Shown piece by piece: positions 1-35,162 of a DNA stretch of 35,162 nt; within the stretch, counting starts at the first letter, position 1, and each line of letters starts with the position of its first letter. This DNA is from a virus. The position numbers were made by a program, and so were the translations under genes. The stretch lies in IMG/VR virus record IMGVR_UViG_3300002835_000575, positions 1 to 35,162 of that record. One strand, given 5' to 3'. The notes beneath the pieces were generated by a model. It was not told the DNA's origin, did not search any database, and saw only the letters and a program-made list of their open reading frames with translations.

Positions 1-2
1 AG

Positions 3-128
3 ATGTCAGACCACGCACTTAACGACCGCCTCGCGGCTCTGCTGCGCGACAGCGGGGTCAGCCGAGAGGCCGTGAGTACTGGTGAGAGTGTGGATGCGGA
101 GGTTGTAAGCGTGTTGCGCAAAGACTAA
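3..128 (+). CDS. Short ORF or 3' end of a gene cut by the window edge
   Basis: An open frame of 41 residues runs from an ATG two bases into the window to a TAA. It is mostly helical and acidic (starts MSDHALNDRL, ends VVSVLRKD). Because the window begins here, the ATG may be an internal methionine of a longer protein. Its place just before the large terminase is where P22-like phages carry the small terminase subunit, so it could be the tail of that protein. That is a synteny guess only; no terminase motif is visible. The hairpin terminator about 80 bases downstream fits it being the last gene of a transcript. Confidence 0.45.
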   Translation: MSDHALNDRLAALLRDSGVSREAVSTGESVDAEVVSVLRKD

Positions 129-208
129 CGCAATACAATAAGACTCATGGTTACAAGTGGTGTTGTCTCAATGCATCACAAGCAAACTAGCATTAATAAA
201 TCACAGGT

Positions 209-239
209 GGGGCTAACCCCCCGAGGGGGTGGCCCCTTT
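209..239 (+). terminator. Strong GC hairpin, probable intrinsic terminator
   Basis: Arms 209-213 plus 216-221 pair with 225-230 plus 232-236, with a 3-base loop and a small internal mismatch, followed by TTT. A second small hairpin (241-254, CGGAA/TTCCG, loop AAAG) follows at once. It lies between the first ORF and the terminase gene and probably ends transcripts coming from upstream. The T-run is short, so termination efficiency is uncertain. The rest of the 129-335 gap shows no gene and no clear promoter. Confidence 0.55.
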
Positions 240-335
240 GCGGAAAAAGTTCCGGCTATACGCGAATGTCGCTCTTTTCGGGGTTTTTTCTTCACAGCGG
301 CAAGCCGCGTGTGATTGACTGCGGGCACGCATCAA

Positions 336-1772
336 ATGGACGATTTCGAGTTGAAGCTGGAGTTAGCCGCGGTTCTCGAGGAGAAGCTGCGCCGTCAGCG
401 CGAGCGCAAGCTGCTCGCGTACTACCCTGAGAGTGGGCCGTTGCGGCGGTCTGCGTACCCCAAGCACATGGCCTTCTTTGAGGCAGGGCCACGGTACCGC
501 GAGCGGCTTATGATGGCTGCAAACCGCGTTGGGAAGACGGAGGGCATTGGGGGCTACGAGCTGACGTTGCACCTGACGGGGCGGTATCCGGAGTGGTGGC
601 GTGGGCGGCGGTTTGCGAAGCCGGTTTCGGCGTGGGCGGCTGGGGACACGGGCAAGACGACGCGTGACATCTTGCAGCAGAAGCTGCTTGGGCCGCCTGG
701 GTATTACGGCACGGGGCTTATTCCGAAGGAGGACATCTTGCGGACGCCGGCGAAGGCAGGGATAGCGGATGCGGTTGAGATGATAGTGGTGCGGCACGAG
801 AGCGGTGGAGAGAGCAGGGTGGTGCTCAAGAGTTACGACCAGCGTCGCGAGAGTTTTCAGGGCACGGAGCAGGACATTATCTGGTTGGACGAGGAGCCAC
901 CGTTGGACATTTACACGGAGTGTTTGCTGCGGACGATGACGAACGACGGGATGGTGATGTTGACGTTTACGCCGCTGCTGGGGATGAGTGCGACGGTGAT
1001 GGCGTTTTTGAAGGACGGTGAGGTACGGGAGCGGCAGGAGGGGACGAAGTACGTTGGGATGGCGACGTGGGATGACGTGCCGCATTTGTCTCAGCGGCAG
1101 AAGGACGAGTTGTGGGCGAGCATCCCCCCTTTTCAGAGGGATGCGCGGAGCAAGGGTGTGCCGCAGTTGGGGGCGGGGGCGATTTATCCGGTGGCGGAGA
1201 GTGACGTGGTGGTGGAGCCGTTTGAAGTGCCGGAGCATTGGCCGCGGTGTTTTGGGATGGATGTGGGGTGGAACCGGACGGCGGCGGTGTTTGCGGCGGT
1301 GGACATGGAGAGTGACGTGGTGTATGTGTTTAGCGAGCACTACATGGGGGCTGCGGAGCCTGCGGTGCATGCGGAGGCGGTGCGGGCGAGGGGCGGGATG
1401 CCTGGGGTGATTGATCCGGCTTCGAGGGGGAGGACGCAGATTGACGGGCAGCAGTTGTTTAACCGGTACAAGGGGTTGGGGTTGGACATTACGGTGGCGA
1501 ACAACGCGGTTGAGACGGGGTTGTACGATGTGTGGCAGCGGATGAGCAGTGGGCGGTTGAAGGTGTTTCGGAGTTGTGTGAACTGGGTGAACGAGTTCCG
1601 GTTGTACCGGAGGGATGACAAGGGCAGGGTGGTGAAGGAGAACGACCATTTGATGGATGCGACGCGGTACATGGTGGTGAGTGGGGTGCAGCGTGCGAAG
1701 AACCCGTTGAATCGGATGAAGAGAGCGTTTGTGGAGATAATGCCGTCGAAAAACTTCTTCTCACGGAAGTAA
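336..1772 (+). CDS. terL: Terminase large subunit (packaging ATPase-nuclease)
   Basis: This 478-residue motor protein should translocate DNA into the procapsid and cut the concatemer. The N-terminal ATPase has a Walker A AANRVGKT at residues 61-68 and a Walker B ending WLDEE at 183-187. The C-terminal RNase H-like nuclease shows the expected acidic residues: D309 in FGMDVGW, D360 in GVIDPASRG, and D441 in DHLMDATRYM. I chose the ATG at 336; an in-frame TTG at 315 would add seven residues, and neither has a clear Shine-Dalgarno. The gene is followed 23 bases later by the portal, the normal packaging order. Third codon positions are very rich in G, unlike the later structural genes. Confidence 0.95.
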   Translation: MDDFELKLELAAVLEEKLRRQRERKLLAYYPESGPLRRSAYPKHMAFFEAGPRYRERLMMAANRVGKTEGIGGYELTLHLTGRYPEWWRGRRFAKPVSAWAAGDTGKTTRDILQQKLLGPPGYYGTGLIPKEDILRTPAKAGIADAVEMIVVRHESGGESRVVLKSYDQRRESFQGTEQDIIWLDEEPPLDIYTECLLRTMTNDGMVMLTFTPLLGMSATVMAFLKDGEVRERQEGTKYVGMATWDDVPHLSQRQKDELWASIPPFQRDARSKGVPQLGAGAIYPVAESDVVVEPFEVPEHWPRCFGMDVGWNRTAAVFAAVDMESDVVYVFSEHYMGAAEPAVHAEAVRARGGMPGVIDPASRGRTQIDGQQLFNRYKGLGLDITVANNAVETGLYDVWQRMSSGRLKVFRSCVNWVNEFRLYRRDDKGRVVKENDHLMDATRYMVVSGVQRAKNPLNRMKRAFVEIMPSKNFFSRK

Positions 1773-1795
1773 AATGAGATACGTTTAGATTTGTC

Positions 1796-3853
1796 ATGAC
1801 GAAAGCGCAGATACATGCGGAGGCGTTGCGGGAGTTTGATAACATTGAGACGGTGCTTCGGCAGGAGCGGTTGCAGTGTTTGAATGACCGGCGGTTTTGC
1901 GATATAGCAGGGGCGCAGTGGGAGGGGCCGCTTCAGGATCAGTTTGAGAATCGGCCACGGTTTGAGGTGAACAAGGTGAACTTGGCGGTGATGCGGGTGA
2001 TTAACGAGTACCGCAACAACCGGATGACGGTGGATTTTCTGCCGAAGGAGGGAGCTGAGTACGACAAGTTAGCGGACACGTGCAACGGTTTGTATCGGGC
2101 TGGGGAGCAGGACTCGTGTGCGCAGGAGGCGTATGACAATGCCTTTGAGGAGGCGGTTAAGGGCGGTTTTGGGGCGTTTCGGTTACGGAACGAGTATGTG
2201 GATGATGAGGACGAGGATGACGACACGCAGCAGATTTACATTGAGCCGATATTTGATGCGGACACGAGTGTGTACTTTGATTTGAACGCGAAGCGTCAGG
2301 ACAAGAGTGACGCGAAGCGGTGCTTTGTTTTGACGGCGATGACGCCGGACGCGTACAAGGAGGAGTGGGGGGATGACCCGCAGACGTGGCCGAAGTCGGT
2401 GACGCGGGTGATGTTTGATTGGTACACGCCGGAGGTGGTGTATGTGGCGGAGTACTACCGTGTGGAGGAGGTAAGCGACACGGTTGTGACGGTGGAGACG
2501 TTGACCGGTAAGGAGGAGAAGTTGCGGGAGGGGGATGAGGGGTTTGAGGAGGCGCTTAAGGAGTTAAAGGCGTTGGGTGGGAAGGTGGCAAAGCGCAAGA
2601 AGGTAAAGACGCGCAAGGTGCACAAGTACATTTTGTCTGGGGGAAAGATTCTGGAGGATTGCGGGTACATTGCGGGGAAGAACATTCCGATTGTGCCGGT
2701 GTACGGGAAGCGTTGGTTTGTGGATAATGTGGAGCGGTGCATGGGGATTGTGCGGCTTGCGAAAGACGCGCAGCGGCTTAAGAACATGCAGCTCTCGAAG
2801 CTGGCGGAGATTTCGGCTTTGTCCTCGGTTGAGAAACCGATTTTTGTTCCTGAGCAAGTGGCGGGACATCAGGTGATGTGGAGTGAGGACAACATCAAGA
2901 ACTACCCGTACTTGCTGGTTAACACGATTACGGATGCGAGCGGGAATGCGGCGCCTGCGGGGCCGGTAGCCTACACGAAGTCCTCGCAGATACCGCCGGC
3001 GATGGCTGCGCTTTTGCAGGTGACGGATGCGGACATGAACGAGCTGCTTGGGAACGCGCAAGCGGCGGAGCGGATGGTGAGCCATGTGACGGGCAAGGCG
3101 ATTGACATGATCCAGCAGAGCCTGGGGATGCAGTCGTACGTGTACATCTCGAACATGGGCAAGGCGATTAAGCGTGCTGGCGAGATTTGGCTCTCGATGG
3201 CGAAGGACGTGTTTGTTGAGCCCAAGCGGAAGATGAAGGTGATTGATGAGGCAGGGAGCATGGACTCGATTGAGCTTCTTACACCGGTTATCGATGAGGA
3301 GAGCGGCGACATTGAGTACGAGAACGATCTATCGGACGCGCAGTTTGACGTATCGGTGGACATTGGGCCTACGGCCCCGAGCAAGCGGGCAGCGACGGTG
3401 CAAGCGATTACGGGGATGATGGCAATCACGCAGGATCCGGAGATGCTGAAGGTGCTCTCATCGATGGCGATGCTGAACATGGAAGGGGAAGGCATCTCGG
3501 ATGTGCGCTCGTACTTCCGCAAGCAGCTTGTGACGATGGGCGTGCTTAAACCCACCGAGCAAGAGGCCCAGGAGCTTCAGCAAGCCATGGCAAACCAGCA
3601 GCCAAGCCCAGAGGCTATCTACCTGCAGGCAGAGGCGCAGAAGGCCAATGCGCTAGCCACAAAGGCGCAGGCTGACACGGTGCTGACACTGGCGAAGGCA
3701 GAGGAGACGCGGGCTAAGACGGAGGACACGCTGGCGAAGACGGCGGGAACGAGTCAGGAGAACGCGATGAAGTTGGCAGACCGGATTGAGAGCGAGGTTG
3801 CGCGGATTATGCCGCAGCAGGCAGCGCCGGTAATGCCGATGCAGAATTTCTAG
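1796..3853 (+). CDS. Portal protein, P22 gp1-like
   Basis: At 685 residues this is close to P22 gp1 (725). The N-terminal segment around NRPRFEVNKVNLAVMRVINE, followed by RMTVDFLP, is typical of the P22-type portal family. The last ~90 residues are a long Ala/Lys/Gln-rich helix with repeated KAxAxT-like units, resembling the helical barrel that extends from the P22 portal. An acidic run (about residues 136-143) lies in the N-terminal third. The protein should form the dodecameric ring at the capsid vertex through which DNA passes, contacting the terminase and the gp4-like adaptor. The G-rich third-position bias of the terminase gene continues through roughly the first half and fades toward the 3' end. 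Confidence 0.93.
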   Translation: MTKAQIHAEALREFDNIETVLRQERLQCLNDRRFCDIAGAQWEGPLQDQFENRPRFEVNKVNLAVMRVINEYRNNRMTVDFLPKEGAEYDKLADTCNGLYRAGEQDSCAQEAYDNAFEEAVKGGFGAFRLRNEYVDDEDEDDDTQQIYIEPIFDADTSVYFDLNAKRQDKSDAKRCFVLTAMTPDAYKEEWGDDPQTWPKSVTRVMFDWYTPEVVYVAEYYRVEEVSDTVVTVETLTGKEEKLREGDEGFEEALKELKALGGKVAKRKKVKTRKVHKYILSGGKILEDCGYIAGKNIPIVPVYGKRWFVDNVERCMGIVRLAKDAQRLKNMQLSKLAEISALSSVEKPIFVPEQVAGHQVMWSEDNIKNYPYLLVNTITDASGNAAPAGPVAYTKSSQIPPAMAALLQVTDADMNELLGNAQAAERMVSHVTGKAIDMIQQSLGMQSYVYISNMGKAIKRAGEIWLSMAKDVFVEPKRKMKVIDEAGSMDSIELLTPVIDEESGDIEYENDLSDAQFDVSVDIGPTAPSKRAATVQAITGMMAITQDPEMLKVLSSMAMLNMEGEGISDVRSYFRKQLVTMGVLKPTEQEAQELQQAMANQQPSPEAIYLQAEAQKANALATKAQADTVLTLAKAEETRAKTEDTLAKTAGTSQENAMKLADRIESEVARIMPQQAAPVMPMQNF

Positions 3854-3887
3854 CTTGCGAGTAGCAGGCTAAGTTAGTAAAGAAAAC

Positions 3888-4775
3888 ATGAGTGAGATAA
3901 CTCAGGCAGTAGAGGCTGAAGAGCCTTTGGAAGCCGTTGAGGAGATCGAGCCAAGTGCAGAGGCTGAAGTTGGGAACGCTGGCGGTGAGCCGGTGGAGAA
4001 GACGCAGGAGCCTGCGGTTGGCGATCAGAATCAAGAGGCGGAAGAAGTCGAAGTCAGCATCGGTGATTCGCCATCACAACAAGAAGAGAGCAGCAAGGAA
4101 GCACCTACTTGGGTGAAGGACTTGCGTAAGCAATATCGGGAGCTGCAACGTGAGAAGCGCCAGCTTGAGGAACGGGTAAGGACAATGTCCACTGAGACCA
4201 ATCCGGTGGCACAGCTTGGGCCTAAGCCGTCGCTTGAGGGCTGCGACTACGATTCGGCTAAGTACGAGGAATCGCTTGAAGCATGGTTCGTCCGCAAGCG
4301 TGCGGTTGACGCAGAAGCTGAGAAGGCTGAACGCGCAAAGCAGGCTGAAGCGGAGGAATGGCAGAAGAAGCTAGCAAACTACGCTGAGACAAAGACGAAG
4401 CTGAAGGTTGCTGACTACTCTGAGGCTGAAGCAGCGGTTCAAGACGTGCTTAATGTCACCCAGCAGGGAATCCTGCTGCAAGGTTCAGAGAACCCTGCGT
4501 TATTGGTTTACGCCCTAGGTCGGAATCCTGCAAAGGCGAAAGAACTCGCGAGTATCAATGACCCCGTGAAGTTCGCGTTTGCGGTTTCAAAAATCGAAAC
4601 TCAACTCAAAGTGACACCTAAAAAGACTGCACCGCCGCCGGAGCGGACAATATCTGGCACAGCAAAATCATCAGGCGGCTCGGATGAGCAGCTTGACCGG
4701 TTGCGAGAACAAGCCGCTCGCACCGGCGACTTCAGCAAAGTGTTGGCTTACAAAAATCAGTTAAAAAACAAATAA
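3888..4775 (+). CDS. Scaffolding protein
   Basis: This is a 295-residue, highly charged protein located between portal and coat, exactly where P22 encodes scaffold gp8 (303 residues). Residues 1-75 are acidic and likely disordered, with many E, A and V. The middle (about 80-190) is predicted coiled coil rich in E/K/A, with segments such as REKRQLEERVRTM. The C-terminus is basic and ends KVLAYKNQLKNK, comparable to the basic coat-binding C-terminus of P22 scaffold. It should direct procapsid assembly and leave before maturation. Assignment rests on position, length and composition, because scaffolds diverge fast. Confidence 0.8.
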   Translation: MSEITQAVEAEEPLEAVEEIEPSAEAEVGNAGGEPVEKTQEPAVGDQNQEAEEVEVSIGDSPSQQEESSKEAPTWVKDLRKQYRELQREKRQLEERVRTMSTETNPVAQLGPKPSLEGCDYDSAKYEESLEAWFVRKRAVDAEAEKAERAKQAEAEEWQKKLANYAETKTKLKVADYSEAEAAVQDVLNVTQQGILLQGSENPALLVYALGRNPAKAKELASINDPVKFAFAVSKIETQLKVTPKKTAPPPERTISGTAKSSGGSDEQLDRLREQAARTGDFSKVLAYKNQLKNK

Positions 4776-4781
4776 AGACCT

Positions 4782-6086
4782 ATGGCTAATAGCTTTAGTA
4801 AAGAAGAAAGAGTGGCGTTTGAGAACCTTCTTGAAGGGTTCCAAGACGCTTTGGTTCTGTCTCGGAACGTGTCCATCTACAACACGGATCAGACGATGAT
4901 GGAGCGCACGAACAACGTGATCTGGAGGCCGCAGCCTTACATCTGCACCTCGTTGAGTGGAGCAAATGCTGGAACGAACATTACTGGTGTTGGTGGATAT
5001 TCCGCTTACACGCAGCTTTCCGTTCCAAGTTCCATCAATCAGACCCGCACGGTTGCGTGGGAGATGAATGCGCTTGAGTTGCGTGACGCGCTTCAGGAGC
5101 AACGCCTTGGCTCTTCTGCCAAGCAGAAGATTGCAAGCGACATCAACATCGCTGTGAACAACGTGGCTGCAAATCTTGGTTCGCTTGTTATCAAGCGCAC
5201 GACTGCTGCTGGCGCAACCAGCGGGTTCGATGACGTTGCTCAGTGTGAAGCCATCTTCAACGAGCAAGGTGTGATGGACGGCGACCGGTATCTGGCGCTC
5301 AATACCCGCGACTACAACGGTCTTGCAAAAGACTTGTCTGTTGCATCGCGTTCCTTCGGAAACCAAAAGTCCGATAAGGCTTACGAGCGTGCGTATGTTG
5401 GGATGGTGGCGTCCTTCGACACCTACAAGCTCGACTATGCTCCTCGCCTTGCAGCGGCTGCTGGCGGAGCTGGCTTGACCATTGACACCAGAGATTCTGC
5501 TGTGAACTACTGGATCCCGAAAGCTGTCACGACAACTCCATCATCAACCGAACGGTTGAACGTGGACAACCGCTTCCAGACGGTAACGATTTCCAGCACG
5601 ACTGGAGTTGCTGCTGGCGACGCGTTCACGATTAACGGAATCAACGCTGTCCACCATATCACCAAGAATGACACTGGTCAGTTGAAGACGTTCCGAGTTG
5701 TAAGTATAACCAGTGGAACGCAAATGGTGATCACTCCTCCGATCATCTCCAATCAGGTTGCAAATGCAGCTTCTGCTCAATACCAGAACTGTGTTGCTAA
5801 CACCAAGAGTGCAACGGCTTCTATCGTGTTCTTGAACACGGCAGCGGCTCCCGTGAACTGCTTCTGGCACAAGGACGCGATTGAAATCCTTCCTGGCCGT
5901 TATGCTATCCCTACGGATGGCGGCGTGGCAGTGATGCGCGGTTCAACCGACCAAGGGCTTGAGCTCGTCATGACCAAACGGTTTGACCAAGACTCGCTCC
6001 TGACCAAGTATCGTATCGATACGCTGTTCGGGGTTGTGAACAAGCAGCCTGAAATGTCGGGCATCATCCTGTTCAACCAATCCTAA
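4782..6086 (+). CDS. Major capsid (coat) protein, P22 gp5-like
   Basis: The 434-residue protein matches the P22 coat family in length (gp5 is 430) and in sequence character. The N-terminal MANSFSKEERVAFENLLEG arm, the WRPQPYI segment, and QKIASDINIAVNNVAANLGS followed by the RYLALNTRDYNGLAKDL segment are typical. It should assemble as an HK97-fold shell. Residues after about 230 form a beta-rich region (TERLNVDNRFQTVTISSTTG) that probably corresponds to the inserted domain region of P22-type coats. It starts six bases after the scaffold gene with no evident Shine-Dalgarno. A terminator hairpin follows directly, as is common after highly expressed coat genes. Confidence 0.93.
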   Translation: MANSFSKEERVAFENLLEGFQDALVLSRNVSIYNTDQTMMERTNNVIWRPQPYICTSLSGANAGTNITGVGGYSAYTQLSVPSSINQTRTVAWEMNALELRDALQEQRLGSSAKQKIASDINIAVNNVAANLGSLVIKRTTAAGATSGFDDVAQCEAIFNEQGVMDGDRYLALNTRDYNGLAKDLSVASRSFGNQKSDKAYERAYVGMVASFDTYKLDYAPRLAAAAGGAGLTIDTRDSAVNYWIPKAVTTTPSSTERLNVDNRFQTVTISSTTGVAAGDAFTINGINAVHHITKNDTGQLKTFRVVSITSGTQMVITPPIISNQVANAASAQYQNCVANTKSATASIVFLNTAAAPVNCFWHKDAIEILPGRYAIPTDGGVAVMRGSTDQGLELVMTKRFDQDSLLTKYRIDTLFGVVNKQPEMSGIILFNQS

Positions 6087-6098
6087 CCACTAGCCAAT

Positions 6099-6135
6099 GG
6101 GGGGCGCTCTTAAAACGGGCGCTCCCCAACTTTTA
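6099..6135 (+). terminator. Intrinsic terminator after the coat gene
   Basis: Arms 6099-6109 and 6117-6127 pair over 11 base pairs, including two G-U pairs, with a 7-base loop and a TTTT run at 6131-6134. It starts 13 bases after the coat stop codon. It probably reduces read-through so that coat is made in excess over neck and tail genes. Confidence 0.7.
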
Positions 6136-6140
6136 ATCAT

Positions 6141-6302
6141 ATGCCACTCAAAAAAGGCTATTCTCAGAAGACGATTTCGGGTAACATCTCCCGCGAGATG
6201 AAGTCTGGCCGCCCTCAGAAACAAGCAGTTGCGATTGCTCTTTCTGTTGCACGCAAGGCCAAGCAGAAAGCAGGTAAACCAGTTGGAAAGCTGAAGAAAT
6301 GA
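6141..6302 (+). CDS. Small basic phage protein ([10 protein letters not shown] type)
   Basis: A 53-residue lysine-rich protein begins [16 protein letters not shown] and continues with the motif [18 protein letters not shown]. Short basic proteins with this signature are common beside structural genes in phages with P22-like or related virions; their function is not established. A virion or DNA-associated role is possible given the charge. The stop overlaps the next start (ATGA at 6299), indicating coupled translation. The signature is unmistakable even though the gene is short. Confidence 0.8.
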
Positions 6303-6613
6303 TTGAGTTTCCCACAATGGTGCATCGATGCCCTGGCCGTCATTCGATAGCCGGTGGAAGCTACGATTACATTGGCGTAAACGACCAACAAGAGCTTGAT
6401 GCCGTTTTAGCTGCCGGATGGAGCCTGACGCTTCCAGAAGCTATTGAGCGGCACAACAAACTTGAGTTCCTCAAGAAGGAAGCCGCGGCAAAGGTCAAGA
6501 GAGCGCAGGAAGAAGCCGTGAATGCGGTTGTCGAGAACGCAGCGGTTCTCATTCAAGAGCTTGAAGACGAAGAGGAGTTTGACGATTCACCCAAACGCAA
6601 ACGCAAACGATGA
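6299..6613 (+). CDS. Hypothetical neck-region protein
   Basis: The protein has 104 residues in two parts. The N-terminal half (about 1-45: [20 protein letters not shown] then an EL-AVLAAGW segment) resembles small phage proteins that lie between the coat and neck genes. The C-terminal half is a coiled-coil-like, strongly charged tail ending in DSPKRKRKR. It overlaps both neighbours by four bases (ATGA). A second in-frame ATG at 6317 would remove five residues. The function is unknown; the position suggests a minor head or neck component. Confidence 0.75.
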
Positions 6614-7098
6614 GCTACTCCAAGAGGCAGATTGTTGAGCAGGCGTTCGAGGAACTTGGTCTTGCGACCTACGTCTTCGATATGACGCCTGACCAGTTCG
6701 ACTCTGCCTTGAAGAGACTGGATGCGATGATTGCGGAGTGGTCTATCAAGGGAATCAACTTGGGGTATCCGATCACCGCGGATCCAGAGAACAGCGAGCT
6801 TGCCTCATCGAGCAACGTGCCAACGTGGGCTTCGCAGGCGCTTATCTCAAACCTCGCACTGAAGATTGCTCCCAGCTACGGCAAGTCTCCGAGTCCCGAC
6901 ACCAAGCAGTCAGCAAAGACCGGTTACGAGTCGCTTCTGATTATGAATGCTCGCCCCATCCAGCAGCAGCTCCCGCGGACAATGCCGATTGGCGCGGCTG
7001 GCTGGAGATGGTCTGAGCGCACCTACGTTTATCAGCCAGACACAAAGCCTTTGTCCGTGTCCGACAATGGCAGTTTGACCTTCAAGGACACCAATTGA
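6610..7098 (+). CDS. Tail accessory factor / head completion, P22 gp4-like
   Basis: This protein has 162 residues against 166 in P22 gp4. The helical N-terminus (QIVEQAFEELGLA, then DQFDSALKRLDAMIAEW) and the segment LISNLALKIAPSYGKSPSPD followed by KTGYESLL fit the gp4-like adaptor family. Gp4 is the first protein to bind the portal after packaging; it extends the channel and provides the platform for gp10. It overlaps the preceding gene by four bases. In P22 gp4 is directly followed by gp10; here a block of four beta-rich or short genes and two basic ones comes between, see 7100-11044. Confidence 0.85.
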   Translation: MSYSKRQIVEQAFEELGLATYVFDMTPDQFDSALKRLDAMIAEWSIKGINLGYPITADPENSELASSSNVPTWASQALISNLALKIAPSYGKSPSPDTKQSAKTGYESLLIMNARPIQQQLPRTMPIGAAGWRWSERTYVYQPDTKPLSVSDNGSLTFKDTN

Positions 7099-7099
7099 T

Positions 7100-7543
7100 A
7101 TGGCAATCGAACGACTTCAGAACTACTCACCGGTGAGCGACTCCACGTTGTTCGCCATCAACCAGAACGGTCTCGACTACAACGCCACGGGCCTTGAAGT
7201 CGCGAACTACATCGCGGCGAACGCAACGGTTGGTGACGGCAAAGTCATCCAGTACGCGGCTCCCACGACCGGTTCTACCGTGGCTATCAGTGGCACGAGC
7301 AACAGCGTCTGGCTCGTCCTGACACCGGCTGGAACGATTGCGGCGCTCACCATCACGCTTCCGCTTGCTTCGACGTGTGTGGGCGGGCAGGAGCTGCTGG
7401 TGAACTCCACGCAGACTATCACAACTCTTACGATTGGTGCAAATGGCGGAGCTGTGGTTGGAGCCCCGTCAACGCTTGCTGCAAACGGATTCTTCCGGTT
7501 GCGGTTTGAACCTGTTCTCAAAACTTGGTACCGTGTAGGCTAA
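7100..7543 (+). CDS. Hypothetical beta-rich structural protein
   Basis: A 147-residue protein rich in T, A, V, G and N, with short alternating hydrophobic strands and no charged clusters, ends in RLRFEPVLKTWYRVG. This composition is usual for phage tail or decoration proteins that pack beta-sheets. The RLRFEPVLKTWYRVG ending resembles the C-terminal strand of phage proteins that present a beta-sandwich. It starts two bases after the gp4-like stop and is followed by another beta-rich gene, suggesting a shared assembly. No enzyme motif is visible. Confidence 0.75.
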   Translation: MAIERLQNYSPVSDSTLFAINQNGLDYNATGLEVANYIAANATVGDGKVIQYAAPTTGSTVAISGTSNSVWLVLTPAGTIAALTITLPLASTCVGGQELLVNSTQTITTLTIGANGGAVVGAPSTLAANGFFRLRFEPVLKTWYRVG

Positions 7544-7544
7544 T

Positions 7545-7841
7545 ATGACACTTCCATTCAATCCATCTTACGGCTCAGGCCAGACGCAAACCGCAACTGC
7601 AACTTCCACGCAGTACTCTATCATCGCTGGCACTCGCAGCATTTGTGTGACCAACACTGGAGACACTTATCCAGTGTACGTTCGCATCGGGCAGGGCACT
7701 GTGAATGCAACATCCGCTGACTACATTGTTATGCCTCTTAGCCAAGTCTCCCTTGGCAAGTTTGAGGATGACAATGTGATTGCATTGATTGCTCCGACTG
7801 GAAACACGACGGTGAACTTCATCTGCGGCGCAGGACTGTGA
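7545..7841 (+). CDS. Hypothetical small beta-rich virion protein
   Basis: The protein is 98 residues, almost entirely beta-strand and turn in character, with Thr/Ser/Val-rich segments (TATSTQYSII, SICVTNTGDTYPVYVRIGQG). Such small beta-sandwich proteins next to tail genes are often decoration or fibre-linked proteins, but no family is recognised with certainty. It is one base from the preceding stop. Its own stop overlaps a GTG start of the next small gene (GTGA), so the three genes are probably translated together. Confidence 0.7.
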   Translation: MTLPFNPSYGSGQTQTATATSTQYSIIAGTRSICVTNTGDTYPVYVRIGQGTVNATSADYIVMPLSQVSLGKFEDDNVIALIAPTGNTTVNFICGAGL

Positions 7842-7990
7842 TTCGATACATCTCCAGACGCAGGTCGAAGATACCGGCAGGCCCGACGGTGACGCCTCCT
7901 GCGCCTCCTGGTGTTTTCTATTATCTCCGCTCAGGGCCTGGAACGTACTACTACATTCGTCCTGACGGATTCAAATACATCAGACCATAA
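7838..7990 (+). CDS. Short proline/tyrosine-rich protein
   Basis: A 50-codon frame starts at GTG 7838, overlapping the previous stop by four bases, and ends at TAA seven bases before the fibre gene. The N-terminus is basic (IRYISRRRSK), the middle is Pro-rich (TPPAPPG) and the end is Tyr-rich (VFYYLR then TYYYIRPDGF). The coupled start, the exact fit into the gap and the unusual composition support a real gene. Its function is unknown; a linker or fibre-attachment role is possible given the neighbours. Confidence 0.6.
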   Translation: MIRYISRRRSKIPAGPTVTPPAPPGVFYYLRSGPGTYYYIRPDGFKYIRP

Positions 7991-7996
7991 CGAGTT

Positions 7997-10627
7997 ATGC
8001 CAAATCTTACCGTATCTGCAAACATCGACACATTCATGGGGTCAGCCAATAACGCGGCTGCACGCGCAAATCTCGGAGCGCAGGCTGCGCTTACGACCGC
8101 TGCGCCGCTGGCGTTAGAGTTGGGGGGAACTGGAGCCATCACCGCAAGTGCGGCCCTTTCTGCTCTTGGAGCGGTCGCAAAGGCAGGTGACACGATGACG
8201 GGCAAGTTGGCGCTCACAAATGGAGGCACTACTGCTCCACTTAACCTTGGAGCACAATCAAATGTAAACACGCTGACCGGAGGAGATGTTTGGATCAACT
8301 CTAACGGAGTGTTGTCATGGAGAACTACAGCAGGGGCCACGATTCCAGCAGTGACAACCTCAAGCGCAACAAACTTCACCGCAGGGGTTGGGGCTGCAAT
8401 CGGGAGCGCAGTCACACCAGCACTTGTAGTTGCACAAAATGGCGCGAACGCAGCAATGACGGTTGCAAACGTGCCAACATCTACTGCTGACTGTGTAACC
8501 ATTACAAACCTTGGGACAGGCAACACGCTTGTCGTTAACGACGAGACGCCAGACTCCACTCGGTTTGCAATCGCGAGCAACGGAAAGGTTGGCATCGGCG
8601 TAGCGCCAGACGCAACGGCTGCTCTTACGGTTGACTCTGGTGGAATTAAATTCCCAGACAGTTCTATTCAAACAAGCGCAATCGTAAGTCTGTCTTCGGC
8701 TCAGGTGTCCGGTCTGCTTGGCATTTCTAATGGTGGAACAGGCGCTGCAACTTCCAGCGCAGCACTTAACGCTCTCCTTCCAACTCAGGCTGCAAACAAT
8801 GGAAAGTTTTTGTACACAGATGGTGCAACTGCATCATGGGCAAAAACGCTGACGTTTGCTCAGACCAAAACGGTTGGCGTTGATGCAGCTACAATCCAAG
8901 GCTGTATTGACCTTGTTTCAGGAGCTACCGGTCTTAACCAGACACAAATCCTTATTCCTCCAGGTGTATACACAGAGAATTTAACGCTTAAACCGTGCGT
9001 TTCTCTTGCCTCAACAGGAGGAAACAACGGGCAAGGTTCTGTGGTTCGTATTGTTGGCGTACACACTGCAACAGGATCAGCCACAGCTGGCGACTCGGTG
9101 CTTGAGATAAACGGAATCCGTTTTGAAAACGCTACAACGAGCGCAACAATTACATTCAGCGCAAATGGCACGGTTCCGTTCCTTGTTCACATGCAGGACT
9201 GCATGGTTGGGAACTCAAACGCCAGTACAGCCGTTTCTGGAGTTGTCATCAACTCAGACGTTGCTGTTCGTGCTGTAAATATTCGCAGCATAGCAAATGC
9301 AACTGCTGGAAGCGGCGGAACACACTGGGATTTGAATGGAGGAAGCCTGTATTCACAGGGATGCTCTACTGAGTATGGAACGTGCGCTTTGTTGATGCGC
9401 GGAACCAATGGCGCTAGCAAACCATACGCAGAACTCAGATACAGCTACTTCAATATCAACGGCTCAAATGTCGTCAACATCACGAGTGCAACAGCATTGC
9501 TTACGGCTGGATGGTGTTCATTTGAGAACCGCGCAACTACAGGCAACGGCATCACGATTGCAGCAGGATCAGTTGTTGGAGTATTCAACTCAGCATATGT
9601 AATCACAGCTGGAGCATCCAACTACGTTGTAACCGGAAGTGCTGGAAGTTTTTATTTTTCTTCCCTTAATTCTTACAGCAACTCTTCACTGATTCCATAC
9701 GAAACAAAAATCGGGGCTTCAGTAGCTCAATATGCTTATTCAACGACTATAGGAACAGTTGCTGGGCCAACAGTAATTGAAGCCTCGTCTGCAAGTCCTG
9801 CATTACGGATTACACAGCAAACAGCAGGAACAGGAAACGCATTAGTTGTTGAGGACGAAAATAATCCAGATTCAACTCCATTTATTGTAAATAATAGCGG
9901 TCAAGTTCTTTGTGGAAATGCAACTTCAATTGCATTAAACTCTGTATTAACAAAACTTCAAACGCATACAACGGCAAACACTCCGCTTGATGCAGCTTCG
10001 TGGTGGTCTGGTGGAAGTGGAACAACTATAAATCTTGGAAAATCAAGAAGCGGAACAGTTGGGACTAATGGGATTGTTTCTGCAAATGACAACATCAATC
10101 TCGACATGAGATTTGATAAGGGAGATGGATTTGCGAGTGCAGCAATCATAAGGACATCTGTTGATGGAGCTCCAAGTTCCAATAGCATGCCTGGAAAGAT
10201 TGCTCTTTTAACCACTCCATCAGGATCAACTACTCCTGTGTCTCGTGTTACAATTGCTCAAGATGGAGCAACCGAGTTTTCAGGAAAGGTCGGAATAGGC
10301 ACAACTCCTGATGCAACAGTTGGACTTAAACTCGATTCAACCGGAGTTAAGTTCAGTGACGGAAGTGTTCAGACATCTGGATACTTCACTGGATCTGCAA
10401 CATACGATCCTCCATCGCTTATTGCAGGCGCATCAACAACGACAACTGTAACATGCACTGGAGCCCTCACAACTCACTACGCGCAAGCTACGCTATCCAG
10501 CAACACTGGGTTGACCATCACTGCTTATGTTTCAGCCGCAAACACAGTAACGGTTCAACTCAAGAACGACACATTATCCACTCTTGATGTTGCAAGCGGC
10601 ACACTGAAAGTTCGCTCTTCCCTGTAA
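7997..10627 (+). CDS. Large tail fibre / beta-helical receptor-binding protein
   Basis: This 876-residue protein is built of modules. The N-terminus has the fibre-type ARANLGA and LELGGTGAITAS segments, with GGTGA repeated near residue 250. A domain at about 172-228 (NTLVVNDETPDSTRFAIASN, GKVGIG, IKFPDSSIQTS) recurs in parts near 611-642 and 761-796. The centre (about 290-600) is Ser/Thr/Asn-rich with short repeated strands and fits a right-handed beta-helix: DAATIQGCIDLVSG, then ILIPPGVYTENLTL. The C-terminus is a beta-rich tip. The last two thirds of the gene are more A/T-rich than its neighbours. It lies between the gp4-like and gp10-like genes, where P22 has no fibre. Confidence 0.8.
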   Translation: MPNLTVSANIDTFMGSANNAAARANLGAQAALTTAAPLALELGGTGAITASAALSALGAVAKAGDTMTGKLALTNGGTTAPLNLGAQSNVNTLTGGDVWINSNGVLSWRTTAGATIPAVTTSSATNFTAGVGAAIGSAVTPALVVAQNGANAAMTVANVPTSTADCVTITNLGTGNTLVVNDETPDSTRFAIASNGKVGIGVAPDATAALTVDSGGIKFPDSSIQTSAIVSLSSAQVSGLLGISNGGTGAATSSAALNALLPTQAANNGKFLYTDGATASWAKTLTFAQTKTVGVDAATIQGCIDLVSGATGLNQTQILIPPGVYTENLTLKPCVSLASTGGNNGQGSVVRIVGVHTATGSATAGDSVLEINGIRFENATTSATITFSANGTVPFLVHMQDCMVGNSNASTAVSGVVINSDVAVRAVNIRSIANATAGSGGTHWDLNGGSLYSQGCSTEYGTCALLMRGTNGASKPYAELRYSYFNINGSNVVNITSATALLTAGWCSFENRATTGNGITIAAGSVVGVFNSAYVITAGASNYVVTGSAGSFYFSSLNSYSNSSLIPYETKIGASVAQYAYSTTIGTVAGPTVIEASSASPALRITQQTAGTGNALVVEDENNPDSTPFIVNNSGQVLCGNATSIALNSVLTKLQTHTTANTPLDAASWWSGGSGTTINLGKSRSGTVGTNGIVSANDNINLDMRFDKGDGFASAAIIRTSVDGAPSSNSMPGKIALLTTPSGSTTPVSRVTIAQDGATEFSGKVGIGTTPDATVGLKLDSTGVKFSDGSVQTSGYFTGSATYDPPSLIAGASTTTTVTCTGALTTHYAQATLSSNTGLTITAYVSAANTVTVQLKNDTLSTLDVASGTLKVRSSL

Positions 10628-10628
10628 T

Positions 10629-10901
10629 ATGCCCAAGAAGCAAGTCAAACTGTCGGTCTCCCGCGGCGAGAAGCTCCCTGTCTCTCAGGGAGCCGGTCTT
10701 ACTGCGAAAGGCCGCGCAAAGTACAACGCAGCCACAGGAAGCAATCTCAAGGCTCCCGCTCCAAACCCGAAGACCAAGGCAGACGCAGCCCGCAAGAAGA
10801 GCTTCTGCGCCCGCATGAGCGGTATGCCTGGGCCGATGAAAGACGAGAAGGGCCGTCCAACCCGAAAAGCTGCAAGCCTCAAACGCTGGAACTGCCGATG
10901 A
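10629..10901 (+). CDS. Small basic phage protein (DUF6321-like)
   Basis: A 90-residue Lys/Arg-rich protein carries GAGLTAKGRAKYNAATGSNL and, further on, KKSFCARMSGMPGPMKDEKG with an end in LKRWNCR. This signature is widespread in phages of aquatic bacteria and matches, to my recollection, the DUF6321 family; the exact family number should be checked. No catalytic motif is known. Paired with the next small basic protein by a four-base overlap, it may be a virion or DNA-associated component. Confidence 0.8.
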   Translation: MPKKQVKLSVSRGEKLPVSQGAGLTAKGRAKYNAATGSNLKAPAPNPKTKADAARKKSFCARMSGMPGPMKDEKGRPTRKAASLKRWNCR

Positions 10902-11044
10902 AAAAGGGACTCTACGCCAACATTCACGCCAAGCGTCAGCGCATTGAGGCCGGTAGCAAGGAACGCATGCGGAAGCCTGGGTCAAAAGGGGCACCAACCG
11001 CAGCGGCTTTCAGGGCTTCAGCGAAGACCGCCAAGAAGAAGTAA
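10898..11044 (+). CDS. Small basic phage protein (GLYANIHAKRQRI type)
   Basis: A 48-residue highly basic protein reads MKKGLYANIHAKRQRIEAG, then MRKPGSKGAPTAAAF. The pair formed with the preceding gene is a recurring combination in phage genomes, and the GLxANIHxKRxRI/MRKPGxKGAP pattern is easy to recognise. Function is unknown. Both ends overlap neighbours (ATGA at 10898; its TAA shares one base with the next ATG), which supports translation. Confidence 0.8.
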   Translation: MKKGLYANIHAKRQRIEAGSKERMRKPGSKGAPTAAAFRASAKTAKKK

Positions 11045-12444
11045 TGCAGATACCCATCCTCAGTGGAATCTACTGCAACAATGCGAGCGACTTTCGGCGC
11101 TCGTATCCGCGCAACCTCGTACCCATCATTCAAGCAAATGGCATCTCAAACGGCTACCTTCGTCCTGCTGATGGCATCGTTGAGTTTGCTACTGGAATGG
11201 GTTCTGACAGGGGGGGAATAGAGTGGAACGGAACGCTTTACCGCGTGATGGGCACAAAGCTCGTCTCAGTCTCAAGCACCGGAACAGTTACGGTTCTTGG
11301 GGATGTTGGCGGAAGTGGGCAGGTCACTTTTGACTACTCGTTCGACCAGCTCGCCATCGCTTCCAGCGGCAAGCTGTTCTACTGGAATGGCACCACCCTA
11401 ACGCAAGTCACAGACCCTGACCTTGGGACGGTCGTGGACTTCGTGTGGGTGGATGGATACTTCTTCACGACTGACGGACAGTTCCTCATCACGACGGACA
11501 TCAACAATCCTACGTCCGTGAACCCGCTCAAGTACGCTTCCAGCGAACTAGACCCTGATCCGGTTGAGGCGCTCATCAAGTTCAAGAACGAGGTCTATGC
11601 GCTCAACCGACACTCTATCGAGGTCTTCACCAACGTCGGTGGTACTGGATTCCCTTTCCAGCGTGTCGATGGAGCCCGCATCCAGCGGGGCAGCGTTGGG
11701 ACGTTCACCTGCGCGTTGTATCTCGACACAATCGCTTTCGTCGGAGGAGGGAGAAACGAACAGAACTCTGTCTATCTCATTGCGAATGGTAATACCGTCA
11801 AGATTGCCACGCGAGAGATTGACCAGATTCTGGCCCAATATGATGAAAGCACTCTTGCTGGTGCGCTTGTTGAGTCGCGCCTGCATGATGGTCTCCAGCA
11901 CCTTTATATCCATCTTCCAGACAAGACGCTCGTATACGACGGGGCTTCTTCGCAGGTGGCACAGGAAGCAGTCTGGTTCATTCTGACAAGCAGCATCGTC
12001 GGGGACGGTCAGTACCGCGCACGCAACTTCATCTTCGCGTACAACAAGTGGATTTGCGGAGACACTCAAACGTACAAGCTCGGCTACGTCTCAAACGATG
12101 TGTCTTCGCACTGGGGAGACAGGAACGGTTGGCAGTTTGAGACACAGACCATTTTCAACGAGAACAAGGGAATGATTTTCCATGAGCTTGAGCTTGTGTC
12201 TCTGACTGGTAATGTGCCTCTTGGGGACGACCCCACCATCTGGGCTTCGTACTCGATTGACGGCGTTACATGGTCACAGGAGAAGCCGTACAAGGCTGGG
12301 AAGATAGGCTACCGCAGTAAGAAGATAAACTGGCTGCAACAGGGCTTTGTGCGCGATTGGAGCGTGCGCCGGTTTCGTGGCACCAGCGACTCGCACTTGT
12401 CGATGGCGCGACTTGAGGCCCGCATCGAACCGCTTGCTTGGTAA
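11044..12444 (+). CDS. Tail stabilisation / accessory protein, P22 gp10-like
   Basis: The 466-residue length equals that of P22 gp10 (472). Shared features include SGYLRxxxG-like start (NGYLRPADGIVEFATG), a DQLAIASSGKLFYW strand, an FITTD motif, RGSVGTFTC, and the segment LHDGLQHLYIHLPDKTLVYD that closely resembles the gp10 HLPRHVLVYD region. Gp10 forms a hexameric ring below gp4 that plugs the portal channel and carries the spikes and needle. The beta-propeller-like alternation of hydrophobic strands is visible throughout. The start ATG overlaps the preceding stop by one base. Confidence 0.87.
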   Translation: MQIPILSGIYCNNASDFRRSYPRNLVPIIQANGISNGYLRPADGIVEFATGMGSDRGGIEWNGTLYRVMGTKLVSVSSTGTVTVLGDVGGSGQVTFDYSFDQLAIASSGKLFYWNGTTLTQVTDPDLGTVVDFVWVDGYFFTTDGQFLITTDINNPTSVNPLKYASSELDPDPVEALIKFKNEVYALNRHSIEVFTNVGGTGFPFQRVDGARIQRGSVGTFTCALYLDTIAFVGGGRNEQNSVYLIANGNTVKIATREIDQILAQYDESTLAGALVESRLHDGLQHLYIHLPDKTLVYDGASSQVAQEAVWFILTSSIVGDGQYRARNFIFAYNKWICGDTQTYKLGYVSNDVSSHWGDRNGWQFETQTIFNENKGMIFHELELVSLTGNVPLGDDPTIWASYSIDGVTWSQEKPYKAGKIGYRSKKINWLQQGFVRDWSVRRFRGTSDSHLSMARLEARIEPLAW

Positions 12445-13229
12445 TGCCACAAGATCCCTCACAGATTACTCGACAAGAGCTCGCGCAGTTCCTGCCGAGC
12501 CAAAGGGCAATCCGTGCTTTTGAGAAGCTGTTTGACCTCATACCAAACACAGTTGAAAGCAATGAGTTTTACGCAGGCAACGCACTTACAACCGCTCAAG
12601 AAGCCATCGATAGCATCAACCGGCTATCTACCGCTCTTGAGCTTTTGGCTACGGCTCCTGAGGTTTCTGGCACGGTTACCAGCGATGTTGCCGAACAATC
12701 TTCAGATACGCGTGTTGACGACCTTGTGCAACAAGTTGCACTCCTCTCGCAAGCTCCGCCGCTTGAGCCAGCAAAAGTCCCTCGGTACGGCACCTTCTAC
12801 GACACGACAACGCAGACGGCAGCTGCCATTAACACCGCGTATGCGCTCACTTTCAACACGACTGACCTGAGCTTTGGCGTGCGCCGCGGAACGCCAACAA
12901 GCCGCATCTACGTTGACTCAGAAGGGGTCTACAACTTTCAGTTCTCACTGCAGCTCGACAAGGTGTTAGGCGGCGTTGGTCTCTTCTACCTGTGGGCACG
13001 CATCAACGGCGTCAACCAAACGAACTCAGCAACCCAAATACGAATCCAAGGAAACAATGCAGAAACTGTTGCAGCGTGGAACTTCGTGTATAAGATGAAC
13101 GCGGGAGATTACTTTGAGTTGGTCTGGTCTGTTGACACCACAGACATCACCATTCAAACCTTTGCCGCAGCCCCACCGGTTCCAGGCATTCCATCCGCAA
13201 TTTTGACCGTAACAAACAACATCTCCTGA
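12444..13229 (+). CDS. Helix plus C1q/TNF-like jelly-roll protein; tail-needle candidate
   Basis: The protein has 261 residues from the ATG that shares one base with the gp10-like stop. Residues 1-75 and about 85-105 are helical (QRAIRAFEKLFDLIPN, AIDSINRLSTALELL). Residues ~115-261 look like a C1q/TNF-type jelly roll: YGTFYDTTTQTAAAINTAY, GVYNFQFSLQLDK, YFELVWSV. The gene directly follows gp10, where P22 encodes tail needle gp26. Some P22-like needles (Sf6) end in a trimeric jelly-roll knob, so a needle with such a tip is a reasonable inference. The helical part is short for a P22-type coiled-coil shaft, so a decoration or spike-tip role remains possible. Confidence 0.7.
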   Translation: MPQDPSQITRQELAQFLPSQRAIRAFEKLFDLIPNTVESNEFYAGNALTTAQEAIDSINRLSTALELLATAPEVSGTVTSDVAEQSSDTRVDDLVQQVALLSQAPPLEPAKVPRYGTFYDTTTQTAAAINTAYALTFNTTDLSFGVRRGTPTSRIYVDSEGVYNFQFSLQLDKVLGGVGLFYLWARINGVNQTNSATQIRIQGNNAETVAAWNFVYKMNAGDYFELVWSVDTTDITIQTFAAAPPVPGIPSAILTVTNNIS

Positions 13230-13230
13230 C

Positions 13231-13563
13231 ATGGTAACGATCAAGAACATCATACCGCGCAAGCAGGCTTCGGCAACGCAAACAGATCAGTACACTGCCA
13301 ACAACTGCAAGTGCATCATCGACAAGTTCACGGTGACAAACACAAGCGCAGCGAACGTGACGTTTTCCGTGAATCTTGTGGCTTCAGGCGGAACAGCTGG
13401 AGATGCAAACTTGGTGCTCAAGGCAAAGACGGTCGTTCCAAACGAGACCTACACATGTCCTGAGCTTGTTGGACAAGTTCTTGAGGCCGGTGGCACTATC
13501 TCGACGATTGCAGGTGCAGCTACCTCGCTCACCATCAGTGCTTCTGGGAGGGAAGTGACGTAG
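13231..13563 (+). CDS. Hypothetical beta-sandwich virion protein
   Basis: The protein is 110 residues, rich in Thr, Ala and Val, with regular strands (CIIDKFTVTNTSAANVTFSV, then TVVPNETYTC) and no catalytic motif. The pattern resembles small immunoglobulin-like or decoration proteins encoded among phage tail genes. It sits one base after the jelly-roll protein and just before the acetyltransferase. The function is unknown. Confidence 0.7.
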   Translation: MVTIKNIIPRKQASATQTDQYTANNCKCIIDKFTVTNTSAANVTFSVNLVASGGTAGDANLVLKAKTVVPNETYTCPELVGQVLEAGGTISTIAGAATSLTISASGREVT

Positions 13564-13567
13564 GACG

Positions 13568-14014
13568 ATGGAGTTTCAGCGTGAAATCTTTACCGAAGAA
13601 CTTGGAAATGAAGGCAAAGCTCTCATTGACATTCATCACGCAGAAGTTTCCGGTGAAATCGCGCATCTTCCAGCCCGCATTCCATATCAAAAGTACGCCT
13701 CTCTTGAAGAGGCTGGAGTCTTACGGTTATTCACAGCAAGACACGAGGGAAGGCTTGTTGGGTACAATGTGTTTGCGCTTGTTGAGCACCATCAACATGA
13801 AGTGCTTTTCGCATCACATGATACCATGTTCCTTCATAAAGATTTCAGAAAAGGGACAACTGGAATCAGATTCCTCAAGTGGTGCGATGAACAACTCAAG
13901 CAAGATGGAGCAAAGTTCATCACTCAGCACTCATCAACTTCAGTTGATCTTGAAAACCTTTTCATAAGAATGGGATACAAGCTCGCTGAAAAGGTGTACT
14001 TAAAAGTATTGTAA
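13568..14014 (+). CDS. GNAT-family N-acetyltransferase
   Basis: The 148-residue protein has the GNAT order: an early strand-helix part, the LRLFTARHEGRLVGYNVFAL strand pair, and a motif A region DTMFLHKDFRKGTTGIRFLK (residues ~85-104). There RKGTTGI matches the acetyl-CoA pyrophosphate loop pattern R/Q-x-x-G-x-G/A. Substrate is unknown. Such enzymes recur inside virion gene clusters of phages of aquatic bacteria and could modify a virion protein or a host factor. It is flanked by structural genes with gaps of 2-4 bases, so it should be expressed late. Confidence 0.8.
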   Translation: MEFQREIFTEELGNEGKALIDIHHAEVSGEIAHLPARIPYQKYASLEEAGVLRLFTARHEGRLVGYNVFALVEHHQHEVLFASHDTMFLHKDFRKGTTGIRFLKWCDEQLKQDGAKFITQHSSTSVDLENLFIRMGYKLAEKVYLKVL

Positions 14015-14016
14015 TT

Positions 14017-15219
14017 ATGGGATTAGATCCGGTAACAGCTATTATTGGAGGGTCAGTTCTTGGAGCTGGAGCATCTATTTTTTCTGGCTCAAAAGCAGCC
14101 TCCGCGGCAAAAAGCGCAGCGGCGACACAAGCTAAGGCGCAAGATAGTGCTGTAGCCGAACAGCAAAGGCAGTTTGACACCATCCGTCAAATCCTTGCGC
14201 CATACGTTCAGGCAGGAAGCCCTGAGTTAACGCAGCCATACATTCAAGCTGGGCCTGGGGCTATTCGCGGACTGCAAGCAATTGCGGGTCTTGGTGGCGA
14301 GCAAGCCCGTCAGCAAGCTCTATTCGATGTTCGCCAGTCGCCGCAGTTCAGGATGCTTGCAGATGTAACGCTGCAGAATGTTGACGAGTATGCACGCAAC
14401 CGAGAACAGGAACTTGCAAAACTCCAAAAGCAACAGTCCTACATCAATCCGTCAGTAACGGTTGGAAAGGGCGAAGACAGGGCACTTGCAATCAAACAGG
14501 CTCAAGAGGACATCACGGCCAAGTTCAATCAGGAGACTGATGCCAAGGTTCGCGACCTGATGTCACAGGGCTACGCACAGCAACAGGAGCTTCTGAAGCC
14601 TGTGCTTGAGAGCGGTAAGTACGACGAGATGGGTCGCCAGATGCAAGAGCAGGCAATCCAGCAAATCGAGCAGGGGCCGCTTTTCCAGCAACTCGCCCAG
14701 CAGGGAGAACAGGCTATTCTTGCGAATGCATCGGCTACCGGAGGACTCCGCGGCGGTAACGTGCAAGCGGCTCTTGGGCAGTTCAGACCGCAGTTGCTCA
14801 ACCAGCTTATCGAACAGCAGTACGCACGCCTTTCTGGTCTTGCCAACGTAGGACAAACCGGTGCTCAGAGTCTGCTTGGAATCGGTCAGGCGTCAGCAGC
14901 TGGGCAGGCTGCATCCGCGGGACAAGCTGGAAGCGCAATCAGCGGGCTTTTGGCAAGCCAAGGCGCAGCGCAAGCAGCTGGGCAGGTCGGAGCAGCACAA
15001 GCGTTCGCTCAGGGAGCAACTGGAGCCGCTGGGGCGATTGGAAGTGGAATTCAGAACTACATGCTTCTGAACAGACTTGGGACAGGATTAAGCGGTCTTG
15101 GAACCGGAGGTTTTTACGGTTCAGAAGCTGCAGCTTTAAGCGCAGGCGGAGGTGCGCCGGTTGCGTATTCCGCTCCAGCAGGCCCAGGCGGATCATCTGG
15201 TTGGTACATTCAAAGCTAA
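14017..15219 (+). CDS. Ejection (DNA-transfer) protein, P22 gp7-like
   Basis: The protein has 400 residues, with a Gly/Ala-rich N-terminal helix (VTAIIGGSVLGAGASIFSG) that could insert in membrane. A QQRQFDTIRQILAPYVQAG segment parallels QMQQFNTIMNNLSPF in P22 gp7. The region LANASATGGLRGGNVQAAL, followed by LSGLANVGQTGAQSLLG, parallels gp7's EATGGLGSTATGNQLA and NLANIGLGALTGQA. The C-terminus is Gly/Ala/Ser-rich. Gp7-type proteins are packaged in the head and released first to help DNA cross the envelope. It is the first of three adjacent ejection-protein genes, in the order gp7, gp20, gp16 of P22. Confidence 0.82.
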   Translation: MGLDPVTAIIGGSVLGAGASIFSGSKAASAAKSAAATQAKAQDSAVAEQQRQFDTIRQILAPYVQAGSPELTQPYIQAGPGAIRGLQAIAGLGGEQARQQALFDVRQSPQFRMLADVTLQNVDEYARNREQELAKLQKQQSYINPSVTVGKGEDRALAIKQAQEDITAKFNQETDAKVRDLMSQGYAQQQELLKPVLESGKYDEMGRQMQEQAIQQIEQGPLFQQLAQQGEQAILANASATGGLRGGNVQAALGQFRPQLLNQLIEQQYARLSGLANVGQTGAQSLLGIGQASAAGQAASAGQAGSAISGLLASQGAAQAAGQVGAAQAFAQGATGAAGAIGSGIQNYMLLNRLGTGLSGLGTGGFYGSEAAALSAGGGAPVAYSAPAGPGGSSGWYIQS

Positions 15220-15225
15220 ACCGAT

Positions 15226-16761
15226 ATGGCTGAGTTCAATTACGGCATCAATATTCCGCAACCCAACACCTCTATGTTTGGAGGTGGAAATTTGCTTCAA
15301 GGACTTGCTACCATCGAGCAAATCCGAGGCGCTCAAGCCCAGCAGGCACTCGCGCAGCAGCTTGCTCCATACGAACTGCAGAAGGCACAGCTAGGCATTC
15401 AGGGGATGCAGCAGTCTATGGCTCAGTCAGCTGCCGCGGCAGGACGTGCCGCAACATCGTTTGCTCAAGAGCAGGAAATGCGCAGGACTGCAATGGAGCA
15501 GCAAAAGATGATTTCGAATTCGATTGCACGGTATGGGTCTGACCCAAATGCAGACCTATCTAGTCTTACTTCAGTAATACCATATCTTTCAAAACAACAA
15601 CTTGATGCAATTCAATCTGTAGAGCAAATCAAGTTGTCGAACATTGCTTCTAAAATTGACCCAGAAAATCCTGATCCCAAGCTGGTGCAACAGGTTTCGG
15701 CTAGAGCAATGGCACTTCCGTCTCAAGAGGCAAAGGCATTTTCATCTATATTCAATCAGCTTCCAAATCCTGTACAAGACAACTTAAAAAATACCACGTT
15801 TGAAGTTGTTAATGCTGGGCTTGCCAACAAGCCGGAAATTGCACTCAAAAGACTACAGGAACAGGCAGATGCTTTGAGTAATTCTGAAGACCCAAAGCTA
15901 AAGAAACTCGGAGAGTTTTACCAAAGGACGATTGAAGCAACTCCTGAGAATGCGCCTCCATCGTATTGGTCTATACTTGGGCAGTCGTTCATGATGCGGA
16001 CTGGGGATGAAAAAGCTGCTACAGCTTACAGTGAGTTGCTGAACAAATACTTTAAGGAACAGTCTCCCGAAGCCATGACAAAAGCTAAGGCAGACGCAGC
16101 CAAGGCTCAGGCAGAAGCAAACTTAAGTGAAATCAAAGCCAAAGCAGAACAATTGAAGCTGGAAGGTGGAATGCCTGCGGATGAAATGTTCAAGGCTGAG
16201 AAGGAAATGCGTGATACATTCACGTCTCAACCAATTGTTAGAGCCTATCAGGACAGGCGAGTTGCCGTTCAGGCTATCGATGACAGCTTGAAGCAGAAAA
16301 ATCCAATTGGAGATCAGATATCAATCGTGCAGCTCATCAGGCTGAATGATCCAACATCAACTGTAAGCGTTACTGAATCCGGCCAGATTCAAACTACTGG
16401 CTTGTCTGGGACAATAAAAACGCTTGTTGAAAAGTTCAATGGAACAGGAAAACTGAACGAAGATCAGCGGAAACAAATTAGTGTTCTGTCAAAAACATTG
16501 ATGAACACCTATCAAAAGGAGTTTGATGCGTTCAAAGGTCAAACTGAACGCATTGCATCGGAAGCAGGGTTGAGACCAAAGAATATCGTAGCGTTCCCAA
16601 CTGCTCCTTTGACATTTGAAAAAGCAAAGTCCACTCAAACCGTAGCAGAAGCAGCGCGCGGAAAGTCGGTGCCTCCGCCTATTCCAACTGCATCGCCAGC
16701 TGCACCTGCAGCGCCGACGGCTCCTTCAATTGACGATTTGCTTAAGAAATACTCACGATAA
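15226..16761 (+). CDS. Putative ejection protein (gp20 position)
   Basis: A 511-residue, mostly helical protein is rich in Gln, Ala and Lys. It has coiled-coil stretches (about 30-75 and 285-315, such as KADAAKAQAEANLSEIKAKA) and a Pro/Ala-rich linker near the C-terminus (PPPIPTASPAAPAAPTAP). Length and position match P22 gp20 (471 residues), the second of the three ejection proteins; direct sequence similarity is not obvious to me. It probably travels inside the capsid and forms part of the periplasmic conduit. Its TAA shares its last base with the next ATG. Confidence 0.65.
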   Translation: MAEFNYGINIPQPNTSMFGGGNLLQGLATIEQIRGAQAQQALAQQLAPYELQKAQLGIQGMQQSMAQSAAAAGRAATSFAQEQEMRRTAMEQQKMISNSIARYGSDPNADLSSLTSVIPYLSKQQLDAIQSVEQIKLSNIASKIDPENPDPKLVQQVSARAMALPSQEAKAFSSIFNQLPNPVQDNLKNTTFEVVNAGLANKPEIALKRLQEQADALSNSEDPKLKKLGEFYQRTIEATPENAPPSYWSILGQSFMMRTGDEKAATAYSELLNKYFKEQSPEAMTKAKADAAKAQAEANLSEIKAKAEQLKLEGGMPADEMFKAEKEMRDTFTSQPIVRAYQDRRVAVQAIDDSLKQKNPIGDQISIVQLIRLNDPTSTVSVTESGQIQTTGLSGTIKTLVEKFNGTGKLNEDQRKQISVLSKTLMNTYQKEFDAFKGQTERIASEAGLRPKNIVAFPTAPLTFEKAKSTQTVAEAARGKSVPPPIPTASPAAPAAPTAPSIDDLLKKYSR

Positions 16762-19178
16762 TGGCTACTCTTGAAGAGCTTTCGCAGGCGTTGATAAAAG
16801 CTGATGCAGCTGGAAATGCTGACGATGCCCGCGTGCTTGCTGCTGAGATTCAACGGATGCGTTCAGAGCAGGCCGCGCCGGCTCCCGCACAACCCCCAGT
16901 TCCTGAGCCGCAGCAACCGGTTCCGCTGCCTTCGGCTGCAACCGAGGAGGCGATGATTGGGCAACCGGAAACGACGCTTGGAGGACTTGCTGCTTCTGCT
17001 GCGCGTGGCGCTGGGCCCGCAGCACTTGGCGCTGCAGCTGGAGCACTGATGGGTGGAGTTCCAACCGGCGGGATTGGAGCAGTCCCAGGAGCCGCTCTCG
17101 GAGCTGGAACAATGGTGCTGGCTGATCCGATTGTCGCCGGAATCAACGCGTTGTTCGGAACACACTACACGCAGCCATCTGACGCGGTTAGACACTACCT
17201 TACGCAGCTCGGAGTTCCCAAGCCCGACACTTCTGCTGAACGCATCGTAGAGGCGGCTTCTCGGGGCGTTGGTGAAGCCGCAGGTGGCGTTGGGATTGGC
17301 AGAACCATGATGCAGGCAGCAAGGCCAACGGTTCGGGCTGTTGGAGCGTCAATGGCCGAGCAACCGGTTCAGCAGATTGCATCTGGCGTTGGGGCTGAGG
17401 TTGCATCTCAAGCAGCCAAAGAAGCTGGATACGGCCCAGCAGGACAGCTTCTGGCTGGATTAGGCGGAGGTATTGGAGCAGGGATTAGCCCAGGCTCATT
17501 CACGCGCCAATCCGTGCAGAAGCCGATTGGTGCTACGGTCTCTGCCGCAGTCAAGGGCGATAAGGCAGCACTTCAATCTCTCGCGGAGGCTGGAGCGGCA
17601 GACCCTGCGGTTCGCAAAGCAGCAAGCAATCTTGGGCTGAACGTGGATGAGATACCGGACTACTTGCTTTCCAAGAACCCGCAGTTCCAATCAGTCGCAG
17701 CAAGCGTTGCTTCTGTGCCGCAGTCGGTGTTGAAGCTGGAGACCGATCAGGCGCTTCAGAGCCTTAAAACACGGGCGGATGGAATCATCGAACAGCTTGG
17801 TGGGACAACCGACTTGAGCCAGTTGAGCTCGAAGGTTGAATCAACGACGAAGTCGATGCGTGATGAGTTGCGCTCAAAGGTTGATAAAATCTACAACGAA
17901 GACCTAAAGGCGCTTATTCCAGAAAAAACTCCAACCAAAGCTGACAACGCAATAGCTTTTGCAAAAGACCGTCTTGATAAGTTCAACGGAGACGTAAGCC
18001 AACTCAACAGGCTGGATAAACTTGTTCTAGGACTTCAATCTGGAGCAAGGTCTTTGTCGAAAGATGAGATTGGTGTAATCGACGATCAAATTCGCACCTT
18101 AAACGCGCAGCGTGCAGCCGGTGACAGAACGCCAGAACTTGCAAATAGAATCAGCGAACTTGAAGCGTCTAAGGGGCAAAAGGTTTCTTCTCCAACAACC
18201 TTTTACACTGTTGACGAGCTTCGCAAAAAAGTTGGAGAGAAGACGCGCAATCCAAACTCTCCGTTGTTTGCTGATGCTGACGCAGGTCTTGCAAAAGCAT
18301 ACTACGGACTGCTCTCAAAGGACATTGATGCAGCTGCATCGGCGGTTGGAGCAGATGTTTTGATTGCCGAGAAAAACGATTTGGTCAAAAAGCAAAAAGC
18401 TCTTGAGGACGGATACGTCAGCTTGTTTGGCAAGGAAGGGCAGAAGTCAATGGGCAAGGCGCTCCAGGACGCCACTCGCGGACTCGCAAACAAAGCCGCA
18501 TACACCGAGTACGCAAAGCTGTTATCGAATGTTCCAAAGGAACTCCGTCAAGAGGTTGCGGTGTCATCTTTGGTGTCTGCTTTTGGAAGAGACATGGTTG
18601 CCGAGAACTTCACGCCATCCACTTTTGTAAAGTGGTACGACGGACTCATGAGCAATCAGCAGTCCAAGAATGCGTTGTTCTCAAACGTGCCTCCGCAAAC
18701 AAAACAGTTCCTTGATAACCTGTACGCATACTCGTCCAACATCAAAGATGCGCTTGCAGAGAAAATACCGACCGGACGTTTGACGACATCCTTGCAGGCC
18801 CCAACAACCGCACTTCAGAACGTGCTTACTGCGGTCAAGAAAGCTGGGATTGCCGCTGGCGTAGCCACAACGCTTGAGCCGGTCACCGGAAGCACGCTAT
18901 CAGCTGCGATTGCCGGATCCATAGCTGCGTCAGCATCAAAAGATACCGCTCCAATCCTTAAGGCGGCTGATGACCTTTTGGTTTCTCCGCAATTCAGAGA
19001 CCTCGTAAAAGCAGCAAAAGCAAACCCAGATGCCTTTACAAGGGCTGCAGAGAACACTATTCAAAGCTCGTCCTTTAAGAAGTTCGCGGATGCTGTTAAT
19101 CTTCCTGCGTCACAACGCAACGCACTTTTCTTAACGACCCGCTTAGAAGAGCCACAACCACCAGCAACAGAAGAATAA
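16761..19178 (+). CDS. Putative ejection protein (gp16 position)
   Basis: This 805-residue protein is third in the ejection cluster. It has a short N-terminal helix, a Pro/Gln-rich linker at about 33-55, then Gly/Ala-rich hydrophobic stretches (about 75-130 and 225-250, such as LLAGLGGGIGAGI) that could span or insert in membrane. A long charged helical region follows (about 330-620), and a further Ala-rich segment (IAAGVATTLEPVTG onward) lies near the end. P22 gp16 (609 residues) is needed for DNA entry. No lysozyme or transglycosylase motif was seen. The exact function is inferred from order and composition. Confidence 0.65.
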   Translation: MATLEELSQALIKADAAGNADDARVLAAEIQRMRSEQAAPAPAQPPVPEPQQPVPLPSAATEEAMIGQPETTLGGLAASAARGAGPAALGAAAGALMGGVPTGGIGAVPGAALGAGTMVLADPIVAGINALFGTHYTQPSDAVRHYLTQLGVPKPDTSAERIVEAASRGVGEAAGGVGIGRTMMQAARPTVRAVGASMAEQPVQQIASGVGAEVASQAAKEAGYGPAGQLLAGLGGGIGAGISPGSFTRQSVQKPIGATVSAAVKGDKAALQSLAEAGAADPAVRKAASNLGLNVDEIPDYLLSKNPQFQSVAASVASVPQSVLKLETDQALQSLKTRADGIIEQLGGTTDLSQLSSKVESTTKSMRDELRSKVDKIYNEDLKALIPEKTPTKADNAIAFAKDRLDKFNGDVSQLNRLDKLVLGLQSGARSLSKDEIGVIDDQIRTLNAQRAAGDRTPELANRISELEASKGQKVSSPTTFYTVDELRKKVGEKTRNPNSPLFADADAGLAKAYYGLLSKDIDAAASAVGADVLIAEKNDLVKKQKALEDGYVSLFGKEGQKSMGKALQDATRGLANKAAYTEYAKLLSNVPKELRQEVAVSSLVSAFGRDMVAENFTPSTFVKWYDGLMSNQQSKNALFSNVPPQTKQFLDNLYAYSSNIKDALAEKIPTGRLTTSLQAPTTALQNVLTAVKKAGIAAGVATTLEPVTGSTLSAAIAGSIAASASKDTAPILKAADDLLVSPQFRDLVKAAKANPDAFTRAAENTIQSSSFKKFADAVNLPASQRNALFLTTRLEEPQPPATEE

Positions 19179-19179
19179 C

Positions 19180-21300
19180 ATGGCCTCATTCATCACCTCG
19201 CCCTATCCGGTCTTCTTCGACAAGGACGGCACGCCGCTAGAGAACGGTTTTATCTACATCGGAACCGCAAACCAAAATCCCGTCACAAGCCCAATTGATG
19301 TGTTCTGGGACGAGGCATTGACTCAGCCAGCCGCGCAGCCCATCCGCACGCTCAACGGGTATGCAGCTAGAAATGGAACGCCATCAAAACTCTACACTGC
19401 ACCTGACAACTTTTCGATGCTTGTCAGGAACCGCAAAGAATCTCAAGTGTACTACACGCAGGATGCGACCACTGGCCCAAATTTCCTTGGGTACCCAATT
19501 ACTTCCAGTCAAATATCGACTCTTCCATCAACGCAGATTTCTTTTTTACAGACTGGTGCTGGAGCTGTTACTCGTACCGCTGAATCAAAAATGCGGGATA
19601 GCGTGAGCGTGAAGGATTTTGGAGCAGTAGGAGATGGATTAACTTCCGACAATGTGGCGTTCAATGCAATGGCTTCAGCTTTTGCATACATTGTTGTTCC
19701 AACTGGAGATTTCCTTCTCACCACAATCAACATTGATGTTCCCATCTTCTTCACTGAAGGTGGAGCCGTAAAGGTAAACTCAGGAAACACAATCACCTTT
19801 CGCAACAGAATCTCGTCGTCCAAGCAACAAATTTTCAAGGGCGATGGAGACATCCGGTTTGCTCTAAACGGAAACCTCGGTGAAGACAGCAAGCACGCGT
19901 ATGCAGCATGGTGGGGTATCTTTCCAGTAGGACAGGCGAATACTATTCAAACTGCCGCATTCAATAAAGCGCTGGCTGCCTACACATCTGTTCCTCTTAG
20001 GGAAGGAACCTTTGAGATGGACATTGGCTCATATCGTATTGATGGGACAATCACCATCCCGCGAGGTGTACACTTCAAAGGTGCCGGTACACGATTAACG
20101 ATTTTTGATCTGATTGGAGATGGCTACAATGCCATAGAGACAGGCATATCAGCATGTCGAATTACTGGGATTCAGTTTGAGAGACCAATAGTATCTCCAG
20201 GCTACTTCAACGGAACTCAAATCAAGCTGATTGGGCCTGGAACGCATGTAGTTGACGACGTGCGCGTGCAAGGCCCAAAAATTGGCATTGAAGTTACGGA
20301 AAATGTTACCAATGCAAGACTTAGCAACATTGGAGGATTCTATGAGGCAGAACCAGTTGGAGGGTATCCTGCTGATAGTGCCATGATTTGGGTTAAAGGC
20401 GACGGGTGTCAGATTGATACCGTAAGCCTTTTGTCTACGACTTATGGGCCTGCAAGCATGATATTGGCTGGATACAACTCCACTGCAGGAATTGCATCTT
20501 TATCAATCAGCAATGTTTTGTATGCAGAGAAAAGCAGGGGCGTCAGAATCTGGGCGAACACATTCAATGTTCTGAATGTAAACATAAATGGCGTTACCTA
20601 TTACGGTGAAGCAGCAGAAATAGTTGATTCCGCCATAGACATTACAACAGAAGGAACATCTGCTGTTTCAAACGTTCTTATTGAAGGTGTTGTTTCAAAC
20701 AACAGCGTAAACAATCTTCTAACAATAAATCAAGGTAGCAGTGCGTACTGTGAGAACATCACGTTTGCAAGCGGGTCTGCAAACTCAAGTTCGGTAAAGG
20801 CAGCGACCCTCACGCGGACTCTTGGAACAATCCGTAACATCGTCATCGGGGACGATGTAAACGCAAACCTCAACGCCACTCCTGTTGTGCAGACAGGCGA
20901 TGCTACGTATTTCCAAAACGTATACATCTCGCCACGGCTGACTCCAGGAGTTAGGCAACCAAGCTATAGCTGGTTATTTGGAAACTTTGCAGACAACACT
21001 GCAAATTATGTAAATATTGGAGATAATCTTATTTTTACAGGAATACTTGCTGTGTCTATTGGTTCAACAAAATTTGGAATGTGGGTTGTGCGTGCTGCAA
21101 CAAGTCCTGCAATAACACCAATGATTGTAGCTGCAGACAATGTTGCTACTGCAGCACCTGGAACTGTTCTAACAGGAACAACTGGAGCTGATGGAAATTT
21201 TACAGTTAGTGTAACATCTAATGGTAGAATTTATTTTGAAAATCGCCTAGGAACTTCTCAAACAATCAATCTAACATTGATGACTGGATCTTTTTCGTAA
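19180..21300 (+). CDS. Tailspike with P22-like head-binding domain and beta-helix
   Basis: The 706 residues fall into clear domains. Residues 1-~110 form a head-binding domain of the P22 tailspike type (ENGFIYIGTANQNPVTSPID, IRTLNGYAARNG, then NFSMLVRNRKESQVYYT). A linker follows, and the pectate-lyase-3-type beta-helix entry SVKDFGAVGDGLTSDN lies at ~143-158. The body is Asn/Thr/Gly-rich strands with no assigned catalytic residues; surface-polysaccharide cleavage is the usual role of this architecture. The C-terminal ~120 residues (nucleotides ~20,950-21,300) are encoded by distinctly A/T-rich DNA, suggesting a swapped tip. It ends the tail block, as P22 gene 9 does. Confidence 0.87.
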   Translation: MASFITSPYPVFFDKDGTPLENGFIYIGTANQNPVTSPIDVFWDEALTQPAAQPIRTLNGYAARNGTPSKLYTAPDNFSMLVRNRKESQVYYTQDATTGPNFLGYPITSSQISTLPSTQISFLQTGAGAVTRTAESKMRDSVSVKDFGAVGDGLTSDNVAFNAMASAFAYIVVPTGDFLLTTINIDVPIFFTEGGAVKVNSGNTITFRNRISSSKQQIFKGDGDIRFALNGNLGEDSKHAYAAWWGIFPVGQANTIQTAAFNKALAAYTSVPLREGTFEMDIGSYRIDGTITIPRGVHFKGAGTRLTIFDLIGDGYNAIETGISACRITGIQFERPIVSPGYFNGTQIKLIGPGTHVVDDVRVQGPKIGIEVTENVTNARLSNIGGFYEAEPVGGYPADSAMIWVKGDGCQIDTVSLLSTTYGPASMILAGYNSTAGIASLSISNVLYAEKSRGVRIWANTFNVLNVNINGVTYYGEAAEIVDSAIDITTEGTSAVSNVLIEGVVSNNSVNNLLTINQGSSAYCENITFASGSANSSSVKAATLTRTLGTIRNIVIGDDVNANLNATPVVQTGDATYFQNVYISPRLTPGVRQPSYSWLFGNFADNTANYVNIGDNLIFTGILAVSIGSTKFGMWVVRAATSPAITPMIVAADNVATAAPGTVLTGTTGADGNFTVSVTSNGRIYFENRLGTSQTINLTLMTGSFS

Positions 21301-21306
21301 TACATT

Positions 21307-21474
21307 ATGAACTACCTCATCTCTCGCTTGCTTGAGCCATCGACATGGAGAGGGCTTATCTCGCTGGCTACACTCTTTGGGCTGAAGCTGGCGCCTGAGC
21401 AATCCGACGCGGTTCTCACCGCTGGTGTCAGCTTGTACTCGGCCATCAACATCTTCAGGAAGGAGCAGAAATGA
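21307..21474 (+). CDS. Holin-like small membrane protein
   Basis: The protein is 55 residues with two hydrophobic segments: about 15-27 (RGLISLATLFGLK) and about 36-50 (AVLTAGVSLYSAINI). It begins NYLISRLLEPSTWRG and has a basic tail (FRKEQK). The EPSTWRG start and two-helix layout are typical of short phage holins located just before an endolysin. It would permeabilise the inner membrane at the end of infection. It overlaps the next small membrane gene by four bases (ATGA). Confidence 0.75.
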   Translation: MNYLISRLLEPSTWRGLISLATLFGLKLAPEQSDAVLTAGVSLYSAINIFRKEQK

Positions 21475-21647
21475 TCGAGAAGATGTCGGAGGCGATTGTG
21501 ACGCAGGGGCCGCTTGCCGCGGCGATGGGCATCGCCATTTGGTGGTTGGCATCGAAGATTAAGGACTGCGAGATTGACCGCTCACGCTTGTGGGAGAAGG
21601 TCAGCGAGCTGGCCGAGCGCGTAGGAGGCGGAGAGAACCACCGATGA
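21471..21647 (+). CDS. Small single-membrane-helix lysis-cassette protein
   Basis: A 58-residue protein has one membrane helix (about 13-28, PLAAAMGIAIWWLASK) and a charged, helical C-terminal half (DRSRLWEKVSELAERV). It is preceded by a good Shine-Dalgarno (AAGGAG at 21460-21465) and overlaps both neighbours by four bases. Lying between holin and endolysin, it may be a second holin component, an antiholin or an inner-membrane spanin-like subunit; the sequence does not decide. Confidence 0.65.
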   Translation: MIEKMSEAIVTQGPLAAAMGIAIWWLASKIKDCEIDRSRLWEKVSELAERVGGGENHR

Positions 21648-22270
21648 TTCTCAGCGACAACGGCAGGAAACTGCTTCTGGACTTTGAGGTCGGCGGCGGC
21701 GAACTCTACTACCGCAAGTTCCTGCAAAGCCCAACGTGGCCTGGGGAGTCGAGCGGCATCACCATCGGTGTCGGATTCGACTTGGGCTACAACACCGAGT
21801 CACAGTACGCCGAGGCATGGCGCGACAAGCTCTCGAACGAGGAATACGACCGGCTCAAGCTGCCTCTGGGGCTCAGGGGTATTCAGGCTCAGAACATGCT
21901 GAAGCTCTCGCCGAATATCCGTGAAGTCGTTATCCCTTGGGGATATGCACTCGATGTGTTTGAGAACATCACGGTTCCAAAGTTCTACCTGCAGACGCTT
22001 CGCATCTACCCTCAGGCAGAATCACTTCCACGGGACGCGCAAGCTGCGCTAGTCTCGCTTGTGTTTAACCGTGGCACCGCCTTGGCCGGTGATAGACGCT
22101 CGGAAATGCTTGGCATTCAGAACGCTTTGCGCGACGGACGCACCCATGATGTACCGGACTTGCTTCGCTCCATGAAGCGGTTATGGCCGGACACCAAGGG
22201 GCTTCAGCGCCGAAGAGACGCAGAAGCCGCTCTCTTTGAGGAAGCTATCAATAAAGGCCGTTACGCGTAG
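21644..22270 (+). CDS. Endolysin, pesticin/T4-lysozyme-like muramidase
   Basis: The protein is 208 residues from the ATG at 21644, which overlaps the previous stop. Upstream in-frame codons lie inside the preceding gene, so a longer start is unlikely. The DFEVGGGELYY segment gives a catalytic E15, and SSGITIGVGFDLGYN supplies T40 and D46. The six-residue T-to-D spacing equals that of pesticin (T201, D207), supporting the Glu-Asp-Thr catalytic set of this lysozyme group. A conserved-type ALVSLVFNRGTAL helix follows. No signal peptide is seen, so release should depend on the holin. A terminator overlaps the end of the gene. Confidence 0.87.
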   Translation: MILSDNGRKLLLDFEVGGGELYYRKFLQSPTWPGESSGITIGVGFDLGYNTESQYAEAWRDKLSNEEYDRLKLPLGLRGIQAQNMLKLSPNIREVVIPWGYALDVFENITVPKFYLQTLRIYPQAESLPRDAQAALVSLVFNRGTALAGDRRSEMLGIQNALRDGRTHDVPDLLRSMKRLWPDTKGLQRRRDAEAALFEEAINKGRYA

Positions 22271-22482
22271 GCAAGGAACTCAAGCCCCTTGCCTTTAATT
22301 TGTGGCAGCATGCCGTTCTCATCGTAAATGCCTGCGCCCTTCGGGATTATCGTGTCAGGCGGAAGCGCACTGCCCATCGTCGCAATCGGGCCCGACGACG
22401 AATACCGTTTTGGAGCCAAAACAAGGAGCCCAGCGGGGGGATTTTGGATGCCGGTGTAACGCGAAACAAGAGGTAAGTCCAT
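22261..22482 (-). CDS. Possible small minus-strand protein
   Basis: A 73-residue frame on the minus strand runs from the ATG at 22482 to a TAA that overlaps the endolysin end by 10 bases. It reads as an ordinary soluble protein, with segments such as VSRYTGIQNPPAGLLVLAPK, PKGAGIYDENGMLP and KGKGLEFLAYA. It fills a gap that otherwise has no + strand gene. Nothing identifies a family, and no minus-strand terminator is seen. It would converge on the late operon. Confidence 0.5.
   Translation of the reverse strand: MDLPLVSRYTGIQNPPAGLLVLAPKRYSSSGPIATMGSALPPDTIIPKGAGIYDENGMLPQIKGKGLEFLAYA
22270..22301 (+). terminator. Intrinsic terminator closing the late operon
   Basis: A perfect 7-bp stem (GGCAAGG 22270-22276 with CCTTGCC 22287-22293), 10-base loop and TTTAATTT tract begins at the last base of the endolysin stop. 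It is positioned to end late + strand transcription before the early region. It lies within the 3' end of the candidate minus-strand gene at 22261-22482. Confidence 0.75.
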
Positions 22483-22547
22483 GTGCAAGACAATGCCAGC
22501 AAACGACTTGCAAGAAAAGAAACTTTTCGTGAAGAAAATGCTTTGCT

Positions 22548-22562
22548 GCGAAAATCTTTCGC
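22548..22562. promoter_or_regulatory. Palindrome upstream of the HTH gene, operator candidate
   Basis: GCGAAAATCTTTCGC is a perfect 6-bp inverted repeat around a 3-base centre, ending 15 bases before the GTG start of the HTH protein. A second small inverted repeat (AAAAG/CTTTT) lies about 30 bases upstream. The position suits autoregulation by the adjacent HTH product. A TTTCGCG core also occurs in the 30440-30566 repeat region. Binding is an inference, and no clear -35/-10 pair was recognised. Confidence 0.4.
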
Positions 22563-22577
22563 GTTACGTTCATCGGC

Positions 22578-22919
22578 GTGGGTTACAAAGTGAACATCAA
22601 GCGAATCATCCAGCGGTTTGGGGGGCGGATACCGCTCTTCAAGAAACTGGCGGTTCGTGGACGGCTCGTCCCCACTCGTACATTGGACAAGTGGATTGAG
22701 AACGGTTTCCTTCCGCTCCAGAAGCTGCTGCTCCTTATGGAGCTTGCTGCTGAGGAAGGGTGGAAAATCGATCTCTACGAGGAAGTGAGAGAACTGAAAC
22801 TGAAGAAACACAAATCAAATGCCAGTACCAAAGCAAATACCGCTGCAGAGGGATGCGTTCCCGCTGAAGCATTACCGGTCGGAGATTACCAAGCGCCTCA
22901 ACAAGATTGCGTCGCTTGA
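22578..22919 (+). CDS. Small HTH (Cro/YdaS-like) regulator
   Basis: The protein is 113 residues, starting at a GTG. Residues 5-60 have the layout of small Cro-like DNA-binding proteins: an initial helix IKRIIQRFGGRIPLFKKLA, a turn, the recognition-like TRTLDKWIENGFLPLQKLL, and a closing helix with the typical GWKIDLYEE. The C-terminal ~40 residues are Ala/Gln-rich, look unstructured, and overlap the next gene out of frame by 101 bases. As the first gene of the early + strand unit, with a palindrome just upstream, it is a good candidate early regulator. The HTH class is assigned by eye. Confidence 0.7.
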   Translation: MGYKVNIKRIIQRFGGRIPLFKKLAVRGRLVPTRTLDKWIENGFLPLQKLLLLMELAAEEGWKIDLYEEVRELKLKKHKSNASTKANTAAEGCVPAEALPVGDYQAPQQDCVA

Positions 22920-23271
22920 AGCTGAGATTGAGCTTCTCAACGAAGCCATCGTCAAGTCATACGGTGAGCGTTTCCAGAACGCTCTGAAGATGGCGAACAA
23001 GGAACACGGCAAGGTCACGATGGAAGTCGATGGCGTGCGAATGTCCTACGAGGTTCGCCGCTCGGTTTCATGGGATCAGGAGGCGTTGCAGAAGCTGCGT
23101 GCAGCCATGCTGCCAAGCGATGCCAAGGTGCTCATCTCTGAGCGTCTGGCAGTGCGTGAGGGCGAGATGAAGAACTGCATCGACCAGCGCATCCACAAGC
23201 TCGTGGACATGGCGCGTACCGTGAAGTTCCAAACCCCGAAGATTGAGTTCTACCCTGACGAAAATGCTTAA
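22819..23271 (+). CDS. Hypothetical coiled-coil protein of the recombination module
   Basis: The 150-residue protein has an N-terminal helix pair (ITKRLNKIASLEAEIELLNE), then VTMEVDGVRMSYEVRRSVSW and a helical C-terminus ending KIEFYPDENA. Small proteins with a similar coiled coil and a short WDQ-type domain often precede phage Sak-type ATPases; I do not recognise a named family. The ATG at 22819 is preceded directly by AAATCAA, a leader shared with other early genes here. Its 5' end overlaps the HTH gene by 101 bases in another frame, and its stop overlaps the ATPase start by 8 bases. Confidence 0.75.
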   Translation: MPVPKQIPLQRDAFPLKHYRSEITKRLNKIASLEAEIELLNEAIVKSYGERFQNALKMANKEHGKVTMEVDGVRMSYEVRRSVSWDQEALQKLRAAMLPSDAKVLISERLAVREGEMKNCIDQRIHKLVDMARTVKFQTPKIEFYPDENA

Positions 23272-24100
23272 GATCATCAAAGCCGACGAGCGCATGAAGC
23301 GCACAAACGATTGCGTGAAGGCAGTCATCTTTGGGCCAGCCGGTGTTGGTAAGACCTACCAAGCCCGCACGCTTGACCCAAAGTCCACACTGTTCGTTGA
23401 CCTTGAGGCCGGTACGCTGGCGCTTGGCAAAGACTGGAAGGGTGATGTTCTTGACATCCGCTCGACCGCGAACGACATGGGTGCCCATCCGTGGGAGCTG
23501 GCACGCGCCATAGCTCTCTGGCTCGGCGGGCCTGACCCAGCAGACCAAGGCGCATATTCCCGCGCCTCATACGAAGACGTGTGCAAGGCATTTGGAGACC
23601 CAGCCGGTCACGCGCAGTACACGACGCTGTTCGTTGACAGCATCACGGTGGCAAGCCGCATGTGCTTTCAGTGGTGCCAGCTTCAACCCGAAGCCTTCAG
23701 CGATAAGACCGGCAAGCCGGATACCCGCGGAGCCTACGGGCTTCTTGGGCGCGAGATGATTCGGTGGGTGACCCAGCTTCAGCACACGCCGAAGAACGTC
23801 ATCTTGGTTGGCATCCTTGAGCAGCAGGAGGACGAGCTCAAGCGCAAGCATTGGGAGCCGCAGATTGAGGGAGCAAAGACCGGCAGGGAACTGCCAGGCA
23901 TCTTTGACCTTGTGATGACGCTCCAGAACTTTGAGGCAGAGGACAAGACGCAATACCGCGCCTTTGTGACTCAGCAGCAAAACCCGTGGGGGTACCCCGC
24001 AAAAGACCGCTCAGGCACGCTTGAGCTTCAGGAACCGGCGAATCTTGGCAAGGTGCTCGAGAAGATTCGTGCGGGTAAACGCATCGACACCAGCAAGTAA
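23264..24100 (+). CDS. Sak4-like RecA-fold ATPase (AAA_24 type)
   Basis: This is a 278-residue P-loop ATPase with Walker A GPAGVGKT at 24-31, directly after a KAVIF strand, and Walker B TTLFVDS at 120-126 (D125). The compact RecA-like core and the neighbouring DUF669 gene fit the phage Sak4 group, which promotes single-strand annealing or recombination together with an SSB-like partner. I chose ATG 23264 (eight-base overlap with the preceding gene) over a farther upstream start inside that gene. A later segment (PQIEGAKTGRELPGIFDLVM) matches the substrate-loop region often seen in these proteins. Confidence 0.83.
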   Translation: MLKIIKADERMKRTNDCVKAVIFGPAGVGKTYQARTLDPKSTLFVDLEAGTLALGKDWKGDVLDIRSTANDMGAHPWELARAIALWLGGPDPADQGAYSRASYEDVCKAFGDPAGHAQYTTLFVDSITVASRMCFQWCQLQPEAFSDKTGKPDTRGAYGLLGREMIRWVTQLQHTPKNVILVGILEQQEDELKRKHWEPQIEGAKTGRELPGIFDLVMTLQNFEAEDKTQYRAFVTQQQNPWGYPAKDRSGTLELQEPANLGKVLEKIRAGKRIDTSK

Positions 24101-24121
24101 ACTAAATCAAATCAGACCATT

Positions 24122-24700
24122 ATGTTCAGTTCAACATCAGGAAACGTAGGAAATAACGCAGGAAGTCTCATCCCAAAAGGTACGCTCGCAGAGTGCAAGT
24201 TTGTCATCAGGGACACCAAGAACAGCCAATCGACAGGAGGTATGTACCTTGACGTTGAGCTTGTGATCCAGAGCGGCGACTTTGCAAACCGCCGCGTGTT
24301 CACGAAGATTGCGGATCCATTCGACCAGCGCAACTCGGAGAAGTGGCGCGAGATGGGTCAGAGTGCTCTAGCTCGGATCGCTGAGAGTGCCGGTGTTTTC
24401 CAAGTTGGAAACGACGAGTCCTACGCGCAGTTCAACTCGGATGAGAACGTGCTTCGCATGGCGGAAGCTCTGCAAGGCGCAACCGTCCGAATCAAGGTCG
24501 GCGTGGAGAAAGGCACGGACGGACACGGTGACAAAAACTCAGTGGCAGATTGGGGGTCACCAAACCCAGACAGCAATGGTCACCGGACGTGGTCAGCTTT
24601 CGACGCGGCACCAGCTGCACCGAAGTCTGCGTTCGCACCGAAGGCTGCAGCAGCAGCTCCAGCCAAGGCTTCTGGAACCAAACCTGCTTGGATAAAGTAG
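24122..24700 (+). CDS. DUF669-family ssDNA-binding-type protein
   Basis: The protein is 192 residues. The first ~120 match the DUF669 pattern: LIPKGTLAECKFVIRDTKNS, GGMYLDVELVIQSGDFANRR and VFTKI. The linker is Pro/Ala/Lys-rich and the last residues are GTKPAWIK. DUF669 proteins accompany Sak-type recombinases and helicases in phages and are thought to bind single-stranded DNA as the SSB partner. The gene follows the Sak4-like ATPase by 21 bases, with an AAATCAA leader before the start. A strong terminator follows. Confidence 0.83.
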   Translation: MFSSTSGNVGNNAGSLIPKGTLAECKFVIRDTKNSQSTGGMYLDVELVIQSGDFANRRVFTKIADPFDQRNSEKWREMGQSALARIAESAGVFQVGNDESYAQFNSDENVLRMAEALQGATVRIKVGVEKGTDGHGDKNSVADWGSPNPDSNGHRTWSAFDAAPAAPKSAFAPKAAAAAPAKASGTKPAWIK

Positions 24701-24714
24701 TCTAGGTGTGTGTG

Positions 24715-24752
24715 AAAAGGTCAGTCGTGGTTGTTGCGGCTGGCCTTTTTTT
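24715..24752 (+). terminator. Strong intrinsic terminator
   Basis: The stem pairs GGTCAGTC (24719-24726) with GGCTGGCC (24738-24745), using two G-U pairs; flanking AAAA and a run of seven T residues (24746-24752) complete a textbook structure. It sits 15 bases after the DUF669 gene and separates the Sak4-DUF669 unit from the helicase unit, implying that the helicase needs its own promoter or read-through. Confidence 0.85.
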
Positions 24753-24754
24753 GT

Positions 24755-24821
24755 GCTCAAATGCGTCGGGGTTTTAGGGGCATGGTGCCGGAGGAGACCT
24801 TCGGACGGGCTGCATTTGAGC
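24755..24821 (+). other. Structured leader candidate upstream of the helicase
   Basis: A perfect 10-bp inverted repeat (GCTCAAATGC 24755-24764, GCATTTGAGC 24812-24821) encloses 47 bases that can form further hairpins: GGCA/TGCC around TGG, or CCGGAGG/CCTTCGG around AGA. The two inner hairpins share bases, so they are alternatives. A 28-codon frame (24761-24847) runs through it. It lies between the terminator and the helicase start and could be an RNA regulator, a leader peptide or an operator. I do not recognise a known riboswitch. Confidence 0.45.
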
Positions 24822-24852
24822 CTAGTGAAACAAACCCAATAAACTAAATCAG

Positions 24853-26490
24853 ATGATTCTAAGACCTCGCCAAGAGGCATTTGTGTCGTCCTGCGTTGAC
24901 GCACTCAAACGATGCGGAAACACGCTCGGCATCGCTCCAACTGGAGCAGGTAAGACCGTGATGGGCGCAGCCATCATGGAGCCGTTCATGGATAAGGGAC
25001 AAGTCCTCGTGCTTCAGCATAGGGATGAGCTTGTGGAGCAGAACCGTGGAACTTTCAAGCGGTACATGCCGAAGTGCAGCACTGACATCTTCAACGCCGA
25101 ACGTAAGTCGTGGTCGAAAGGTGCTACCTTCGCGATGGTGCAGACGCTTATGCGCGAGCAGAACCTTGCGACGATGCCAAGCGGCATGCGTGCAATCTTT
25201 GTTGATGAGTGTCACCATGTGGCGGCTGAGAGCTATGGGCGCATTCTCGGCGAGTTTCGGCGCCGTTCGCCGGATGGCGTGCTCCTTGGACTGACCGCAA
25301 CACCGGAGCGAGGCGACAAAAAGTCCCTGACTGCGTTCTTCGACAACATCGGCGACAAAATCTCCATCGGCGAACTCATCGGTGCGGGAAACCTCGTGAA
25401 ACCTAGGGCGTTCACCATGGACATCGGCCTTGGTGACCAGCTCTCAAAGGTGGAGACCATCGGCAACGAGTACAACATGTCGCAGGTCGAAGCCATCATG
25501 GACAAGCGTGCCGTAAACGCTGAGATTGTTCGGCATTGGAAGGAGAAGGCTTCAGACCGGTCAACCGTCGCGTTCTGCTCAACAATTGCGCATGCGGAAC
25601 ATTTGCGCGACGCGTTCCGCGAGCAAAAAGTCAGCGCCGAAGTCGTCCACAGCGAGCTAACTGACACAGAGAACCAGAGCATCCTGAAGCGGTTTGACGT
25701 TGGAAAGATTCAGGTTCTGCTAAACGTTGCCAAACTCACGGAGGGATGGGACTGCCAACGTGTAGGGTGCGTGGTTCTGGTGCGTCCGTGTTCGCAGAAG
25801 AGCACCATGATCCAGATGATTGGCCGCGGACTGCGTCCCTGCATCGATGCGCGCCGCTACCCCAACGTCACAAAGAGCGACTGCATCGTTCTCGACTTTG
25901 GAACCTCGCTGCTAACGCATGGCGACATTGAGGCCGGTGAACGCATCTTTCAGAAGGAGCGCGAGAAAGGCGAGGCGCCCGAAAAGAAGTGCCCAGAGTG
26001 CGGCATCCGCATGCACGCGTGCATCATGGTTTGTCCAGTGTGCGGCTACAACTTCCCGCCGCCAGTCGGATCCACCGAGGCGCTTGAGTACTTCGAGATG
26101 ACCGAGATGCAAATCATCGAAATGTCACCGTTCCGCTGGGAGAACTTCTTCGAGGGCGCGGTATCGATTGCTAACGGGCTTGTGGCGTGGGCCGGAGTCA
26201 TCTGCTTTGGCAACATGTACTACTCGCTTGGCGGGCAGAACGGGCCGGTCACACTCATCACTCGCACCCAGAGTAAGGAGATTGCTTTGGCTCAGGCGGA
26301 CGATTACTTGCGTCAGCACGGTGACCGCACCAACAGCAGGAAAACACGGTCTTGGCTCAAGCTGCCTCCTACGGACTCGCAGAAGCAGCACCTTGGTGCG
26401 ACCATGTTCGGCATGTCGCGGTATAGGGCAAGCTGCTCACTGACGTGGAAGTTCAACGAGTCGAAGATAAAAAAGGCAATCCTTGGCTAA
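24853..26490 (+). CDS. SF2 DEAD/DEAH-type helicase with zinc ribbon
   Basis: This 545-residue superfamily 2 helicase shows motif I APTGAGKT (28-35), motif II DECH (118-121), motif III region LTATPER (147-153) and motif VI QMIGRGLRP (321-329). After the helicase core a zinc ribbon is formed by C380, C383, C394 and C397 (CPECG and CPVCG). The remaining C-terminal ~145 residues are of unknown type. Phage helicases of this UvsW/ResIII-like class remodel branched DNA in recombination-dependent replication. It starts a unit after a terminator, directly behind an AAATCAG leader, and no Shine-Dalgarno is seen. Confidence 0.88.
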   Translation: MILRPRQEAFVSSCVDALKRCGNTLGIAPTGAGKTVMGAAIMEPFMDKGQVLVLQHRDELVEQNRGTFKRYMPKCSTDIFNAERKSWSKGATFAMVQTLMREQNLATMPSGMRAIFVDECHHVAAESYGRILGEFRRRSPDGVLLGLTATPERGDKKSLTAFFDNIGDKISIGELIGAGNLVKPRAFTMDIGLGDQLSKVETIGNEYNMSQVEAIMDKRAVNAEIVRHWKEKASDRSTVAFCSTIAHAEHLRDAFREQKVSAEVVHSELTDTENQSILKRFDVGKIQVLLNVAKLTEGWDCQRVGCVVLVRPCSQKSTMIQMIGRGLRPCIDARRYPNVTKSDCIVLDFGTSLLTHGDIEAGERIFQKEREKGEAPEKKCPECGIRMHACIMVCPVCGYNFPPPVGSTEALEYFEMTEMQIIEMSPFRWENFFEGAVSIANGLVAWAGVICFGNMYYSLGGQNGPVTLITRTQSKEIALAQADDYLRQHGDRTNSRKTRSWLKLPPTDSQKQHLGATMFGMSRYRASCSLTWKFNESKIKKAILG

Positions 26491-26495
26491 AGACG

Positions 26496-26783
26496 ATGGT
26501 AACAGTCACCGAAAACACAGGCATGGAAGCGTTATATGAAGAAATCGTCGTGCCTGAACTCATCAAGCAAAACATCATGCAAGCAAAACAGATAGACAAT
26601 CTCATTCAAAAGGGAATCGAACTCAGAAGCCAGTTGGACAGGGCGATGGAAACGCTGGAGCTTTTAGAGCACAGGCTGCGTCAACGCATAATGAACGACG
26701 AAGGCGCAATGCCAGGAGACCGCTCGGCTCTTCTCATGGCCGATATGATTAAAGCGGAGGTGTACAATGCACACATCAAATGA
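26496..26783 (+). CDS. Hypothetical small coiled-coil protein
   Basis: The protein is 95 residues from the ATG at 26496, five bases after the helicase stop. It is predicted almost fully helical, with a coiled coil at about 30-70 (QIDNLIQKGIELRSQLDRAM). No family is recognised. A longer start at 26445 would lie inside the helicase gene and is less likely. Its 3' end overlaps the next small gene by 17 bases. Confidence 0.65.
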   Translation: MVTVTENTGMEALYEEIVVPELIKQNIMQAKQIDNLIQKGIELRSQLDRAMETLELLEHRLRQRIMNDEGAMPGDRSALLMADMIKAEVYNAHIK

Positions 26784-26958
26784 GCATCCTAAGCAAACGG
26801 ACTGGAAGCACCTCCTCCATGACTTTGTCCAGTGCTGGCGTGTCGTTGAGTCTATCCGACAGGATATCAATTCTGATGTTGTTGACCGCCTTCGGCTGCA
26901 TTGCGTTAACCGTATGTCGGAGATTGCCAACAAAATCGAAGCAGAAATGAGCAAATGA
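26767..26958 (+). CDS. Hypothetical small helical protein
   Basis: A 63-residue protein has a good Shine-Dalgarno (GGAGG 26756-26760) six bases before its ATG. It contains Trp/His/Cys residues in the first half (HLLHDFVQCWRVVESI) and a helical end (RMSEIANKIEAEMSK). It overlaps the preceding gene by 17 bases and the nuclease gene by four (ATGA). The strong ribosome site and coupling support a real gene; the function is unknown. Confidence 0.65.
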   Translation: MHTSNEHPKQTDWKHLLHDFVQCWRVVESIRQDINSDVVDRLRLHCVNRMSEIANKIEAEMSK

Positions 26959-27746
26959 GCATCTTCAAGCCAACGAAAAAGAAAGAGTTCGGCTCACCGT
27001 CCATCCAGTCAGCTATTGCGTCCCTTGTGGACGAAGCCAAGCTGCTTGAGAACAAGCGCCAGAAGGCAAGGGATTATCTCGGCGCTTCACGGTGGGGAGA
27101 AGAGTGCCTGCGCCGATTGCGCTACGAGTTTGAGCACGTCCCTGTAGACCAAGGCTCAGGCTTCCGGCCTGACACGCTCCGCATCTTTGATATGGGGCAT
27201 GACGGAGAAGCGCGGGCAGCACGGTACCTGCAATCCGCAGGGTTCAAGCTCGACACCGTAAAGCCTGATGGCTCGCAGTTCGGGTTTCGCGCTGCAGAGG
27301 GAAAGCTGGGCGGACACTGTGACGGCATCATTGTTGGCGGGCCTGAGCTTGGGATTGCTTACCCGCTCTTGTGGGAGAACAAGGCGCTCAACGATAAAAG
27401 CTGGAACGACACCAAGAACAAGGGGGTGCGCGAGTCAAAGCCGGTGTATTTCGCCCAGCTGCAGGTGTACATGGGTTACTTCGAGCTTGAGAACTCGCTC
27501 TTCACTGCAATCAACCGTGACACAGGCGAGATGCTTTATGAGGTTGTCCCGCTCGATGCCAAGGCAGCGCAGGAAGCGAGCGACCGCGCTTTGCGTGTTG
27601 TGACCGCTGACGCTCCAGAGGATTTTGCAAGAATCGGGCGCGAGAAGTCGGACTTCCGGTGCAAGTGGTGTCCGTACAACGGCACCTGCTGGGAGGAGAA
27701 ACAAGTAGCCATGCCCACATCCAGTCCGTCTTGGCTTAAGAGGTAA
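26955..27746 (+). CDS. PD-(D/E)XK nuclease with Cas4-like Fe-S cysteines
   Basis: The 263-residue protein shows the nuclease core: D123 in GGHCDGII, E141-x-K143 in LLWENKAL, and a Q168-xxx-Y172 motif (AQLQVYMGYF) typical of RecB/Cas4-type exonucleases. Four cysteines, C51 (EECLRRLRY) and C236, C239 and C245 (RCKWCPYNGTCW), are arranged as in Cas4/AddB iron-sulfur nucleases. No CRISPR array or cas genes are nearby, so a role in phage recombination, resecting ends for the Sak4-DUF669 system, is more likely than adaptation. It overlaps the previous gene by four bases. Confidence 0.85.
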   Translation: MSIFKPTKKKEFGSPSIQSAIASLVDEAKLLENKRQKARDYLGASRWGEECLRRLRYEFEHVPVDQGSGFRPDTLRIFDMGHDGEARAARYLQSAGFKLDTVKPDGSQFGFRAAEGKLGGHCDGIIVGGPELGIAYPLLWENKALNDKSWNDTKNKGVRESKPVYFAQLQVYMGYFELENSLFTAINRDTGEMLYEVVPLDAKAAQEASDRALRVVTADAPEDFARIGREKSDFRCKWCPYNGTCWEEKQVAMPTSSPSWLKR

Positions 27747-27752
27747 CGCGCC

Positions 27753-30257
27753 ATGCAACAACATACAGACCGTGCCGGTCTGGTTGACCACAACCAGATC
27801 GACCAACACCTCTCTCTCGTCTTTGGTGACGTACAGTGGCAGCAGAACCAGTTCATCTGCATTCGCGGCATCGGCGAAAAGGGTACCGAGCAGGAGGGCG
27901 TCTTCCGCGAAGACATCTTTGTTCAGCCAGCTGTCGAAGGCTTCGACGTTGTCCACGAAGCAGCCGAGCGATGGGCGCAGTACAACGTGGCTACGTTTGT
28001 CGTCCCAGGCATCCTGAACGACACGCGTGCAACCGCAGCGAACGTGAAGGAGATGACGACGCTTGTGGCTGACATCGACACCGGCGACACCAACCAGAAA
28101 CTTGAGTGGCTGCGCTCGGAGATTGGCGAGCCGTCCCTTGTTGTGGCTAGCGGCGGAACCACCGAGGAGTCCACGCCAAAGCGCCACGTCTGGTACCGGC
28201 TCGACGAGACGCTCCCAACTGAGGACGCCATCAAGCTGCGCCATGCTCTGGCGCGGGTATCTGGCGGGGATCCGTCGATGGGCGTTGGAGTGGATTCAAA
28301 CCCGTACGGACGAGCGCACCAACCGGTGCGTCTTGCTGGCACAGTCCACGCAAAAAGCAATCGCGCGACCGTCGCGAAAATCGAGTCTGCATCGAACTTC
28401 GTGTACACGCCTCGTGACTTGTGTAGGCGGATGACATCGTTCCTTCCTCCTGAGCACACGCCACTTGCGCTCTTCCATAAGGAGAGCGGCAACGTGTCCT
28501 CAAATGCAGAGACCTCATTTCAGAAGGACGTGTACGAAGGGGCTACGGGGGCGGAAACACGTTGGGACGCGTTCAACTCGGTAGCTGGATCGAACCTTGG
28601 AATGGTGCGCCGAGGGATGCTGACCTTGGAGCAAGCCAAGGAGCAAACCCGCGGCTGGATGCTCCAGCGCATGCACCCAGCATGGAATGATGCTCGTTTT
28701 GAGGCTGAATGGCGCGGGCTCATGAACGCTGACACGCGCAAGCATGGAAGGATGGACGCACCGGTGTCTCGGCACGAGTTCCCGAAGCAGTCCGAAGGCA
28801 GTTGGATGGACGAGTGGCAGGCACACCGGTGGGTTGTTGAGCCAAAGCCAGAGCACACTTACCTTGTGGAATCGCTCATCATAAAGGGCGAGCCGCATCT
28901 CTTCATTGCTGAGGGCGGTGCAGGAAAGACCGGTCTTATCGCTGACTTGGCTCTTAAGGTGGCAGCCTTCCCTGAGAGCGGCGAGAGCATGGACTGGTGT
29001 GGTCAGCGGCTTCTCAATGGTGGAACCGCGGTGCTATTGCTCTGCGAGGACAGCCAAACTGAGATGCATCGGCGCTTCCTTGAGATTGACCACAAGGGTC
29101 TCATCAAGCGGGCTGGGCGCAGGCTCATTGTGATACCGCTCTCAGCGGTCGGTGGCGCATTCCCGCTTGTTGAGCGTGATCCCAAGTCTGGAACTCCGGT
29201 GTCATCCTCAAAGTGGCTGTCGGTGCTGGATGAGCTCAAGAAGATTGATGACCTTGTTATGGTCGGCATCGATACCTTCAACGCGGTCTCGCACGGGGAT
29301 GAGAACAACGCTCTTGCTGTGGCCGAGATGATGCGTGAGGCAGGGCGCGTGTGCGGCGAGCTTAAGGCTGCGCTGCTCATTACCCACCACATCCGAAAGC
29401 CTGGCAACGAGCCGATACGCACGCTCAAGGACATGAAAAACAGCATCCGCGGCAGCTCCGCGATACCGTCCTACTTCCGTATCAACATCGGGTTCTGGCA
29501 CGCACCGGACTACGAGCGTCGGATGAAAGGCATGAGCCTCATCCCGAAAGTTGACTGCTGCTACCGGTTCGGCGTGCTCAAGGCCAACATCAATGGGCTC
29601 ATGCGCGGCGAGCGTACGCTGCTTCGGGATGGGTTCGGGCTCCTGAGCGACGTAACCAAGCTGGACGTGTACAGCGCCATCAACGTGAGCGAGCGTCTTG
29701 CGTGGCTTGTGCTCGCGGTGCGTGAGGCAGCAAGCTCGCTGCACCCGTACACGCTTGGAAACAAGAACGCAGCCAACGGGCTCTACAAACGCCGCTCCGA
29801 GCTTCCACCGGTCTTGCGGTCTGTCGGCGCAACCGAGTTTGGCCACCTTATCGAGGAAGCCCTCCAGAAGGAGTTGCTCGTTGCGTGCGCCGTCAAAGGC
29901 AGTAAGTCGAAGAGCTACCTCGACGTTCCTGGGGGCGTGCTCGCAACCGATGAGACCGGTGCGGTCATTCAGGCTGGTGCCTACATCACGATGCCAGAGT
30001 GGGCCAACTACACGTTCGACCCAGAGACCGGCACCTGCGTCGGTAAGCACGGCAAGAAGATGTGGGGTGCTGCATTCTCGGAGAAGAGCCTCACCGAAGC
30101 CATGGCGGAAGAGGCTTTGCCTCCGGCTGAGGAGCCGCTTCCTGAGCCGGAAGAGTTGGGCGCGTCCCTGCGAGAGCGACCAGCGCCCTTTCGATTCGAT
30201 CCAACCGAGCGCATAGGTCTTCCGAAAGCGTTGAGAGATTTGCCTGAAGATGAGTGA
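27753..30257 (+). CDS. Primase-helicase (AEP/RepB-like primase plus RecA-fold helicase)
   Basis: The 834 residues carry two enzymes. The N-terminal AEP-type primase shows DID (D107, D109 in TTLVADIDTGD), a VWYR segment with H145 (PKRHVWYRL), and D181 followed by PVRLAGTVH. The second half is a RepA/DnaB-like helicase: Walker A EGGAGKTG (387-394), Walker B MVGIDTFN (D507), and LLITHHIRKPG near 543. The C-terminal ~60 residues are Pro/Glu-rich. This gene should prime and unwind at the replication fork; no DNA polymerase gene is visible, so host polymerase, or the AEP domain itself, must extend. Its 3' end is overlapped by an antisense frame (30091-30414). Confidence 0.85.
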   Translation: MQQHTDRAGLVDHNQIDQHLSLVFGDVQWQQNQFICIRGIGEKGTEQEGVFREDIFVQPAVEGFDVVHEAAERWAQYNVATFVVPGILNDTRATAANVKEMTTLVADIDTGDTNQKLEWLRSEIGEPSLVVASGGTTEESTPKRHVWYRLDETLPTEDAIKLRHALARVSGGDPSMGVGVDSNPYGRAHQPVRLAGTVHAKSNRATVAKIESASNFVYTPRDLCRRMTSFLPPEHTPLALFHKESGNVSSNAETSFQKDVYEGATGAETRWDAFNSVAGSNLGMVRRGMLTLEQAKEQTRGWMLQRMHPAWNDARFEAEWRGLMNADTRKHGRMDAPVSRHEFPKQSEGSWMDEWQAHRWVVEPKPEHTYLVESLIIKGEPHLFIAEGGAGKTGLIADLALKVAAFPESGESMDWCGQRLLNGGTAVLLLCEDSQTEMHRRFLEIDHKGLIKRAGRRLIVIPLSAVGGAFPLVERDPKSGTPVSSSKWLSVLDELKKIDDLVMVGIDTFNAVSHGDENNALAVAEMMREAGRVCGELKAALLITHHIRKPGNEPIRTLKDMKNSIRGSSAIPSYFRINIGFWHAPDYERRMKGMSLIPKVDCCYRFGVLKANINGLMRGERTLLRDGFGLLSDVTKLDVYSAINVSERLAWLVLAVREAASSLHPYTLGNKNAANGLYKRRSELPPVLRSVGATEFGHLIEEALQKELLVACAVKGSKSKSYLDVPGGVLATDETGAVIQAGAYITMPEWANYTFDPETGTCVGKHGKKMWGAAFSEKSLTEAMAEEALPPAEEPLPEPEELGASLRERPAPFRFDPTERIGLPKALRDLPEDE

Positions 30258-30414
30258 CAGCTTCAGCCTTGGCCGCATACTGACGCTTGAGGGCGTCGTA
30301 CGCACTCACCGCGGTCTTCAAATCCGTCTCCAAAAGGGCGATTCTCTCGTCTTTTTGGAGGGCGTTTTCAGCGCGTTTTTGACGCCATTTTCGGTGGTAA
30401 TCAGAGGTTTTCAT
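30091..30414 (-). CDS. Candidate minus-strand coiled-coil protein overlapping the primase gene
   Basis: A 107-residue minus-strand frame starts at ATG 30414, in otherwise non-coding DNA, and runs 167 bases into the 3' end of the primase-helicase gene. The sequence reads as natural protein: a basic start (MKTSDYHRKWRQKRAENALQ), a heptad-like coil at about 14-72 (ALLETDLKTAVSAYDALKRQ, LSTLSEDLCARLDRIERAL), a Pro-rich linker and the end PLPPWLR. The overlapped part of the + gene is its Pro/Glu-rich tail. It starts at the edge of the repeat region and would be transcribed away from it. Expression is unproven. Confidence 0.5.
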   Translation of the reverse strand: MKTSDYHRKWRQKRAENALQKDERIALLETDLKTAVSAYDALKRQYAAKAEAVTHLQANLSTLSEDLCARLDRIERALVALAGTRPTLPAQEAAPQPEAKPLPPWLR

Positions 30415-30439
30415 AAGTCGTTAATGTTCAACACAATCC

Positions 30440-30566
30440 AAAGGTCGCGCAAAGGTCGCGCAAAAGAGTTTCGCGACTTTCAGTGTTTTTCGCAATCCTT
30501 AAATTCCAGAGTAAAAACCTTGTTTTCCAAAGAAAGTTTCGCGACCTTTACGACCGTCGCGCGACC
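30440..30566. repeat. Iteron-like GGTCGCG repeats
   Basis: Two perfect tandem copies of the 11-mer AAAGGTCGCGC lie at 30440-30450 and 30451-30461. An inverted imperfect copy follows at 30471-30480 (TCGCGACTTT), then an inverted copy at 30540-30549 (CGCGACCTTT), and a palindrome GTCGCGCGAC at 30556-30565. The layout resembles iterons or operators bound by a dimeric protein, beside A-rich stretches. The primase gene upstream makes an origin plausible. Confidence 0.65.
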
Positions 30567-30645
30567 AAAAAAAAATGGGGGTGGCGTCGAGGACGCGTTG
30601 TAAGTCGTTGAAAATGAGTAAAACTACAAAATTTTTGCACGCCCT

Positions 30646-30765
30646 GAGGACACGAGTCCCTCATAGGAGAGTAGCGTACTCCGCTTACGCTCCGTACTCA
30701 GCCTCCTCTTCTCTCTCAGCAATCCGCTTACGCTCGCTGAGAGGAGGAGTCTGCCTGCTTCGCAG
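30646..30765. repeat. Cluster of four stem-loops with a repeated 12-mer
   Basis: Four hairpins follow one another: 30646-30662 (GAGGAC/GTCCCTC), 30669-30699 (GAGT-AGCGTA paired with TACGCT...ACTC), 30703-30749 (CTCCTC...CTCTCAGC paired with GCTGAGAG-GAGGAG, 14 pairs) and 30755-30765 (CTGC/GCAG). The 12-mer CCGCTTACGCTC occurs in the second and third, at 30681-30692 and 30724-30735. They may act in replication, as a structured RNA or as a mobile palindromic element. Confidence 0.55.
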
Positions 30766-30871
30766 TCCACTGCCACCTATGCCAAAGTTTGGTGCCTCTT
30801 TTTCTTTTTGTCGTCTTCCCATTCACGGCATGAAGGGCGCCGCCGATTTTTTCGGTATACCGTTTTGATCC

Positions 30872-31312
30872 ATGAGAACGACCATTGCATTGTTTGTAGC
30901 CGGAACACCCAAGCCACAGCCTAGACCGCGTTTTGTTGGCGGGAGAGCGGTATCCACCCTCGACGCGAAGACAAATGCGTGGAAGGGGCAAATACGCGCG
31001 ATTGTGACCCATGCCCGAATGACGAACGAGAGTATGTTTGCTCGGATGGGTGTTGGAACACCGATTGAGCTCAACTTGGTGTTCAGCTTTGAGAGCGAGC
31101 GTCACACCGGTTTGCACACGCACAAGCCGGACGCGGACAACTTGGCCAAGCTGGTGATGGATGTGTTGGTGGATGCGAAGGCGTGGGAGGGGGATGACTC
31201 GCGAGTGGCGGTGTTGTACTGCCGCAAGCAGTGGTGTGCTCCTGGGGAGGGGGGAGTAGCGATTGAGATTACCGCGACGGTAGCCGACGAAGAAAAACCG
31301 GATTGGCTGTAA
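30872..31312 (+). CDS. rusA: RusA-like Holliday junction resolvase
   Basis: The 146-residue protein matches RusA. An N-terminal PKPQPRPRFVGG is followed by the catalytic block KPDADNLAKLVMDVLVD and then EGDDSRV. D87, D89, K93 and D108 have the same spacing as D70, D72, K76 and D91 of E. coli RusA. It should form a homodimer that cuts four-way junctions produced by recombination and replication, clearing branched DNA before packaging. It lies just downstream of the candidate origin, and a palindrome ends ten bases before the start. A second helix-turn-helix gene follows. Confidence 0.9.
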   Translation: MRTTIALFVAGTPKPQPRPRFVGGRAVSTLDAKTNAWKGQIRAIVTHARMTNESMFARMGVGTPIELNLVFSFESERHTGLHTHKPDADNLAKLVMDVLVDAKAWEGDDSRVAVLYCRKQWCAPGEGGVAIEITATVADEEKPDWL

Positions 31313-31384
31313 CTTTTTCCTAAAGTGCCCATGAAAACGACCGAAGAACATAGAACGCTGGAGACAGCAAAACGAAATCAAACC

Positions 31385-31687
31385 ATGAAGAAAAAAGACC
31401 GAATCGTTGCCCTGCGAAAGAAGGGCAGAAGCTACAACGAGATTGCTGACGAGGTGAAGTGCAGCATCCCGTACGTCTACGCCGAGCTGCGGAAGGCTGG
31501 GCTTGTTAACCGTCACCCGAGCCATGCGCGTCCACGCAGCACGGAGTCTCTTGTGCGTGAGCTTGTGCAAGCTGACGAGCTCAACGACCGGTTGATTCGC
31601 CGCATCGACGAGCTCACGGAGGAGCTTGGGGCTATCCACAGAGAGGGCTTCCTTGGGAAGCTGGCACGGTTGTTTAACCTGAAATGA
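31385..31687 (+). CDS. HTH DNA-binding protein with coiled-coil tail
   Basis: The protein is 100 residues from ATG 31385; an in-frame ATG at 31331 would give 118. I prefer 31385 because the AAATCAAA leader seen before other early starts lies directly upstream (31375-31382). Residues 6-38 form a homeodomain-like HTH (IVALRKKGRSYNEIADEVKC, then IPYVYAELRKAGL). The rest is a helical dimerisation-like segment (LVQADELNDRLIRRIDELTE) and a short basic end. It may regulate the accessory operon that follows or bind the nearby repeats. It overlaps the next gene by four bases. Confidence 0.7.
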   Translation: MKKKDRIVALRKKGRSYNEIADEVKCSIPYVYAELRKAGLVNRHPSHARPRSTESLVRELVQADELNDRLIRRIDELTEELGAIHREGFLGKLARLFNLK

Positions 31688-31839
31688 CCATGAATCTGTC
31701 CAAGAACAACGACCCGCAAGAGGAGTTCGATGAACCGGAGTGCAGCTGCGGTCAGCTGATGGAGCTCAGGGAAGACGGCGACGACGGCAAGCTGATCCGG
31801 TTCTGGGTGTGCCCAGATTGCGAGGAGGTGCAACCGTGA
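31684..31839 (+). CDS. Small zinc-ribbon protein
   Basis: A 51-residue acidic protein has two cysteine pairs, CSC (residues 20-22) and CPDC (43-46), compatible with a single zinc site. It starts MTMNLSKNNDPQ. It overlaps the previous gene (ATGA) and the next (GTGA), so it is part of a tightly coupled accessory operon. No function is known; small zinc ribbons of this size often mediate protein or nucleic-acid contacts. Confidence 0.65.
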   Translation: MTMNLSKNNDPQEEFDEPECSCGQLMELREDGDDGKLIRFWVCPDCEEVQP

Positions 31840-32117
31840 GAGACGAACTAGAGCAATTGCGCCAAGCCTTGCATGACGCACGCATCGAGAACAGTGGACA
31901 AGCAGCGGAGTTGGAGCGAATCAGAGAGGCTAGACGCTGGATACCAATAGCCGAAAGGTCGCCAGAGCTAGGAGTTGACGTAATGGTAATTGACAGGGGT
32001 GAGTTGAAGATTGCCTGGAGGCACATTAAAGATGGAGAGTGGTCGTCTTTTTCTGCGCTAAATAAAATTTCCCACTGGATGCCATTGCCGCAACCGTTAA
32101 AGGAGGTGCAGGGATGA
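31836..32117 (+). CDS. DUF551-domain protein (first of a tandem pair)
   Basis: The 93-residue protein starts at GTG 31836, with GAGGAGG at 31822-31828 as its ribosome site and a four-base overlap with the previous stop. A helical start (MRDELEQLRQALHDARI) precedes the DUF551 domain: RRWIPIAERSPE at ~45 and the signature KISHWMPLPQP near the end. DUF551 is a small domain common in phages and prophages, with unknown function. The next gene carries the same domain, so they are probably a local duplication. Confidence 0.75.
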   Translation: MRDELEQLRQALHDARIENSGQAAELERIREARRWIPIAERSPELGVDVMVIDRGELKIAWRHIKDGEWSSFSALNKISHWMPLPQPLKEVQG

Positions 32118-32443
32118 GCGAAAATGATTTAATGTTCATGCCAGACAGCATGATTGCAGGAATGCTGATGCACATTTCATTGGAGATGCATCACAACCAT
32201 CGCGCTCTGATAGATGAGGCTCGCAGAAGGCTGGCTGTACGCCATGAACTGAACAGGATCGCACAGCAACAACGCTGGATTCCGGTGGAGGAGCGGTTGC
32301 CGGAAACGCGAGGCCCCGTTCTTACGTTGTGGGTGAGCGGAATGCAAAGCGTCAAACAATACGACGAGCAACATGGTTGGAACACTGGCGCACAGGTCAC
32401 CCACTGGATGCCGCTACCAGAACCACCGGAGGCACTGCCATGA
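32114..32443 (+). CDS. DUF551-domain protein (second of a tandem pair)
   Basis: The protein is 109 residues with an excellent ribosome site (AGGAGG 32101-32106, seven bases before ATG) and an ATGA overlap with the preceding stop. Helical N-terminal ~50 residues (MIAGMLMHISLEMHHNHRAL) are followed by a DUF551 domain, QRWIPVEERLPETRGP to VTHWMPLPEPPEALP. The pair is similar in the domain but differs in the N-terminal helices. A four-base overlap leads to the next small membrane gene. Confidence 0.77.
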   Translation: MSENDLMFMPDSMIAGMLMHISLEMHHNHRALIDEARRRLAVRHELNRIAQQQRWIPVEERLPETRGPVLTLWVSGMQSVKQYDEQHGWNTGAQVTHWMPLPEPPEALP

Positions 32444-32586
32444 GCCTGTTCAGACTGACCGTGGCGGTTATCCTGCTCATGCTGGCGGGACTGGCGGGCT
32501 ACGCATGGGAGCGTGGCAAGCACAAACGCTTCGCCCGAGCATGGGCGGAGGAACTCATCAACCCAACTTTTCACCTCATCAAATGA
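32440..32586 (+). CDS. Small membrane protein
   Basis: The 48-residue protein has one hydrophobic helix (residues ~4-22, FRLTVAVILLMLAGLAGYAW) and a positively charged remainder (ERGKHKRFARAW). It uses ATGA overlaps at both ends. A single-helix inner-membrane protein with a cytoplasmic tail is the simplest reading; the role is unknown. It could be an accessory or superinfection-type factor, but there is no direct evidence. Confidence 0.6.
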   Translation: MSLFRLTVAVILLMLAGLAGYAWERGKHKRFARAWAEELINPTFHLIK

Positions 32587-32945
32587 ACATCGATACAGAA
32601 GAAATCAAACGCATCGTCGAGCGCATGAAGGCCCGCGGTCAAATCACCGTGACGCCTGAGCGCAGAATCGTGAAGGAAGCCCGTCCAACGCACGGCGACG
32701 CTGCTTGCCGAAGCTGCGGGACGGTATTCACGCGCAAGGCCGCAACAGCCATGTACTGCAAGCGTGAGTGCTACCTCTTTGAGCAGAAACGCGAGCGTGC
32801 GCTGGCAAAGAGCGCGGTCACACCCAGCGTGTGCCCCATCTGCAGCACGCAGTTCGTGCCCAAGACGCTCAACAACCAGACGTACTGCGGGCCGGACTGC
32901 AACCGTGAAGCCCAGAGAGTGCGGCGCAGCAAAATCAAAGCGTGA
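32583..32945 (+). CDS. Twin zinc-finger protein (first copy)
   Basis: The protein has 120 residues. The first ~22 (MNIDTEEIKRIVERMKARGQ) form a helix, followed by two zinc modules, CRSCG...YCKREC and CPICS...YCGPDC, each a C-x2-C-x(n)-YC-x3-C. The C-terminus is basic (RVRRSKIKA). A closely similar protein is encoded at 34077-34439, on the other side of the methyltransferase. The start overlaps the previous stop (ATGA), and its TGA overlaps the ATG that opens the second frame (TGATG). It probably binds DNA or RNA; no enzymatic motif is seen. Confidence 0.75.
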   Translation: MNIDTEEIKRIVERMKARGQITVTPERRIVKEARPTHGDAACRSCGTVFTRKAATAMYCKRECYLFEQKRERALAKSAVTPSVCPICSTQFVPKTLNNQTYCGPDCNREAQRVRRSKIKA

Positions 32946-34060
32946 TGTGGATACTGCCCAAACAACTCATATCAGCCTTTGCTCCGGTTATGGGGGCATC
33001 GACCTTGGACTTAGACGCTGCATCCCAAGCCTGCGCACGGTCGCTTATGCGGAGATCGAAGCGTTCGCAATCGAGCTCTTACTTGCGAGAATGGAAGGCG
33101 GGCAACTTGATGCGGCTCCAATCTGGCCTGATTTGCGATCCTTCCCGTGGGAGAGCTTTCGAGACCGCGTGGACGTCCTCTCTGGCGGTTATCCCTGTCA
33201 GCCATTCTCAGCCGCAGGGAAGCGACTTGGAGCAGACGACGAGCGACACCTCTGGCCAGCTATCGCAGCTGGCATTCGGATTCTGCGACCAAGAATCTGT
33301 TTCTTTGAAAACGTCGAGGGACACATCAGCCTTGGGCTACGGGAAGTCGTCGATGAGTTGGGAGCAATGGGTTACCGAGCGACGTGGGGAATATTCTCGG
33401 CGAGCGAAGTCGGTGCGCCACACCAACGCAAGCGAGTGTTCATCTTGGCCTACCGCGAAGGCGCGGGATTGGAAGGACACGACCGGTTGTTCGCTGGATG
33501 CGGTCAATCCAGATGGCACGTATCGGAACAGGCGCGACCGGCTTGTTGGAGCGATAGCGGCGGAGATGTCTGGCCCTCCCGCCCAGGAGAGCCCCAGCAC
33601 GGATGGGAACCACCGCGAGTTGTGGCCGACACCGGACGCGACGGGGGTGGGCGACGGAGTGCCGTGGGAGGAGTTCAAGCGGCGGATGATGGAGCGCAGG
33701 GCGAGGGTGAAGGAAGCAGTTGCAGCGGGCGAGACGAAGCAGGGCAGTGGCAGGAGTGCGAACTTGTGTGCAGCGGTGCAGAACCCGCAATGGGCGACAC
33801 CTCAGGCTCGGGACAACCGCAGTGGGGGAGCGGAACGATGGGACGACCCGAACCGGAGTCGCAACTTAAACGACCAGATTGCCACGGTTACGAAACAAAA
33901 CGCAAAACTCAACCCGAGGTGGGTGGAGACGCTGATGGGATTGCCGGTGGGTTGGGTTATGCCGAGCTGTGCATCTCCAGTGACAATCGAACCGACGAAC
34001 TCAGGTTGCTCGGGAACGGAGTCGTCCCAGCTACCGCCGCAAGAGCTTTTGCCGTTCTGA
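32945..34060 (+). CDS. Second long frame within the methyltransferase gene, dual-coding candidate
   Basis: A 371-codon frame opens at ATG 32945, coupled to the preceding TGA, two bases before the methyltransferase GTG. It reads as protein: TERRGEYSRRAKSVRHTNAS then SSWPTAKARDWKD, a LWPTPDATG repeat (W227), a QWATPQARDN repeat (W283) and LNPRWVETLMGLPVGW (322-337). Proteins with repeated WPTPxARD and a terminal LNPxWVExLMGxPxGW exist in phage and bacterial sets, often labelled methylase-like. Each repeat lies on the same bases as a methyltransferase element. It could be a separate protein, or a product joined to motifs I-VIII by frameshifting. Expression is unknown. Confidence 0.55.
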   Translation: MWILPKQLISAFAPVMGASTLDLDAASQACARSLMRRSKRSQSSSYLREWKAGNLMRLQSGLICDPSRGRAFETAWTSSLAVIPVSHSQPQGSDLEQTTSDTSGQLSQLAFGFCDQESVSLKTSRDTSALGYGKSSMSWEQWVTERRGEYSRRAKSVRHTNASECSSWPTAKARDWKDTTGCSLDAVNPDGTYRNRRDRLVGAIAAEMSGPPAQESPSTDGNHRELWPTPDATGVGDGVPWEEFKRRMMERRARVKEAVAAGETKQGSGRSANLCAAVQNPQWATPQARDNRSGGAERWDDPNRSRNLNDQIATVTKQNAKLNPRWVETLMGLPVGWVMPSCASPVTIEPTNSGCSGTESSQLPPQELLPF

Positions 34061-34080
34061 TGGAGGAGTTGCTTTCATGA
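32947..34080 (+). CDS. DNA cytosine-5 methyltransferase
   Basis: The 377-residue product starts at GTG 32947; no ATG precedes motif I in this frame. Conserved motifs: I (ISLCSGYGGIDLGL, ~9-22), IV (SGGYPCQPFSAAG, catalytic C84), VI (FENVEGH, E121), VIII (HQRKRVFILAY, ~159-169) and X (LGNGVVPATA, from L355). The stretch between VIII and X is Gly/Ser-rich with ADT/GDT-x-x-x-G repeats (V226-ADTG..., M282-GDTSGSG). It should methylate cytosine in phage DNA, perhaps against restriction; no cognate endonuclease is evident. The gene is overlapped almost fully by another frame (32945-34060). Zinc-finger paralogs lie on both sides. Confidence 0.9.
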   Translation: MDTAQTTHISLCSGYGGIDLGLRRCIPSLRTVAYAEIEAFAIELLLARMEGGQLDAAPIWPDLRSFPWESFRDRVDVLSGGYPCQPFSAAGKRLGADDERHLWPAIAAGIRILRPRICFFENVEGHISLGLREVVDELGAMGYRATWGIFSASEVGAPHQRKRVFILAYREGAGLEGHDRLFAGCGQSRWHVSEQARPACWSDSGGDVWPSRPGEPQHGWEPPRVVADTGRDGGGRRSAVGGVQAADDGAQGEGEGSSCSGRDEAGQWQECELVCSGAEPAMGDTSGSGQPQWGSGTMGRPEPESQLKRPDCHGYETKRKTQPEVGGDADGIAGGLGYAELCISSDNRTDELRLLGNGVVPATAARAFAVLMEELLS

Positions 34081-34439
34081 ACATCGACCCAGCCGAAATC
34101 CGCGCCATCGTCGAGCGGCTCAAGGCAAGCGGACGCATCACCGTCCAGGAGGAAACGCTTCCCCGTCCCACGTTTCTCGTGGGGCAGGGGATGCTCTCGT
34201 GCAGGCAGTGCTCCCGAGTGTTCGCCCGCCGCCACAACGCAGTGAAGTACTGCAGCGAGGAATGCAATGAGGCCGCTGCCACGCAGCGCGAGAAAACACG
34301 CCCGCCACGCAGCCGCAAAGGGCCCGTCCACGCGTCGTGCCAGTGCTGCAATGTCGTGTATGCCAAGAAGGTCGCAAACCAGCGATACTGCAGCGCAGCG
34401 TGCTCAGGAGTCGCAGCCAGAGAGCGCCGAGGAGCTTGA
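34077..34439 (+). CDS. Twin zinc-finger protein (second copy)
   Basis: A 120-residue paralog of the protein at 32583-32945. The starts correspond nearly residue by residue (MNIDPAEIRAIVERLKASGR), and two zinc modules follow: CRQCS...YCSEEC and CQCCN...YCSAAC. The C-terminus is basic and ends ARERRGA. It overlaps the methyltransferase stop by four bases. The copies differ strongly outside the start and the cysteines, so the duplication is not recent. Confidence 0.75.
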   Translation: MNIDPAEIRAIVERLKASGRITVQEETLPRPTFLVGQGMLSCRQCSRVFARRHNAVKYCSEECNEAAATQREKTRPPRSRKGPVHASCQCCNVVYAKKVANQRYCSAACSGVAARERRGA

Positions 34440-34596
34440 TGGCTCCGCACCGGTTTTCCGGATCAAAGGCGAAATCGGCAAAACGAAATGAGATTTTGTG
34501 AAAAAGTTTCAGAGCCAAACGCGAAGCGGTTTTGGATTTGGTGCGCCACATATAGGGCGCAGACCCGCACGCTCCTCTGGGGGGCGAGGGCGCCGC

Positions 34597-34646
34597 ACCG
34601 GTTCGCACCGGTCACCCGCTACCGGTCACCGGTCACCTGCGGTCAC
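34597..34646. repeat. Cluster of ACCGGTCACC direct repeats
   Basis: ACCGGTCACC occurs at 34607-34616, 34621-34630 and 34628-34637 (overlapping by three bases), flanked by partial copies ACCGGT (34597-34602) and GGTCAC (34641-34646). An inverted GGTGACC lies at 34737-34743. Closely spaced repeats outside genes suggest a protein-binding array, for example a second origin, a packaging signal or an operator. Confidence 0.55.
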
Positions 34647-34813
34647 TGCCAGCTCCGCTCCGCAACCGTCAAGAAATGCTTGTGAGTTGGGGTGAGGGCG
34701 CTCAGCATGCGGCTCTACTCGCGGATGCGCGAATGGGGTGACCGTCAGAGCCAGCACAGGGGCAATGGCGGTTGCCCCGACGCACGCGGGGGCGCGGTAC
34801 GGATCAGGACACG

Positions 34814-34848
34814 AAAAAGGCCGAGGCACCACAAGGGGCAGCTCGGCC
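34814..34848 (-). terminator. Intrinsic terminator of the minus-strand gene
   Basis: Read on the minus strand, a perfect 7-bp stem (GGCCGAG/CTCGGCC, + strand positions 34842-34848 and 34819-34825) with a 16-base loop is followed by TTTTT (34818-34814). It lies 22 bases past the stop of the minus-strand gene and supports that gene being transcribed. Confidence 0.75.
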
Positions 34849-34870
34849 AGAGAGGGGGAGGGGAGGGCGG

Positions 34871-35134
34871 TTACAGGGAGTTTGCCAACTCTTGAAAGAT
34901 TGGCTTGAGGGAATGGTAATTCATCCGTGCAAAAAACTCATCCCACGTCTCCTCGGGGTACTTCACACCCTGCGTGGTTGAACCGTACTCGCTGTGGTAG
35001 CGGAAAAACACGGGGCCGTGCTCATTCTCGTGCGGAAAGCATTCCAACTCGACGGAACCGTGATGGTATTCAATTTCGAGCGCAATGTATTCGGATGAGC
35101 GGATTTCTTTTATCTCTGAGGTGTTGGTTGTCAT
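34871..35134 (-). CDS. Hypothetical minus-strand protein
   Basis: An 87-residue acidic protein begins MTTNTSEIKEIRSSEYIALE and continues with a Tyr/His/Glu-rich middle (IEYHHGSVELECFPHENEHG) and an aromatic end (WDEFFARMNYHS). The alternation suggests a small beta-rich fold with a C-terminal helix. It has its own terminator just downstream, unlike the other minus-strand candidates, so I consider it real. No family is recognised. It converges on the + strand accessory operon; its promoter should lie at or beyond the window end. The last 28 bases of the window hold nothing recognisable. Confidence 0.8.
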   Translation of the reverse strand: MTTNTSEIKEIRSSEYIALEIEYHHGSVELECFPHENEHGPVFFRYHSEYGSTTQGVKYPEETWDEFFARMNYHSLKPIFQELANSL

Positions 35135-35162
35135 GGCGTGTGGTTTGGTTGGGTGTTGCGGG

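Follow-up and report, generated by a model that had tools for sequence, protein, structure and literature searches.

Iteron-like repeats and a folded element behind a fused primase-helicase gene mark a candidate replication origin in a tailed phage

We analyzed a viral contig of 35,162 bases, read as one strand (IMG/VR record IMGVR_UViG_3300002835_000575; referred to here as the window), in which a cluster of short repeats lies behind the gene for a fused primase-helicase. Replication of this phage probably starts in the region from about 30414 to 30660, perhaps reaching 30781, and the protein encoded just upstream probably recognizes this origin. We favor this reading because differently spelled repeat clusters share this position in related phages and plasmid-borne relatives. 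The original prediction had placed a candidate origin at 30440 to 30575; the candidate region now spans about 30414 to 30781 and is thus larger.

The contig has the gene content of a tailed phage. Its structural and lysis part encodes terminase, portal, scaffold, major head, head closure, and tail proteins and an endolysin, and next come genes for a Sak4-like annealing protein, an SF2 helicase, a Cas4-like exonuclease, the primase-helicase, RusA, and a DNA methyltransferase. No terminal repeats were found on the 35,162-base contig. The repeat-bearing gap is bounded, as had been stated, by the stop of the primase-helicase gene (30257) and the start (30872) of the Holliday junction resolvase gene rusA (30872 to 31312, plus strand; PF05866, 3.5e-14; phrog_140, 5.5e-22). 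Its left part is covered by a minus-strand open reading frame (ORF; 30091 to 30414) for a coiled-coil-like protein of 107 aa, for which PHROG and Pfam scans gave no family match.

The candidate initiator (27753 to 30257, plus strand; 834 aa; PHROG 239 primase/helicase, Pfam AAA_25) is an archaeo-eukaryotic-type primase (AEP) fused to an RSF1010 RepA-like ring helicase in one protein. The AEP residues D107, D109, and H145 were invariant in 13 relatives, and the Walker A motif reads AEGGAGKT. With a full-length model of middling confidence (pLDDT, 64; pTM, 0.35), Foldseek matched the AEP domain of S-2L PrimPol (6zp9; TM, 0.83 by target) and the RSF1010 RepA structures 1nlf and 1g8y. The C-terminal region (residues 628 to 760; 29634 to 30032, plus strand), modeled alone with AlphaFold2 (model m0381aa862247), folded into a helix-helix-helix-hairpin arrangement of moderate confidence (mean pLDDT, 66). 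This predicted domain, which had structural matches to winged-helix proteins (Z up to 6.6) and no Foldseek match at an E value of ≤0.001, is a probable winged helix. None of the scanned neighboring proteins was annotated as a RepC.

Upstream of the iterons lies a partial copy (TAAGTCGTTAATG; 30414 to 30426, plus strand) of an element resembling an integration host factor (IHF) site. Iterons 1 and 2 (30440 to 30450 and 30451 to 30461; plus strand) are the tandem perfect copies of AAAGGTCGCGC that had been described. Two inverted copies had been described as well. That at 30540 to 30549 (CGCGACCTTT), part of iteron 4 (TTTCGCGACCTTT; 30537 to 30549, minus strand), is exact, but that at 30471 to 30480 (TCGCGACTTT), part of iteron 3 (TTTCGCGACTTT; 30469 to 30480, minus strand), counts as degenerate because one G is missing (AAAG-TCGCGA). 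The direct copies thus lie to the left and the inverted copies to the right of an A+T-rich spacer (30481 to 30536; 66% A+T versus 46% for the genome, though not the top A+T-rich stretch of the contig), and such clustered short direct and inverted repeats around an A+T-rich segment are among the features expected of an iteron origin. The spacer carries the conserved CAGAGTA within the core TCCAGAGTAAAAA (30505 to 30517, plus strand), the equivalents of which are TACAGAGTA in clade A and AACAGAGTAAA in clade B (see below); the core string CAGAGTAAA occurs once in the window.

To the right of iteron 4, the previously noted palindrome GTCGCGCGAC (30556 to 30565) is present as a single occurrence in the contig and holds iteron 5 (GCGCGACC; feature at 30556 to 30566, minus strand). 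It is followed by an A9-TGGGGGT element (30567 to 30582, plus strand) that has counterparts in phage P8625 and in most clade B members; its A9 tract (30567 to 30575), also noted before, is the sole run of at least eight A or T in the window, and A9-TGGGGG is the sole homopolymer-plus-G4 string of its kind in the contig. Beyond it lie the repeat GAGGACGCG (30589 to 30597, plus strand), a second IHF-like element, TAAGTCGTTGAAA (30601 to 30613, plus strand), and, just 5' of a folded element, the repeat GAGGACACG (30646 to 30654, plus strand). The repeats at 30589 and 30646 (GAGGACRCG) are of the type found in the sister clade B and had been overlooked. The IHF consensus is WATCAANNNNTTR, which the IHF-like elements match with about one mismatch; to judge from this likeness, IHF may bind at the TAAGTnnTTGAAA-like elements.

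The clustering is exceptional for this contig. All three copies of AAAGGTCGCG in the 35,162 bases fall within 110 bp (30440 to 30549), and a 10-mer with three copies in 120 bp arose in none of 200 dinucleotide-shuffled genomes and in none of 5,000 shuffles of the intergenic stretch. Near-copies of any 9-mer per 250 bp reached their contig maximum here (five of GTCGCGCAA), and GTYGCGCAA, with up to one mismatch, has five sites versus 0.4 expected. GC skew, which had been proposed as a check, lends the origin no support because neither total nor third-position skew has a minimum near 30.4 kb; nearly all genes of this genome are on one strand.

The second proposed check, conservation of the repeats in relatives, gave a clear result. 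We compiled 57 viral loci encoding relatives of the primase-helicase, many of which are close IMG/VR contigs and hence not independent samples; prophage relatives of the primase were sought in bacterial genome contigs, and none was confirmed. Several lineages have arrays where the primase-helicase gene ends. The origin had been expected to fall if the skew minimum lay elsewhere and the repeats were not conserved, and this combination does not apply, because repeat conservation is clear.

Clade A (about 70% identity) is laid out like the window and has counterparts of the minus-strand ORF (30 to 47% identity by tblastn). Clade B (about 50%) lacks this ORF, and its primase genes end inside or beside GAGGACACG arrays, which extend across the gene's 3' end and have hardly any copies elsewhere in the respective contig. 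Both clades share the order of repeats, CAGAGTA core, inverted repeats, TAAGTnnTTGAAA, one more repeat, folded element, and rusA, and most virus relatives keep the order of CAGAGTA, homopolymer plus TGGGGGT, and IHF-like TAAGTnnTTGAAA. A homopolymer with G4-7 between the core and TAAGT is common to the window and most of clade B and is lacking in the other clade A members. The orientation of the IHF-like element is unchanged in most members of clades A and B.

Repeat spelling differs between the clades. The GTYGCGCAA family has 3 to 9 sites in clade A, compared with 0.4 to 1.0 expected across the window and this clade, and none or nearly none in clade B, which instead has 7 to 13 GAGGACACG-like sites versus 0.1 expected. 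The winged-helix region is near-identical to that of the window in clade A (84% for L010) and 64% identical in clade B; the window and clade A have iterons of one family, and clade B has another. Apart from the window itself, most clade A members have repeats so divergent that the 9-mer scan does not single them out. Two contigs (L087, 3903 to 4037; L091, 6432 to 6566) have a doubled array, with two CAACAGAGTAAA cores in opposite orientation and iterons around each. No such array was seen in the flanks read for clades C and D, which are more distant members of the same primase family. One clade C virus (L042, 7630 to 7750) has direct and inverted GATATGCGCG repeats one small gene 3' of its primase gene, which were not found in its relative L039. 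A dense repeat in L008 (2551 to 2950; up to 13 near-copies of GCAGCGAGG in 250 bp) is unrelated to the origin candidate.

Nine distant loci from annotated collections were picked by protein homology alone. In five of them (Rhizobium phage RHph_Y3_1, AcaML1, Verrucomicrobia phage P8625, plasmid pSU2, and an Azospirillum replicon), the best or tied-best repeat interval of the locus lay at most 150 bp from the stop of the primase-helicase gene. Two Wolbachia WO loci and Eleftheria were weak (four copies), and the Methylobacterium pM44602 locus had no repeat array. The clusters account for 8 of the 12 genomic copies of GGGAACG in RHph_Y3_1 (inside 189 bp), 5 of 6 repeat copies genome-wide in AcaML1, and 7 of 10 in P8625. 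The AcaML1 array likewise consists of direct copies, a spacer, and inverted copies; TAAGTnnTTGAAA-like elements, in the orientation seen in the window, recur in RHph_Y3_1 and the Azospirillum replicon; and the P8625 array includes AAAAAATGGGGT. The TATCGGCA array of P8625 (L150, 7784 to 7888) is at the right end of the deposited genome, and an extra copy at base 22 suggests that the array runs across the chosen record ends. Repeat sequence and downstream genes vary with lineage, and the position of the array at the primase-helicase 3' end is kept in clade B and these five loci. Because the genes behind these arrays were not recognizable as rusA where tested, we conclude that the array travels with the primase-helicase gene and not with rusA.

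The folded element (30662 to 30781, plus strand) has four stems. The closing stem P1 pairs 30662-30667 with 30776-30781 and encloses hairpin 1 (30669 to 30692, plus strand), hairpin 2 (30703 to 30749, plus strand; 6 bp, a 4-nt bulge on the 5' side, 8 bp, and a 15-nt loop with CCGCTTACGCT), and hairpin 3 (CTGC-TTC-GCAG; 30755 to 30765, plus strand; found by sequence inspection), which is outside the minimum-energy fold of the window and less constrained in clade B. The window folds with a z score of -3.3, and 20 relatives fold with scores of -3 to -6. RNA energy alone cannot discriminate the strand, or RNA from DNA, because antisense z scores were equally strong in these 21 sequences. Across 14 clade B sequences, 94.6% of cells pair, and 13 pairs changed on both sides, compared with 4.0 in shuffles (0 of 500 as high) and 2 to 5 in slid controls. 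A covariance model built from clade B only recovered clade A (E values, 1e-6 to 0.02) and, in the window, hairpin 2 (E value, 0.0015), with no match in clades C and D or the outgroups. A large stem-loop downstream of the initiator gene is thus kept in structure while its sequence diverges (a counterpart is at 7621 to 7749 of L036). Searches with exact patterns found one copy per viral contig, nearly all in contigs already in the primase search, and none in genome contigs; a search of the window with Rfam 15 covariance models gave no match up to an E value of 1.

The folded element may belong to the origin, in the manner of the pRN1 stem-loop or the RSF1010 ssi hairpins (PMC4234260), or it may serve rusA as a leader RNA. 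The array could be the origin and the folded element a leader RNA or terminator-like structure in its own right; in this case the initiator might control rusA as well. The parts are separable, in that outgroup arrays lack the folded element, and clade B repeats abut it; however, the constant order and spacing in clades A and B also suit one unit. We consider this division, which overlaps with our preferred explanation, quite possible without leaning toward it. More tentatively, and at lower likelihood, the four-stem element could be a new class of structured nucleic acid that acts as a single-strand initiation site, folding the strand and positioning the fused primase once the helicase opens the origin; this would be an all-in-one form of RSF1010-like initiation in a phage.

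It is unlikely that replication starts elsewhere, with the repeats acting as operators and the folded element as a 5' leader in the transcription of rusA and its downstream genes. Such a role would suit the presence of rusA downstream in both virus clades, the TATATA-like stretch and clade-type repeats immediately 5' of the folded element, and the occurrence of this element once per contig and its lack in clades C and D and the outgroups. However, arrays lie behind the primase-helicase in RHph_Y3_1, pSU2, P8625, and the Azospirillum replicon, where no rusA was recognized in the loci tested; the TATATA stretch forms the 5' side of stem P1; a sigma-70 promoter scan found nothing near the array and one weak match at 30254; and five dispersed sites around an A+T-rich core exceed the needs of an operator. 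These points make it less probable, though still conceivable, that part of the region serves rusA as an operator or leader.

The original prediction had named divergent operators as its alternative, and we regard it as highly improbable that the repeats serve a repressor of the minus-strand gene (30091 to 30414), because clade B has the repeats but not the ORF. The start of this gene does adjoin the array, and the gene is kept in clade A; in clade B, however, the primase stop runs into the array, and distant relatives too have the array directly behind this stop. A phage attachment site (attP) with arm-type repeats would account for inverted repeats flanking a core, but it is scarcely credible given that no integrase was found among the scanned proteins, that core and repeats differ between relatives, and that L087 and L091 have two oppositely oriented cores.

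The origin reading has precedents in layout. In SaPI Rep and SCCmec Cch2, the C-terminal domain has been shown to bind iterons that directly follow the gene of the protein itself (PMC7581432). The phage resembles these systems in its short iterons directly behind an initiator helicase gene, and we infer the same mode of binding for the phage initiator. Those systems differ in having a helicase of another superfamily and a primase that is separate or of another type, whereas here an AEP is fused to an SF4 RepA-like helicase. As in the SaPI/P4-like layout, the array is at the primase-helicase 3' end, a position kept in five of nine distant loci and not in clades C and D. Phage P4 alpha is described as combining primase, helicase, and winged helix in one protein with repeats at its origin (PMC4234260); its primase is of the Toprim type, however, and the likeness is one of domain layout.

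RSF1010 oriV with RepA, RepB', and RepC is similar in its RepA-type helicase, AEP-type primase, iterons, and origin-side hairpins, and RepB' primes at ssi hairpins (PMC4234260). Both enzyme types were matched here by Foldseek, in one fused chain rather than the two proteins of RSF1010. RSF1010 uses three proteins with RepC as a separate iteron binder, whereas primase, helicase, and probable winged helix form one chain in the phage, and the RSF1010 repeat sequences are unrelated to those of this phage. The pRN1 origin, an essential element, lies directly downstream of the gene for its AEP-helicase-winged helix protein and has a stem-loop conserved in structure and poorly in sequence (PMC4234260). 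In contrast to the phage, pRN1 has a single long stem-loop, no iterons, and an SF3 helicase, and specific binding could not be shown (PMC4234260); the candidate phage origin is not classed as pRN1 type because iterons are present.

We propose that the primase-helicase, probably via its winged helix, would bind the repeats on both sides of the spacer. The helicase could load once the DNA is bent at the IHF-like site and the A+T-rich spacer has melted. The first primer would then come from the primase domain, made on the single strand so exposed and perhaps at the core or next to the hairpins. A start at the conserved core is conceivable because NrS-1 polymerase, also an AEP, starts at a defined template motif (PMC8718748). 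Replication might finally be handed over to the recombination enzymes, i.e., the SF2 helicase, Cas4-like exonuclease, Sak4-like annealing protein, and RusA.

The layout as such is already known; neither a fused AEP-RepA initiator that has an iteron origin of its own nor the conserved folded element appears to have been described in the literature searched, and we found no paper on the origin of these phages in the open literature. The array tracks the gene while its repeats vary by lineage, which would amount to a common origin design for primase-RepA fusions across phages and plasmid-borne relatives, a modular system in which initiator-iteron specificity becomes testable, and a rule for locating origins in uncultured phages. 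The folded element would add a structured feature outside Rfam with strong covariation, the role of which as primer site or leader RNA is directly testable.

Elsewhere in the contig, a noncoding stretch near the right end (34609 to 34750) has several CGGTCAC copies. This GGTCAC-repeat region was considered as an alternative origin and rejected, as the conserved part (34789 to 34868) looks like a terminator-like hairpin for the minus-strand gene. Positions 1 to 4500, with the terminase and portal genes, have a strong G-over-C skew (third-position skew, 0.54 to 0.57), and an antisense ORF of 428 aa without a family match lies within them (363 to 1649). Two plus-strand ORFs in different frames (32764 to 34080 and 32942 to 34060) both match DNA methyltransferase PHROGs (7.5e-60 and 2.8e-19, respectively). 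The second reaches up to 80% protein identity in relatives, yet has no Pfam match, and the two are possibly overlapping genes.
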